Below are positions 1-64,000 of a DNA stretch of 64,000 nt, in pieces; position 1 is the first letter of the stretch, and each line of letters opens with the position of its first letter. The position numbers were made by a program, and so were the translations under genes. The notes under the pieces are model-generated. The model saw nothing but the letters and a program-made list of their open reading frames with translations. It searched no databases and was not told where the DNA came from. Origin of the DNA: an uncultured Pirellula sp. (lineage in GTDB: Bacteria > Planctomycetota > Planctomycetia > Pirellulales > Pirellulaceae); assembly GCA_903858115.1 (NCBI GenBank), contig CAIOHR010000073.1, positions 62,001 to 126,000 of the forward strand, given 5' to 3'.

Positions 1-769
1 TCACGGCCACTACGATGTTGGAGGAACCACCTGGGTTCATATCCCAAGCTTCGAATAAATCGGAATCGGCGTCGATCAACCCACCCCCTTGACCTGAGTT
101 GTTCAAGTGCCATTGAGAAGCGATGAGCGGATCATTCGGCTGATAGAATTTTTGCCAGTTTTGATAGAAATTTGGCTCAACCCACTCCAGTCTCGGGTCA
201 GCCAGCAGACGATTCGCTTCCTGTAGCGTTTGCAATCCAACGCTGTTTCCAACCTTTAGAACAAACTGGTTGTCCACTCCGAACATGCTCGAGTATGAAA
301 CGAATTGTGGTCGATCCGCAAGTACTTGTTGAATCGTGACATTGGGCTTAAGCGATACGATCACTTCGTCAAGAAGCACCATCTCCGTATTGGTTTTATC
401 CGCTATCAATACCGGTGTAGTATACGATACGCTTTCGAGAGCCTTAATCTGCGAAAGAATGCTAGCATCTATGATGCTAGACGATTCATAAACCTGAACA
501 CCAGGCGTTACCCCGCGCGAATATAGAAGTGCATTGTTGAGCAGACTTGCTACCGATTCATTTTTGAAGCCAACTGCGACTTTCGTCGGATGCACTCGCA
601 ATTGAATGAAATCTTGACCCGCCATATAAAAGATCGGGCTGTCTTCACCTTCCGCCTGAATCGTCGAACTAGAATTCCACGGAAGATCCGCAGCCAACAA
701 TTGACGAAGCTCCAGTCTTTCTATCATCGGGCTTAGACGTGCGGATTTTCTATTGCGATATCTAGTCAT
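1..769 (-). CDS. Subtilisin-like (S8) serine protease, N-terminal part, truncated by window edge
   Basis: Own translation from ATG at 769: MTRYRNRKSARLSPMIERLELRQLLAADLPWNS...DPRLEWVEPNFYQNWQKFYQPNDPLIASQWHLNNSGQGGGLIDADSDLFEAWDMNPGGSSNIVVAV; open to window edge; typical subtilase 'NDPLxxxQWHLNN' entry; absent from ORF track because no stop lies in the window. Confidence 0.85.
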   Translation of the reverse strand, partial: MTRYRNRKSARLSPMIERLELRQLLAADLPWNSSSTIQAEGEDSPIFYMAGQDFIQLRVHPTKVAVGFKNESVASLLNNALLYSRGVTPGVQVYESSSIIDASILSQIKALESVSYTTPVLIADKTNTEMVLLDEVIVSLKPNVTIQQVLADRPQFVSYSSMFGVDNQFVLKVGNSVGLQTLQEANRLLADPRLEWVEPNFYQNWQKFYQPNDPLIASQWHLNNSGQGGGLIDADSDLFEAWDMNPGGSSNIVVAV

Positions 770-1001
770 CAGTCAATTACCTCAGCGCGGATGTGTAGTG
801 TGTTGGACGAAGCTCACGACCGATCAAGACGATTGTGCCAATCCTGACGGTTACAAGCCCCTCCCATATTAAGAAACGGAGAAGTCTGCGTCCCGTGATT
901 TTGAGGAAAATAGTAACTTTTCTCAGGGGAAATCGTTCAGTCGGCAAATGCTAAATCATGAGGTGTCGCGCGAACCGAAAGAAATCTCAGCGTTCCAGGG
1001 A

Positions 1002-3341
1002 TCACTGAGAGAGACTAAAAAGAATCATGTTCACGGCAATCGCAAAAGCGTCCTTACGGACGTATCCCCGGCATTGAAGCGAGTGTTTGGATTCCATGGC
1101 GCAGCTGAGGTCGTTTGGAGAGAAGAGCATGACGATGCGGCCATTCCACTCCAACGCCTCGATTTCCGGAGGTCCGGGGCGCTTGGAGCGGACTAGATCG
1201 CCCGAGGCCAAATTCGGATCTACCAGGACGACACTGCGGATATCAAACTTGTCGAAACCGTTCCCATCATTCGTCATGAACGAATGCCCTGCATCTAGCG
1301 TTCGCCATTTCGCATCTGGAATCGCTTTGAGAAACTCGTCGCGAACCGCATTCGAGAAGTCTTTTGAAGCACAGATCGAATCTCCGATCACAAAACCGCC
1401 ATTCTCAAAGTGCTTTCGTAAACCAGCACGTTCCGATTCACTAAAGACAAACTTGCTACGCCCATGAATGTACAACAATGGAAACTTCTCGATCTCTTCG
1501 CTATTCATTGATAACAACGGTACATCTCGGTCGATCAACGCTCTGGTTTTCTGGCTATAAAAATCGAGCAAATTCACGACTGCCCGCGATGCCTCATCGG
1601 CGCCTCCGGCGTGTTGAATCTTTGGCAACTTTAGTGCCCCTCGTTCAAGCGATTGATAGTTCTTCGGAGCTTGTAACATCTCTACCGCGTCTAGTTTGTT
1701 CTTGAGCTCGCGACCTGTCGCATAAGCTGCGACGTTCACTCCGATCTTGACCGCATTATCAATGTCCGCTTTAATCGCTTCGTTGTTTTTGGAAAGATTG
1801 CCCCACGGTCGTGCCAGTTCCCAACGGCATGACAAACTGATGGGCGAGTAGATCACACTCGTTTTGCAACAAGCGTCGATACCGTATAGCCAAAAGCCCT
1901 CTGGCATTGCATTCGGATCAATCTTTGCCTCGGCCGCCCAAACCACATGCGCCGGTGAGAGTTTGGTAAGGGGCTTTTCAAAGATCTGTTCCATTTCGAC
2001 GCGAAACGACCTGTCGAAAGTATCCCCTTTGCAACCGTCCCCATTGCAGGCCTCCGCAAAGATAAGATTCCCATTCTCAACATACTCCTTGAGCATCTTG
2101 CGTTGCTCAGGGGTCAAGCGAAACTCCTGTGAACCGCTGATGAACAATATGGGTGTTTCTAGCAAGGCTTCCAACGTTGCATCCTTGAGCCGAACCGATT
2201 GCCACGAAAGTTCTCGCTTCCATACTTTCTCGATCTGTCCAGTCAAATTTTGAACCGCTCGGCGATGAATTTGCCAATCTTCTCCATTGCCATGCTGCAA
2301 GTGCCCGATCACCACCTGGCGTTTTCCCTTGCTCAAAAACAAAAGACTCATCGCGGTCGCTAATGTGGGATCTTCCTGGCTCCCACCGCGAATCGCATCC
2401 AATGTTTGGGATGCAACAATGTGGGTGGCACCTTCTCGGTACCAATCGTGCGTGCCGATATATCGCTGGCCGGTCAATCGACCGACACGCTCTAGTGCGT
2501 ACAAGTAGTAGAAACCCCAACTAGCAGAGCCAGGATTGGCCTGGACCGAAAAATTGGCTGCGAGCCAGTTCAAGCCTCGAGACACTCGATCCTCACGATT
2601 CGAATCGACCGAACCGCAGCATCGCAACTGTCCGTTCTGTATTTGAGCGTCCAGATTTTCGAAAGAGTCCATGAGGATAAGCATCGACGCAATTCCAGCA
2701 CATGTCATACTGCCGGTCGTATTTCTGCTTGACTCGCGATATCCCCAGCCTGCTCCATTATGCGCCCCAGCCCAATATCGGTAAGCTTTTTTCAAACACT
2801 CTTCGGGCACAGGAATGCCGAGTTTGCTGGCTTCCCATAGAGCCAATACGGCGAATTGCGCGTTGGATTCGTCTGGTGTTCTGTCGTCTTTGGAGTACCC
2901 CCAACCACCGGACTCCGACTGGGATTCGACAAGCATATCAACATCTTTTCGAATCGTAGCCAAATCTCGGATTGGCTCGGCCATGCACAATACCATGCAA
3001 TGCAATGAAATGTCATACGTTTGCGTAGGCACTGTTCTTCGTATCAAATCGAGAGCCTTTTTGACGCGAACGTCGGACGGTTTCTCACCTGCACTCAACA
3101 ATGCTAACGTCACCAACGCAGTATTTCCGCAACCATATCCTAGATGGCCGTTCCAACCACCTTTGACGGGCCCGTTTTCAGCTTGCTCGGAATACAAGTA
3201 CGCAACACAACGCTTGATGGAAGCGTCCACCTGGGCTGCCGTCACTGCCCTTTGTTGAGCGACGGCATTCCCTCCCTGCGTCACGACAGTCGCGCATAAT
3301 AGGGCTGTCGAAAAAACTCTAGCGATGGTTGAGGCGTACAT
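1002..3341 (-). CDS. DUF4159-type protein with prenyltransferase/squalene-cyclase-like repeats, secreted
   Basis: 779 aa ORF; signal peptide; repeats such as GGWGYS/GAGWGYRESS and C-terminal DUF4159-like segment (LLYIHGRSKFVFSESERAGLRKHFENGGFVIGDSIC). Confidence 0.8.
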   Translation of the reverse strand: MYASTIARVFSTALLCATVVTQGGNAVAQQRAVTAAQVDASIKRCVAYLYSEQAENGPVKGGWNGHLGYGCGNTALVTLALLSAGEKPSDVRVKKALDLIRRTVPTQTYDISLHCMVLCMAEPIRDLATIRKDVDMLVESQSESGGWGYSKDDRTPDESNAQFAVLALWEASKLGIPVPEECLKKAYRYWAGAHNGAGWGYRESSRNTTGSMTCAGIASMLILMDSFENLDAQIQNGQLRCCGSVDSNREDRVSRGLNWLAANFSVQANPGSASWGFYYLYALERVGRLTGQRYIGTHDWYREGATHIVASQTLDAIRGGSQEDPTLATAMSLLFLSKGKRQVVIGHLQHGNGEDWQIHRRAVQNLTGQIEKVWKRELSWQSVRLKDATLEALLETPILFISGSQEFRLTPEQRKMLKEYVENGNLIFAEACNGDGCKGDTFDRSFRVEMEQIFEKPLTKLSPAHVVWAAEAKIDPNAMPEGFWLYGIDACCKTSVIYSPISLSCRWELARPWGNLSKNNEAIKADIDNAVKIGVNVAAYATGRELKNKLDAVEMLQAPKNYQSLERGALKLPKIQHAGGADEASRAVVNLLDFYSQKTRALIDRDVPLLSMNSEEIEKFPLLYIHGRSKFVFSESERAGLRKHFENGGFVIGDSICASKDFSNAVRDEFLKAIPDAKWRTLDAGHSFMTNDGNGFDKFDIRSVVLVDPNLASGDLVRSKRPGPPEIEALEWNGRIVMLFSPNDLSCAMESKHSLQCRGYVRKDAFAIAVNMILFSLSQ

Positions 3342-3353
3342 GGAACGATTCCT

Positions 3354-4928
3354 TTACTTCAAATGGTCGATAAGAAAGGAACTTGTCGACTGGTGCTTTG
3401 TACCTGGATTACCTGGGAATACCAACTCACACGGTACACCGATCTCCTTGCATTTGGCTTGGAATTGGATTCCATAGATCGCCGAATGCGTGGGATCTTT
3501 TTCTTCACCACCAAGGATTGGCTTCGTCTTTTGGTTCGGATACTCCAGAAATATGGGAGGATCGTCATTCGAAACAAGTTCGATCGGTGAGTACTCCTTA
3601 ATCCATGGCAAGACCTTTTGGTAATTCGCCAGCAACAGATCAAACTCTTGGGGACGACTTCGCCCCTTCTCGGCAAATCCAAAAGCATGTCCCCCATAGA
3701 TCGAATTCGAGATCCATTTTCGAAGCTGAAGGGGATCCAGCGAAGTCTGTGCTCCAGTCACTGCAATACAACTCGGTCGAGAGGATTGACGCGCGATAGG
3801 ATCGGCACTCTTGGGGTCTGCCAAATCGTCATGCAATGCCAGCCACAGAGAAGTACACGCACCAGCGGAACTACCGGTTGCACCGATGCGGTTCGGATCG
3901 ATGTTCCATTCTGATGCTTTGGACCGAATCGTTTGCAATGCTCTCGCTGCATCGTGGACGCAGGCTTTCACGGGTGGTTCAACTTTCTGTTCCATCGCTT
4001 GTGCAATAAAACGATAATTGATAGCCGCAACCGAAATACCAGCATCGAGATACGCCTGAAATGACTTGTCACCGTAGCCCGTTTTGTCGCCATTGACCCA
4101 TCCACCACCATGGATCAATACAACCACGGGAGTTGGTTTGTCTGATTTGGCCTTCCAAAAGTCCAATTTCTGGCGAGGTGAGTCCGTGCCATACGCATAA
4201 TCTGCAACCGTTGGCGTTTGCCTTGCTGGGGGCGCTGCTTTCGCAGTTTGCTTATCACGAGAATACAAACGAACGTCATCGAATTGGTTCATGTCATCAA
4301 ACGATCCAATTCCAACGCGTCCTTTTCCAAAAGTCTTGTCGGTCACCGACAAATGCGGTGTCGACATGTCATCAAAATAGACATCGATCGTCCCTGTGCT
4401 ACTTTTGCGAACAACCTTGACCGTGTGCCATTGGTCGTCCCACGGTACGTTCTTCTTGTTGTCCGTTAAGGGACGCCGAGGTTCGCCGTTGACGATCATG
4501 ATCTGCCCACTTGCAGGATCTGGTTTCGCTCCTAGGTGAACATAGTAGAAATGCTCGGCATCTTGATGGCAGAAGAACGCGCAGCAATCGCGATGGTTGC
4601 CCGTGTCTTTCGTACTCTTGACTCGAAACGTTAAAGCGAAATCGCTAACGTCGATATTGCGAAGCAGTGCAATATTGTGCGGGCTTCGAACTTTCGGCGT
4701 ATAGTTGCTGATTCGCTTGTTAAGCCCGAAGGACGCATTGCCATCGTTTGCCTCGAGAACCCACGAAGCATCGTCCGTCGTTTCCCAGTTGCCTCGCCCC
4801 TTTTCAAAATCATCGGAAAATAACAACGGCATCCCGTCGCTGGACTCCTGCGCTCGCGCTGTCGTGAACAAACTCGTGGAGAACGAAGTGACAATCAATA
4901 AAACAATCGCAAGGATCTGAAATTTCAT
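3354..4928 (-). CDS. Secreted alpha/beta hydrolase (esterase/lipase-like) with N-terminal LamG/DUF1080-like domain
   Basis: ORF 3354..5051; start reassigned to MKFQILAIVLL signal peptide; VVLIHGGGWVNGDK and GATGSSAGA motifs. Confidence 0.8.
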   Translation of the reverse strand: MKFQILAIVLLIVTSFSTSLFTTARAQESSDGMPLLFSDDFEKGRGNWETTDDASWVLEANDGNASFGLNKRISNYTPKVRSPHNIALLRNIDVSDFALTFRVKSTKDTGNHRDCCAFFCHQDAEHFYYVHLGAKPDPASGQIMIVNGEPRRPLTDNKKNVPWDDQWHTVKVVRKSSTGTIDVYFDDMSTPHLSVTDKTFGKGRVGIGSFDDMNQFDDVRLYSRDKQTAKAAPPARQTPTVADYAYGTDSPRQKLDFWKAKSDKPTPVVVLIHGGGWVNGDKTGYGDKSFQAYLDAGISVAAINYRFIAQAMEQKVEPPVKACVHDAARALQTIRSKASEWNIDPNRIGATGSSAGACTSLWLALHDDLADPKSADPIARQSSRPSCIAVTGAQTSLDPLQLRKWISNSIYGGHAFGFAEKGRSRPQEFDLLLANYQKVLPWIKEYSPIELVSNDDPPIFLEYPNQKTKPILGGEEKDPTHSAIYGIQFQAKCKEIGVPCELVFPGNPGTKHQSTSSFLIDHLK

Positions 4929-4985
4929 AGTATCGATTGGGATGGGAGGGAGGGAAGGAAACGCTCGCTCGTTTCTGCTCGCGAC

Positions 4986-5090
4986 TTGACACAGCCGACA
5001 AAAGTCAAGGTTTGACTGTTCTTGGGACCATTGCCACGTGCTAGTGAACATTGCAAGGAGTTAGCGACGCCCCGGACAACAGTCCCAGCC
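4986..5090. repeat. Dispersed intergenic repeat, copy A
   Basis: TTGACACAGCCGACAAAA...GCAAGGAGTTAGCGACG...CCCAGCC; diverged second copy at 53056-53161. Confidence 0.6.
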
Positions 5091-5134
5091 AGCTTCGATC
5101 ATTGTCAGCTCTGTGTCATTCTAACCCAAATTGC

Positions 5135-5557
5135 TCACAGGATGATACGGAGCGCCCATTGGATCAATGCCAAAAGAAACGCGCTAACCAGCAAAACTGG
5201 TACGAGAAAACGCAAGCCGCACCATGGCAATCTTCCACGAATCGATGTCGCCAACAATAGGGGGACGCTAACCGCCGTGATCAGGAAAAGAACAAAACCA
5301 CCCGAATTCGCTTGAATCGATGACTGCCAATCTCCGCGAACGGCCAATGCCCAAGAAGTTGTCATTCCACACGAGGGACAAGGAATGTTCAAGAGAAACT
5401 TGAACGTGCAGGGAGGCAGCCCTAACTGTTGGTGTGTCCCAGACCCTCGACCATCCGGCTGAAGCCACAAAGCCACCAACAACCCAAACCCAAGAAGCAA
5501 CGAGCCGATTAAACTCGCAATCCTATGTGGTTTTGATAATTGCTCGATGCTAGACAT
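5135..5557 (-). CDS. DUF2752 family membrane protein
   Basis: 140 aa; PCPSCGMTTSWALAVRGD motif plus hydrophobic segments. Confidence 0.85.
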   Translation of the reverse strand: MSSIEQLSKPHRIASLIGSLLLGFGLLVALWLQPDGRGSGTHQQLGLPPCTFKFLLNIPCPSCGMTTSWALAVRGDWQSSIQANSGGFVLFLITAVSVPLLLATSIRGRLPWCGLRFLVPVLLVSAFLLALIQWALRIIL

Positions 5558-5862
5558 GCTTCATTTCACCGAGGTAAGGATCTTTTCATTTGGATCAGCT
5601 ATGCGGAGATCCAGTGCCGGAGACGTCGGCCGGCGAACGCCACCGGCTGACGATGTGTCGGGCCTCAGCCCTTGCAAAATACGCAACTTCAAAACGCACG
5701 CTTCGGGTTGTGAACACCCCTTGGACAAGCAGAAAATCCGGTTCAATCGTTATTCTCGATTCTACTCGCCCGTAAAAACTTTGTCCCTGGATTGTTAGAA
5801 GAAGTATTACTGTTCGTAAGGAGAATTTGTGAACTACGTTCCCTTTACTAGTCCATTTCGCA

Positions 5863-6414
5863 TTGGGTTCAATTCGTGTTGGATTGTTCGAGGAAATCAC
5901 ACTGGACTTTATTCCAATACGATACGAAGCAACTCGCTCTCACTTATTGTTCACCGACCGTATGCAACTTCTCAAAAACACGCAGCGAGCCAGAGTAACG
6001 CGTTCCTCGAACGGTTCCATTAGCAAATGCTTTTCGGGCCCGAACAAAGAAGAACGATTCGCAAATGAGGTCAAGGTACTCCAGCACCTGAACCAATCCG
6101 GTTGTGATTTTGTCCCCAAGCTTCTTTCCTACGATGAAGAGACGTTGTGCATCGTCACAACCACGGTTGGCGAACACGTACAACATATTTCCGAACGAAA
6201 GCTAGAGTCGGTTTTTCAAGAACTGGAAGCATACGGTGTGATTCACGGCGATCGCGCCTCTCGCAACGTCCTATACCATCACGGGTTGGGCCGTTTTTCT
6301 GTCATCGATTTCGAGTTTGCGGAACTTGTCGAACCTGAATCGGCACTTCGCAAAGAGACTCAGATACTGCAGGAACTCGATGATCTACAAAATAGCCTTG
6401 AGACCGAACTGTAA
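5863..6414 (+). CDS. Small protein-kinase-like fold protein
   Basis: 183 aa; GVIHGDRASRNVLYHHGLGRFSVIDFEFAEL resembles catalytic HGDxxxxN and DFE metal-binding motifs. Confidence 0.65.
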   Translation: MGSIRVGLFEEITLDFIPIRYEATRSHLLFTDRMQLLKNTQRARVTRSSNGSISKCFSGPNKEERFANEVKVLQHLNQSGCDFVPKLLSYDEETLCIVTTTVGEHVQHISERKLESVFQELEAYGVIHGDRASRNVLYHHGLGRFSVIDFEFAELVEPESALRKETQILQELDDLQNSLETEL

Positions 6415-6476
6415 TTTGTTGACGACGGTTTTTTCCCTGTGCAGCAAACCAAACCGTCCTGCACTGCCGCGGAAGG

Positions 6477-7040
6477 CTATCTTCGCGGCTTTCGGTTGCG
6501 ATAAAGTGCAGTTCCTTCGCGAACATCAAACGTAAGCAACAATGCACGGTCGGCGGCGTGATGTTTCATGATGTCGCGAAAGACATGGTGCTCATCTGGC
6601 CACGGATAAGCATAGACGACATCAAAATCCTGAAGATTCATCCCAAGTTCATCGTAGCCATCCGATGCGTCGAAATCGGTACGCAGGCCGTCTTCACCCA
6701 TTTCTGGATCCCAAACGTATCCGTTCGGCACGAAACTACCGGTAGCGAATATCGCATCGGGCGCATAGCGTTTCGCAAGTCGTTCAGCATGCTCTACCAA
6801 CTCCGGTGCGACTTCTAGTCCATAGGCTTCGAATCCAAGTGCACTCGCCATAAGCGTCACTACACCTAGTCCCGAGCCCCACTCGAGAAAAGTCGACGCT
6901 TTCCCCTGCAGTTCTTTGAGACTTTGCAATACCAACGGATAGTCGGCAGGCACGTATGCTTCAAATCCACGGGCTCGCTCCAACTGATCCCAAATCGCAG
7001 ATGCTTCTCCCCAAAGTTCCGAAAAATCTGGTGTTGCCAA
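6477..7040 (-). CDS. Class I SAM-dependent methyltransferase-like protein
   Basis: 187 aa; FLEWGSGLGVVTLMASALGFEAYGLEV motif I. Confidence 0.75.
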   Translation of the reverse strand: MATPDFSELWGEASAIWDQLERARGFEAYVPADYPLVLQSLKELQGKASTFLEWGSGLGVVTLMASALGFEAYGLEVAPELVEHAERLAKRYAPDAIFATGSFVPNGYVWDPEMGEDGLRTDFDASDGYDELGMNLQDFDVVYAYPWPDEHHVFRDIMKHHAADRALLLTFDVREGTALYRNRKPRR

Positions 7041-7096
7041 TCGAAGTACTCATGATCTTTCAGAACTTGGTAAGGAGCCTTGCAGAACGCAGGTTG

Positions 7097-8599
7097 CTAT
7101 TTGCTTAACAATTTTTTCTGAAGGTAACTCAAGAACGGTTTTGCGTCGAGTGGAGCTCCGTTCACGTGCAACATGAGTTCATGAGGCAACAAAGATCGTC
7201 CCTGGGTATGTACGTTAGTCTTCAACCACTCGAGCAATGGACCAAACTCCCCTCGGGCAAACATTGGATCGAGATCACCGAGCTGGCGCGACGCTGTTTC
7301 CATGAGTTGTGCCGCATATAGATTTCCCAACGTATAGGTTGGAAAATAGCCGATGAGCCCTGCCGACCAATGCACGTCTTGCAGCACACCCATCGTATCG
7401 GTTTCTGGTGCGATCCCCAAGTACTCTTGATAGCGTGACCTCCAAAGTTCTGGTAAATCAGAGACCTTGAGGTCCCCATCGATCAGTTCTTTCTCGATCT
7501 CGAATCGGACGAAAATATGGAGATTGTATGTGGCTTCGTCAGCTTCGATCCGGATCAAACTTTGTTCCACTCGATTGAGATCGGCAACGATTTGCTCCAC
7601 CGAGAGCCCAACGAGTGCAGGTAGGTGCATTTGGGCAATGGGCAATAGCCACTTCCAGAACCCTATTGACCTGCCAACCATGTTTTCCCACAACCTCGAC
7701 TGCGACTCATGGACTCCCAAAGATGCGGCGGAACCTGCTGGCAACCCATGCATGTCCACTGGAGTGCCTTGTTCGTAAAGTCCATGTCCCGCTTCGTGAA
7801 GAACACCGTAAAGTCCGCTGCTATAGGAGTCCTCAAAATAGCGAGTTAGGATGCGATGATCATGTGGGCCTAATGTTGTGCAAAACGGATGCTCTGTTTC
7901 GTCCAACCGTCCTCGTTCGAAATCGAATCCGATCTTCTCTGCGACCCATCGAGACAACCTTCGTTGCGATTCGAGTGGAAAGGCCTTTCCTAAGGACAAC
8001 TTCGTGGGTTTGACTTTTTCGCGTGCTATCGAATCGCGAACGATCGGGATAAGATCGCGACGTAGAGCCTCGAAAACGACTCGGATCTGCTCTGAATCCG
8101 CTCCTTCTTCATACTGATCGATCAAGCTATCGTACTTCGTGCGCCCAGGAGTTTGTAGGATAGAAGCCTCTTCACGCCGTAATCGAATGATCTCTTCGAG
8201 GCATGGCTTGAACATGGAAAAATCATTTTTCCTTTTCGCTTCGACCCAAACTTGTTGCCCAATCGAAGTGGCCAACGCAGCCGCCTTGACCAACGATTCG
8301 GGTAGCTTGACGTTATTCTCGTAGTCGCGGAGCAATCCGCGTACGTTCGCTTCCGCAGGACTGCGCGCTGGTTGGTCAGCCAGCCCACGTTGCAATTCGC
8401 GAAGGGACTCTCCGTATGCCGAATCTGTCTGGCGTTGATGAATCAGTCCACTTAGCCAAGTGATCTGCTGGGAGCGAAACTCGCCCGCGCGTTCAGGTAT
8501 GTAGGTATGTTGATCCCATTCTAATAATGCCAACGTCCCAGAGAGAACACTGATCTCTTTCGCATGCTCAAGAACGCTATTCAATAAATCTGTTTTCAT
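7097..8599 (-). CDS. M32 family carboxypeptidase (carboxypeptidase Taq-like)
   Basis: 500 aa; VLHEAGHGLYEQG zinc motif and M32-like architecture; start overlaps stop of upstream gene (TAATG). Confidence 0.93.
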   Translation of the reverse strand: MKTDLLNSVLEHAKEISVLSGTLALLEWDQHTYIPERAGEFRSQQITWLSGLIHQRQTDSAYGESLRELQRGLADQPARSPAEANVRGLLRDYENNVKLPESLVKAAALATSIGQQVWVEAKRKNDFSMFKPCLEEIIRLRREEASILQTPGRTKYDSLIDQYEEGADSEQIRVVFEALRRDLIPIVRDSIAREKVKPTKLSLGKAFPLESQRRLSRWVAEKIGFDFERGRLDETEHPFCTTLGPHDHRILTRYFEDSYSSGLYGVLHEAGHGLYEQGTPVDMHGLPAGSAASLGVHESQSRLWENMVGRSIGFWKWLLPIAQMHLPALVGLSVEQIVADLNRVEQSLIRIEADEATYNLHIFVRFEIEKELIDGDLKVSDLPELWRSRYQEYLGIAPETDTMGVLQDVHWSAGLIGYFPTYTLGNLYAAQLMETASRQLGDLDPMFARGEFGPLLEWLKTNVHTQGRSLLPHELMLHVNGAPLDAKPFLSYLQKKLLSK

Positions 8600-11500
8600 T
8601 ATTCAAAACTGTTGGTACCCGCGAGGGCGACCGCTTGCCCGCCAGCAACACCAAGACCTCTTCGTTGGAAGAAGCGAGGCTCGATGGCGAAATTGAAGGA
8701 GGTGTTGTTGCGACCGTAATCAAAGGTGGTACCAAGACGAACCAAGAAAGATTCACCGATACGCGTAAAGGAGATGGACTGTCCGATGTTCCCAATGGCT
8801 GAAAAATCATACGACATTCCACCAACAGCGAGCCATTTCTCGTTCATCCGATAATTCATCGTAGCGACCAGCAAAGTAGAACTGATCGGACCTTCAAGGC
8901 TCGTGAGTCCGAGATACGCATCTCCACGCCCCGGACGGGATAGAAATCCACCGATCGTCGTCGCCCGGAGTCCATTTTCAAACATATCGTAGTAACCGTC
9001 GCTTACAATCGTTACGCGGTCGCCGATATGATAGCGAAAATCGTAATTGATGCCGCCAACGAGTTCACCAAAGTTATCTTCGTCTTTCCTTCCAAAGAAG
9101 ATCGCATCCACATCAAACTCAAGAAGATCTGCGATCCGCTCGCGTCCAGGTACGCCTCGCTTTGTTTGCCACCGCTGATGGATACCAGTCCTCGATTGAA
9201 GTTGATCGGTGACCACTTCATTGCTGGTCGCAGTCACGTAACGCTGCATACTTTGACGAGCAGCGTAACTCGTGGCGTCGAATTGGTCTGGCAGAACACC
9301 ACCAAAGGTGTTGAAAACGAGACGTCGCCGAAAGTGCTCTTGAGCATTGTCATCAATCGGGTTGTACAATGGCAACTGGTCTAGTTCTTTATTTGTATCC
9401 GCATAAAGAAATTGGCTCTCGAAAGTCAATTTGTGAGCGAGCCCATTCAAATTGAGCAACGAGCTCTGTACGTTTGGAAAGACCTTCCAGATTGGAGTCG
9501 AGGATCGATATCCTGCCTGGCCCGTCAACCGTGTCAAGCTGTTACCTTGTACGTCTTCGCCCCAATAGGCTGCTTCTCCGGACACGAAAGGCACAATTTT
9601 TGAGAAGCCTGTATCGATCGGCAAATTGATCTCTTGGCGAGTGTACGCCGCGATTCCATCCGCATTGACTTCATGCGGTTGCAATTGGAATTTGGCGGCC
9701 TCGGCGGGGTTTAAAGGAGTACTTGCCACACGTTGCCGTGCGTATCCGATATCGGAGTGTCCATAGTACGTGAAGTGCTGGCCGAGCGATTGACCTAACC
9801 AATAGTATTCGAGTCGAGGCAGCCAATCGGATTCAGTATGGAAATCATTGAGCCTGGTCTGAGCCCACAGGTCCAGCATTTGGTTCCCCATGTACTGCCT
9901 CAAACGCAACGCAGTAACCATGTCTTTTTGTGTATCCCATTCTTGCTCGAAGTATTGTTCGAGGAAGTTTCGGTCGCTCACCCAACCTGCCTCTGCCCAA
10001 AACTCAGTGTCTGGTGTCAGATATTGACGATGTCGAAAAAGGAGTCGACCGCGAGTCGTTTCTTCTGGGATGAGGTTGGTCCGATCTGCACCCAGCACAT
10101 CGAGACCTTCGTCGCGGATTCCCCAGAAATCGACGAAGCCATTGGACGGTCCACCGAGCAATGCTTGCGGAACGTTGTAATCGAACTGCGTCCCGATCCC
10201 AATGCCACGATTCTGCAAATAATCCGTCGACAGTGTCCATCGTGTCCCATCGAATCCTGGGATGCCAAGAATCTGGTAGAGATCCCAATTCGCCATCACT
10301 TGGTTGCCGAAGATATCATCATTTTTGTAGTTCAGGCCCGTAATGTAGTAACTCGACGTATCAATATTCGAATTGAGCACGGGCCAATAAAAGATCGGAA
10401 GCCCTTCTAGGTAGACAAAATTATGGCGAGCGTTCGCCTTCATACCCGTTTGGTTGCCGGTGTTGCCTTGAATGGGCACCCCAAATAGCGTACTCTTGGT
10501 CTCCGTGCTACGATCCTTCAACTCGACTTTATCCGCTTGCAACCAATATCGGGGCACTCCTAATTGACTGCTAGTCAGCGCCGCTTGATACGCTAAAAAA
10601 TTCTCACGTGATCGTTGCTGAATAACATCCGCTTTGAGTCGCAGGATGCCTTCGTATTGAGGAGCATCGGTGAGCATCTCGGCGCTGAGAATCATGCCAT
10701 ACTCGGACTGAACGTTGTAGTACATCCGCTCGGCGTAGACACGGCGGGCCCCTTGCAGGAAAACGATGTTCCCTTCCACGTAAACCTCGACCGGGAGACC
10801 GCTGACATTTCCGCTCAGCAAACGGGTCATATCGGACGTCCATATGACCGCGCGATCCGCTTCAATGAACACGTTTCCTAAATCGACAACTCCGTCGGAT
10901 GTCGCCACAGAAGCGTCCCCAAACCGGAGTCGCATACCATTGGAAATAGTGACGATGGAAACACCACGCTCCGGTTGGTTGGTGATTTCAACTTTCGGTT
11001 CTACGCCACCACGACCGATGAACTGAAAGGTCTTCGCCCCAACGCTGCGCGGTGTGGCTGGCGATGAGCCACTCATCGCTAGCGGTGTAGAGATAGGTGC
11101 CGGTGCCAATATCGCGTTCGGTGGCGCATTGCTCATCGGGGCTCCTGGTCCAGGCGATCCTACGGATGGTACACCCAACTGAAAAGCCTGAACGGATTCA
11201 GGGGGCGGGGGATTGGACTGCGGATTAGGCAGGTTCGGATCCGACCAAGGCATGGTACCGGCGTCGATCACGGTGCCACCCATAGACGGATTCCCAATGA
11301 TGAGCCCCGGTTGATTGCGGTCGTTGTTCAACGCGCTCGAGGGCGTACTCGATTGCGGCAATGGCATTAGTTGATGTACCAATCGCAAATGCTCTGCGTC
11401 GTCGCGCGCCGTCCAAGCGACCGCAGTCTGGACGTCGCCTTGTGTACCTTGTGCTCGTACCGTGCCCTCCGTATTTTGATTTTTCTTCCACGTTAGCGTG

Positions 11501-12060
11501 GGAGGTGGGCCGATGGGTTCCGCCCAAATGTCCGCTTGAATGGTTGGTTCACTATGGCTGAACAACCGACCCATCCACTGGTCGTCTTTCAAGACTTGGC
11601 CTTCACCGAAGCTGACTTCGCATTTTCCTTTCAGTTCGACAATCGTCTTTCGAGCTTGCTGTTCGTAGACGCTTTCTGGGAGCGATCGATCGATCCACAA
11701 CACGGCTTCATCTGCGGTAGCACTGACGCTGCCCTGGTAGATTTTGACGCCACCAACCAATGTGATGGTTTCGTAGATACCTTGTTTCTGTTTGGTCCCT
11801 TGGCGGGCATAGACGTTCACATTGAACTTCGGATCGCTGAGCGGTAATCCGATCTCGGTAGCAAATGCGTTGTTCGAGAAAAAAATAAGATTGGAATGGA
11901 ATAGCGCATAAACGACCGCGCACACAAGCACGAAGCGTGGGAAACACGCGTGCGGTTGAGTTGATAGCGAACACTTCTTCAGGCAAGAAAAAGCGGTTCG
12001 CAAATGGTGCGCTAAAGGAATTGGAATCCGTTCCACTCCGAGTGAAAGTTGGTTTGTCAC
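8599..12060 (-). CDS. LPS-assembly protein LptD / OstA-like outer-membrane protein
   Basis: 1153 aa; OstA-like N-terminal domains, Pro-rich linker, LptD-like C-terminal beta-barrel region (FVYLEGLPIFYWPVLN...). Confidence 0.8.
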   Translation of the reverse strand: MTNQLSLGVERIPIPLAHHLRTAFSCLKKCSLSTQPHACFPRFVLVCAVVYALFHSNLIFFSNNAFATEIGLPLSDPKFNVNVYARQGTKQKQGIYETITLVGGVKIYQGSVSATADEAVLWIDRSLPESVYEQQARKTIVELKGKCEVSFGEGQVLKDDQWMGRLFSHSEPTIQADIWAEPIGPPPTLTWKKNQNTEGTVRAQGTQGDVQTAVAWTARDDAEHLRLVHQLMPLPQSSTPSSALNNDRNQPGLIIGNPSMGGTVIDAGTMPWSDPNLPNPQSNPPPPESVQAFQLGVPSVGSPGPGAPMSNAPPNAILAPAPISTPLAMSGSSPATPRSVGAKTFQFIGRGGVEPKVEITNQPERGVSIVTISNGMRLRFGDASVATSDGVVDLGNVFIEADRAVIWTSDMTRLLSGNVSGLPVEVYVEGNIVFLQGARRVYAERMYYNVQSEYGMILSAEMLTDAPQYEGILRLKADVIQQRSRENFLAYQAALTSSQLGVPRYWLQADKVELKDRSTETKSTLFGVPIQGNTGNQTGMKANARHNFVYLEGLPIFYWPVLNSNIDTSSYYITGLNYKNDDIFGNQVMANWDLYQILGIPGFDGTRWTLSTDYLQNRGIGIGTQFDYNVPQALLGGPSNGFVDFWGIRDEGLDVLGADRTNLIPEETTRGRLLFRHRQYLTPDTEFWAEAGWVSDRNFLEQYFEQEWDTQKDMVTALRLRQYMGNQMLDLWAQTRLNDFHTESDWLPRLEYYWLGQSLGQHFTYYGHSDIGYARQRVASTPLNPAEAAKFQLQPHEVNADGIAAYTRQEINLPIDTGFSKIVPFVSGEAAYWGEDVQGNSLTRLTGQAGYRSSTPIWKVFPNVQSSLLNLNGLAHKLTFESQFLYADTNKELDQLPLYNPIDDNAQEHFRRRLVFNTFGGVLPDQFDATSYAARQSMQRYVTATSNEVVTDQLQSRTGIHQRWQTKRGVPGRERIADLLEFDVDAIFFGRKDEDNFGELVGGINYDFRYHIGDRVTIVSDGYYDMFENGLRATTIGGFLSRPGRGDAYLGLTSLEGPISSTLLVATMNYRMNEKWLAVGGMSYDFSAIGNIGQSISFTRIGESFLVRLGTTFDYGRNNTSFNFAIEPRFFQRRGLGVAGGQAVALAGTNSFE

Positions 12061-12259
12061 GCCATGCTAGCGTTGGTGCAATCGGAGCGGAGTATAGAAT
12101 TCTCAAAAAAGCGACTCAAGACGAAGGTTTGACTAAAGATGCAGAATCCCATCGTCCGATAACAACTAATCCTCGATTCGACACCCAGAGAAGTTTTCTC
12201 AGTTAGCCTGGATCACCGAAATCCCCTAGACTAACGACTCAAATTGTATCGTTCCCAAT

Positions 12260-12493
12260 ATGTCAAATCTGGATTCACTCGCCGTCCATCTTCTTCGCGA
12301 AGGACAATTTGAGGAGGCTGTGTGCCTCTACCGCGACGAACTGGGCCTCACCATCCCGCAAGCGGAACTACTCGTTCAACGCCTTGCGGAAGAGTACGAA
12401 CTGCATTGTCCGAATCGCCTGATCACATGGCTATGGATCGCCTTGGCAGGTTTCACCATGTTCTTCCTAGGATCGTTCCTTAGCCAAATCTAG
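12260..12493 (+). CDS. Small protein with C-terminal transmembrane helix, unknown function
   Basis: 77 aa; intergenic ORF with LITWLWIALAGFTMFFLGSFL helix. Confidence 0.55.
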   Translation: MSNLDSLAVHLLREGQFEEAVCLYRDELGLTIPQAELLVQRLAEEYELHCPNRLITWLWIALAGFTMFFLGSFLSQI

Positions 12494-12520
12494 GTGGACG
12501 GCACCGATAGTCGAAGAGGA

Positions 12521-13222
12521 CTATGAACCAGTCCGACCCTTTCTCAATCGTCGCAAAGCAAAGCCGCCAATCCCGACGAGAGAAAGCAAAGCGATAGAGG
12601 ACGGTTCAGGAACAGCGGTTGGTGCAATCCCGAAGCCCGAAAGTCCTGCAGGTAATGTTGATGGCGTCGAGGAAACTGTCAAGAATCGAGTTGACGGATC
12701 GGTAAATCCAACTGAGTTACCAGCCAAAATGCCCTCTCGCAATGCAATGTTTTGATTTGCAGTGGAAACGCCGTTTGCTGTCCACGCGGTTCCAGGATCG
12801 GAATTTGGGGTCCCAAATGTGTCTACAGCAGTACCTCCCAATCGAAGTTGTAGTGCGTCGTTGCCATTAAAACTAAATCCAAATTCGACGAAACGAACTG
12901 CGCCTAGACCCTGTCCACTAAGATAAGTACCGATGTCTGTCGTGCCTATCACCAGTACATTGCCAGAACTTAATGAGCCACTGTTAATGAGTGTTCCGTT
13001 CAGGGCTGATAAATTTCCCCCGTTTGTCCCTTGAAAAATTTGTAAATTCGTTATCGAAAAGTCGATCGCGGATGCACCACTGTTCCAAATCTCCACTCCC
13101 TTCGGAGTGGTACCAGAATTGGTCTCGACATACTGACTGAAAATCAAATCAGCTGATAAAGTATCTGTCGAAACTACGAGAAAGTAGATGAAAGCAAACG
13201 TCAACCAGTGAAAATTTTTCAT
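12521..13222 (-). CDS. PEP-CTERM sorting-domain protein with lamin-tail-like domain
   Basis: ORF 12521..13321; start MKNFHWLTFAF signal peptide; C-terminus VPEPSSIALLSLVGIGGFALRRLRKGRTGS. Confidence 0.9.
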   Translation of the reverse strand: MKNFHWLTFAFIYFLVVSTDTLSADLIFSQYVETNSGTTPKGVEIWNSGASAIDFSITNLQIFQGTNGGNLSALNGTLINSGSLSSGNVLVIGTTDIGTYLSGQGLGAVRFVEFGFSFNGNDALQLRLGGTAVDTFGTPNSDPGTAWTANGVSTANQNIALREGILAGNSVGFTDPSTRFLTVSSTPSTLPAGLSGFGIAPTAVPEPSSIALLSLVGIGGFALRRLRKGRTGS

Positions 13223-13653
13223 GATGAATCTCCAAGAGACAAAACAACAGCAATCGCAATCCGATCTAATTCGAACTAGCCGAATGACGCTAAAGCATAA
13301 GGATTCGATTTCAATTCTCAAGAAATGAAGAAGCTTTTTTCATGCATTTCAAGTCAGCTTCCATCGAACGATGAATGTTGACGCGTCACCTTTTCACCGG
13401 TGAGTTTGTTTGGTTTTGTGTGTACACACGACAAATCCCACACGAAGCAAAAGGATTTGCATCAGGGCAAAAAATAGCATCGCTTCAGGATGCACCTTTG
13501 TCCGTTCTCGGTTACCCGTGGTGTAGCTCTTGCCTCTCGCAACCACCGGCCAAGCGATATAATCGCTCCGCGATATTTTTCAAGGCTTTCCTCGCAACAA
13601 ACACCCCGTTTGGGGGGCTACCAAGAGACAGTAGAGCGCATGGGCAACACCTC

Positions 13654-13686
13654 GCACTAAGCATTAAGCACTAAGCACTAAGCACT
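13654..13686. repeat. Heptanucleotide tandem repeat (GCACTAA)n
   Basis: gcactaa gcattaa gcactaa gcactaa gcact, about 4.7 units. Confidence 0.85.
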
Positions 13687-13715
13687 GCACTTTTGCAGTG
13701 ACAGGCTGGAAGCCT
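13683..13715. repeat. Two consecutive small stem-loops
   Basis: CACTGCA-CTTT-TGCAGTG (13683-13700) and AGGCT-GGA-AGCCT (13703-13715). Confidence 0.75.
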
Positions 13716-13821
13716 ATCCCACTTTTGTAGTGTGACCAATGCCCCGCACAACGGAGGAACGATTTCTTCTCGGTTCACAAAAGGCAAACCGGGGCTTCGG
13801 CTCATGGGGGCAACTGAAAAC

Positions 13822-14376
13822 TTATTCTTCGTACGTTATCGGGTCAGGGCCCATCGCTAGGGCGAAAATGGCAAATAGAACTGCCCAAACGATTCCCAAG
13901 ACGACGTTCAGTACGGCTCCCTGCGCGACTGTCCAAAGATAGACGGCACCAATAGAAAGATCATGTTTCGGTACATCCAATCCTATCGGATAAAGAACGA
14001 TCGAGGATACCATCCCGCACATCATATCTACAATGAACGCGATGGGAAAAATGACGGAGATCACCATCCGAATCACATAGGTTGTGATCAACGCATAGCG
14101 TACCGGCTTGCGCTGTCGAAACTTCCAGCGGCTGGTGCGGTAATCGGCAAAGATGAAACCGGCAACAAACGTCAATACCCCTGCGACCAACGCGGGCCAT
14201 TGCTGAACGTTGACTACCCCGATCGCCAAGAAAAAACTTGGTGCTGCACTAATCCAGCACACGACCAACCAAACCAGGATGGATTTCCACCAAACGAAGA
14301 CTCGCTCTTCTTGGGAATATTCGCTTCGAATCGGTGGAGCGATTGCCACCGCTTCGTAGGGGTTAAGATCGCTCAT
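13822..14376 (-). CDS. Hypothetical integral membrane protein
   Basis: 184 aa with several hydrophobic helices. Confidence 0.7.
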   Translation of the reverse strand: MSDLNPYEAVAIAPPIRSEYSQEERVFVWWKSILVWLVVCWISAAPSFFLAIGVVNVQQWPALVAGVLTFVAGFIFADYRTSRWKFRQRKPVRYALITTYVIRMVISVIFPIAFIVDMMCGMVSSIVLYPIGLDVPKHDLSIGAVYLWTVAQGAVLNVVLGIVWAVLFAIFALAMGPDPITYEE

Positions 14377-14380
14377 GGGA

Positions 14381-14450
14381 TGCTAGGTGCTAGGTGCTTG
14401 GTGCTTGGTGCTTGGTGCTTGGTGCTTGGTGCTTAGTGCTTGGTGCTTAG
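14381..14450. repeat. Heptanucleotide tandem repeat (TGCTTRG)10
   Basis: tgctagg x2, tgcttgg x5, tgcttag, tgcttgg, tgcttag, in perfect 7-bp register. Confidence 0.95.
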
Positions 14451-14458
14451 TGCCCGCT

Positions 14459-14607
14459 TGACTTAGGCACGGTCGACAAAAGTCAAAGTAGTAGGCACAT
14501 TCCATGTGCCGTCCACCAAAAATCCCACCCCAACCAAGAATCCCACCCCATGGCGATGAGCGGACGGCACGACGGAGCCGTGCCCGCTAGCTTTGGCAGC
14601 GGTGTCA
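14459..14607. repeat. REPIN-like inverted doublet of a hairpin-bearing repeat
   Basis: Two inverted arms each starting TTGAC..., each with a GGCAC-type hairpin followed by GTCC (GGCACAT-TCC-ATGTGCC at 14494-14510; GGCACG...CGTGCC at 14566-14584). Confidence 0.7.
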
Positions 14608-15231
14608 ACTTGGCGAGGCAGCTTTTGCTCGGTTGTAAAGATAAGGGTTGAGTGTCGGATCGTTGTACATTTTGAACTGTCGATACGTTCGGTGTTTTTT
14701 GACGCCAGCATACATGTCTTCCAAAAGCTCCTTCAATGAATCACTAAGTTCGGCATGTTGAAGACGACAGATCGCGATGCGTTGACTAACCTTTTCGATG
14801 TGCGCATCGTTGATGTCCGTTCGTTGCAACTGTTCATCCAAATGATAGATCCGAAGCGAAATGATCGAGAGCCGATCGATCGTACTACCCGGTGTTTCCG
14901 TGTTGAGTTTGGCGTCCGGTCTACACTGCACAAATCGTGATTGTAGATCATCGCTGAGCCAATCATCTACTTTTTCTATCCAATCGTTTCGAAGCTGATT
15001 GTATCGGTCAATATTTCGTTTCACATTTGCAATCTGCGCATCTGTGACGTCGGGACTCCTGGCGATGTCCTCTTCGTGCCATAACAAATAGTTGTACTGG
15101 TGTTGTTGGCACGCGATCGCAAGCACCGAACGAGTTTCTCCTTGTTCGACGAAGGGATTCGTTACTGGTTCTCGATGCCACAACTCGATGGTTCGAATCT
15201 GCATGGCAAGTATTTCGTCTATATGCAACAC
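14605..15231 (-). CDS. DUF4254 family protein
   Basis: 208 aa; TIELWHREPVTNPF... NYLLWHEEDIARSPDVTD motifs. Confidence 0.85.
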   Translation of the reverse strand: MLHIDEILAMQIRTIELWHREPVTNPFVEQGETRSVLAIACQQHQYNYLLWHEEDIARSPDVTDAQIANVKRNIDRYNQLRNDWIEKVDDWLSDDLQSRFVQCRPDAKLNTETPGSTIDRLSIISLRIYHLDEQLQRTDINDAHIEKVSQRIAICRLQHAELSDSLKELLEDMYAGVKKHRTYRQFKMYNDPTLNPYLYNRAKAASPS

Positions 15232-15265
15232 CGCTTCTATCTCCTCAAATCATGCGAAAATCTAG

Positions 15266-18247
15266 TTAAGCGGCGCGAACCGCACGGCAGTTCTGAGCCC
15301 AGTGAATCCATTCGCTCACTTCCTTACGATCGGGTGGTACAGCTCCGCGCAGGATTCGCAAGCCAGCTTTGCTACTCGCGTACTGCATCACCTTCTCGTA
15401 GAACGCCTCGGGGTTTGATTTGGCAAGCTCTTCCGCAGTTGATAGTCCGGTTCCCACAATAATCTGTGCGTCATGCCCACGAAGGTTCGGAACTCGGCAA
15501 ACCAAGAGCGATTGTTTCTGCCAATCCGCAATCATTTCGGATGTGACATTACGTTCGGCAAGGCGATCCGCGGCTGATTCCGCATGACAGTTGATCAAGT
15601 CTGCAATGCTGTGAATGTCGATCTCCGCGAGCTTGGTCGCCATCTTCGGACCGATGCTCGGCGCGTCTACCACGGGACTATCGATATCCAAATAGAACTT
15701 CCATTGCGATGTTCCATTGCTTGCAGCGATCGTACTCAACGGATGCGAGGAAGTTGTGGCTGCCGCGTTGCGATCGGTCGAGCGAAAATCTCTTGTCACT
15801 CGAGGTTCCCGTTCACGATTATCTCGTGGTCTCGGATCGTAGGCGCGGATGCTAGCTCCCGATGTTGATCGTCGTTCGCTATTCGATCGATCGTATTCCG
15901 TTCGATCACTATAGGAATTGCGACTGGTTCTCCCCACCGTAGCTACCCATTCACGAATTCGATTGGCTTCGAAAGGACTGGTGGTCTGGAGCAGGTCCTG
16001 CCCTTCGGCACTTCGTAGATAGGTCGCAACGCGATCGACCAACTGCTTGGGTGTTAGATCATGAAGCATATGCGAACGCGTGATACCGCACCCGACCAAC
16101 ACGCGTGCATCGAATGGTCTCAATTGAGGTGTCGACGTCATCAATTCGGCGACGCACTGCAAGTAGTGTACGAGATCGGATTCGACTCGCATGCATTCCC
16201 CCAAAGAATCTGGCGTCGAGCGTACCAGATCGCCCACGCGATGAACTCCTGCCATGCGAAATCGCTCCGCCAATGTCGCGTCAACCGTCGGAACTTCCTG
16301 AATAGGACTGTCCAAATGGAGTTGAAATTTGTGCTGTCGATGAACAACGGGCGCTGTTCGCACGGCGGCCGGTCTAGTCGTTCCCTGCGTGTGAGGCAAA
16401 GGGCTCCACCAGGACGACGATTCCATTTCGTTCGCGAGCCCACTTAATTGTCGATTGATGTCGTTCAGATCGGTTAGGCCGTAAGTAGCGGAGCCTGTAG
16501 CGAGGTAAGGGTTTTCGACATACCCGATCGTTGGTTGCGATTGAATGCTAGGATGTATTCCGAGATTCGAGGTGCCATCCATCACATAACCCGGCCTCGC
16601 GTATCGCAAGATCTCGTGCATACGGGAAACGGTTCCACCATGGGCAGCGATTCTCCGTGCGACGAATTCGTCATTCGTGGCAAGCAAGATTTGACGACCA
16701 TCGCGGGCGAAACCCGCGAGAACATGCAACACTTGTTCGAGTGCTTCACCTCGAAATAGCTCGATCGAATTGTCAAAGAGGAATGGAATCCTACCAATGC
16801 TTGGTATGGCAGCTTCCGCGATGGCCAATCGTATCGCGAGATCCACCAGCCGGCGTTGACGCGAATCGCCTGTGGGCAATCGACGATCGTAATGAACATC
16901 TTGTTGACCATGCTCTCGGTAGCCGTATTCGGGTTGGCCATCGAAATCGATCAGCATGCCGTGGTCTCGCAAATACGACGTCTCGACTGCCCATGGCGGA
17001 AGCTGCCGAGCAGCACCGGCCGTCAGCTCGCGAAGATATTTCTCTACCAACGGAATGAGTGAACCCTCAGAAGTACGACGGTAGGGAGAGCGGGTCTTCA
17101 AATGAGACTGGACTTCCTTCAATCGACGGTGCCATTGCGTTCGGCGATCCCATCGTTTGAGCATTTCTTCGGCATGGGTCAATTGTTGTCGCAGTTGGGC
17201 ATCATCCCAGCGATGTGTTGTAGCGACTTTAGGTACGACATGGATGTTTTGAAGTTGGATTTCAATATCCGCTTGTTCCGCTACCAGCAATTCCATTCGG
17301 CTCTTGGTCCGTTGGATTTCGCTGCTCCAATCCGACTTTGCATAGCGATCGGGTCGGCCTCTTCCCAAGGTCACATGATTCAACGTTCCATTGTGAAACG
17401 CGTCCAAGTCGCCTGGGGACGATTCTCTCGCAATGTCGAGTTTGGCATTGGCTTCGGCAACCAGCAGATCCTGATGCGTGCTGCGCAAGTTGTTCAACTC
17501 GATCTGAACCATGGCGAGTCGTTCGCGCAGACCAGCAACGACCGCTTGATTCGTGCGCTCGGTCGGTTGTGCCGGTGCGTGGTTGGTGTGTGCGACGTGA
17601 CTGATTTCGGCCAAGAGTCGATCACGTTCCAACGCCCACCAGGCGCGATCATGATCGACCGCATCGGCATTGCGAAGTTGATCCAGTAAATCTTGTTCTT
17701 CGCCTTTGAGTCGTTGATACCCTTCGTCCAACTCATTGCGTGCAGGAGAATGGACTCCGAGACGGCTTGCCGACCACCAGAGTTTTTCCGGAGAGACGCT
17801 ACCGAGCGAGCTACAAAAAATCATTCCGAGGATGTCGCCACGCAATTCGTCCCAGCGTGCGTCGCCAGCGTCACCTTCCCAGAAAATGTTGCCGAGGCCG
17901 TGAACGCGATCTTTGTCGTGTATGTGAAGTGTGTGCTGAGACGGATGAAGCGGCGAGTTAACGAACCCGCCGGGCAGCATCGCAGAACCGCCAGCGAACG
18001 ACATCATGCGTACATGGCCCGTCGAGTCGACCCATTGCATGGCGCCGTCAATCGATTCCCCTTCTTCGGTTTCGAAGACTTCGTTGACGTAGCTGCCGCG
18101 AAAAAGGATGCTTCGAACAAAGCGTGACATGGTCGCACTGCCGCCTTGATGTGGGGCGAACACCGCGTTGAGTCCCCCTCCGAACGGTCCAACCTGCAGA
18201 TGAGCGGCTGAGTTCTTGCGATCGATATCCAGTCGAATTAAGTGCAT
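15266..18247 (-). CDS. SMC/YhaN-like coiled-coil protein with C-terminal DUF4332 (HhH-like) domains
   Basis: ORF 15266..18304; start MHLIRLDIDRK; coiled coil; DUF4332-like VVDAPSIGPKMATKLAEIDIHSIADLI. Confidence 0.8.
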   Translation of the reverse strand: MHLIRLDIDRKNSAAHLQVGPFGGGLNAVFAPHQGGSATMSRFVRSILFRGSYVNEVFETEEGESIDGAMQWVDSTGHVRMMSFAGGSAMLPGGFVNSPLHPSQHTLHIHDKDRVHGLGNIFWEGDAGDARWDELRGDILGMIFCSSLGSVSPEKLWWSASRLGVHSPARNELDEGYQRLKGEEQDLLDQLRNADAVDHDRAWWALERDRLLAEISHVAHTNHAPAQPTERTNQAVVAGLRERLAMVQIELNNLRSTHQDLLVAEANAKLDIARESSPGDLDAFHNGTLNHVTLGRGRPDRYAKSDWSSEIQRTKSRMELLVAEQADIEIQLQNIHVVPKVATTHRWDDAQLRQQLTHAEEMLKRWDRRTQWHRRLKEVQSHLKTRSPYRRTSEGSLIPLVEKYLRELTAGAARQLPPWAVETSYLRDHGMLIDFDGQPEYGYREHGQQDVHYDRRLPTGDSRQRRLVDLAIRLAIAEAAIPSIGRIPFLFDNSIELFRGEALEQVLHVLAGFARDGRQILLATNDEFVARRIAAHGGTVSRMHEILRYARPGYVMDGTSNLGIHPSIQSQPTIGYVENPYLATGSATYGLTDLNDINRQLSGLANEMESSSWWSPLPHTQGTTRPAAVRTAPVVHRQHKFQLHLDSPIQEVPTVDATLAERFRMAGVHRVGDLVRSTPDSLGECMRVESDLVHYLQCVAELMTSTPQLRPFDARVLVGCGITRSHMLHDLTPKQLVDRVATYLRSAEGQDLLQTTSPFEANRIREWVATVGRTSRNSYSDRTEYDRSNSERRSTSGASIRAYDPRPRDNREREPRVTRDFRSTDRNAAATTSSHPLSTIAASNGTSQWKFYLDIDSPVVDAPSIGPKMATKLAEIDIHSIADLINCHAESAADRLAERNVTSEMIADWQKQSLLVCRVPNLRGHDAQIIVGTGLSTAEELAKSNPEAFYEKVMQYASSKAGLRILRGAVPPDRKEVSEWIHWAQNCRAVRAA

Positions 18248-18446
18248 TGCAGGGTTCCTCCCTCTTCTATTTCCAAATGACAAAACGCCTATCCTCAGGC
18301 GCATTCTGGGTCCTTGAGCACCCTAGCAGAATCGGGCAGACTGGGTAAATAGCAATTCGTTGAGGCAATCCACAGAGAGCTGAGAGGTTACGGAACTTAA
18401 GGGGATTGGTATACTCTGTGCCGTTGTTCATGATGGCTAAGGCGCT

Positions 18447-19610
18447 TTGCCGTTGTTCGTTTTTTACTCGTGCATGGTCCACTCACTTTTCTCTTCAATG
18501 CTTCCATCGGAAATCGCGACGTCAGATTCGCATGCGGCTTTGCCAAACCATCCCCACACCGATTCCACTGTGAGCGCTAGTGGCCGAGGCAGAATCGGGG
18601 TCTGCCCAGGGATCCGAGTCGCCGGCACGGGATCTTACGTTCCTGAGCAGATTGTGACGAACGATGATCTCGTTTCGTTGGGCTGCGATAGCGACTGGAT
18701 CGTCCAAAGGACCGGAATACTAGAACGCAGGAAAGCTAGCGAAAGCGAAGCGGCGAGCGATTTGGCGTATGCGGCTGCTCTTTCCTGTTTGGCGGACGCA
18801 AACGTGCAGGCCAAGGATGTCGACCTATTGATCTGCGCCACGATAACCCCGGATTATATCACGCCCAGCACGGCGTGTTTGCTTCAGCGTAAATTAGCTT
18901 GCATTGCACCCGCATTCGACATCAACGCGGCGTGTTCAGGATTCATGGTCGGGCTCGTGACAGCCGCTCAGTACGTTCGATGCGGAATGGCTCGTAATGC
19001 GTTAGTGATCGGCAGTGAAGTGATGAGCCGAACGATCAACGCATCGGATGTGCGGACGTATCCCTTGTTTGGTGATGGAGCGGGGGCAGCATTGTTGCAA
19101 CCCTGCGAAGAGTCATCGCGCGATGGCCTGTCTAGTCATGGCCAAACGAGCAGTGGCTTATTGAGCTTTACGTTGGGTGCTGAGGGTGAGTCGGAGGCGT
19201 TGTGTATTCCTGGCGGTGGATCGCGAGAGCCGTTGACGTCGGATTCGCTATCGGTTGGGCGTCAGTATTTGCAGATGGATGGCAGAACGGTTTTCAAATG
19301 GGCGGTTCGTGTTGTCGAGGATAGCGTCAACGATGTTTTGGTTGCATCGGGAGTGCGGCCGGAAGATGTGGATTTGGTAATCCTTCATCAAGCAAATATT
19401 CGGATCCTCGATGCGGCGATCAAGCATTTCTCAATACCGCGCGAGCGAATGGTTGTGAATGTGGATCGTTACGGAAATACATCCGCAGCGAGTATCCCGT
19501 TGGCGTTGGATCAAGCGAACCGGGAGGGGCGACTGCAACGCGGTGATTTGGTCCTTCTATGCGGATTTGGAGCCGGTCTTTCCTGGGGCACATGTTTGCT
19601 GCGTTGGTGA
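18447..19610 (+). CDS. fabH: Beta-ketoacyl-ACP synthase III (FabH-like)
   Basis: 387 aa; catalytic Cys (NAACSGF), His (VILHQAN), Asn (YGNTSAASIP); true start may be downstream of 18447. Confidence 0.9.
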   Translation: MPLFVFYSCMVHSLFSSMLPSEIATSDSHAALPNHPHTDSTVSASGRGRIGVCPGIRVAGTGSYVPEQIVTNDDLVSLGCDSDWIVQRTGILERRKASESEAASDLAYAAALSCLADANVQAKDVDLLICATITPDYITPSTACLLQRKLACIAPAFDINAACSGFMVGLVTAAQYVRCGMARNALVIGSEVMSRTINASDVRTYPLFGDGAGAALLQPCEESSRDGLSSHGQTSSGLLSFTLGAEGESEALCIPGGGSREPLTSDSLSVGRQYLQMDGRTVFKWAVRVVEDSVNDVLVASGVRPEDVDLVILHQANIRILDAAIKHFSIPRERMVVNVDRYGNTSAASIPLALDQANREGRLQRGDLVLLCGFGAGLSWGTCLLRW

Positions 19611-19617
19611 TCGGTCG

Positions 19618-19785
19618 CAGTCACGGATGAACACGGATCTTCACGGATGGAGGAGAGGTCCTCACTCGGATTCATTGTTTATCCGCATTTGTTGTATCGC
19701 AATAATGCGGTAGCAGCCACTGCAACGTTGAAATTGATTCACATCCGTGTTTCATCTGTGCAAATCAGTGGCTGAAGGGTTTTGC
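19618..19785. repeat. MITE-like intergenic element with terminal inverted repeats
   Basis: CACGGATGAACACGGAT at 19622-19638 vs inverted ATCCGTGTTTCATCTGTG at 19743-19760; internal CCGCATT...AATGCGG stem 19683-19710. Confidence 0.65.
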
Positions 19786-19802
19786 AGCAGTGTGTCTCTT
19801 TC

Positions 19803-21713
19803 CTATGCGGCAGCGAGTTTGTGTTGTGAGGGGATGAGTCGACCGTTTTGGATGGTATAGACTTCGTCGGCGAGCGCCGTGAGAGCTTCGCGGTGGGTGA
19901 TGATGATGATGGTCATCGAGCCCTTCATTTCTTGGAGTGTTTCTCGAATTTGGAGTTCACTTTCCATATCGATTTGGCTGGTGGATTCATCGAGGATGAG
20001 GATCTCCGGCTTTCGAAGAATAGCTCGAGCCAGTGCAATCCGCTGCCGTTGCCCTCCACTCAGTTTCTGTCCCCCTTGTCCGACGACAGTATCATAGCCA
20101 GCATGAAGTGATCGGGTGATAAAGTCATGCGCGTGCGCGAGCTTCGCTGCATCTTCCACTTCTTGCCGGGAAGCCTCGGGTGAGCCGTATTGGATGTTCT
20201 CAAAGACCGTACGATTGAACAACTCGGTACTTTGGCTGACAATAGCCATCCGCCGGCGTAGGTCGTGAAGCGAGAGTTCGCGAGTATTCACCCCGCCCAA
20301 GGCAATTTGACCGGCGACCGGATCGTAGAAGCGCGATAGCAAATTGATAAGTGTAGATTTCCCGCTACCGTTTGGCCCGAGCAATACAACGGTGCGTCCA
20401 AAAGGAATTTCGAGATCGATTTGGTCCAAGACTGGGTGGGAGGGATCGTAATGAAATGAGACGTTCTTTATGGAGAGCTTGTGAGTGTTTCCTGCTAAGT
20501 CTGTGGGCTTCGCTGTTTCGGCAACGGCCGGCATAGATTCAAGAATTCCGTAGAGTAAATTTGCCGAAATCGAGGCATTGTAGATGGTAACGCTTACGCC
20601 CGATAACTTGCGAAGTGGATCACTAGCGCCGACAAGAAGCCCGAAGAAGATAAGTAACTCGGATACGCTTAAGGGTGTCTCGCGGATTTGAATGAAGAAG
20701 ATATGGGTCTCCTTATTGACAACCAAGTAGGCTCCAGCGCAAACAGTGATCGCTACCATTCCAATGCCAACGAGTTCCATGAAAGGTTTGCTCAAACCTG
20801 TGTAGAAAGTCATTTTCATGCTTAGTTTTTGCATGTGCTTCGTACACTCTGCAAAACGAGAACGCTCATGATTCTCCATAGTGAATGCCTGAACAGTAAA
20901 AACGTTTCCTAAGGCTTCGAGGAGTACTTCGTGAAATCCTGCATTTCGACCCAGGATTGATGTAGCAACAGAACGTATCTTTCTATTGAAGTAAACGACA
21001 GTTGCGACCAAGAGCGGTGCGAGAACAACCGAAAGAAACAAAAGACGCCACGAGATACAACATGCCAATGCAAGACATGCGATGACTCGGAGAGGCTCAC
21101 GAATAGCAATCCCAAACATCGCAATCAATCCAGCCGCTAGTCCATCCGCTGCGTAAGTAATCGAGGATAGAAGACCGCTTGTACCGAAAGCTTGATATTG
21201 TACCTTATCCATACGCATCGCCTTATCAAAGATACGTCTACGCAGTTCGCGAACTGTCGTCGTGGATGCATATGCGAGAAGCAGATCACTGCTAAGCATC
21301 AAGAGATGCTTGACCAAGGTACTAAGGACAAGCAGTCCCATAATGAAACAAATGGTTCGAAAAGGGTCACTCGGCAGAATCGCGTTTGCCCAACTCAACT
21401 GCCATCGTCTCCACCCGAGGGACTGTTCAGCAGCATTCAGTTTTTCGTTGATTTCGGAAAGAGTTGTTTTATCGTCGTTGGGGGTTTCCAGCCGCTGAGC
21501 CTCTAGAGTTTCGATCTCGCGATTGAGTTCTTCCTTTTTCTTTTCCACCCAGCTCTGAATGGATTGGTTTGAAAGCGTGATTTCAATGACGGGTGCGAGA
21601 GCGGTAATGTTTCCACCCCAAAGCAAAGCAATGCCGATCGAACATAATGTCGCCAAAGCCACCACAGGGGCAAGGTAAAGCGATTCTCGAATAGCTTTGA
21701 AAAAATTACTCAT
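19803..21713 (-). CDS. ABC transporter, fused permease/ATPase (MsbA/exporter type)
   Basis: ORF 19803..21749; Walker A GPNGSGKST, signature LSGGQRQR, Walker B ILILDESTS. Confidence 0.93.
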   Translation of the reverse strand: MSNFFKAIRESLYLAPVVALATLCSIGIALLWGGNITALAPVIEITLSNQSIQSWVEKKKEELNREIETLEAQRLETPNDDKTTLSEINEKLNAAEQSLGWRRWQLSWANAILPSDPFRTICFIMGLLVLSTLVKHLLMLSSDLLLAYASTTTVRELRRRIFDKAMRMDKVQYQAFGTSGLLSSITYAADGLAAGLIAMFGIAIREPLRVIACLALACCISWRLLFLSVVLAPLLVATVVYFNRKIRSVATSILGRNAGFHEVLLEALGNVFTVQAFTMENHERSRFAECTKHMQKLSMKMTFYTGLSKPFMELVGIGMVAITVCAGAYLVVNKETHIFFIQIRETPLSVSELLIFFGLLVGASDPLRKLSGVSVTIYNASISANLLYGILESMPAVAETAKPTDLAGNTHKLSIKNVSFHYDPSHPVLDQIDLEIPFGRTVVLLGPNGSGKSTLINLLSRFYDPVAGQIALGGVNTRELSLHDLRRRMAIVSQSTELFNRTVFENIQYGSPEASRQEVEDAAKLAHAHDFITRSLHAGYDTVVGQGGQKLSGGQRQRIALARAILRKPEILILDESTSQIDMESELQIRETLQEMKGSMTIIIITHREALTALADEVYTIQNGRLIPSQHKLAAA

Positions 21714-21961
21714 GCGACATTTGTTCGAGGCGAGTATTAAAGTTTGCACTCAGGAATGAAAACTAGGTGATTTACTGGAAAATGTGGATTGGCGAAAGAT
21801 CGATTCGAACCCTTTGCTCCAAATCGTTTCGCCTTTGAGTGTAGGCTCCCTCGTGAATGACCGACCGAAAGTTGATCTTCAGGATGCTAACGAACAAATC
21901 GTTTTATCTAGGAGCCAATCAATCTACTGCCCATTTGCGTCTCCACTCTCTCCGCTCACCT

Positions 21962-22535
21962 TCACTGCAAATAGTGTCGAAACCAGGAGTTCATTTCCAC
22001 TTGTTCAAGCACGGAGTCACTTAATCCGAAGTTCAATAAGTAATTCGAATAAAAATAGTCTTCATTAACTCGCTCCTTTCGAAGCTTAAACGCAGGAGCA
22101 ATAGCCTCTTGAATGTAGTCTACCCATGGATGGCACGATTCCCAATTAGGAATGAATGAGTCACTTAGTTAACATCTAAGGCTTAGCTGAATTGTCCAGC
22201 CAAACTTAGGTACCAGGTTAACGGGTCACGATAGCCAAAGAAATTGTCAACAGTTCTCTCATTCTCGGCAATCCTCGCCTTGGGCAGCTTTTCCATTCCT
22301 ATGCCATGTTCTCGGAGAATATCACCCTTAGGCAAGGCTGAGAATGTCGAGGTATTGGTATGGACAGGAGTAACGAATCGACCAAGACGTTTCAGGCCTC
22401 TCTGTAGGGCAGATGTACCGTATTTTGGAATTGAAACGATGGAACGTCGATTTCCAGGAATTGATGAATAAGCTCAAGTGACATTTTTGCTTCTTCGTGA
22501 AAGCAGAGTGCGTCGCGAAAGCCAACAGCCTCGAT
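21962..22535 (-). pseudogene. Decayed coding remnants in at least three reading frames, possibly sulfotransferase-like
   Basis: Minus-strand open fragments 22392-22535, 22183-22473 and 21962-22168 with protein-like sequence but stops/frameshifts (see finding). Confidence 0.4.
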
Positions 22536-22581
22536 CTAGATGGAAATAATAGATAAAAACAATATTTGGCGGTCTCGATCA

Positions 22582-24609
22582 TCAGGCGAACGGATTGGTA
22601 GAAGCCTTGATAAACTGCTTCTTGAGTCGGCGAACTTCACGACCGATTCGTTTTCGAATCGAGATCTTAACTTTCGGAACTGATACGGCAGCCTGTGGTA
22701 GGGCTGAAGCGGAGGTGTCAACTGAAGCTTGGTTTCTTGTGCAATCGAACACCGTCGTAGCCATCGCACTTCCTTGTCCATAGCTGTTTAATGATGCATG
22801 GACGGTTGCTTGGAGGTCACGTAACTCGGATGGAATCCACAAGAAGTCAGCGACGTCCGAACTTTTGCTTCGATTGCTGATTGCAGTCGACTTTGCCAAA
22901 ATCAACTTCCTTTCCCTCGCGAGCAGCTTGGCGGCTAGCATAGGGCCCAGTCGCTCATCACGGCTTTGAAACGCGATGGAGCAAAAACCATAGTCGCAAC
23001 CGTCGAAATGAAAGTATGGTGCGATAGCTTGCCAATCAGGTGGATCCAGCCATACATTTTCTGGTAGTAGCTGTTTCAGCATAGCGAGTCGCTGCAGGGA
23101 GTAGAGCCTTGCATCCGCTGCAGGTTTGTCAAGACCAACGGCCCAGTTGTGACGAAAATCAGTGGTCAACAGCGCAGTTCCATTCGTTTTCAGCAGCGCC
23201 AGGATACCTTCCAAGAACTCGAGGTCGTCCTCGACATGTTCCAGTACGGAGCATGAAATCACGAGATCGAAGCGACAGTTGTTTTCGTACGTATGAGCCA
23301 GCACATCCAATAGAGAACGTCCATCCAGAACGGGATCGGTAATGGTGACATCCCAGCCTTGTCTGGCCAGAGCAGGCCCAATCGGGTCCTCATATCCGCC
23401 GATGAGGACAATCCGATCTCCAGGCCTCGCAATCGATTTGGCTTGCTCGTAAATAAATGCATTCTGGAAGACAGCCTCAGGCAGTTTACGACTCATAATG
23501 TGTGGACACAGTTCGTACAATTCAGCTATGGATTGTCCCAAACGTGTCCTATCGCTCGGAGTGAGTACTCGGTTGGACTTCAAATTGATGGTTGGCTTTC
23601 GAAGAGCTTGTTCAACGGCGGTATCAAATCGCTTCACTAACTCCTGATCGTTCCATCGATCCAGTAGAGGTGAAAGGTGCCCAACCCCATTACTCATTAT
23701 TTCTCGGATGGTCGACCGTTCAATCAGAATCGTGGGATGAACGTCACGAATGTGTCGAAACATATAGGAATCACTGATTGCAATGGGGCTCCTAGCCGCC
23801 AATGCCAAATCGATAACGCTTGATATTCCACGACCGAGATACTCATCATAGAAAAAGCAATTGATGCTATTTTCGGATAGCCATCGAACAAGCTCGCGAT
23901 TCGTTTTGTAATCAGACGTTACTTGCACTTGAATACCCGGTTTCGCAATGACTCGGCATCGCTCAGCGATCTCGTTATTCAAAGCCCCAGCGTTATCGCA
24001 GAATTCGGACGAAGGAACATGAATTCGAACCAAAGCTTTCTCAAATTCCGAATTCACAGCCTGGATAACTCGCTCAAAGCCTTTACCTGGTAGCCCGAAA
24101 CCGAACGAACCTATCGTGATCTGGTTTGGGCCAGAAGAATCGGCGATGGGTATTGTGTCCTCGACGTTTTTCGGACCAAGTTCTGATGGGATTCGTCGCC
24201 CTACGGTGAACTCGCATGGTCCAGCACTGTAGGTTGGGTCCAGGGACAAATGCGAATCGATCCAATGCCAAGGTGCTGGTTCGTCATGAACCAAGCTTAG
24301 AAATCGAAGTTTCTCGTTGAGTCGCTTGATTTCTCCAAGTACCTTATCTGTTAGCCAGGGCATCGTGATCGGATGCCAGTTAAAAACAATTGCACATGGA
24401 TCGTGTCGAACAACCTGGTCGATAAGGATTGAGTCGCTGGCGCTCGAGTGGACGCTGCAATAGACATACCGAAATTTCGACGACTGTTGAAGTGCTTGGT
24501 AGGTTGATTTGCCAAACTCATATACACCACATCTACTTGCCTGATGTGTCACGAACAAAACGACAGGCTGAGTGCACGCAGGGTTTTGTTCAATATCTTG
24601 GCCAATCAT
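22582..24609 (-). CDS. Bifunctional glycosyltransferase-like / SAM methyltransferase protein
   Basis: ORF 22582..24690; C-terminal methyltransferase (DLVISCSVLEHVEDDLEFLEGILALLKTNGTALLTTD); N-terminal GT-B-like region. Confidence 0.75.
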   Translation of the reverse strand: MIGQDIEQNPACTQPVVLFVTHQASRCGVYEFGKSTYQALQQSSKFRYVYCSVHSSASDSILIDQVVRHDPCAIVFNWHPITMPWLTDKVLGEIKRLNEKLRFLSLVHDEPAPWHWIDSHLSLDPTYSAGPCEFTVGRRIPSELGPKNVEDTIPIADSSGPNQITIGSFGFGLPGKGFERVIQAVNSEFEKALVRIHVPSSEFCDNAGALNNEIAERCRVIAKPGIQVQVTSDYKTNRELVRWLSENSINCFFYDEYLGRGISSVIDLALAARSPIAISDSYMFRHIRDVHPTILIERSTIREIMSNGVGHLSPLLDRWNDQELVKRFDTAVEQALRKPTINLKSNRVLTPSDRTRLGQSIAELYELCPHIMSRKLPEAVFQNAFIYEQAKSIARPGDRIVLIGGYEDPIGPALARQGWDVTITDPVLDGRSLLDVLAHTYENNCRFDLVISCSVLEHVEDDLEFLEGILALLKTNGTALLTTDFRHNWAVGLDKPAADARLYSLQRLAMLKQLLPENVWLDPPDWQAIAPYFHFDGCDYGFCSIAFQSRDERLGPMLAAKLLARERKLILAKSTAISNRSKSSDVADFLWIPSELRDLQATVHASLNSYGQGSAMATTVFDCTRNQASVDTSASALPQAAVSVPKVKISIRKRIGREVRRLKKQFIKASTNPFA

Positions 24610-24643
24610 AGCAAGTATCCTTCTGGGTTTGAGCAAGTAATAT

Positions 24644-25621
24644 CTAGGCAGCGATTCGGTTTTGGTGAGTTTCCGACATGTCAAAATCAACCATGATGCT
24701 CATCAGTTCTTCGATCGTCGTGATAGCATTCCAACCTAGTAAATGACTAGCTTTGGTGCAGTCCGCTACCAAAGTTCGCTGGTCATTCGGCCTCGAAAAT
24801 CGCGGATCGATCACAACATAGTGTCGCCAATTTAGCCCCACTCGATTGAAAGCGATCTCTACCAATTTCTCTAGGGTGGTTAAGCGGCCAGAACCAATAA
24901 CGAAATCTTCGGGTGTGTCTGCTTGGAGAATTCGATGCATGCAATTGACGTAATCACCAGCGTAACCCCAGTCTCTGTGGACACCCAAATGTCCGAGGAC
25001 TAGTTCTGGCTGTCGACCTTGAGCAATAGCTGCAACTCCCATCGAGATTTTTCGAGTCACAAATGTCGGATCACGTCTTGGAGACTCGTGGTTGTATAGT
25101 ATTCCAGCGGTTGCAAATAAACCGTATCGAGATCGGTAGCAATCAATTAGACCTAACGAAGCTGCCTTGGTAACGCCATAAGGATTGATCGGACGAAAAG
25201 GGGTGTTTTCGTTTTGGCTCGGAGTGTCTGTTTGACCAAACACCTCACTTGAGCATGCATAGAACAATCGAGGGGGGGTAGAGGCGGTTCGCATCGCTTC
25301 AAGAATCTGCGCAGTTATCTGAATATTCGCATTGATCGTTTCAGAAGGAGATGACCAACTCGTTGGAACGAAGCTTACGCCTGCCAGGTGATAAACTTCG
25401 TCAATACCATGGACATCAAACATTGTTTTCCAAGCGATGGACGACGTCAGGTCGAAAGAGACGAGTTGCACCTCTAGATTACGAAGATCGAAACTTGCAT
25501 TCCTCGGATTTCTTGTCTGCCCGAAAACTTGGTAGCCTTGGGACCTTAAGTATTGAGAGAGGTAGTAGCCATCTTGCCCAGTGACTCCAGTAATTAGGGC
25601 ATGCTTTGCCATATCATTCAT
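24644..25621 (-). CDS. gmd: GDP-mannose 4,6-dehydratase-like NAD-dependent epimerase/dehydratase
   Basis: 325 aa; ALITGVTGQDGYYLSQYL, YACSSEVFGQ, NPYGVTKAA motifs. Confidence 0.85.
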   Translation of the reverse strand: MNDMAKHALITGVTGQDGYYLSQYLRSQGYQVFGQTRNPRNASFDLRNLEVQLVSFDLTSSIAWKTMFDVHGIDEVYHLAGVSFVPTSWSSPSETINANIQITAQILEAMRTASTPPRLFYACSSEVFGQTDTPSQNENTPFRPINPYGVTKAASLGLIDCYRSRYGLFATAGILYNHESPRRDPTFVTRKISMGVAAIAQGRQPELVLGHLGVHRDWGYAGDYVNCMHRILQADTPEDFVIGSGRLTTLEKLVEIAFNRVGLNWRHYVVIDPRFSRPNDQRTLVADCTKASHLLGWNAITTIEELMSIMVDFDMSETHQNRIAA

Positions 25622-25809
25622 CCTTGTCCGTTTGTCGATTCATACCAGAAGTTCTTCCTAGCTCCTGAATGCCTACGCCGCAACGGCGCAAGCTCTCCGC
25701 TTTCCTGATCAAGCGTTCGGCCTGACAATTCGTTGTAAACCCTTACTTGCTTTTGAAAATACTCTTCGCTGAAGGGATCGAGACTTTCGTCTATTTTTCT
25801 ATTTTTGTG
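25618..25809 (-). pseudogene. 63-codon open remnant without ATG, stop overlaps gmd start
   Basis: Own translation HKNRKIDESLDPFSEEYFQKQVRVYNELSGRTLDQESGELAPLRRRHSGARKNFWYESTNGQG*; ATGA overlap with gmd. Confidence 0.5.
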
Positions 25810-25948
25810 TCAAACAACACCTGAAAATGCGAGAGAAATTTTCGCGTCTCCTCAGTATTGAGACCACCCCTCCGATCGCAATCTGACACAAAAAGCATCC
25901 AATTTTGAGGAAGGATAGTTCGACATGTTGATATGGCCTTTCGAAGAA

Positions 25949-27220
25949 TTATGCTGCCACTCGAGATGCTGCTTTTCCAGAAACAACTTCTAGGTGAGGA
26001 AGTGGAAAGATTAAGTTGCCACCGCTCGCGAGATAGTCTTTTTCCCTCTCCAAGATATTGGATCGGAAATGCCATGGTAAGACAACAAAGTAGTCTACAC
26101 CTGCAGACTTGACATCTTCTTCCGACGCGATCGGAATAAGATTATGAGGGGTAAACGCCCCATATTTATCTTGATTGACCTCTGCGATACCGCGCATTTG
26201 CTTGTTATTGACGCCACAAAACTGCAGTACCACATTTCCTTTCGTGGAAGCTCCGTAACCGTAAACACGCTGACCGGAGGCGTTCAATCTAGCCAATAGT
26301 GAACGAAACTCATCGCGTGAATCGAACACCCTCTCACGAAATTCTTCGTATATCGCAAGTTCATTGTAGCCATCCAACTCCTCTTGCTCCAAAAGCTTCC
26401 TTACCCTGGCGCATTTTGCGACATGAGAGGAGCCACGCTTTGCAACCGTGCAACAAAAACTACCTCCATTGATGTCATTCAGTTCTACATCGAGAATCGT
26501 GAAGCCGACCCTATCCGCCATCCACTGGATCTGGCGCATTGCGTAATAGCTGACATGTTCGTGGCAGATTGTGTCGTACGCGTTTCGCTCAATCATCAAT
26601 GGCAAGTAACTTTGCTCAAATACCCATATGCCATTGTCGTCCAAGCAGTCGTACACATCTCTCATGAACTGTGTCGGGTCTTCCAGATCGTAGAACATCG
26701 CAATCGAAGTAACGATTTTTGCTTTCTCTTCTCCAAAAACCTTTTGAAAGTTCTTGCGATTGAAGAAATCTGGAACGAGGTCTATGTACTCAGGATAGTA
26801 TTGAGAGAACTTTGACGCGGAGGGGTCAATACCTAAAAGCCGGAAACCGTTGTTTCCATAACTTTGAAGAGTTGTCGAGTCGTTGCTTCCAATGTCTAGA
26901 ACAATGTCACCAGTTTTGAGCGAAACCCATTCTCTGGCCTCGGCTACCCTGTTTCGAAGATGCTTCACCATTGAGGCATTGAGGCCTGATCGATAGCCAT
27001 AGTTGTCTCCATACATATCGTCGGGACTATAAGAGTGCTTCAATTGCACCAAACCGCAGCCATCGCCACACTTTACAAGCTGTAATGGTCCAACAGAAAC
27101 ATCTTGATCCGTTGACTTTGGGAATACTCCCGTAAGCGCCTGATCCCCTAAATCCAGCAAGTCAACCAATTCTTTCGATCCACAAATGCGGCAGCAGTTT
27201 ATTTCTGGATGCACGATCAT
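25949..27220 (-). CDS. SAM-dependent C-methyltransferase (zinc-binding N-terminus, sugar methyltransferase type)
   Basis: 423 aa; CRICGSKELVDLLDLGDQALTGVFP N-terminal motif, IVLDIGSNDSTTL, C-terminal methyltransferase-like region. Confidence 0.88.
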   Translation of the reverse strand: MIVHPEINCCRICGSKELVDLLDLGDQALTGVFPKSTDQDVSVGPLQLVKCGDGCGLVQLKHSYSPDDMYGDNYGYRSGLNASMVKHLRNRVAEAREWVSLKTGDIVLDIGSNDSTTLQSYGNNGFRLLGIDPSASKFSQYYPEYIDLVPDFFNRKNFQKVFGEEKAKIVTSIAMFYDLEDPTQFMRDVYDCLDDNGIWVFEQSYLPLMIERNAYDTICHEHVSYYAMRQIQWMADRVGFTILDVELNDINGGSFCCTVAKRGSSHVAKCARVRKLLEQEELDGYNELAIYEEFRERVFDSRDEFRSLLARLNASGQRVYGYGASTKGNVVLQFCGVNNKQMRGIAEVNQDKYGAFTPHNLIPIASEEDVKSAGVDYFVVLPWHFRSNILEREKDYLASGGNLIFPLPHLEVVSGKAASRVAA

Positions 27221-27508
27221 CCTCCTTGATTTCGTGGTCTACCCTCTATCTCATAGAGGACTGACACTCTCCTCCAAATCCCGTGGGAGGTTGTAGAAAC
27301 AGTGCTGATTCGGTGTCAAGTCCAGTAAGACCGTGGAAATTACGTAGATACCGCAAGTCCACTGGTTGATCCGATCGTAGTATATCTTCTTGCTCTTGGT
27401 ATCCGTTTGGCCCGATTTAAAGTCAATTTGGTGAATGACAAACACAATTGCCATTGAACTCGGCAAGATTACTGTGCTATCCTCCGCACAGTTAAAGAGG
27501 AAAGTCGG

Positions 27509-28930
27509 ATGATAAAGAGTTCAATTGCTTCGCCAATCAAAAACACCCGGGAAAACTGGGATGTGAGTCGAGGAAAAGCTATCAATGGTACAATAGAAAC
27601 GAGCTTAGAGTGGGCTTCCTTGATTGTCGATCTTTCGCAAACCGCACTCACGTCTAGAAACACAGGAATCGAACGGGTTGTCCGGTGTTTAGTCTCTCAA
27701 CTCCCAGGCTGTATTGACGAAGGTAAACTAGTCTGTGGGCTTCATCTGAACGGCGACTTTTTCGCGTTGGACGATGAATTGCAGATGGCAATGAAGAGTC
27801 TCGGGGAGTTCGAGCAAAAGGCGACTCAAAGCTATCCGGTTCCTCTGCGAAAACTACTTGCGACCGTTACAAAGAATCGTCCTTTCCATAAACTTCAGAA
27901 AGTACTTTTGCCAGCACCGAGCCATCTCGGTATCTTTAAACTGCCTCATTCCTTTTTGGTCTACTTAGCAAAACAGTCTCGTAGACGCAGAGGAGGTGAG
28001 ATTGTCCCGAACGAGAAAACGATTTTGTTGTTGCCAGATGCCTACTGGACAAAAATGGACGTTTGGCCAACTGTGGCTCGGTACCGCGACAATGGATGCT
28101 TCGTTTGCACAGTTGTCTACGATTTGATCCCCATCAGCCACCCAGAGTTCGTTGGTGAGCGCAGGGTCGAGAAATTCAGAAAGTACATCGACTCCGTTAT
28201 TCGAAACTCGGACTTGATCATTGCAATATCCGACACCGTGAAGCAAGACATTGCGCACTATGTCCAAGAGAACTATCACGCGAACGAGGCTGTTTGTCGA
28301 CGGATTTCTTCCTTCCAATTAGGGGCAGACGTCCCCGCGATTTCAGGCTTTGTGAGAGAGAAAACGGCTTCCCTATTTGTGGATCGAACAGGCAATTCAC
28401 CATACCTTGTTGTGGGGTCGTTCGACCCGCGTAAGAACCATCACCACGTTCTCGACGCCTTCGAGCGTCTTTGGGCCAGCGGATCCAACGCTCAACTTTG
28501 CTTTGCAGGGCGAGTGGGCGGACTCTCCGAGAATCTAGTCCAGCGTATCAACGCACATCCTGAATTGGGCAAACGTTTTCATATCTTCTACGATATGAAC
28601 GACGCCGAACTACAGCATGCCTATAAGAATTGCTCAGGCGTTATCCTTGCTTCTACCGTAGAAGGCTTCGGACTGCCCATCGTAGAGTCTCTCTGGCACG
28701 GTACGAAAACTTTCGTCAGCGATATTCCGATTCATCGTGAGGTGGGCGGAGACAATTGTACTTTTTTCCCGTTGAGCGATCCGCAACTTCTTGGCAATGC
28801 CATTAGCGAATGGGATTCTATCAAAGAATCCGCTGTGGCCAACACACCCATTCAACCCATCTCTTGGGCGGAGAGCGCACGGGAACTCCATTCGATTTGC
28901 ATGAAGGCATATCGCGAACGCAACTCTTAG
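27509..28930 (+). CDS. Glycosyltransferase group 1
   Basis: 473 aa; YLVVGSFDPRKNHHHVLDAF, ASTVEGFGLPIVESLWHG. Confidence 0.9.
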   Translation: MIKSSIASPIKNTRENWDVSRGKAINGTIETSLEWASLIVDLSQTALTSRNTGIERVVRCLVSQLPGCIDEGKLVCGLHLNGDFFALDDELQMAMKSLGEFEQKATQSYPVPLRKLLATVTKNRPFHKLQKVLLPAPSHLGIFKLPHSFLVYLAKQSRRRRGGEIVPNEKTILLLPDAYWTKMDVWPTVARYRDNGCFVCTVVYDLIPISHPEFVGERRVEKFRKYIDSVIRNSDLIIAISDTVKQDIAHYVQENYHANEAVCRRISSFQLGADVPAISGFVREKTASLFVDRTGNSPYLVVGSFDPRKNHHHVLDAFERLWASGSNAQLCFAGRVGGLSENLVQRINAHPELGKRFHIFYDMNDAELQHAYKNCSGVILASTVEGFGLPIVESLWHGTKTFVSDIPIHREVGGDNCTFFPLSDPQLLGNAISEWDSIKESAVANTPIQPISWAESARELHSICMKAYRERNS

Positions 28931-30319
28931 TCACTTCGTTTCCGTCCCGCTCTCGTCGGTGTACCGTGGGCGGATTAATAAAACCAATGCGACAGAGACC
29001 AAACAGATAACTGCGAAAACGCCAAAAATGGTCGCTGTCGGGACTTCTTGATCCTTCAAAACCCCAAATATCTTGTCCGCAAACCCTCCACAGGAAATGC
29101 TGACCATGTTCATCAATCCATAACCTGTCGCACGCAAGTCAGGACGTACGATTTGACATAGGATGGGCATGTTGTTGCAATCAAAAACCCCCCAACCTAT
29201 CCCAAACAAAATCAATGCGCCAATCGCCATGGTCAAAGTCCCACCATTGGTCGCATATCCAACCAATACTAGCGCTGGGATAATCAAAGACATGCCAAAT
29301 GCGCTCACATAAATTCGCCCTCGCGGATTATGTTTCATCCAAACATCGGCCCATGCGCCTCCTCCCAAAGCTGCTACGATTGCTGCCAATTGCCAGTAAA
29401 GCGTGGCTGAGACTCCCGCTTTACCCTGCCCAATCTGAAAACTATCCTTAAGAATGGATGGCATCCAATCGCGAATGACCCAGCCAGCTAAGGCCGGCAA
29501 CGTAAAGTAAGCTACCAACAACAGGAACGATACGTTCGTTATCAATAGCAACAGGGACTTGAGCAGTCGCAACAAGGATGCAAGAAATCCAGTTGCGGCC
29601 GAATCTGAGCCTGATGGATCCGCTTCGTGCCTTACGTCACGCAGCAATGCAAAAAGTGGTATCGCGTAAACAATGCCAAATATCCCTATCCAACGAAACG
29701 ATCCTCTCCATCCCAAATCAGGCCAATCAGCCGCATACCCCGCGAATCCACCCAAGATCACTCCGCAGTATATTCCCATTTGGTGAATGCCAATCGCTCG
29801 AGATCGCGTACTCCCCGTGTGATAATCCGTGATCATGGCCAGCGCAGCCGGAATATAGAATGCTTCACTGACCCCCATAAAGGTTCGTGTCCACAGCAAA
29901 CCTTCGTATGTGGTCACCGTGCCAGTAATGAAAGTGATCAGTGACCAAACGGCCAAACTACAACATATCGTGATTCTGCGACTGAACCTATCAGCAATCA
30001 ATCCGCCGATCGGACTGAAGAAGGCGTAGACCCACTTGAACTGCCCGAGCATGTGCCCCCAATTCGTGTTCTCATACTTTTTTTTCAAGTCCTCCGAGGA
30101 CTTTGCGGTTTCGCCATTGGCATTATTGGCATTATTGGCCGATTGTTGCTCTGCCGATCCTCGCTCGGCTGACATGGGAATATCAGCGATCACCGAAGAC
30201 TTCATCGAGGAGATCATTTGCCGATCCATGTAGTTCAGCAACGCTACAGGAAATAGCAATGCAACGACGAGCCAAGCGGTGGATACTGGCCTAGAAGATT
30301 CGCTTTTGGAGAAATGCAT
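28931..30319 (-). CDS. MFS transporter
   Basis: 462 aa; about 12 TM helices; GLIADRFSRR motif. Confidence 0.9.
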   Translation of the reverse strand: MHFSKSESSRPVSTAWLVVALLFPVALLNYMDRQMISSMKSSVIADIPMSAERGSAEQQSANNANNANGETAKSSEDLKKKYENTNWGHMLGQFKWVYAFFSPIGGLIADRFSRRITICCSLAVWSLITFITGTVTTYEGLLWTRTFMGVSEAFYIPAALAMITDYHTGSTRSRAIGIHQMGIYCGVILGGFAGYAADWPDLGWRGSFRWIGIFGIVYAIPLFALLRDVRHEADPSGSDSAATGFLASLLRLLKSLLLLITNVSFLLLVAYFTLPALAGWVIRDWMPSILKDSFQIGQGKAGVSATLYWQLAAIVAALGGGAWADVWMKHNPRGRIYVSAFGMSLIIPALVLVGYATNGGTLTMAIGALILFGIGWGVFDCNNMPILCQIVRPDLRATGYGLMNMVSISCGGFADKIFGVLKDQEVPTATIFGVFAVICLVSVALVLLIRPRYTDESGTETK

Positions 30320-30466
30320 TTCAAATGATCGTGGAGAGGAGGGAGACGAAAGATCTGTAGCTGCAAACGAATAAATTCACAACAAAAATAGCAGGGCATC
30401 ACTTTAGCAGACGACACCTGAGGATGCGCAGCACCAGTAAAGAAAACGGCATTTCTTCAGTCCAAA

Positions 30467-31132
30467 CTAAACCGTCTTCTTGGGACGTCCACGTGGTCGA
30501 ATGGTCGATTCTAACTTTAACTTTGCGACTATCTTTTGAACCCACGATGCATCTCCGTAGGGACAGCCTCTTTCAACGCAGTTTTCCAGTCGATCCAAAA
30601 TTTCTTGGCTCAACGGCGACTGGACATGCTTCAACCAATCGACGGGAATCGCGATCGGAGGTGAAGCCATCCAGTCCGGTAGTCTTTGCTGCGAACGATC
30701 ATGATGACTCGACCAACGGTACGCCCCTGCTATCGACGATTTCTTGCTGTTCCCCAAACTTTCGACAAACTGGATCGCTTCCAGCAATCGTTCATTATCT
30801 TGAATCGGGTACGATCGGAACCGACGTTCGTAGAGCCCCCCGACGGCTTTTCCCTTCGAGACAGCTTTACGGCGCATCGAGTGGACCGAGGTTAACCAAC
30901 CCACCCACCGGGATAGGTCTCCATCGCGACGTGGAACGAGAATCGCAGACCATCTCTTGGGTTGCAGACAATACGCGAGCAGCCGCGGCTCGAGTTTTTC
31001 CACCGACTCTTTGAAGAGCCCCTTGAACGCTTCGAAGTCTTCGTCGTTGCGAAAAAGAACTTTGCCGCACAAACCTCGGCAATCGACAGCGTAAACGAAG
31101 CCGCCTTCACTAATTCGAGGGGAGCGTCCCAT
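30467..31132 (-). CDS. RAYT (REP-associated tyrosine transposase)-like protein with degenerate catalytic motifs
   Basis: Start reassigned to MGRSPRISEGGFVYAVDCRG; DGDLSRWVGWLTSVHSMRRK, GGLYERRFRSYPIQDNERLL, YRWSS, IRPRGRPKK C-terminus are RAYT-like; HUH position reads KRWS. Confidence 0.85.
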   Translation of the reverse strand: MGRSPRISEGGFVYAVDCRGLCGKVLFRNDEDFEAFKGLFKESVEKLEPRLLAYCLQPKRWSAILVPRRDGDLSRWVGWLTSVHSMRRKAVSKGKAVGGLYERRFRSYPIQDNERLLEAIQFVESLGNSKKSSIAGAYRWSSHHDRSQQRLPDWMASPPIAIPVDWLKHVQSPLSQEILDRLENCVERGCPYGDASWVQKIVAKLKLESTIRPRGRPKKTV

Positions 31133-31133
31133 G

Positions 31134-31679
31134 CTAGTTCCAACTCGGATCCACGGGGCAAGTGTCTGTACTCGATTCGACAATCGCATTCCCGATCCGC
31201 TTCACCATCGACTCCCAGCAATCTTCATCGGCCAATATCTCTAACGAGCTAATCTCGGAAACCAGCCAACCACCGGCTTCCAATTCCGATTCCAATTGCC
31301 CTGGTCCCCAACCTGCGAAACCATCAAACAGTTTGAACTTCACGTTCGGCTCCGAAAAAAGCTTTTTGAGCTCTTCTTGGTCGGAAGTTACAAACAATTC
31401 GTCGTTGAATCGATGCCCGCCGAAGTTATCGCTGTCGTGGATTGCAATCAACGGTCCATCCACGGGACCGCCACAATAGAGCGGTGCATTGTGGACGCAA
31501 TCGCACTCGCAAACCATCGTAACAACTTTGTCGAGCCGAAAATCGGTAGGACGATTGAGTATGAGTCCGAAGGTCTCTTCCTCGGAATGTTGAAGTAACA
31601 AAACGACCGATCGAAAAAAGTTGCTATCGTCCATGAAAGGCGATGCCAACAGACATTTACCAGCGAGTGACTCTGACAT
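31134..31679 (-). CDS. YqgE/AlgH family protein
   Basis: 181 aa; LAGKCLLASPFMDDSNFFRSVVLLLQHSEEETFGLILNRP; FDGFAGWGPGQLESEL. Confidence 0.93.
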   Translation of the reverse strand: MSESLAGKCLLASPFMDDSNFFRSVVLLLQHSEEETFGLILNRPTDFRLDKVVTMVCECDCVHNAPLYCGGPVDGPLIAIHDSDNFGGHRFNDELFVTSDQEELKKLFSEPNVKFKLFDGFAGWGPGQLESELEAGGWLVSEISSLEILADEDCWESMVKRIGNAIVESSTDTCPVDPSWN

Positions 31680-31693
31680 GGTTTTAGCTTTTC

Positions 31694-33652
31694 CTAATCG
31701 TGCACGGTCTCCTGGACGATCGGGTTCTCGACTTGTAGTCGAACCATCTGGTTGTAGATTCCCGACTGTGCCACGAGTTCGTTATGCGTACCTTGCTGAA
31801 CAATCTCCCCTTGATCCAAGACGAGAATTTGGTCGGCATTCATAATCGTACTCAATCGATGAGCGATGACAAACGACGTCCGGTTTTTTAAAAGATCCGC
31901 CAAGCTTTTTTGAATAGCTTTTTCGCTTTCACTGTCTAAATTGCTGGTCGCTTCGTCCAAAATGAGGATCTTCGGGTCTGCCAAAATCGCACGAGCGATT
32001 GCCAGCCGTTGTCGTTGCCCACCACTCAGCTTAAAGCCTCGTTCCCCGATCCGAGTCTCATACCCCTTGGGCGATTGCCGAATGAAATCATCGGCTGCCG
32101 CCGCTTTGGCCGCCGCAATGATCGACTCCTCGGACGCTCGCCGTTTCCCATAAGCGATGTTCTCGGCAATTGTTCCATCGAACAAGAAAACATCTTGCTC
32201 TACGACTCCCAGCAGCCGCCGATAGGAATGCAATTGCAAATCGGTCAAATCGACACCATCCAGTTGGATGCCTCCACGGTCTGGGTCGAAAAACCGAGCG
32301 ACTAAATTGCAGAGTGTGGTCTTTCCCGCACCGCTTCTACCAACGATGGCAACGGTGGTGCCTGGCTCCGCGACAAAACTAATGTCTCGGAGGATCCACG
32401 ACTCGTTCTCAGGATAGCGAAACCAAACGTTGGAGAATCGAATCTGCCCCGAAGCCTCGCTCCGTTGTACTCGTTTGGCTCCCGAACGATTCTGCAATTC
32501 TCGAGGAGTTGCGAGCAAATCGAGAATTCGATCCAAGCCGGCCAGGTTGTTTTGAAACTGAACCGCGCTCCCTGTCAGTGTTGCAATGGGCCCCAACAAC
32601 ATCGTCAGATAGACCAAAAACATCATCAGATCTCCTAGCGTCAACTGATTTTGCAAGATCTGCCAACCGCCGTATACCAGCAGCGACGTCGATGCCAATG
32701 GAATGATCACTTCCCAGATGATCTCAATAAGTCGCGTTCGCCACCAAACCAGCAATTGCTGACGCACCAGAACGTGGCTCCACCAGGTAAATCGCTTGCT
32801 CTCGCTTCGCTGTCTCGCGAAGGTTCGAACCACGCGAATACCTCCAAACGTTTCGGTCGTATTCGAATCGACCATTTGTCGTCGTTGACGCACGTCCCGA
32901 TAGAGAGGGCGAATGGCATAGATCCATGTGCGATGACTAAAGTACACGGCAGGCAGCAACAATAGCCCAGCTGCCATCAATCTCCAATCCACGAGGACCA
33001 AGATGATAAAGCTGCCGATCAATTGCACGATCGCTTGCCATGGATTGTAGATCATGCTGAAGACCAACTCAGCAATCCCCCCCGCATCCTCGCGAATCAA
33101 GCTCGTCGCGCCACCCGATTTGAGCTGCTGAATTTTGTGCAACGGTAACTCGAGCATATGTTCGAACACGCGTCGCCGGATCGACATTTGAACGAGATTC
33201 ACGACTTTGGTGCAAAGCCAGCGACCGTACAAGTAAATGACCGTCCGCAACAATGTGACGATCGCTACCCCGACTGCGATCAAAACCAAGATCATCAGTG
33301 GTGTCGGCGATCCCAGCCAAGTTGTCAGCCAATCAGGCAAAGGGGCAGGGGGAGAAGTCAACGCAGAGTCGATAGCGATTTTGGTTCCAAAAGGCGGAAT
33401 GAGGGCCAAACCCGTCGATATTGTGAGGGTAACTAACCCGATGACGATCTGAAGATGGAAACCACGGAGCAATCCCCAGAACGCTTGAAACAATCGCCAA
33501 AAGGATCGATGCGAACGAGATACGAGCGCATCTTTCTCCTTGCCGCTCATCGTGGCGTGGTACGAATCTGTCTCTCGCGAATGCTTGCTTTCTTTGCGGC
33601 GTTCGGCGAGCGATTGGGTATAGGACTGGTATTCCGATTTGCTGGTCGGCAT
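31694..33652 (-). CDS. ABC transporter, fused permease/ATPase
   Basis: 652 aa; GRSGAGKTT, LSGGQRQRLAIARAIL, ILILDEATS. Confidence 0.93.
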   Translation of the reverse strand: MPTSKSEYQSYTQSLAERRKESKHSRETDSYHATMSGKEKDALVSRSHRSFWRLFQAFWGLLRGFHLQIVIGLVTLTISTGLALIPPFGTKIAIDSALTSPPAPLPDWLTTWLGSPTPLMILVLIAVGVAIVTLLRTVIYLYGRWLCTKVVNLVQMSIRRRVFEHMLELPLHKIQQLKSGGATSLIREDAGGIAELVFSMIYNPWQAIVQLIGSFIILVLVDWRLMAAGLLLLPAVYFSHRTWIYAIRPLYRDVRQRRQMVDSNTTETFGGIRVVRTFARQRSESKRFTWWSHVLVRQQLLVWWRTRLIEIIWEVIIPLASTSLLVYGGWQILQNQLTLGDLMMFLVYLTMLLGPIATLTGSAVQFQNNLAGLDRILDLLATPRELQNRSGAKRVQRSEASGQIRFSNVWFRYPENESWILRDISFVAEPGTTVAIVGRSGAGKTTLCNLVARFFDPDRGGIQLDGVDLTDLQLHSYRRLLGVVEQDVFLFDGTIAENIAYGKRRASEESIIAAAKAAAADDFIRQSPKGYETRIGERGFKLSGGQRQRLAIARAILADPKILILDEATSNLDSESEKAIQKSLADLLKNRTSFVIAHRLSTIMNADQILVLDQGEIVQQGTHNELVAQSGIYNQMVRLQVENPIVQETVHD

Positions 33653-33807
33653 TCGCGCTCCAAAATGGTAAATGGTTCGCTAGCGATGCTACACGGAATG
33701 CAATGAATGAGAAAGGGTCGAAACGAGGAAACAGACCCAGATGATTGGCACAAATCGTTAAGAATTCAGATCTCACAGACCCAAACGCCTTTGCGTCTCA
33801 TGGGCAG

Positions 33808-34368
33808 TCAAGTCACAGAGAATAGATCCGCTAAATCTAGCTTGGCATTTGGCAAGCACGACGGTGCGAGGAAATGAGGAGCGACAGCGATTTCGATTTT
33901 GCGATACGATTTGCCATCGCTATTCGAGAGGACATGAATTCGAGACGACGGGATGTCGACAACCCAATACTCTTGAACCCCCGCTTCCGCGTAGATATCG
34001 GCCTTCAACTGTAAATCCGACGATAGGCTACTATCCGAAACTTCGATAAGCAGCATCACCTCTTGGGCTGTTGGACGCGTTCGGCCGTAGCGGCGTGGCA
34101 GAAGCCAAAGAATATCTGGCTCGGGACGATTGTCATCGCACACGAAACCACATTGGACTCGAATGTTGGCTATTGTCTGCGTCGTCGAATTGTGCGACCA
34201 TCGCGTGAGATAATCGATATGATCGTCATGAATCGGACCCGCTGGATTCATGAATCGCAATTCTCCTCGAATCAATTCTACTTTTTTGCCTTCAATACAA
34301 TCGAATGCACCGCGATCGACCATCGCATCGAACTCAGAACCAGTTAGTTTTGCGAAAATCGTACTCAT
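33808..34368 (-). CDS. Uma2 family (DUF820) putative endonuclease
   Basis: 186 aa; PDILWLLPRR, LLIEVSDSSLSSDLQLKADIYAEAGVQEYWVVD. Confidence 0.88.
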   Translation of the reverse strand: MSTIFAKLTGSEFDAMVDRGAFDCIEGKKVELIRGELRFMNPAGPIHDDHIDYLTRWSHNSTTQTIANIRVQCGFVCDDNRPEPDILWLLPRRYGRTRPTAQEVMLLIEVSDSSLSSDLQLKADIYAEAGVQEYWVVDIPSSRIHVLSNSDGKSYRKIEIAVAPHFLAPSCLPNAKLDLADLFSVT

Positions 34369-34702
34369 GGGTCCCTCACAGATATCTTTACAAGCGGAGT
34401 TCGGTTAGGCGATCGGCAGATGAAGACTTACCCGGTGTAGTGGAATTCGCAAGAATTCCCCGCGTGAAATTGGAATTTTGGCGAATCCTACTGAGGTAAA
34501 TCCAATTCTGCCGCTCGCCTTTTTGAATGGAGGCTCTCTTGATCCTCAATCACTTCTGTACTGTACGCTCGTCTTCCGAATGGTCTTCTTTAGTATAGCC
34601 AACCTCACCACCATTTGCGACCGACGATGTAGCGAAAGCCCTTTGCGGTCATCTGAACTCCCTACGTTCAATCGGAATCGTCGTTGGTCGATAGCGCTAA
34701 GG

Positions 34703-36022
34703 TTACAGCGCCATTGCGTCCCCTTGGCGGTCGCGTTCCATTTGCGTCAACCGATGCATATCGTAAATCAATTGCACGTCGCATCCTCGCTGCTGAACGT
34801 TGCGGCGTGCGAACATCCGTTGTTGTGTACTGACCATGACCTCGGGCGGGAGACTTGCCATTTGTCCGAAAAGTCGTGCATAGTTCACAAAACTGGGCAC
34901 ATTGCTGGTGACGAAACCATACATCATACTGCAAACACCGATGATTTTTCCGGTAAAGATTCCGGTGTTGATCGCGGTCTTGGAGTAGTCACCCATGATG
35001 CAACCTAGAAACTGCATGTTGGTCTGAGCTTTGCCGAACCCATATTCCATGTTCACGGTGCCGTACGTGTTCTTCAAATCGCTATTGCATGTTCCTGCAC
35101 CTAGGTTGATCCAGCTACCAAGATAACTGTGGCCGAGAAAGCCATGGTGCTGCTTGTTCGAGTAAGGCTCGATAATGGAGGCTTCGACTTCGCCACCGGT
35201 CTTCGTCGTATGCGAAAGTGAAACCGCATCTTTGATTGCCGCATGCTCCAATATCTTGGCTTTTGGGCCAATGTAGATCGGGCCACGTAACAGCGTATAA
35301 GGGCCTACTTCGGCGCCTCGATCGACAATGATAGGCCCCTTCCGTGTGTCACTCAGTACATAGTCGCCGATCACAGCACCCTCGGCTAAAAACAATCCGT
35401 CGGATGCTTCACGCAGTGGATTGACCAGCGTCTGCTCCATAGATGATAGAGACAATCGCAATTCCATGTTGCTGCGAAAACATTCCATGTTGCAGGCAAT
35501 CAACTCATGTGGCATTTCAATGGTTTGGAGTTTTGCATCCAATGGCTCCAGCTGTTTTGCTTTACCTAGCCAATCTTCCGTGCCTAGGTAGCCCGATGCG
35601 AAGATGTCGTGCAATGACCATCTCGGATTCAGTACGGCTGCAACACTATTGCGATCCATGACGACTGTTGGAGGGGCGTCTGGAGCAGCCTGACTCGCCA
35701 TCAACTGAAGGGATCGGATGGTTTCAAAATTTTTAGCCGTTGGCGCTACACGGGCATTTAAGAGAATTTGAACAGAACGGTCACGGGGGATGTCTACCGC
35801 GTTGCTTGTCTCCAACGTCTTCAGAGAAGGGAAATCGATCCGTTGGATCGACTGAAGATGTGGTCGAGCGATTCCGAACAAATCCACTTCGATCAACGAC
35901 AGAAGATCCACCAAACGGAAACTTCCACACGTTATGGTAGCCGCTAACCTGGCCAAGGTGATGGGAGCCAGCATTTCACATTGCGGGTCTTCGAAGACAA
36001 CAATCGTCATCGCATTATCCAT
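34703..36022 (-). CDS. GlmU-like putative sugar nucleotidyltransferase with left-handed beta-helix
   Basis: 439 aa; MTIVVFEDPQCEMLAPITLARLAATITCGSF; hexapeptide-rich C-terminal half. Confidence 0.8.
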   Translation of the reverse strand: MDNAMTIVVFEDPQCEMLAPITLARLAATITCGSFRLVDLLSLIEVDLFGIARPHLQSIQRIDFPSLKTLETSNAVDIPRDRSVQILLNARVAPTAKNFETIRSLQLMASQAAPDAPPTVVMDRNSVAAVLNPRWSLHDIFASGYLGTEDWLGKAKQLEPLDAKLQTIEMPHELIACNMECFRSNMELRLSLSSMEQTLVNPLREASDGLFLAEGAVIGDYVLSDTRKGPIIVDRGAEVGPYTLLRGPIYIGPKAKILEHAAIKDAVSLSHTTKTGGEVEASIIEPYSNKQHHGFLGHSYLGSWINLGAGTCNSDLKNTYGTVNMEYGFGKAQTNMQFLGCIMGDYSKTAINTGIFTGKIIGVCSMMYGFVTSNVPSFVNYARLFGQMASLPPEVMVSTQQRMFARRNVQQRGCDVQLIYDMHRLTQMERDRQGDAMAL

Positions 36023-36368
36023 ATTGCATTAGAAGTGGGCCGTCGGAACAACAGCGTACCAAGTTCGCGATTTCCGGTCTGACAGATTCTGACAATAGTG
36101 ATCGTTCAGAAAAATTGGAACATCAACTCTTCATATTGACTTCTGCACCTTCGTTCGCATATTCCATCCTCTGGAATTGGTGAGTTTAGTTCGAATATCG
36201 ATTTGACAAAATTTGCCGATTGTATTGATTATTCGCCCCGGTATCGCCGATGAACGATACTGATAAACAAATGGATCAATTCGCGTGGATGGATCAAAAG
36301 GCAATCCGTTGCCCAAAACGCCACCGCCATGCACTCGGTACAAATGCTGCCAAAGGGAATTGCAAGCT

Positions 36369-37301
36369 ATGCGGACACATATCACAAAATGGACTAAGTT
36401 GGCACTAGTGATAGCTGCCGTGGCTGGAACACAAACAGGTTGCAAGAGCGGCTGGAAAATGCCTGGCAAGGACATGTTTTCTTGGTCCAAAAAGCCAACA
36501 GAATCAAGCCTCGCTGGTAGCAACCCAAGCCTAACGGTTTCTGGAAGCTCAACTGGCTCAGGACTTGCCTCCAACGGTTCTGGCCTAGCGACGAGTGGGT
36601 CGCCGTTGAGTCCCGCACTCAAAAACTCACCAACTTCCATAACCAATAATTCAAAGAGTCCCTACGGAGCATCATCGCCAGCCGCCAATGTCAACGGCCC
36701 TCAGGGACTGGCCTCGAATGCTAACGGATACCAAACCGGTCCTTACATGATGAGTTCTGCAGGTCGCCCAACCGGCTACACAGCGCCGACGGGATATGGA
36801 AATGCACAGCCGATGGGGCAGCCAAATGGCCTCGCCATGAACGCTACTGCACCCAACAACAATCAACCTATGGGTATGACGGGCAACGTTCCACCCTACT
36901 CGATGCCAAACGGAACTGTCTACCCACAGCCTGGCCAAGCACCGTCGGTTGCACAATCAGGATTCAGTGCTCCAAACTTTGCCGGGCCTTCAGGAGTACC
37001 TGTGTTGCCTGCCGGCATGAGCTCGACGAACATGGCGAGTTTGCCCCAACCAAGCTCGATGCCCAATGTAGTCTCGCCAGGATTCGCATCGAACCAGCCA
37101 AATATGAATGCCCCGACGATGACTGTTCCTGCCTATGGTGGAGCAGCCCCCTACCGTCCAGGCAGCACTGGGAGATCCACTGCTTACAACTTTGGAGCCC
37201 CGCAACCGCGTGCGTCGGGCGGACAATCACTACCTAACTCCAGTGTTCCGCACACTGCGAATGGTGGTTTGCCAGCTCCACAGCCAAACCTGTACCGCTA
37301 A
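36369..37301 (+). CDS. Low-complexity (P/G/N/S/M-rich) putative lipoprotein
   Basis: ORF 36285..37301; start MRTHITKWTKLALVIAAVAGTQTGC with Cys after hydrophobic segment. Confidence 0.65.
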   Translation: MRTHITKWTKLALVIAAVAGTQTGCKSGWKMPGKDMFSWSKKPTESSLAGSNPSLTVSGSSTGSGLASNGSGLATSGSPLSPALKNSPTSITNNSKSPYGASSPAANVNGPQGLASNANGYQTGPYMMSSAGRPTGYTAPTGYGNAQPMGQPNGLAMNATAPNNNQPMGMTGNVPPYSMPNGTVYPQPGQAPSVAQSGFSAPNFAGPSGVPVLPAGMSSTNMASLPQPSSMPNVVSPGFASNQPNMNAPTMTVPAYGGAAPYRPGSTGRSTAYNFGAPQPRASGGQSLPNSSVPHTANGGLPAPQPNLYR

Positions 37302-37338
37302 GCTAACGAACTAGTAGGCAGTCCAGAAACGAGAACAC

Positions 37339-37372
37339 AAATCAGGGGATTACGAAGGTACGCCCCTGATTT
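37339..37372 (+). terminator. Intrinsic-terminator-like hairpin
   Basis: AAATCAGGGG...CCCCTGATTT perfect 10-bp stem, 37 bp after stop codon. Confidence 0.7.
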
Positions 37373-37654
37373 CGTTATCCCTCAGCGAATGCTCGTCTCC
37401 TTTGAGTGGCAACCAATTGTGAGCAAGTCTAACGGTTGGTTTCAATTGCCGCCACTTCTTTGCCTCGGTCGCGTATTCCGTTGTTGGTAGCTCTTTGATC
37501 ACGCTCTCGAGTTATTCCTTGTAAATCGTTTAGACAAGACATTGGCTAGTGTTTCGTTCCAAGCTTCCGAATCTTGGAATGGATGGTTTTTTTGAGCCGG
37601 ATGGAATGAGGTCGAAGTCGTCGTAAGAAAGCAATGTTCTTCAGTCGCGGCCTG

Positions 37655-38974
37655 CTACTCGTGCCTCAATGCATCGATTGGATTCATAGCCGCCGCTCGT
37701 CTGGCTGGATAGAGACCAAACAGAAGCCCGACCCCAAGAGAAATTCCGACCGACATCAATACGGACCACAATGCGATGCGAGGCTCTAGAGACATCACAA
37801 TAGGAGGTATGGAATCGGGCGCGATACTCACGACCAGCATACGCACTCCTCGAAAAATAGGACCGCACATCATCCCGCAACACACACCCAATACACCTCC
37901 GCTCCCTGTCAGTACCAAGGTTTCGACAAGGAACTGTTGAATGATATGGCCTCGTTTGGCCCCCAAAGCGCGACGAATTCCAATTTCTCGAGTCCGCTCG
38001 GTGACAGTCGCAAGCATGATGTTCATGATGCCTATCCCACCAACGAGCAACGATATACCAGCGATGACCACGAGCATGGCATTGAACATGGAGCGTGTAC
38101 GCTCCGCTTGTCGAAGCAGTTCTTTCGGGACAACCACGGCATAATCTTCCTGATCGTGGTATTTTTTCAGCAGTCGCTCAATAATCGAAACACTTTCGTC
38201 CACGCTTTCGACACGGTCAATCGTAAGCGTAATCTGCGTGAGTTCGATGATCTCGCCCTTAAAATTGAACCCTTCCCCCGTTCGCACCATGATCTGATCA
38301 CCGACCCGGTCGCGGAATGTCGTCAACGGGATGTAGCCATCAAACGCAAAGTCTCTCGCCTCCAAGCTACCACCAATCGCCGCTGATGCACCGCGCGGTT
38401 TCATCTGCCCTATGACGGTGTAGATGTCACTTTCGATTCGAACTTTCTTTCCGACGGCGTTTTCGCCCGGGAACAAACGCGAAGCAAGTCCATCCGCCAA
38501 CACGATCACATTCTGTCTATGATCGACAGGTTGAAGCCAGCGACCTCTGGCGACTTCGAGACGATTCAATTCGCGATAATCCTCCACACATCCGATCAAG
38601 GTCGCGCTTAGGATCCGGCCTCCAGCCGCAAACTCTCGCCGCAACTCCCGTATAGGTACCGATCGCACGATGGTTGGTATATTGGTGAGAAATCGTTCGT
38701 AGTCGGAACGAAGCAGACCGTATCGTTTGATGCGATTGTTGTCACCACTCGTGATCAATTTCGGCTCAACACTTCGAACGATGACATTGGTGGCACCTAG
38801 CTCCAAAATCTGCTGCTGCGCCTGATAACTAACCCCTTCCCCCATCGCCACGAGCCAAATGACGGTCGTCGTGCCAATAAAGATCCCTAGAGCGGCAAGC
38901 GACGATCGCATTTTCTGCAACAGCAAGCTCTTGAGACCTAGTCGAATGGTTTGGCCCCATGTACCAAACATCAA
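37655..38974 (-). CDS. ABC transporter permease (MacB/FtsX family)
   Basis: 439 aa; RSSLAALGIFIGTTTVIWLVAMGEG; ATVTERTREIGIRRALGAKRGHI. Confidence 0.92.
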   Translation of the reverse strand: MMFGTWGQTIRLGLKSLLLQKMRSSLAALGIFIGTTTVIWLVAMGEGVSYQAQQQILELGATNVIVRSVEPKLITSGDNNRIKRYGLLRSDYERFLTNIPTIVRSVPIRELRREFAAGGRILSATLIGCVEDYRELNRLEVARGRWLQPVDHRQNVIVLADGLASRLFPGENAVGKKVRIESDIYTVIGQMKPRGASAAIGGSLEARDFAFDGYIPLTTFRDRVGDQIMVRTGEGFNFKGEIIELTQITLTIDRVESVDESVSIIERLLKKYHDQEDYAVVVPKELLRQAERTRSMFNAMLVVIAGISLLVGGIGIMNIMLATVTERTREIGIRRALGAKRGHIIQQFLVETLVLTGSGGVLGVCCGMMCGPIFRGVRMLVVSIAPDSIPPIVMSLEPRIALWSVLMSVGISLGVGLLFGLYPARRAAAMNPIDALRHE

Positions 38975-40482
38975 TGTGCAGCCTTTTTCGTGTTGACTGC
39001 TTTGGTGTTTGTAAGTGTCTTGGTTTCCGTTGAGGCTGACTTTCCTTTGACGGAGCCTTTGTCGTCGTTTTCACCCTTACCATTCGAAGGGTTAGCATTT
39101 GGTAACAACGCCATTTGCTGCGCTTCGTCGGCTTCAGCAAGTGGGTTTAACAACACTTCCTCACCCTCCATCAGCCCGTCAAGAACAACCGTAAATTGGT
39201 CATTTGTGTCCCCCAAACGCAGCGGCCTTTTCTGCGTGCCATCACTTGTCTTTACCCAACAGGCTACTCCATCCACACTTTCCACGATCGCTGCGACGGG
39301 AATCGTCAAGACATCTTGGTGCTCCGTCAGAACGATATCCACGACAGCACTCATGCCCGGCTTGAGACCATCGCACGGCTTCAACTTGATGATGGTGTCG
39401 TACTTGACGAGGTTTCCGGTCCACCATCCAGCAGGTCGAGTCACTTCGGCTATCTCGCTAACCGTTCCGTCCAGTGTGAGATCCTGTAACTGAACTTTGG
39501 CTGGCATGCCAATTTTTAGTCTCTCTATTTTAGACTCGTGAACTCCAACCTTAACCTGCATTTGGGATACGTCAGGAATCATCAACAATGTTTGCTGCTC
39601 GCGAACTATGGCACCCTCCGCAATGTCGGGAGTTTCCTTCCAGGCAGCCATCGATGGGAAAATCACCATCCCTGCTGTATCGGCACGAATAACGCAATTT
39701 TCAAGCTGCAGCTTTTCTCGATCCAAGCGGGTTTTCTCGAGTTCAAGAGAAGCTTCAAAGGATGCCAGCTTCGCTTGTGCTGCTCGCAATTTACTTCGAA
39801 GCTCCTGAGTGGTTTTCTCCTTGTTGTACTTCTCCAGGGATGACAATCGCGTCTGCTTCAAAAGCAAGTCTTTCTTGGCGGAGTTCACGGAGAATCTTTC
39901 ACCTTCAAGTTGTAGCTCTTTGATGACTCCTTTCGCAGACAAACGAAGGGCTGACTCGTATGCCAATTCAGATTTTCGAAGGGCCTGCTCGGATTCGAAA
40001 ATCTCCTTCTCGACATTGCTCTTGTCTTCCTCGTACGTTCCTTCGAGGTACTCTTTGAAGCTGATCTCTGCAACCGAGACGTCACTCTCAGCCGTTATCT
40101 TGTTAGCCAATGCGTTCTCATACACAATCTTCTGTTGCAGGATCTTATCTTCGATCTGAGACTGGTCGAGCCGAACGAGTTCATCTCCAATCTTCACCAA
40201 GGTTCCTGTTTCGATCACCCACAGGACAGTACTACCGCCCTTGACCATGCACTTGATCTCTTTGTTGTTTCCGCTCTCCACGGCTCCGTTCTCGGTAACG
40301 ACAATGGAGAGATTTCCACGTCCGATTCGGTGGGTTAGATAGGACTTCACCGCACTAGGTTGAATCCATCGCAGACCATAGTATCCTGCAACCACGACGC
40401 TCGATACAATTATAATTCCCCAAAGGAAGGGAGTAAGCGATCGCTTGGTGGGATAGGAATCGGAGAAGTCGGTTGACGACAT
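38971..40482 (-). CDS. HlyD/MFP-family efflux periplasmic adaptor
   Basis: 503 aa; N-terminal TM, long coiled coil, barrel-sandwich hybrid; 4-bp overlap with permease. Confidence 0.9.
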   Translation of the reverse strand: MSSTDFSDSYPTKRSLTPFLWGIIIVSSVVVAGYYGLRWIQPSAVKSYLTHRIGRGNLSIVVTENGAVESGNNKEIKCMVKGGSTVLWVIETGTLVKIGDELVRLDQSQIEDKILQQKIVYENALANKITAESDVSVAEISFKEYLEGTYEEDKSNVEKEIFESEQALRKSELAYESALRLSAKGVIKELQLEGERFSVNSAKKDLLLKQTRLSSLEKYNKEKTTQELRSKLRAAQAKLASFEASLELEKTRLDREKLQLENCVIRADTAGMVIFPSMAAWKETPDIAEGAIVREQQTLLMIPDVSQMQVKVGVHESKIERLKIGMPAKVQLQDLTLDGTVSEIAEVTRPAGWWTGNLVKYDTIIKLKPCDGLKPGMSAVVDIVLTEHQDVLTIPVAAIVESVDGVACWVKTSDGTQKRPLRLGDTNDQFTVVLDGLMEGEEVLLNPLAEADEAQQMALLPNANPSNGKGENDDKGSVKGKSASTETKTLTNTKAVNTKKAAH

Positions 40483-40813
40483 TGGAAGGACTTGCGACGG
40501 CGGGAACTGGAAATCGGACGACTAGTATACACCAATCTGTTGTTCGTCCCTGGCCATTATAGTTTGGTTTAATCAATAAACGAGAAATATCGAATTGTAG
40601 ATGGTCGACCTATTTCAGAGATGCGAAACTTAGCCCCCACATGTCAATCGGATCTTCATACCGCTGGAATACTTTCGGCTCAGGATCTTGTTGACCTTGG
40701 CCCCGAAGTAAAGTGGACAGGGAGTAGCCAGGTCGGTTTTCCTCCCGAACTTTATGGAGTCACGGGACTTGATGATGTGAACGCACCGGGGAGAAGTTAA
40801 CGAAATTGTCAGA

Positions 40814-41740
40814 CTAAGCGACTAGGCCTTTGGTCACTAGCATAAAGACATCTTCCAACGAGGGCTCTTTGTCGCTGAAGGATCGCATCTTGACACCCCC
40901 AGCTACCAGTCGCTGCATCAGATCCGACAAGCCAGTGTCGTCGGTCTCGAGTTCGGCTGTTACGCGGTCGCCATCGACATCGATTCCTCGAAGAGTAGGG
41001 TCGCTTCGCAAAATCGATACGCCCGCATCTTGGTTCCCAAGGAACCGCACCTCCACAATCCGGTTGCGTCGAATCTTGCGATAAACCGTATCGATCGGTC
41101 CATGCATTAATAATTGACCTCGCTCAATGATCCCGATCGATGTACAGCAATCTGCTAACTCACTCAATATGTGACTGCTTATCAAAATCGTCTTACCCAT
41201 CTTTCGAAGTTCCTTCAGCAGTGCTTTCACTTCGATACGCGCTCGAGGATCCAATCCGCTCGTTGGTTCGTCCAGGATCAAAACGGGTGGATCGTGCACC
41301 AGCGTTTTGGCAAGACATAGCCGTTGCTTCATCCCTCGCGATAGACCGTTCACATAGTCGTCGCGTTTGTGTGTTAAGTCCAACAGTTCAAGGACATCAC
41401 CAATCACTTGTTTGCGTTGCGATCGACCGATTTTGTAAGCCACTGCGAAGAAGTCGAGAAACTCCCAAACTTTCATTCCGTCATATACACCGAAGTCATC
41501 GGGCATATACCCAATACTGCGGCGAACGTCCATCGGCTGCTTGTTCACGCTGTAGCCATTGACGGAACCGTCGCCTCGTGTGGATTTCAAAAGTGTCGCT
41601 AAAAAGCGAATCGAGGTGCTCTTGCCAGCTCCGTTTGGACCGATGAATCCGAACAATTCACCTGCCTCGATCTTCATCGAGACGGTCTGTACCGCGGTGA
41701 ATTCTCCGTAGTCTTTTCCAAATTCGTTTAACTCTATCAT
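40814..41740 (-). CDS. ABC transporter ATP-binding protein (ABC-2/NatA type)
   Basis: 308 aa; GPNGAGKST, LSRGMKQRL, VLILDEPTSGLDP. Confidence 0.93.
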   Translation of the reverse strand: MIELNEFGKDYGEFTAVQTVSMKIEAGELFGFIGPNGAGKSTSIRFLATLLKSTRGDGSVNGYSVNKQPMDVRRSIGYMPDDFGVYDGMKVWEFLDFFAVAYKIGRSQRKQVIGDVLELLDLTHKRDDYVNGLSRGMKQRLCLAKTLVHDPPVLILDEPTSGLDPRARIEVKALLKELRKMGKTILISSHILSELADCCTSIGIIERGQLLMHGPIDTVYRKIRRNRIVEVRFLGNQDAGVSILRSDPTLRGIDVDGDRVTAELETDDTGLSDLMQRLVAGGVKMRSFSDKEPSLEDVFMLVTKGLVA

Positions 41741-41854
41741 CGACGACTCCGTGGCTCCCTATTGCAATAGTGCAGCTCGATTGTACACGATTTCTCATCG
41801 TCAAGCGTTAAGTGGAGTGGGATCATTCCATGAAAAGCGGGTGAGGTGGGTTAT

Positions 41855-42814
41855 CTAACGCGTTCCAACGCGGAACCCCATAGACTGCGATCGATAGTAC
41901 TGGAGATAGTCGTCTCGCCAATTGCTACGAGACTTGGCAGGAAGTCGCCGACTCAACAGTCCGGCCGCAGCGCCCGTTCGCAAGTCCTCGATGTACGCCT
42001 GAAGCGCCTGCTTGTATTCGTCGTTGTGGTTGAGCAAAAATGCAACGATGCTCCACGCGTCGCGATACTCTTTCGGACTTAGGGAAGTTGCGTTTTGGCT
42101 CTGTTCGAAGTCTTCGATTTGGACCACTTGGCCATATCGAAGTTGGGATGCAACCGCATATCTGTGTATTGGATGCGATCCCTTTTCTGTGCTCTCCACT
42201 TCAAAGTACTCGGCGAGTCCTTCATCGAGCCACAGTGGAAGCTTGATTCCGCTGGCATGCAACAACGCATGGGTGCATTCGTGACGGGCGTCGGTCAACC
42301 AGTCTGAGTGCATATAGGTTAGGACAAGGCCTGGCCCTCGATTCTGAACAAACAACGCACGTCGCTTCGGCAGTCCTGGAAAATTCTTCTTCAAGTAGTG
42401 ATCAAACTCCGTTTCATTGGCCAACACCACCAATCGAATGTTGGCGTTTGCGAGTTTGATCGCTAATGCCTGTTCGATCTCGATGGGAAGCGTTGTGAGT
42501 CGATGGGTCCATTCTGGCAATTGACTGTCGGTCGTCGTGGTGTGGACTTGAAGCCAACCATCGGACCAGGAGGCGGGCCATGAAGAAACCAACTTCGCGG
42601 GTGTGGTGAAAGTGAAAGATTGAACCAACGTGGCGCGATCCACAACGGCCAACTCTTGCCCCGATACGTGTGAAGAACACACGATCATGAAGAGTACGAA
42701 TCCGTTCAGGACTGTCGAATAAAGAACCGGAATGGGAGTCTCTCTACATTCGGCCGCATGCACACATCTCGTCGCATGCACACATAGCCGAGGGGTCGTA
42801 TCGTGCTCCGGCAT
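41855..42814 (-). CDS. DUF1570 gluzincin-like metallopeptidase domain protein
   Basis: 319 aa; ARHECTHALLHASG...LPLWLDEGLAEYFE (HExxH...E). Confidence 0.82.
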   Translation of the reverse strand: MPEHDTTPRLCVHATRCVHAAECRETPIPVLYSTVLNGFVLFMIVCSSHVSGQELAVVDRATLVQSFTFTTPAKLVSSWPASWSDGWLQVHTTTTDSQLPEWTHRLTTLPIEIEQALAIKLANANIRLVVLANETEFDHYLKKNFPGLPKRRALFVQNRGPGLVLTYMHSDWLTDARHECTHALLHASGIKLPLWLDEGLAEYFEVESTEKGSHPIHRYAVASQLRYGQVVQIEDFEQSQNATSLSPKEYRDAWSIVAFLLNHNDEYKQALQAYIEDLRTGAAAGLLSRRLPAKSRSNWRDDYLQYYRSQSMGFRVGTR

Positions 42815-42818
42815 CCAT

Positions 42819-43607
42819 CTACTTTCTGGCGAAGAACTCTTTGGCCGCGACTACCTTGTAGTCGTTTACCATGCCAGCGACGCGGACGATTTCTTTGTTG
42901 TCATCGATGCTTAACGAGTAGTTGACGATAAGCTTGGAAACGATTTCTTGGGTTCCAGATTTTGATCGGGTGGTTCGTTTGATTTCTAATGGCAAAAGCT
43001 TTTCGTTCTTCAACTGCTCATTGAGCTTCAGTCGCAACTGGGGTGGTTTGTAAGGGGGGAAGACGGCAGACAGTTTGGTTGTCCAATCGGCAAATTCAAT
43101 GTAACGAACGGCGACGATCGGCACTTGAGGCGACTGTGTCTTCGATCGGTACTGAACAACTGCGTCGCCGGCTACGAGATTTCCTTCCTCTGTTGTTATC
43201 TTTGGAGGTTGCTCGGAAGGGGATTGAGCCAACGTTGCTTGAAGCATGGACTCGATCTTCGATAGCTCGATCTCTGTCATGACCCTTCGTGAAGAACTGA
43301 AAGCCTGGATCACACCTAGGCTGGAGTCAACAACCACGACATCACCGGATGCGACATCGATCTCAATCGATTTATTGCCTGTAAACAACGTCTTGAATTG
43401 AGCAATCGGCGGTTTCGATTCGTCCGCATAGATGTCTGCGTCAACTCGAAATCCAATATCGTTGGCGGTTGCGTTTCGTGTGACGCTCGCTAATTGCAGT
43501 TCTTGCCCCGAAAGTGGATTGCGCTCCTGCCAAGGGATCATAACAATAACGATAGTAAAAGCCGTTTGCCAAAAATCGATAGACCGCGAGTTCATGATGA
43601 GGCTCAA
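42819..43607 (-). CDS. Hypothetical secreted protein
   Basis: 262 aa, adjacent and co-oriented with DUF1570 gene. Confidence 0.6.
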   Translation of the reverse strand: MSLIMNSRSIDFWQTAFTIVIVMIPWQERNPLSGQELQLASVTRNATANDIGFRVDADIYADESKPPIAQFKTLFTGNKSIEIDVASGDVVVVDSSLGVIQAFSSSRRVMTEIELSKIESMLQATLAQSPSEQPPKITTEEGNLVAGDAVVQYRSKTQSPQVPIVAVRYIEFADWTTKLSAVFPPYKPPQLRLKLNEQLKNEKLLPLEIKRTTRSKSGTQEIVSKLIVNYSLSIDDNKEIVRVAGMVNDYKVVAAKEFFARK

Positions 43608-43619
43608 AGAAAAAACGGA

Positions 43620-44309
43620 CTAAAAGGACCCAACGGAGGAGATTGCGGCGTCAATAGCAACGTCCGTGCTGGGGTCGTACGGATAGAAAATTCTGGCGAT
43701 GCGATTCGCAAGCGTTGTCAGATAAATGCGTTGGAACGTCGCCTCGTCATAGTCCGTGACCGGTGCACCCGTCTGCGGGTAAACGAACTCGGGAAGCGAT
43801 TTGCGGAAAACCGGACCTTTGCCTTCGCCTGATTTGTAGACCGTAACGGTCGACGAGCTTCGTCCTTTGTACAACGTTTTGCCTTCCTTCAATTTGAGAT
43901 CCGATACGTCCACATTGACGACGTAATCTGCACCGGAACGCGAGCCGATGACCGCCGGATCCACTTGGCCGAGTTGTACGTCCTGAACGAGTCGATCCAC
44001 TTCGTCAGGCGAAACCACTTTGATCTTTTTTACTTTACCGCTCAGGAGCATCGTAATGTTTCTGGCCATCAGTAAGCACGTCGCATCGGAGGCGTGAACT
44101 CCGTTGGTGCTCACGAGGACAGCGACCTTCTTTTCCTCCAGTTCCTTGAACTCGGCAGGAGCGTCATTCCCTTTGATCATGTAGATCATATTTGCCATCA
44201 TGCGAACGCAACCCGTGTTGGCCGCGAGCATCAGAATTGCAACGCAACCGAGCAGAAGCCTTGGGGTGTACGTGGTGAAAAGGGCCGATTGATCCGTGAT
44301 CTTGTTCAT
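43620..44309 (-). CDS. Hypothetical lipoprotein
   Basis: ORF 43620..44387; start MNKITDQSALFTTYTPRLLLGCVAILMLAANTGC (lipobox-like). Confidence 0.65.
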   Translation of the reverse strand: MNKITDQSALFTTYTPRLLLGCVAILMLAANTGCVRMMANMIYMIKGNDAPAEFKELEEKKVAVLVSTNGVHASDATCLLMARNITMLLSGKVKKIKVVSPDEVDRLVQDVQLGQVDPAVIGSRSGADYVVNVDVSDLKLKEGKTLYKGRSSSTVTVYKSGEGKGPVFRKSLPEFVYPQTGAPVTDYDEATFQRIYLTTLANRIARIFYPYDPSTDVAIDAAISSVGSF

Positions 44310-44398
44310 GCAGGCATCCGGTCCTGTCGAAGTTTGGTGGGTTTGTCTAGCAATGACGCGTCGCTTATAGAAAGTTTGCATTCCCATGGCTAGATGGA

Positions 44399-44434
44399 TT
44401 AGTTCCTAGTTCCTAGTTCTTGGTGCTTAGTGCT
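44399..44434. repeat. Heptanucleotide tandem repeat (AGTTCCT/AGTGCTT)
   Basis: agttcct agttcct agttctt ggtgctt agtgctt. Confidence 0.8.
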
Positions 44435-44515
44435 TGTGGCTGGTTGGGAGAATGCAAACTAGCATCCTCTTAAGAATGCCAGCAAACAAATTCTAGTTTT
44501 CCTAATTCTCAATGC

Positions 44516-46576
44516 CTAATTCTTGACCTTCCATGTTTCGTCGAAGAAGTTTGCGGCTGCGACTTTGCCTGCCCAACGTGTGCCGGCTGGGGTGCGGATA
44601 TCGATGATCGCCCAGTCGGGTAATTTGGGAACTTGTCTCGCATTGTTCAAATAGTCGTATTCCCGATAAGTGAACGAGCTATTCAGCACCACATACTTTT
44701 TCGAGTTCAGCGGGTTTGGGTAAATCAAGACGGGGATATGAGTCTCCGAACCAAAGCTCTGTCCTTGCATTGTGACTTTGCTGGCATCCCATTTCAGAGG
44801 GAGCCTGTTCAAGATCTCGGCAATCTTTGGATTGCTCTTCGGATCGCCCCATAACACGATATTGTTCGCTTCGATTTCGCTCTCTTGGAGTTGATCCGAG
44901 GAGATCACACGGACATCGCCACGCATTTGACGATGCCATTCGCGGACGGCTCGATCGAATTCAGATTGGACCCACTGATCGACTGCTGGATGTTGTCCTG
45001 CCCCCGATGGCTTGATGAACAAAAACGAAGACATAAAGGCATCATCGATGGGACCTTGAAGATCCTTTCGTTTCACAAGCCCCATCGGTGCAGCCAACGG
45101 AGATCGAACAGACCAAAGCTCGGACCGATCATTCACGGTGCGTTCGAAAGAAACGTGCCATGAACCGTCAGACCTTTTACTTACCGGATGTAAACCATGA
45201 AGATCTCCTTGGATCAAAACTTGGATGTGTTCATGGTTCCCCGGAATCTCTCCGATATCAAAATCGAGAGAAAATGCGTTCACACCGTGGGCTTCGATAT
45301 CAATCTTGGGAACGAACCCTTCTAAAGATAACGATGCAGTAACCGTCGCTTGTTTCCAGTGTTCCTCGAGTCGATCAATTGTGAGCCAATGGCAGCGATT
45401 GTATTTCAATGAGTAAGTTGCGAACCAAATATTCTTTCGAACATCATGGCTTTTCAGTTGGTAGATGCGATCGAGCCTGCGTTCGATTTCTTTACCGGCG
45501 ATAGGGTCTACTTTGTGGGCTGTCTTGGGGGCGACAATGTGTGCCAGTTCGAACGATTGGCTGACTGGCAGATTCCAACAGGCTTCCGCCATTACATCTG
45601 CCGCTTGTTTCTGCCGATCGATCTCACCGCTATAAGCAATGGTCGGAACATCGCGCAGATTCAAGGCCCAGTTGGGACAGTCATAGAGATTCCATAGAGT
45701 CTTTTCATAAGAAGCCGGAGCCAACGTCTCAGATTGAAAGACATTCAGGAATTTTGGCGTCTCTGAAAAACCGGCACCGGGATTGGCCGCAAACCATCGA
45801 TCGGGGTAATGGACGGCCAAATGCCACGCGGCTGCGCCACCCATCGAAAAGCCACGAATGGCGACTCCTTTGGGATCCATCTCATACTCGGCGATCGCGT
45901 GCTCCAACGCTTCGAGTGTATCGACTTCGCCAGCCAGTTTATTCGCATTGCAATAACGTCCAAAGGGATGAATCATGAGGACGCCAGGAGCAGGCTGCGG
46001 ATCTTTGCTCACAAGACGTTGGGCCAGGAACTGCATCTCCAGTCCCTTTTCACTGCGTCCTCGGCACCAAACATCCGTTCGGCCAGGATAGGTCGCGATC
46101 CTGCTATTCAATCGGACGACTCCATACGGTTGAACAGAGCCATCGATTCGGGATCGAAAACCTCGAACGGTGGTGATGTCTCGCTGGTCGGTCGGTTTCA
46201 ACCAATCGGGTTTCTCTTCCAACAAAAGTTGCATACGACGGCGCCCCTCTGCCAGGACACGTTTTGCACCTTCGAAGTCTTTGGGTTCAAAGAACCCATC
46301 CTCGGTCAATGCGATTCGTATCGCTTTCTCAAAGATCTCGACGTCGGGTAAATACTTGAGGGGCATCGCAGATTTGCTTTTCCGCAACACATCGAGTCTG
46401 GTCTGAAGATCACGCAGTCCGCTGGCGAGTTCTTCGCGAAGCTCGTCTGAGATGGCAATGCCTGGTGGTGGGACGGAACGGACTGCTTCTTCTTTATTGT
46501 CTGCTGGTCCATCTGCATACGTCATGAGATTCGACAGCAATAGAAATGCAACAACGATGGAGAGGGAGGGTCTCAT
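44516..46576 (-). CDS. Secreted prolyl-oligopeptidase-type alpha/beta hydrolase
   Basis: ORF 44516..46633; start MRPSLSIVVAFLLLSN; VAIRGFSMGGAAAWHLAVHYPDRW nucleophile elbow. Confidence 0.82.
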   Translation of the reverse strand: MRPSLSIVVAFLLLSNLMTYADGPADNKEEAVRSVPPPGIAISDELREELASGLRDLQTRLDVLRKSKSAMPLKYLPDVEIFEKAIRIALTEDGFFEPKDFEGAKRVLAEGRRRMQLLLEEKPDWLKPTDQRDITTVRGFRSRIDGSVQPYGVVRLNSRIATYPGRTDVWCRGRSEKGLEMQFLAQRLVSKDPQPAPGVLMIHPFGRYCNANKLAGEVDTLEALEHAIAEYEMDPKGVAIRGFSMGGAAAWHLAVHYPDRWFAANPGAGFSETPKFLNVFQSETLAPASYEKTLWNLYDCPNWALNLRDVPTIAYSGEIDRQKQAADVMAEACWNLPVSQSFELAHIVAPKTAHKVDPIAGKEIERRLDRIYQLKSHDVRKNIWFATYSLKYNRCHWLTIDRLEEHWKQATVTASLSLEGFVPKIDIEAHGVNAFSLDFDIGEIPGNHEHIQVLIQGDLHGLHPVSKRSDGSWHVSFERTVNDRSELWSVRSPLAAPMGLVKRKDLQGPIDDAFMSSFLFIKPSGAGQHPAVDQWVQSEFDRAVREWHRQMRGDVRVISSDQLQESEIEANNIVLWGDPKSNPKIAEILNRLPLKWDASKVTMQGQSFGSETHIPVLIYPNPLNSKKYVVLNSSFTYREYDYLNNARQVPKLPDWAIIDIRTPAGTRWAGKVAAANFFDETWKVKN

Positions 46577-46676
46577 GACAGGGCCTTTACGGCTGAAGGA
46601 GAATGGAGGCAGATGGGGAGGAACACAACTCAATGAAGTTCCAGTCGATCGCGTTCATTATGGCTGGTAGAAATGA

Positions 46677-46701
46677 GAATCGCACCTAGTAGGTGCGATT
46701 C
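46677..46701. terminator. Perfect 11-bp hairpin between eno and hydrolase gene
   Basis: GAATCGCACCT-AGT-AGGTGCGATTC. Confidence 0.5.
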
Positions 46702-46788
46702 TTTCAAGATCTGTTCAGAGGAACGCCAAGTTTTTCAGCTTGCATGCCATGCCGCCTGCACGCAATACTGCCTACACAGCGATTCCGA

Positions 46789-48069
<1,281 letters not shown>

Positions 48070-48232
48070 CTACCTGCTAAATGCTCAAAAAAAGAGGATC
48101 CAGAGGGGGTGATGCACGAACTCACCTCGAGCCAGCCACAACCCCACCTCACTAAAATGTTTTGCGAATTGTGGCCGAAAGGAGACGTTTTGAATACGTC
48201 AAAACTCGTGTAGCAATAGATGCAATTTAACC

Positions 48233-49459
48233 CTATTGAGGCAATTTGCCGGTTTCCACCTGTGGCAACGGACCTGTCAAGGATTTCATGAACTCCACAA
48301 GGTCGGCCTTGTCCTGAGCGGTGAGGTCCAGCTTCTTAATTTTGTCGCTCAGGTAGGGATTGGCGTGTCCACCCTTGGCATACCACTCGACGACTTCTTC
48401 TAATGTTTTCTGGCTACCATCGTGCATGTACGGACCGGATTGTGCGATGTTGCGAACGGTTGGCGTCTTGAAGGCCCCTTTGTCCTTCTCGACTTTCGTT
48501 TCAGCAAACCGCCCTAGATCCGGCTTGGCCGCATCCATGCCAACTCCGATATTGTGGTAAAGTTCATCCGTAAAATTCACGCCCACGTGGCAAGCGGAAC
48601 AATTCGATTTGGCACTGAAGAATAGGTCTCTTCCTCGTTTGGCGGAATCGCTCATCGGGTTGGCTGCGGATGCTTCCTTTGCTTTGGTAAACTTGCTCAA
48701 CAACTCTGGGTCGTCTTTCTTCAGAGCTTCGAGGTCTGAAAGCTCTTCGGGAAAGGCTGCCATCATTTGGCGAACGGGCTCGTAAAGATCGTAGGGGCTA
48801 GGGCCTGTGACGATCGCACGTTCGAAGGAAGCAATGGCTTTACCAATGTCGTCAATGTTCGGAGCTTTACCAAAAACCTTCTCGAATTGCATGCGGTATC
48901 CGCTGTTTGCGGTTACGAACTTGACGACAGCTTCGTGGGTGTTTCCCATTTCGATCGGGTTGGCGATCGGCCCGACCGCTTGGGCCTCGAGCGTACCAGC
49001 GCGACCGTCCCAAAACTGTCCTTTACTGAGGATTCGGTTGAAGGAAACTGGCGAGTTCCTGCCGCCAAGTTGACCACGGACGCCAACTCCGAATTGAGTG
49101 TTTGCGCCATAACCTGTCGCTGGACTATGACAATCGGCACAACTGACGGTGCTGTCTACCGAGAGGCGTTTGTCAAAATAAAGTTGTCGGCCCAATTCGA
49201 TTTTGGCCAGTGTCAGAGGATTGTCTTCAGGAACAAAGACGGCGCTAGAACCGGCCTTCAAATTGTCGGGTAGTGCTGGCGACAACGGTTTGTGGTTCGC
49301 GGGTTCGTCGAGGAACTTCTTTATTTCAGCGACGGTGAGTTTGCTTCCGCCCGGAATTCCCTTGGTGATTTCTGCTTTCCCAAGCTGGATTGAATCTGCC
49401 GCACGGCTGAAAGCACCGGTGGTGAAAAAGATAAACGTTCCAAAAAACCATTTTCGAAG
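48233..49459 (-). CDS. Di-haem cytochrome c peroxidase / MauG family
   Basis: ORF 48233..49528; start MLRKWFFGTF; CADCH and CSACH haem motifs. Confidence 0.92.
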   Translation of the reverse strand, partial: LRKWFFGTFIFFTTGAFSRAADSIQLGKAEITKGIPGGSKLTVAEIKKFLDEPANHKPLSPALPDNLKAGSSAVFVPEDNPLTLAKIELGRQLYFDKRLSVDSTVSCADCHSPATGYGANTQFGVGVRGQLGGRNSPVSFNRILSKGQFWDGRAGTLEAQAVGPIANPIEMGNTHEAVVKFVTANSGYRMQFEKVFGKAPNIDDIGKAIASFERAIVTGPSPYDLYEPVRQMMAAFPEELSDLEALKKDDPELLSKFTKAKEASAANPMSDSAKRGRDLFFSAKSNCSACHVGVNFTDELYHNIGVGMDAAKPDLGRFAETKVEKDKGAFKTPTVRNIAQSGPYMHDGSQKTLEEVVEWYAKGGHANPYLSDKIKKLDLTAQDKADLVEFMKSLTGPLPQVETGKLPQ

Positions 49460-49552
49460 CATTGCTAATCTCTCAGATGGGAAGCTGGCGGGGACAGAAG
49501 TATGCGATGAAATCGCAGAAACAGCCATTTGACCGGAAATTGTATTGCAATG

Positions 49553-49942
49553 TCAACGGTTTTTTAATGAGATCTTCGTTAACTCCGATGGGCTGTTAGC
49601 CATCGTTTGCCCCATCAACAGTCTAGACGGGTTGTAGACCATACCGGATTCTGGGTTCAGGCGGTAATAGCCGCCGAAGGGGGTTGGATGAATTCTGCTT
49701 TTCGTGAGCCCTGCTCGATAGAGATCAATCAGGTGCAGATCCGGCCTTCTCCCTTGCGATTCGGCGTAAGTCCCTACGAGTTCGTTCAGACGGTCTAGAT
49801 GTTTTTGGTCTTGCAACAAGAGATACTGATTCCAGCTAATCAAAGCTGCCTGACCGGTAAAAAACAGTCCGACAACCACGGCCGTAATACAACGGAGTGT
49901 GCCAATGAATCGTCCGGCTCTTAGATGTGCGTTCTTTTCCAT
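49553..49942 (-). CDS. Hypothetical membrane-anchored protein
   Basis: ORF 49553..50017; start MEKNAHLRAGRFIG; one N-terminal TM. Confidence 0.5.
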   Translation of the reverse strand: MEKNAHLRAGRFIGTLRCITAVVVGLFFTGQAALISWNQYLLLQDQKHLDRLNELVGTYAESQGRRPDLHLIDLYRAGLTKSRIHPTPFGGYYRLNPESGMVYNPSRLLMGQTMANSPSELTKISLKNR

Positions 49943-50249
49943 ATCTAATCTAGGTCGCGGTTTGCTTTGTTCGCGTGAATCGCCTCGTTGGATGCAAACG
50001 GGCCCCTCTAGTTCCAAAATTAGTCCGCATACTCACCGTTAGGTGAGGCACAAAGGAATTCGCTGCGACTTTCTTAGAACGTTTTTGAGAAACGAACGGT
50101 CGTGCCGGTTGTGTAGGCGGGAAGGAAGGGAGATATTCGGCTGATCCCGGTTGGGTTAGACTCCGCAGTTCGATTATGGAGCAGTCTGATTCGGACAATT
50201 GTCCATCGTTCGACCCGATCTCTATTCTCTCTAACGAAATCCCATTGCG

Positions 50250-51029
50250 ATGCGTGAATCTCCTACAGAACATTTGCCAAGTTTGACGGATTTGGACAAG
50301 TCCGTTTACGAATGGCAAATGTGGATTCACGATTTTGGGGATCTAGCGCAACGCAAACTGAAGGGCGCTTCCGTTTTGGTATCGCGAGTCGGCGGAGTCG
50401 GCGGTGCGGTCGCTTATGAACTGGCTGCCTCGGGAGTTGGCAAGCTGGTTCTTGCTCACGGCGGTAATCTGAAGCCGAGCGACCTGAATCGGCAGCTCTT
50501 GATGACCCACGACTGGATAGGAAAACCTCGCATCGAGAGTATTCAACGCCGACTGCTAGAGTTGAATCCGAGGCTAGAAATCGTCGCGATAGACACCAAC
50601 ATCAATACTGCTAACGCGGCTGAAATAGTGAGACAGGCCGACATTGTTGTCGACTGTGCACCGATGTTTGATGAGCGATTTGCCATGAATCAGCAAGCCG
50701 TCCTTCAAGGAAAGCCGCTCGTCGAGTGCTCGATGTACGAACTCGAAGCTCAGATATTCTCAGTGATTCCTGGAAGCTCTCCTTGTTTGCGATGTCTATT
50801 TCCTGATCCGCCACCGAACTGGAAGAGGCAGTTTCCCGTGCTTGGTGCTGTGTCTGGCATGGTCGGTTGTTTAGGGGCGACCGAAGCAATCAAGCTTATC
50901 ACAGGTATCGGCAAACCACTGATCGGTCGTTTGCTCAAGTGCGATTTACGCGACATGAGTTTTCGAACTTACTCGGCCAAACGCGCAGCGAATTGCAAAG
51001 ACTGCGGGCATTTGTCACCAGCGGATTAG
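50250..51029 (+). CDS. ThiF/MoeB/HesA family E1-like adenylyltransferase
   Basis: 259 aa; VGGVGGAVAYELAASGVG, DLNRQLL, CLRC...CKDCG zinc ligands. Confidence 0.88.
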   Translation: MRESPTEHLPSLTDLDKSVYEWQMWIHDFGDLAQRKLKGASVLVSRVGGVGGAVAYELAASGVGKLVLAHGGNLKPSDLNRQLLMTHDWIGKPRIESIQRRLLELNPRLEIVAIDTNINTANAAEIVRQADIVVDCAPMFDERFAMNQQAVLQGKPLVECSMYELEAQIFSVIPGSSPCLRCLFPDPPPNWKRQFPVLGAVSGMVGCLGATEAIKLITGIGKPLIGRLLKCDLRDMSFRTYSAKRAANCKDCGHLSPAD

Positions 51030-51094
51030 CAGCCTCTACCTCAAGTAGACAAGGGCTGCCAGCCTTTGACTAGATCGGAACTGCCATGAATTCG

Positions 51095-52078
51095 CTAAAC
51101 AAAGTTAGGGGTCGGTGGTCGGTAGTGATCGAAGTCGATCGATCGGAACCAATCGATGGTTTGTTGAAGTCCTTGATTGAGCGGAATCTTTGGTTCCCAG
51201 TGGAGATGCTTCTTTGCCAACGTGATGTCAGGTTGGCGACGGGTTGGATCGTCTGGCGGTAGAGGGCGTTTCTCAAGCTTCACCTTCGCACCGGTAAGTT
51301 GTATGACCAACTCAGCGAGCTCCCGAATCGTAAACTCGCCTGGGTTGCCGATATTGACGGGGCCGATAAACCCATCTTCGTTGTTCATCAGTCGGAAAAT
51401 ACCCTCGACCAAATCATCTCGATAGCAAAACGATCGAGTTTGTTCCCCTTCGCCAAAGATAGTGATCGGCTGCCCCTGGATCGCTTGCCGGATAAAATTG
51501 GAAACGACTCGACCATCATATGGATGCATGCGAGGACCATAGGTGTTAAAGATACGAACGATGCGTACATCCACTTTGTTCATGCGGTGGTAGTCCATGA
51601 ACAGTGTCTCTGCAACTCGCTTTCCTTCGTCGTAACACGAACGAAGGCCAATGGTGTTCACGTTCCCCCAATACGATTCCGGCTGTGGGTGAATGAGAGG
51701 ATCGCCATATATCTCGCTTGTGCTAGCCAACAAAATTCTTGCACCACATCGTTTCGCCATGCCGAGCATATTGATCGATCCCATCACCGACGTCTTGATC
51801 GTCTTTATTGGGTTGAATTGGTAGTGCCCGGGCGCGGCAGGACAGGCCATGTGATAGATCTGATCCACTTCCAAAAAAATCGGAAGCGTAACATCGTGGC
51901 GGATCAACTCAAAATTCGGCCGCCCCAGCAAATGAGCGACATTTGACTTTTGAGCAGTGAAAAAATTATCGAGGCAAATAACGTCATGCCCCTCGTTCAC
52001 CAGCCGCTCGCACATGTGCGAACCAAGGAAACCGGCGCCACCTGTAACGAGAACTCTTCGTAATTTTGTCACTTGCAC
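51095..52078 (-). CDS. UDP-glucuronate decarboxylase-like SDR (UXS type)
   Basis: 327 aa; [65 protein letters not shown]. Confidence 0.92.
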
Positions 52079-52296
52079 CCCCCCTGAGAGGGACCTGTCT
52101 GGTCAAAACCCATGGTAATACTTTTATTGATTATTGACGCTGCTATTCGTACAATCGCCTTGTGAGTTGGATTACTCCCTTCGAATAATCCAATTCTCAT
52201 CCGAATGCGTAGATGATCGGATGTGTAGCGATGGTATAACCTGTATCAGAAACTCTGGTCGGGGTTGTTTCATGTCTTAAATTTGGAGAAGAGTGG

Positions 52297-52959
52297 ATGA
52301 AGTCACTGAAGATTGGCTTGGTAGCGATGGCGCTGGTTTCGGGCAGCTACTATGTGTCCGTTGATAACTTTGTGTCCGCAGAAGAAAAATGTGATGGCAA
52401 ATGTGCTGCCTCGGCTGCCAAATGCCCAGTCACGGAAGGATTGGCCAAACTGCCAAAGCTAGCTTACACAGTTGGAGACGAGTCTCTGTGCTGTGAAGAA
52501 TCCGCCAAAGCAATTGCATCGAGCTCGGGTAAGAAGCTTGTTTACATGGTCGGCAAGGAAAAGTTCGAGTGCCCCACGGCAGCATTTACAAGCTTGGTAG
52601 AGCAAACAGAGAAGTTTGTTGCAGACTTCAGCACCCCGCACACATGCAGTGTTTCGGGAACGACAACAGTCGCTGGCGAATCCATGACTTGCTCTGTCAA
52701 GGCTGGCGAAGTTGCTGCAAAGATGAAGAAGGCGATGGACTCTGTTGCGGTTTCCTACAAGGTTGGGGATAAGTCTTGCCAATGTCCAACAGAAGCAAAG
52801 ACAATTGCTGCTGAAAAGAAACTGAAGACCGTTTTCGTTGTGGACAAAGAAGAAACCGAGTGCGAGCAAACCGCTCGATTGAACTTGGCTCGTGCGAAAT
52901 ACAAAGCTGCACTTGTCGCGATGAATCCACCGGCAAAAGCAGAATCCAAAACGAACTAG
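52297..52959 (+). CDS. Secreted Cys-rich protein with internally duplicated domain, unknown function
   Basis: 220 aa; signal peptide; two copies of VGDxS..C....AK.IA...K....VV.KE..EC. Confidence 0.7.
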   Translation: MKSLKIGLVAMALVSGSYYVSVDNFVSAEEKCDGKCAASAAKCPVTEGLAKLPKLAYTVGDESLCCEESAKAIASSSGKKLVYMVGKEKFECPTAAFTSLVEQTEKFVADFSTPHTCSVSGTTTVAGESMTCSVKAGEVAAKMKKAMDSVAVSYKVGDKSCQCPTEAKTIAAEKKLKTVFVVDKEETECEQTARLNLARAKYKAALVAMNPPAKAESKTN

Positions 52960-53016
52960 TTGGCATCGGATTCGGTTCGATTATCGAACGGTCCGATCGA
53001 TAAACTGCTGAAAATC

Positions 53017-53051
53017 AAAACGGCTGCGGAAATAATCTGCGGCCGTTTTTT
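53017..53051 (+). terminator. Rho-independent terminator
   Basis: AAAACGGC...GCCGTTTT stem followed by T-rich run, 58 bp after stop. Confidence 0.85.
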
Positions 53052-53055
53052 ATTG

Positions 53056-53161
53056 TTGACACAGCCGCCAAAAATTCGCGGATTGTCTGTAGCATTGGAC
53101 AAACGTCCCGAGCTTATGGATTTTGCAAAGAGTTAGTGACGGCCTTACATAGGGCCCAGCC
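53056..53161. repeat. Dispersed intergenic repeat, copy B
   Basis: TTGACACAGCCGCCAAAA...GCAAAGAGTTAGTGACG...CCCAGCC; matches copy A at 4986-5090. Confidence 0.6.
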
Positions 53162-53275
53162 TACATCCTCTTTTTTCAGCTATGTCCTATTCTCGCTGCA
53201 TTTCCAATGAGAACACGTAGAAAGCCGCATCCTCGATGCTAGAATGAGCTCGGTCTTCTAACACAGGAAATTACA

Positions 53276-53956
53276 TTGACTGCTATTCCGTCCGATTCTA
53301 GGGAGCATTTTCGCAACGCCCCGCCGGCTTCCGAACCAAGAACTGCATTATGCCGCGCCACAGGGCATACGATTGCGTTGGCAGCCAAATTGGTAAGTGG
53401 GTTTACGGTCCGATGGTTAGGCGCCGAACCCAATACTCGGCAGCGCGTCTACTTTGCAAACCATACGAGTCATTTGGATGCGGTCGTTTTGTGGTCCTGT
53501 TTGCCAAAGGAACTTCGACAAATTACTAGGCCTGTCGCGGCACAGGATTATTGGGGGAACTCCCCTTTTCGACGGTTTCTGGCCAGGTCATTCAATGCCA
53601 TCTTGATCGATCGAAAACAGATCAAAGTGCATCAAAGCCCGGTGGATGTGATGATGCGAGAGATTGGGGACATTTATTCGTTGATAGTATTCCCTGAGGG
53701 AGGGCGTGCTGCGGACGGAGAAATGGGAGAATTCAAGAGCGGACTCTACTACCTGGCGAAGAAGCGGCCTGATTTAGAGTTGATTCCGGTTTACATGGAC
53801 AATCTCAATCGAATCCTCCCGCGCGGCGAGGTGATGCCTGTGCCGCTATTGAGTTCGATCACGGTCGGTCACCCTGTCTTTTTGGAACCAGGCGAGCCCA
53901 AGACCGAGTTTCTATCGCGTGCATCGCGAGCCGTGAAAATCTTGAAAGAACGCTAA
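53276..53956 (+). CDS. 1-acyl-sn-glycerol-3-phosphate acyltransferase-like (PlsC family)
   Basis: 226 aa; NHTSHLDAVVLW and VFPEGGRAADG motifs. Confidence 0.85.
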   Translation: MTAIPSDSREHFRNAPPASEPRTALCRATGHTIALAAKLVSGFTVRWLGAEPNTRQRVYFANHTSHLDAVVLWSCLPKELRQITRPVAAQDYWGNSPFRRFLARSFNAILIDRKQIKVHQSPVDVMMREIGDIYSLIVFPEGGRAADGEMGEFKSGLYYLAKKRPDLELIPVYMDNLNRILPRGEVMPVPLLSSITVGHPVFLEPGEPKTEFLSRASRAVKILKER

Positions 53957-54184
53957 GCCACAGGCTAGCTGCGATAGCTGCCCATGAATGTTGAATTTCC
54001 CTCTGGGATTTGAACAAACCGGACCTCAGCGTAGAGCCGAGTAGAAACGAGAATTTTCTTGAAAATGCAACCTTAATTCACCTTGTGGCGGCCTAATGCG
54101 TAAAATTACGTGTTTGATTAGGTAGTTGCCCACGAGTCTTTTGGTGTGTGTATGTAGAAATGCGTAACATAGGGGAATTAGGCT

Positions 54185-54412
54185 ATGTCTGCAGACTGGT
54201 TCTTTATGAAGAAAGGTTTCTTTGGTAGCAAGACTGTAGGACCGATCGCGGAATCGGATTTCCTACATAACATCGAGAAAGGTTTGATTAAACCGGAAAC
54301 CCTTGTTTGTAGTACTACGAAAACGCATGGACATTGGATCCATTTGCGAGATATTCGAGCAGGGATGCAGGTTTGGGACAAGACGCATCCGACGGATAAG
54401 AAAGCGGTTTGA
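54185..54412 (+). CDS. GYF_2 (DUF4339-like) domain small protein
   Basis: 75 aa; VGPIAESDFLHNIEKGLIKPETLVCSTTKTHGHWIHLRDI. Confidence 0.65.
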   Translation: MSADWFFMKKGFFGSKTVGPIAESDFLHNIEKGLIKPETLVCSTTKTHGHWIHLRDIRAGMQVWDKTHPTDKKAV

Positions 54413-54492
54413 GAACGCGCGACCTACTTCCGAGAAATCTCCCTTCGATCTACCATTACGTGAATTAAGCACGCTTGGTGAGGGAGTAACGG

Positions 54493-57400
54493 GTGACTAA
54501 CGACGGTAATGCAGATCGACGAGACGAAGATCTTGTACAGGTACTCGGCTATCTCAATTTTTCGTCTGGCAAATCGGACCCGAAGTCGCTCGCTGCTCTC
54601 AATCGACTTTATGGCTGGGCACTTGCAGGGGCACCCAAACAGTTCAGCCCGTACACCGGCCTCCCTCCTTGGTTAACGCTGCAGCAGTGGTTGCAAGACC
54701 GTCTCGGTCGATTGCGCGACGAGAAAGAGATCTTTCGTGAAAGCGATCAGGCCAGCCAAGTCATACAGCTCGTTTGGCTCTATCTGCTACCAGAGTATCT
54801 GGATTTTCATAGCGACCTTCTGTTTCACCAAGAACCAGAAGGGCTATTCAATGGATTGTTTTTGGGGCGTGCGATCGAATGCATGTTGCAACAGGGTCCG
54901 CCATGGAACGAAGTCGACCGATTGGTTTCGAATTCTATCGAACAACTCAACGATTACGTAGGATTTCGTCCGGTTGCTGTTTTGGAAGGGCGACGACTAG
55001 AACCCTACTCCCGCGAGTGGCTCCGCCCTATTCCGCTCTACATTCGCGAAGTCGGGGTCGCATTCGGCCCGTACTATGACATTGTCTCGAGAACGTTGGA
55101 GATTCTGCGTAGTACATCCCCACAGATACTTCGCGATGCACAGTTCGATCCAGACAATCTGGACGAGATAGCGATGGATCCGCGGGCTTATGATTTTGAC
55201 CATCCCGTGAACAAGAGACCCAATTACTATTTTGGACAGTGGGATCCACACTTAATGGATTCCCAATCGAACTATCGACGGTTCGTATTGCAACAGGTAA
55301 CGGTGAACGCACTGCTAGCGAGAGTTAGTCAAGAGAAGGATTTGCCAAGAGACCAATTGTTGACGGAGGCGTCCGTCGTGTTGGCTGGTACCATGTTGAT
55401 GGCATCGGGAATTTCGGGTGGAAGCCCCAACGCGTTTTCTTCGACAACAACTCTTGTTCAGTTGCTTGCTCACATCGCAAACTATCGAGATCAATTTTAC
55501 TCAGACTTTCTGGAGAGAATTACGGGGCCGCATGCGGATCGGTTGAGGAGCGAGGCTGCTATTCGGCGCCAACCGCTGGGCGGTGCTCGACAACAACTCA
55601 ATACGAATCTTGCGCGTCTTCGAGCGTCACAAGTCGAACACGTGCAGTTGGCTCGTATCTTTGCTCGCATGGGGAGTGCGAACGCCGCCAAAGAAGAGTC
55701 TGATGACGTACAAGTACCATCCGCACGCATTCTTTGCCGCATCGATTGTTTGCTGACGATTGGCAACCAATTTCTCCGACGAGGAGAATTGGCGAAAGCG
55801 GTAGAGATTCCCGATCAAATCTTCGATTGGATCGAACGCGGAATTCAGTGTGGCGCGTTGGTCGATCCATGGAACATTCTAGGCTTCTCAGGGAATTTTC
55901 CACGGTTTGTAGGTTCCGATGCTACCGTCAGCGATGAAAGAATCGAAGAGCTTGTTCAAATCATGGAACAGTTGTTTGGTTTGATGTCGCGGCTTTGGCG
56001 CGAAGCGGCCGCGACCAATCAAGAGTTGCTTTGCGAGCGTACCGAACAGCGATTTCGAACCATTGCTAATTGGTGGAGAAAATACGCTCCTCACCAAGTC
56101 ACGGATGTTGCTGCGACGGACCCGCAAGACGTGTTGGACTCGTCGCAATTGGTGGCACGAGCGCTTCGATTGTGGCATCAGGGCGGAGCGGCAGCGGGTG
56201 ATATTCGATTCTGGACGCCGCACGCGGAACTGTTCGATTCCCCTAAGGCTTATGCACTCGTCATCGAAGCGTTGCTAGATCGCGCAGACTTTGTTGGAGC
56301 GATGGCCTTGATCGTTCATTGGCTTAGTCAAGCGGAACGTGTAGGCCTACAAAGTGGAAACACTTCCTACTCCGACCTGGCTCGCAATTGGCTCGAACAG
56401 CTTATCGAATCCCAAAGCGTTTCTAGCATCGACGAAACAGAGGGAGCTAATGGCAAATCCTGCTGGCCCACGATAGAGAAGTTCTTTGATTATCTGGAGG
56501 CCAATGGCGAATCCTATTGGGCGGTACCCGAATTTCGTCTGGGAGATTCGCGTTCACAGAAGAAGCCGAGAAAAGATGACCATCTATTCGTCGCTGGTTC
56601 CAACGATTCGGAGGATGAGGAGACACCTTCCTCAATCTACGGTGCGGCGTATGAAGATGTGACTTATGAAGACACCACCGACGATGGAAACGATGCGCCG
56701 ATTTTTGAACAGGATGAAGGAACGCCCGAAGAGTTGATCGCCGAATCGAAGCGACTCAACGAGCACCTAACGTTCTTGGTCGCGTTGGCGCAAATGTGGA
56801 AATTGGTCTCCCAGTCGCTTCACTCACTCAAACATCGCGATCCGCAAACGGCTTCGGCAGAGCAAGAACGGATGGTCGCGGCGCTTAAACGTTGGAGCGA
56901 ACAGTGCCTATCGAATCGCGATGGACTTATCCAATTACTTGATCAGATTCAAGCGTACAAAATCGCGAGGGGTGGCACCGACACCGACTCGATGGGCCGA
57001 TACGATCGCAAACGGGTGGTCAAAGAATCGCTAATGGAAAGGGTACTCTCCGCAGCGGTAGAAACAGCGGATGCTGGAAGACTTTTGATCGGCGCCGTGT
57101 TGGCGCTCGCCGATGATCGTGATCATTTCGGCGAGCGACTGAGCCATTTGCCAAAAGATGAGTTGTTGACCATCGAGTTGTTTGGCAATTTGATGGCCGG
57201 TCGACGAAGTCGCGTGGAGGATTCCTTTCCGGACTTTATCTCTGTCATTCGCGATCAGAAATTGCTTTATGTCTCACTGGCACGCGGGGGCGATCCTCGT
57301 GAAATATTGACGGCGCGCGTCCGTCGTCGGGCGTTGACGCATTTGCTGACATGGCTGCCGAGGCAAGGATTGTTTTACCAGGCATGTCGATTGGTCGATA

Positions 57401-58692
57401 CGGCTCGGCACATGGAGCATACGAATCCTGTGGGGCACGGGGCGGTAACGGAATTCGATGACTTGTTTCAAATCGCATTCAAGTCGATGGTGCGTTGCTT
57501 GGTTCGAAACGCGTACCATTGGCATACAGATCCTAAATCGAGCAGTAACAAAGAGGGCAAATCGAACAGAGATGGAAAGACGATCAAAGAAGGCAAAGGT
57601 AACAGGAAGAAAAAATTGCCTCCGCCGTCGCATTGGGACAAATTGGAGCTCGATGCCCTGGTCGATTTGAATCCCCCAGAGCCGGATCAAGAACAGCTAG
57701 TACCATTGCTGGAACAACTGACTGAGATTCTGTTGGGGAGTTGGCTATCTCATTCACGCACGCTTCGGTTGAGTGTGTTGGAGACCATCGACGGATCCGG
57801 TTCTTGGAAGAATCTGTGTGACTTTATTCAACAGTACGGCAAGGGGCTTCTAACACAAGGTTTCTTGAAGCTTTCAAATGTGCGGGCCATATTGCATCAG
57901 GGAGTTGGCAATTATCTCCAGCATGCGATGGAGAATCGCGATATCGAAGAATTGAGTCCACTGCTCGACGCACTCTCGGACGGCATCATCGCACCCGAAG
58001 AAGCACAACGCTGGCTCTCGGTCGTCTTTGAAGCAATCATCGATCATTACGGAGAGTACAAGGACTACAACAGTACGACGACGCAGTCCGACCGGGGGGA
58101 GATGCTGTTTATGTTCCTCGATTTCTTGCGATTGCGAGTTCGATACGATCGGGTTTGCTGGAATCTCAAACCGGTGTTTTGGGCGCATGAGGTATTGGTA
58201 CATTCCGGCTGCCAGAATTCGGCTCAACAGTGGAGAAGAGCATTGGCGGAACGCGTCGCCCGAGAATCGGACCAATACTTGGAACGGCTCTCCAAATTGC
58301 AAGAGATGTACGCGATGAAGATGCCGACCGTCGCGGACCGGCTCAACGAACGATTTGTCAAACCGATGACGATCGATAGAATGCGCGCACTCATTCGGCC
58401 TGCAATACGTCAGTTGCGAGCGAACGATGAGGAAGAAAGCCACGCTTTCGAATTGTTAGTCCAAGAAGCGCACTTGATGATGCGCGAGCCGACAGGTGTC
58501 GGACTCGACATTCCTGCTTGGTTGGTCATGCTCGAAGAAGAAGTGGATCGTGTATTGCAAAACAATCGAGTGATCCCACAAGTGCAACGTCTTGAAAGAT
58601 CCGTGCCAGCCATTGTGATTCCATTCACGCAAATACAATCCCAGCTCAACGCCGTCATGGCGCACAATCGAACTCTTCGTGGCCCAACATGA
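54493..58692 (+). CDS. Very large (1399 aa) protein of unknown function
   Basis: Single long ORF; mostly helical-looking, with acidic and Lys/Asn low-complexity inserts; no domain recognised. Confidence 0.8.
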   Translation: MTNDGNADRRDEDLVQVLGYLNFSSGKSDPKSLAALNRLYGWALAGAPKQFSPYTGLPPWLTLQQWLQDRLGRLRDEKEIFRESDQASQVIQLVWLYLLPEYLDFHSDLLFHQEPEGLFNGLFLGRAIECMLQQGPPWNEVDRLVSNSIEQLNDYVGFRPVAVLEGRRLEPYSREWLRPIPLYIREVGVAFGPYYDIVSRTLEILRSTSPQILRDAQFDPDNLDEIAMDPRAYDFDHPVNKRPNYYFGQWDPHLMDSQSNYRRFVLQQVTVNALLARVSQEKDLPRDQLLTEASVVLAGTMLMASGISGGSPNAFSSTTTLVQLLAHIANYRDQFYSDFLERITGPHADRLRSEAAIRRQPLGGARQQLNTNLARLRASQVEHVQLARIFARMGSANAAKEESDDVQVPSARILCRIDCLLTIGNQFLRRGELAKAVEIPDQIFDWIERGIQCGALVDPWNILGFSGNFPRFVGSDATVSDERIEELVQIMEQLFGLMSRLWREAAATNQELLCERTEQRFRTIANWWRKYAPHQVTDVAATDPQDVLDSSQLVARALRLWHQGGAAAGDIRFWTPHAELFDSPKAYALVIEALLDRADFVGAMALIVHWLSQAERVGLQSGNTSYSDLARNWLEQLIESQSVSSIDETEGANGKSCWPTIEKFFDYLEANGESYWAVPEFRLGDSRSQKKPRKDDHLFVAGSNDSEDEETPSSIYGAAYEDVTYEDTTDDGNDAPIFEQDEGTPEELIAESKRLNEHLTFLVALAQMWKLVSQSLHSLKHRDPQTASAEQERMVAALKRWSEQCLSNRDGLIQLLDQIQAYKIARGGTDTDSMGRYDRKRVVKESLMERVLSAAVETADAGRLLIGAVLALADDRDHFGERLSHLPKDELLTIELFGNLMAGRRSRVEDSFPDFISVIRDQKLLYVSLARGGDPREILTARVRRRALTHLLTWLPRQGLFYQACRLVDTARHMEHTNPVGHGAVTEFDDLFQIAFKSMVRCLVRNAYHWHTDPKSSSNKEGKSNRDGKTIKEGKGNRKKKLPPPSHWDKLELDALVDLNPPEPDQEQLVPLLEQLTEILLGSWLSHSRTLRLSVLETIDGSGSWKNLCDFIQQYGKGLLTQGFLKLSNVRAILHQGVGNYLQHAMENRDIEELSPLLDALSDGIIAPEEAQRWLSVVFEAIIDHYGEYKDYNSTTTQSDRGEMLFMFLDFLRLRVRYDRVCWNLKPVFWAHEVLVHSGCQNSAQQWRRALAERVARESDQYLERLSKLQEMYAMKMPTVADRLNERFVKPMTIDRMRALIRPAIRQLRANDEEESHAFELLVQEAHLMMREPTGVGLDIPAWLVMLEEEVDRVLQNNRVIPQVQRLERSVPAIVIPFTQIQSQLNAVMAHNRTLRGPT

Positions 58693-58750
58693 CACTGATG
58701 CGTATCGCTGATTGCATACGTCATCTATTCAAGATGCTACAGCTCCAGGA

Positions 58751-59305
58751 ATGAGCATGGAACCATTAGAAATTGAATGCAAGTTTCAGGTCGCGGATCG
58801 CGATATCCTCAAGAAAGGGATTCTGTCGTTGGGTGGAGTCTTTCTTCAGAATGAAACGCATTGCGACACCTATCTGCGACATCCATCGCGCGACTTTCGC
58901 GTTACCGATGAAGCGTTACGCATACGTGAACTCAATGGCAAACCGTTGATAACTTACAAAGGGCCGAGATTGCCCGGTCCGGTGAAGATACGACCCGAAA
59001 TCGAATTGCCATTGGTCCTCGATACAGTCGAATCGTGGCTCAGTATTTGGAAACATCTAGGTTTCGAGATTGTTGCCCGTGTATCCAAGGTTCGGTCGGT
59101 TTATAAAATCGCGACGCATGAGCGAGAACTCACCATTACGATGGATTGTGTCGAAGGGGTCGGCGAGTATGCCGAAATCGAGCGGGTCGTCGAAGACCCT
59201 TCGGCGATTGAGGAGGCAAAGAACGATATCCTCGAACTCGCATCGCAGTTAAGTTTGGGGCAAATGGAAAAACGGAGCTACCTGAGTCTTTTGTTGGGGC
59301 AGTAG
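58751..59305 (+). CDS. CYTH domain protein (class IV adenylate cyclase-like)
   Basis: ORF 58712..59305; MSMEPLEIECKFQV (ExExK), LRIRELNGKPLITYKGPR. Confidence 0.85.
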   Translation: MSMEPLEIECKFQVADRDILKKGILSLGGVFLQNETHCDTYLRHPSRDFRVTDEALRIRELNGKPLITYKGPRLPGPVKIRPEIELPLVLDTVESWLSIWKHLGFEIVARVSKVRSVYKIATHERELTITMDCVEGVGEYAEIERVVEDPSAIEEAKNDILELASQLSLGQMEKRSYLSLLLGQ

Positions 59306-59352
59306 CTTCTCTTTCGTTTGCTTTCTCAATCGGGCCCCTCTAGAATCCAATC

Positions 59353-60183
59353 ATGTTTCAAACACTATATGTCGGGAAATTAGCGGGAATTCGGCTCTAC
59401 ATACACTGGACCTTTTGGTGGTTACTCATTTATGTTTTTCTAAGCCAAATCGGAGCCGGTCTGTCGCAAACATTGGGGCTGATCGGGTTCGTGTTGGCCG
59501 TTTTCGGATGTGTTTTCTTGCATGAACTAGGACATGCCTTCTCTGGAAGATGGTTCGGCGTGCAAACGCAGGATATAACGATGATGCCCATCGGTGGATT
59601 GGCGAGGATGGGCACTCCCCACACACCGTTAGCAGAATTGGTGATTGCTGCTTGCGGACCACTAGTCAATGTGGTGATCGCCATCGTCCTAGCATTGGGG
59701 TTCGCCGTGAAAGCCAATTGGGGAGGGCCAATCGAGCTCGGCAACTTGGGCTTCGTAGAGCAGCTTCTTGTCGCCAATGTTGGATTGGTTATCTTCAATC
59801 TGCTGCCCGTTTATCCGATGGATGGTGGCCGCATCGTCAGGGCAATCCTAAAGTTCTTTGTACCAAGCGAAAAGGCAGTTTATTGGACAGCGAGGCTTGG
59901 TCAAATCTTAGCGGCTGCATTCTTTCTTTACGGTCTCTTCTATTCCTGGCAGATAGCGTTTATCTTCGCGATCATGTTTGTGGTTTGCTCAGCCGAGATC
60001 TTTCAAGCGAAAGTGAAGAAGGCATTTATGGAGGGCCAATTCCCAAAGGGGTACTCGCCCAATACAACTGCCCAACCACAAAGCGGGCCGTTTGGAGGAT
60101 TCGGCGGCTTTGAGTCTCGAAACGCGTCAGAAGCAGATGACGGAGAAATCATCGACGCCGAAGAAGTTCGACGCGTTCAATAG
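59353..60183 (+). CDS. Site-2 protease family M50 metalloprotease
   Basis: 276 aa; LHELGHAFSGRWFG (HExxH), NLLPVYPMDGGRIVRAIL. Confidence 0.92.
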   Translation: MFQTLYVGKLAGIRLYIHWTFWWLLIYVFLSQIGAGLSQTLGLIGFVLAVFGCVFLHELGHAFSGRWFGVQTQDITMMPIGGLARMGTPHTPLAELVIAACGPLVNVVIAIVLALGFAVKANWGGPIELGNLGFVEQLLVANVGLVIFNLLPVYPMDGGRIVRAILKFFVPSEKAVYWTARLGQILAAAFFLYGLFYSWQIAFIFAIMFVVCSAEIFQAKVKKAFMEGQFPKGYSPNTTAQPQSGPFGGFGGFESRNASEADDGEIIDAEEVRRVQ

Positions 60184-60189
60184 CGAGCA

Positions 60190-60864
60190 TTAGCTGTCGG
60201 CAAGAATGGCGATCGCAGATCGAGCGGGTTCCCAATCGGGATACACACGTGCCGCTTCAAGATAACACTCCATTGCTGCATTATCGTTCCCGAGATGCCA
60301 GTAGCACTGCCCGAGAGCGACGCATGTTTGATAGGAGTATCGATCGAGTTTCAAGGCACGTTTGCAGTCATGAACCGCCTGCTCGATCATGCCATTCGAA
60401 AATCGAATCCATGCGCGAAGATAAAACACGTCGCTGCGTCCATCGGTTTCGTCGATCAAATGGCTTGCTAGCTCCTCTGCTCGGCGATAATCGCCGTCCG
60501 CAAGGAATTGTTCGACGGCGTATGCTGTCTGACGATGCCAGGGACTTTGTGTTCGTGCCGCAATGGCGCGTCGCGCTTCGTCCGCGCTGGTTCGAACGGT
60601 TCGAGAATCGTCGCGTAGCAAGGCACCGAGTGGAAAATAATGGGTTTCATCACCCAAAAAACAAAGCGCCCAAGTTGCGGCTCGCCGCGTTTCTACATCA
60701 GACGACTTGAGCAATCGCGTCAAGGTAGACGGTGAATAGTTACGCCGGACTTCGTCAATCCAGATCATCGGATTCTTGCAATCGATGCTAGAAATTACAA
60801 TAGAATGAATATCACCATAGGTGTAGGACAGATAGTTTTCGTAAAATTGAACTAGCTTGGTCAT
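60190..60864 (-). CDS. HEAT-like/TPR repeat protein
   Basis: 224 aa; RAATWALCFLGDE..., TPR-like ALKLDRYSYQTCVALGQCYWHLGNDNAAMECYLEA. Confidence 0.7.
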   Translation of the reverse strand: MTKLVQFYENYLSYTYGDIHSIVISSIDCKNPMIWIDEVRRNYSPSTLTRLLKSSDVETRRAATWALCFLGDETHYFPLGALLRDDSRTVRTSADEARRAIAARTQSPWHRQTAYAVEQFLADGDYRRAEELASHLIDETDGRSDVFYLRAWIRFSNGMIEQAVHDCKRALKLDRYSYQTCVALGQCYWHLGNDNAAMECYLEAARVYPDWEPARSAIAILADS

Positions 60865-61029
60865 ACCATTCAGCCGAGTGTTCGGATATTGGTACTATCG
60901 CTCGTGGAGAGAACAGTACTCGTGCGTGAGGATCGTGAGCCGTGTAAACGAACGATTCAACGAATCCACAATTCCACTGTAGTTGGGTAGATCCCATTTC
61001 GCAATGTATAGGTTTCCTCAAAAAAGATT

Positions 61030-62178
61030 ATGAATCGAATCGAAAGTTCTTGCTTGACTTTCATATGGCGGTGGATCTTTGCTGCACTGATGTTGTTTCT
61101 CCATACACTCCGATGCGATCCGTGTTTGTCCCAGGAGCATCCTTATTTATCGAGTGCCATGGTAGCCACACATCAACGACTACAAAATCCGCTAGACGAT
61201 CAAGTGGACGGGGCATTTGGGTATGCAGTTGATACCCTATCTCGACTTTATGATTTGCCCATGTGGGTCGATCGCCAGATCGCCAAAGATGAGATGGTTG
61301 CAGTAGTACCGAATAAAGAATCGATCGAGTTTTGGCTAAAGCGAATGTCTGATCAAGTGGATGGGCAAGTCATCATCTTGGACAACCTGGTGTTTATCGC
61401 TCCAAAGTCTATGGCAGATTCGCTTACGCTGGCGTACTGGGAACTCAAGACGTCCAAGATTCCAGCGGAATGGAACAAAGTCGATAACCCCGGCTTGAGT
61501 TGGAGCCATGGAGCAAGTTCGATCGAAGTTTCCAATGCTCTTTGCCAATTCGCCAAACTCGACAACGCTTGGACATCGAGTGTCGAACATGATCATTGGT
61601 CCGAACGCTCCTTTTCGAAAGTGTCTCGGCTAGCCGTCGCCACAAGTGTATTGGGAAGTCTTGGCAAAAAGCTTCGCATGGTGGATGGCAAAGCTAGCGT
61701 TGTTCCTCTCGCTGTCGATGGAGACCAGCCGCAAACAGTATCATGGAAATATACTCCGTCTCAAATGACCCAAATCGGTAGGGAGCATTGGAACACTTGG
61801 AAGACCGAGAACCCAATGGCAACTTTCCAAAAGGAAGGAGATGGGTGGCTGATATCTGCGTCCCCAGAGGCGCATCGTGCATTGGTCCACCCGCTCATCC
61901 CTAACAAGAAGTGGATAAGGCCCAAATCGAAAGTACCATTGTATTCACTCAAGCTGCAGGGGAGCCTGGAGAAAATGCTTCCGGAACTAGCGATGAAACT
62001 GAAGCTCGACATCGCACCGCTTCCTTTGCCGGAGAAAATTGGCAAACGCGAAGTGATGATCGACGTCAAGGACGCGACCGTCGATGTCATGTTACGGGAG
62101 ATAGGAAAGGCTGGGGGAATCGAGTTCCGCAAAACATCGATGGATCGCTATGAGATTCAAATCCTGGAAACACCCTGA
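61030..62178 (+). CDS. Hypothetical secreted protein with STN-like repeats
   Basis: 382 aa; signal peptide; repeated short beta-alpha segments. Confidence 0.6.
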   Translation: MNRIESSCLTFIWRWIFAALMLFLHTLRCDPCLSQEHPYLSSAMVATHQRLQNPLDDQVDGAFGYAVDTLSRLYDLPMWVDRQIAKDEMVAVVPNKESIEFWLKRMSDQVDGQVIILDNLVFIAPKSMADSLTLAYWELKTSKIPAEWNKVDNPGLSWSHGASSIEVSNALCQFAKLDNAWTSSVEHDHWSERSFSKVSRLAVATSVLGSLGKKLRMVDGKASVVPLAVDGDQPQTVSWKYTPSQMTQIGREHWNTWKTENPMATFQKEGDGWLISASPEAHRALVHPLIPNKKWIRPKSKVPLYSLKLQGSLEKMLPELAMKLKLDIAPLPLPEKIGKREVMIDVKDATVDVMLREIGKAGGIEFRKTSMDRYEIQILETP

Positions 62179-62271
62179 ACCACTGTTAGTCGTCTGGACG
62201 CGTCAAAGCAAATTGGCTATTTAGAAATCTGGTGTTCACAGAATTCATGGCCTGATATCGGGAATTAAGAA

Positions 62272-62694
62272 ATGACCAGCTCGATCAAGCGTCTCTCTGT
62301 CGGTTTGTTGGTATTGGCGATAGGCTGTCTACTCGCTTCCAATACTCACGCTGAAGAGTGGAATTGGAACCCATTCGCCAAGAGCGAAACTAAAAGCAAA
62401 CCCAGCCCGCTCTATACGAGCACCTCAAGTACGAACAAGAAGTCTTGGATGCCCGATTGGAAAATGCCGAGCATGTTCGGTACCAAAAAGACCAATGTAA
62501 ACTCGTATACGAGGAAAGAACCATCGACCTTTCAAAAGATGTCGAAGTCTACGTCGCAGTGGTTCAGCAAACTGAATCCATTCCCCAAATCCACGGGCTA
62601 TTCCGCAGAACCGAAAAAATCCTGGTTCTCGCCGAAACAAGACAACGAAGTCAAAACGGTCAACGATTTTCTAAGCCAAAAGATGGTTCAATAG
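62272..62694 (+). CDS. Small secreted W/K/S-rich protein, unknown
   Basis: 140 aa; signal peptide; SWMPDWKMPSMFGTKK motif. Confidence 0.6.
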   Translation: MTSSIKRLSVGLLVLAIGCLLASNTHAEEWNWNPFAKSETKSKPSPLYTSTSSTNKKSWMPDWKMPSMFGTKKTNVNSYTRKEPSTFQKMSKSTSQWFSKLNPFPKSTGYSAEPKKSWFSPKQDNEVKTVNDFLSQKMVQ

Positions 62695-62726
62695 CCATCC
62701 GCCTTCGGGCTGAGGCCGAATCGCGA

Positions 62727-63161
62727 TTACTTCGTTTCTTCCATTTCGCGAATGTAAGCACGTAGCCGCTCGAGTTCGTCTTCTGTCCCCTTCAATTTGA
62801 GCATGTTCTCGACTCGTTTCTGCAACTCGAACGAGTTCACGGGTTTCGACAGAAAATCGTCCGTCCCCGCTTCAACCGCGCGTTCGATGTCGCCAAGCTC
62901 GCTCAATGCGGTGACCATGAGAATCATAATCTTTGATGTGGCTTTGTCCGACTTTAGCTTTCTGCAAACCTCGAATCCGTTAAGCTTCGGCATCATCACA
63001 TCGAGTAAAATCAAGTCGGGCTTGAAGCTCTCGACCTTGTTCAATGTGTCTTGCCCATCGACTGCAAAAGCGGTATCGCACTCGATTCTGGCAAGGAATG
63101 CTTCAAGCAATTCGCGGTTCTGAGCGTTATCATCAGCGATCAATATTTTCGGAAGACTCAT
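62727..63161 (-). CDS. Stand-alone CheY-like response regulator
   Basis: 144 aa; ILIADDNAQNRELL, DLILLDVMMPKLNGFEV, KPVNSFEL. Confidence 0.93.
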   Translation of the reverse strand: MSLPKILIADDNAQNRELLEAFLARIECDTAFAVDGQDTLNKVESFKPDLILLDVMMPKLNGFEVCRKLKSDKATSKIMILMVTALSELGDIERAVEAGTDDFLSKPVNSFELQKRVENMLKLKGTEDELERLRAYIREMEETK

Positions 63162-63176
63162 ATAGCAACTTTCCCC

Positions 63177-64000
63177 TTAAACGGCCACGGCCAAGCCAGC
63201 CGCAGGAACGGGGAATTGGCTTGCCATGTGACGCACGTCTTCCCGAATCTGTGCAAGCATCGCTGCATCATCGTGCGACTTCAACGCCGTTGCAATCCAG
63301 GTCGCAATCGTCTTGAATTCGTCTGTCCCCATACCGCGTGTTGACAAAGCAGGGGCACCGATTCGAATACCGCTGGGGTCCATCGGTTTGCGAGTGTCAA
63401 ATGGAATCATGTTCATGTTCACTGTGATACCGCATTCGTCGAGCGCCTTTTCCGCGATCTTTCCGCCGATACCGAAGCTAGTCACGTCGACGAGGACCAA
63501 GTGATTGTCAGTACCACCACTGATCAGTCGTAATCCATGTGCCATCAACGAGTCGGCAAGCACTTTGGCATTGGCAACCACTTGTTTACCGTATTCCTTG
63601 AACGATGGCAGCAGAGCTTCTGCAAAGCAAACTGCTTTTCCTGCAACGACGTGCATCAATGGTCCTCCTTGAATGCCAGGGAAGACCGCGCTGTTGATCG
63701 GCTTCGCATACTCACTGCGGCACAAAATCAAACCGCTACGTGGTCCGCGAAGTGTCTTATGTGTGGTCGTTGTCACATAGTCGGCATACGGAACCGGCGA
63801 ATTGTGTACTCCTGCTGCGACAAGACCTGCATAGTGAGCCATGTCTACCAAAAGCTTCGCGCCAACCTCTCTAGCGATGTCTGCAAACTTGTCGTGGAAT
63901 ATCTCGCGTGGATAAGCACTTGCGCCTGCGACGATCATCTTGGGACGATGCTCGCGTGCCAATTTAGCTACTTGATCAAAATCGATTCGATGATTTACAG
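63177..64000 (-). CDS. glyA: Serine hydroxymethyltransferase, truncated by window edge
   Basis: [19 protein letters not shown] (PLP Lys); frame stays open to 64000 ([32 protein letters not shown]), so the ORF-track start at 63962 is internal. Confidence 0.95.

Follow-up and report, generated by a model that had tools for sequence, protein, structure and literature searches.

What holds a transposase-like gene open across species once its catalytic residues are gone? The question is raised by a RAYT-like gene directly downstream of the widespread gene yqgE in an uncultured Pirellula sp. The window analyzed here is a stretch of 64,000 nt (G000:C73:62001-126000) from a source assembly of 7.9 Mb (G000). 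The features that bear on the answer are collected in Table 1. We refer to the gene and its product as the dead RAYT, to its orthologues directly behind yqgE as linked copies, and to family members elsewhere as unlinked relatives.

Table 1. Coordinates of the dead RAYT, its motifs and the genes upstream of it, in window positions
Feature	Position	Strand	Basis
RAYT-derived protein, catalytically dead, third in the ABC transporter-yqgE-RAYT run	30467..31132	-	ORF of 221 aa + stop; homology, fold model, omega
Former HUH motif, now R60-W61-S62	30947..30955	-	Alignment to 4er8 and relatives
F122-V-E-S-L126 in place of Y-x-x-x-N; catalytic Tyr and metal-ligand Asn gone	30755..30769	-	Aligned with Y115 and N119 of 4er8
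Basic AT-hook-like C-terminal tail RPRGRPKK	30476..30499	-	Present in linked copies and active relatives
yqgE/algH (DUF179), directly upstream of the dead RAYT	31134..31679	-	PF02622, 120 bits
ABC transporter (membrane + ATPase), heads the conserved run	31694..33652	-	PF00664 + PF00005

A RAYT-derived protein directly downstream of yqgE

The original prediction described an uninterrupted frame of 222 codons that begins 1 bp after the yqgE stop codon, and did not state the strand. The description is accurate for the minus strand, where the frame comprises 221 codons plus a stop and its ATG lies 1 nt past the yqgE stop. The 3′ end of yqgE (GGAAC-stop) may provide a ribosome-binding site for the gene. 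Candidate sigma-70 promoters and terminators near the dead RAYT occurred at chance level only, and an Rfam search gave no match.

The frame was also said to follow RAYT organization from end to end, and full-length homologues, a profile match and a fold model all agree that the organization is RAYT-like over the whole length. The protein is homologous along its full length to a family widespread in the host's taxonomic class, and a profile of 58 family members matches E. coli TnpA-REP (PDB 4er8; E 9.5e-9). The AlphaFold model (pLDDT 88.8, pTM 0.87) has as its top PDB match in Foldseek the same structure, which is TnpA-REP bound to a REP hairpin (E 1.4e-6, prob 1.00, TM 0.70 by target length). 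The dead RAYT is a RAYT-derived protein by descent: it shares with RAYT/TnpA-REP proteins (class 2 Y1 HUH transposases) a core homologous end to end, and the RAYT fold is confidently predicted to be kept. Two family models score it below their cutoffs, PF01797 with 12.6 bits (cutoff 23) and the curated NCBI model NF047646 with 15.2 bits (cutoff 80). Because catalytically intact relatives also fall under the NF047646 cutoff (67–69 bits versus 80), the miss is weak evidence against active RAYT status.

Foldseek additionally returned Thg1 tRNA-His guanylyltransferases (E 1.6e-3 to 7e-2), ranked under the top transposase matches and probably reflecting a common core fold. An IS200-type Y1 transposase whose motif reads DHVHLL (L001, G000:C73:34184-34525) is encoded on the same contig, about 58 kb away from the dead RAYT; a tblastn search with the dead RAYT as query gave no significant match to it.

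Loss of the catalytic set in linked copies

We located the catalytic positions with a family-profile alignment, which maps the HUH motif, Y115 and N119 of 4er8 to columns 60/62, 122 and 126 of the dead RAYT. Where active RAYTs have His, His and, within Y-x-x-x-N[P/A], Tyr and Asn, the protein reads R60, S62, F122 and L126. The earlier reading, that both HUH histidines are gone and that the catalytic Tyr has become Phe, is therefore correct at the 4er8 columns. It missed that the metal-ligand Asn is lost too, a residue that the 2018 survey, in the passage concerned, gives as the third metal ligand in this transposase class (PMC6006769), and that other linked orthologues retain HUH yet have lost Tyr and Asn. 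Displacement of the HUH motif or the Tyr to another part of the protein was checked and is ruled out, as there is no H-x-H in the entire protein and no Tyr in helix 113–129, the expected site of the catalytic Tyr.

The comparison set consists of 115 distinct intact unlinked relatives and nine complete linked copies, the copy in G017 being cut by a contig end. The full His-His-Tyr-Asn set is found in 111 of 115 unlinked relatives versus 0 of 9 complete linked copies, a contrast that represents one evolutionary lineage, as the linked copies form one clade, so that a Fisher value overstates its independence. By column, the unlinked relatives have H60 in 115/115, H62 in 114/115, Tyr in 112/115 and Asn in 115/115; Tyr remains in 1/9 linked copies and Asn in 0/9. 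Columns 60/62 read H/H in six complete linked copies, R/S in the window and G023, and Q/L in G006. Seven linked copies (these six and the partial one in G017) keep HWH, but their Tyr has become Phe and their Asn has become His. HUH is lost from the copies of the window, G023 and G006, in which Leu replaces Asn. Tyr persists at the catalytic column of the G006 copy, which has no metal ligands, and Tyr loss among linked copies is consequently not strictly universal.

Four isolated unlinked RAYTs (L158, L200, L042 and L160) each carry a single catalytic change (one Y to F, two Y to H, one H to Y), and their frames are otherwise intact; these are possibly independent inactivations.

Gene neighborhood and phylogeny of the linked copies

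A check of its conservation found the ABC transporter-yqgE-RAYT arrangement in 10 of 13 close species, the single-contig complete genome G006 among them. In these 10 same-genus genomes, one per species, the orthologue lies directly downstream of ABC transporter-yqgE and the same reading frame is open; the transporter stands upstream of yqgE in every one of them (75–97% identical), and the gaps between yqgE and the RAYT are 1, 3, 18 or 79 nt. As the gap is only 1–18 nt in nine of the 10 genomes, the dead RAYT probably shares a transcript and translational coupling with ABC transporter-yqgE.

In a 67-protein tree the linked copies form one clade (100/100 support), and their tree matches the yqgE tree except for G016. 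Three members of the same 13-species clade (G012, G002 and G003) have the ABC transporter and yqgE and lack the dead RAYT. On the yqgE tree this distribution needs three changes, which we interpret as a single gain followed by two losses (one in G012, one in G002 + G003). Because yqgE was kept through both losses, the dead RAYT is not essential. Two family searches of 243 genomes yielded no yqgE-linked copy outside the genus among the matches listed.

The conserved, operon-like linkage would also fit a protein that acts mainly through contacts with other proteins, such as YqgE or the transporter, and has lost nucleic-acid binding; a passage of PMC6006769 proposes such contacts for the extensions of class 2 TnpA proteins. 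We consider this explanation unlikely, since yqgE and the transporter persist without the dead RAYT in G012, G002 and G003, and since the protein retains its basic residues and RPRGRPKK tail.

A C-terminal fragment of about 60 aa (L218, G023:C49:61340-61513), nearly identical to the linked copy of G023, lies elsewhere in that genome and is a partial duplication. It is the one real case among the candidate standalone C-terminal mini-genes, which we rejected as a class; most were truncations of multi-copy RAYTs at contig ends.

Purifying selection after catalytic loss

The strength of selection was determined from pairwise GY94 fits. The window–G023 pair, in which all four catalytic residues are gone, has an omega of 0.126 at a dS of 0.85, with 2ΔlnL = 104.5 versus omega = 1; the gene is consequently selected, not decaying. 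Constraint extends along the protein, as omega is 0.08–0.12 across its three thirds. Omega is 0.065 for G024–G021, 0.065 for G022–G024 and 0.19 for G009–G015. Across orthologues, pairwise omega thus spans 0.065–0.19 with no relaxed selection, a range drawn from few close pairs, deeper pairs being saturated at synonymous sites. Catalytically intact or near-intact relatives give comparable values (mostly 0.07–0.18; the saturated comparator pair L021–L041 was left out), and yqgE is more constrained than the dead RAYT in the four pairs of linked copies named above (0.02–0.12).

A transposase fossil in decay, still open by chance, perhaps owing to its position 1 nt behind yqgE, would account for the lost catalytic residues and for a gene missing in 3 of 13 close species. 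However, the window copy differs from that of G023 by the dS given above with no stop or frameshift in 221 codons, neutrality is strongly disfavored in this pair, omega is low in each third of the protein, the frame is open in 10 species, and new invariant residues have been fixed. We find this explanation highly improbable, and reject a pseudogene under relaxed selection because low omega coincides with an open frame common to all 10 species.

Selection could instead maintain a different metal enzyme, in which HWH and the His that replaces Asn form a possible three-His site, with water replacing Tyr, and the window lineage later lost even that. H60, H62 and H126 are conserved in 6/6 complete HUH-retaining linked copies, whose omega is 0.065–0.19. 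This scheme leaves unexplained the window lineage (R60/S62/L126), which is nevertheless under purifying selection, and appears to us quite improbable.

Altered recognition residues and the distribution of REP elements

The nine complete linked copies also share changes outside the catalytic set. All nine have changed the beta-1 Asn (position 18) that is otherwise universal, have Gly at position 99 where active-type relatives have His, and have Arg for Gly at position 103. At column 102, which corresponds to the GTAG-contact residue Q95 of TnpA-Ec, 113/115 unlinked relatives have Gln, and all nine linked copies have another residue. Residues that are invariant in the linked clade and rare in active-type relatives include S8, L21, E48, P49, G99, R103, S125 and P158. 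Basic residues and the C-terminal domain are also retained in the linked copies, and R212, G215, R216 and P217 are retained in both the linked and unlinked groups; the AT_hook Pfam model scores the dead RAYT at 13.8 bits, below its cutoff of 17.4.

The original prediction pointed to REPIN-like hairpins in the same window, at 14459–14607, and proposed a co-opted hairpin-binding protein. The hairpins belong to a real dispersed repeat: window positions 14458–14610 hold a GTAG-tagged palindromic REP (GTAGGCACATTCCATGTGCC) with an inverted partner. The family has at least 40 matches in G000 and 31–39 in each of G009, G015, G017, G021 and G024. Tandem TGGTGCT-type units occupy positions 14385–14450, directly before the element. 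Nothing ties the repeat to the dead RAYT. The REP family is absent from G006, a complete genome that has the gene, and occurs in G013 and G001, both of which lack any match to the dead RAYT query. Between positions 30300 and 31750 we found no inverted repeat beyond a 12-nt imperfect palindrome, the core of the window's GTAG hairpin does not occur near the dead RAYT, and no REP core stands beside those PF01797 loci of G000 that were examined.

A dead protein that binds REPs or REPINs, perhaps as an antagonist covering REP hairpins or inhibiting active RAYTs, would agree with the fold match to TnpA-REP in complex with a REP hairpin and with the abundance of GTAG-tagged copies in the window's genome. 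It would also agree with a mutant of a relative, ISDra2 TnpA Y132F, crystallized in complex with its recognition and cleavage site (PDB 2xo6, as listed by Foldseek). However, the GTAG-contact Gln is replaced in every complete linked copy and kept in nearly all unlinked relatives, the REP family is missing in a genome with the gene and present in two without a query match, and the matches listed for 5 of the 10 linked genomes include no other family member at E ≤ 1e-30, which speaks against an antagonist. We regard a REP-binding role as rather improbable.

Given the REP-family distribution and the lost Gln, REPIN binding is unlikely to be the reason for retention, and this half of the proposal is not supported. 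The other half, domestication after catalytic loss, stands on a single clade in 10 species, low omega, one gain with two losses and a conserved linkage. Because GTAG-recognition residues have changed, the canonical GTAG REP is probably no longer the target. As a caveat to the case against REPIN binding, group 3 RAYTs are described, in a passage of PMC8266576, as tolerating GTAG changes in binding. The dead RAYT may bind some other hairpin or nucleic acid.

Discussion

We think it likely that the gene encodes a domesticated RAYT that is catalytically dead and passed on vertically, and whose role is non-catalytic and probably involves binding nucleic acid. Phylogeny and synteny support that a RAYT from a family whose catalytic site is intact elsewhere in Planctomycetia was fixed a single time, directly behind yqgE, before the 13 species of one clade in this Pirellulaceae genus diverged. 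It was then inherited vertically, probably as part of one transcriptional and translational unit with ABC transporter-yqgE, while its catalytic site eroded: Asn is gone from 9/9 complete copies, Tyr from 8/9, and HUH also from the window's three-species lineage, the order of these losses being a presumed one. Purifying selection has kept the predicted fold, the C-terminal domain, the RPRGRPKK tail and many of the basic residues, as clade-specific residues became newly fixed. The fold and the basic residues suggest that the protein most likely binds nucleic acid without cutting it, through the old hairpin/DNA surface and the basic tail, and acts as a regulator or structural factor. Laboratory mutants make such a binder plausible: Tyr-to-Phe proteins are dead, TnpA-Ec Y115F having served as a catalytic mutant (in a passage of PMC8266576), yet the ISDra2 protein was crystallized with its site.

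Domesticated RAYTs are already known, and described RAYTs show the single-copy, vertical behavior seen in the dead RAYT clade (both points from Bertels 2017, as cited in a passage of PMC8266576). Described RAYTs differ from the linked clade in retaining HUH, Tyr and Asn and, in many cases, an association with REPs; the linked copies have lost the catalytic set and have no adjacent REP. The unlinked Planctomycetia homologues (L041, L018 and L022, for example) are about 31–42% identical over the full length and share the C-terminal domain and tail. They differ in their mostly complete catalytic sets, in being multi-copy in several genomes, and in lacking yqgE linkage among the matches listed. 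The 2018 survey set motif-less proteins aside as probably non-functional and chose the complete ones (PMC6006769). Within the titles, abstract openings and selected passages that our literature search covered, we could identify no paper on a RAYT lineage that is catalytically dead and under selection.

TldR proteins are nuclease-dead and derive from the TnpB of IS200/IS605-type elements. TldR is presented, in the part of the source concerned, as a transposon-derived protein that acts as an RNA-guided transcription factor (PMC13418256). The comparison is an analogy only, as TldR is RNA-guided and of the TnpB family, whereas the dead RAYT derives from TnpA. More tentatively, the stepwise-eroded HUH/Y1 lineage behind yqgE could be a dedicated host nucleic-acid-binding regulator, and in that sense the TnpA counterpart of the nuclease-dead TnpB regulators.

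RAYTs have been called domesticated, yet the described ones keep their catalytic site. The lineage behind yqgE remains under selection without a catalytic site, which would separate binding or scaffolding from cutting. Living relatives preserve the intermediates, with seven copies that have HUH and neither Tyr nor Asn, and three that have neither HUH nor Asn. More such genes may exist, since a survey that filters for HUH and Tyr would pass them over.
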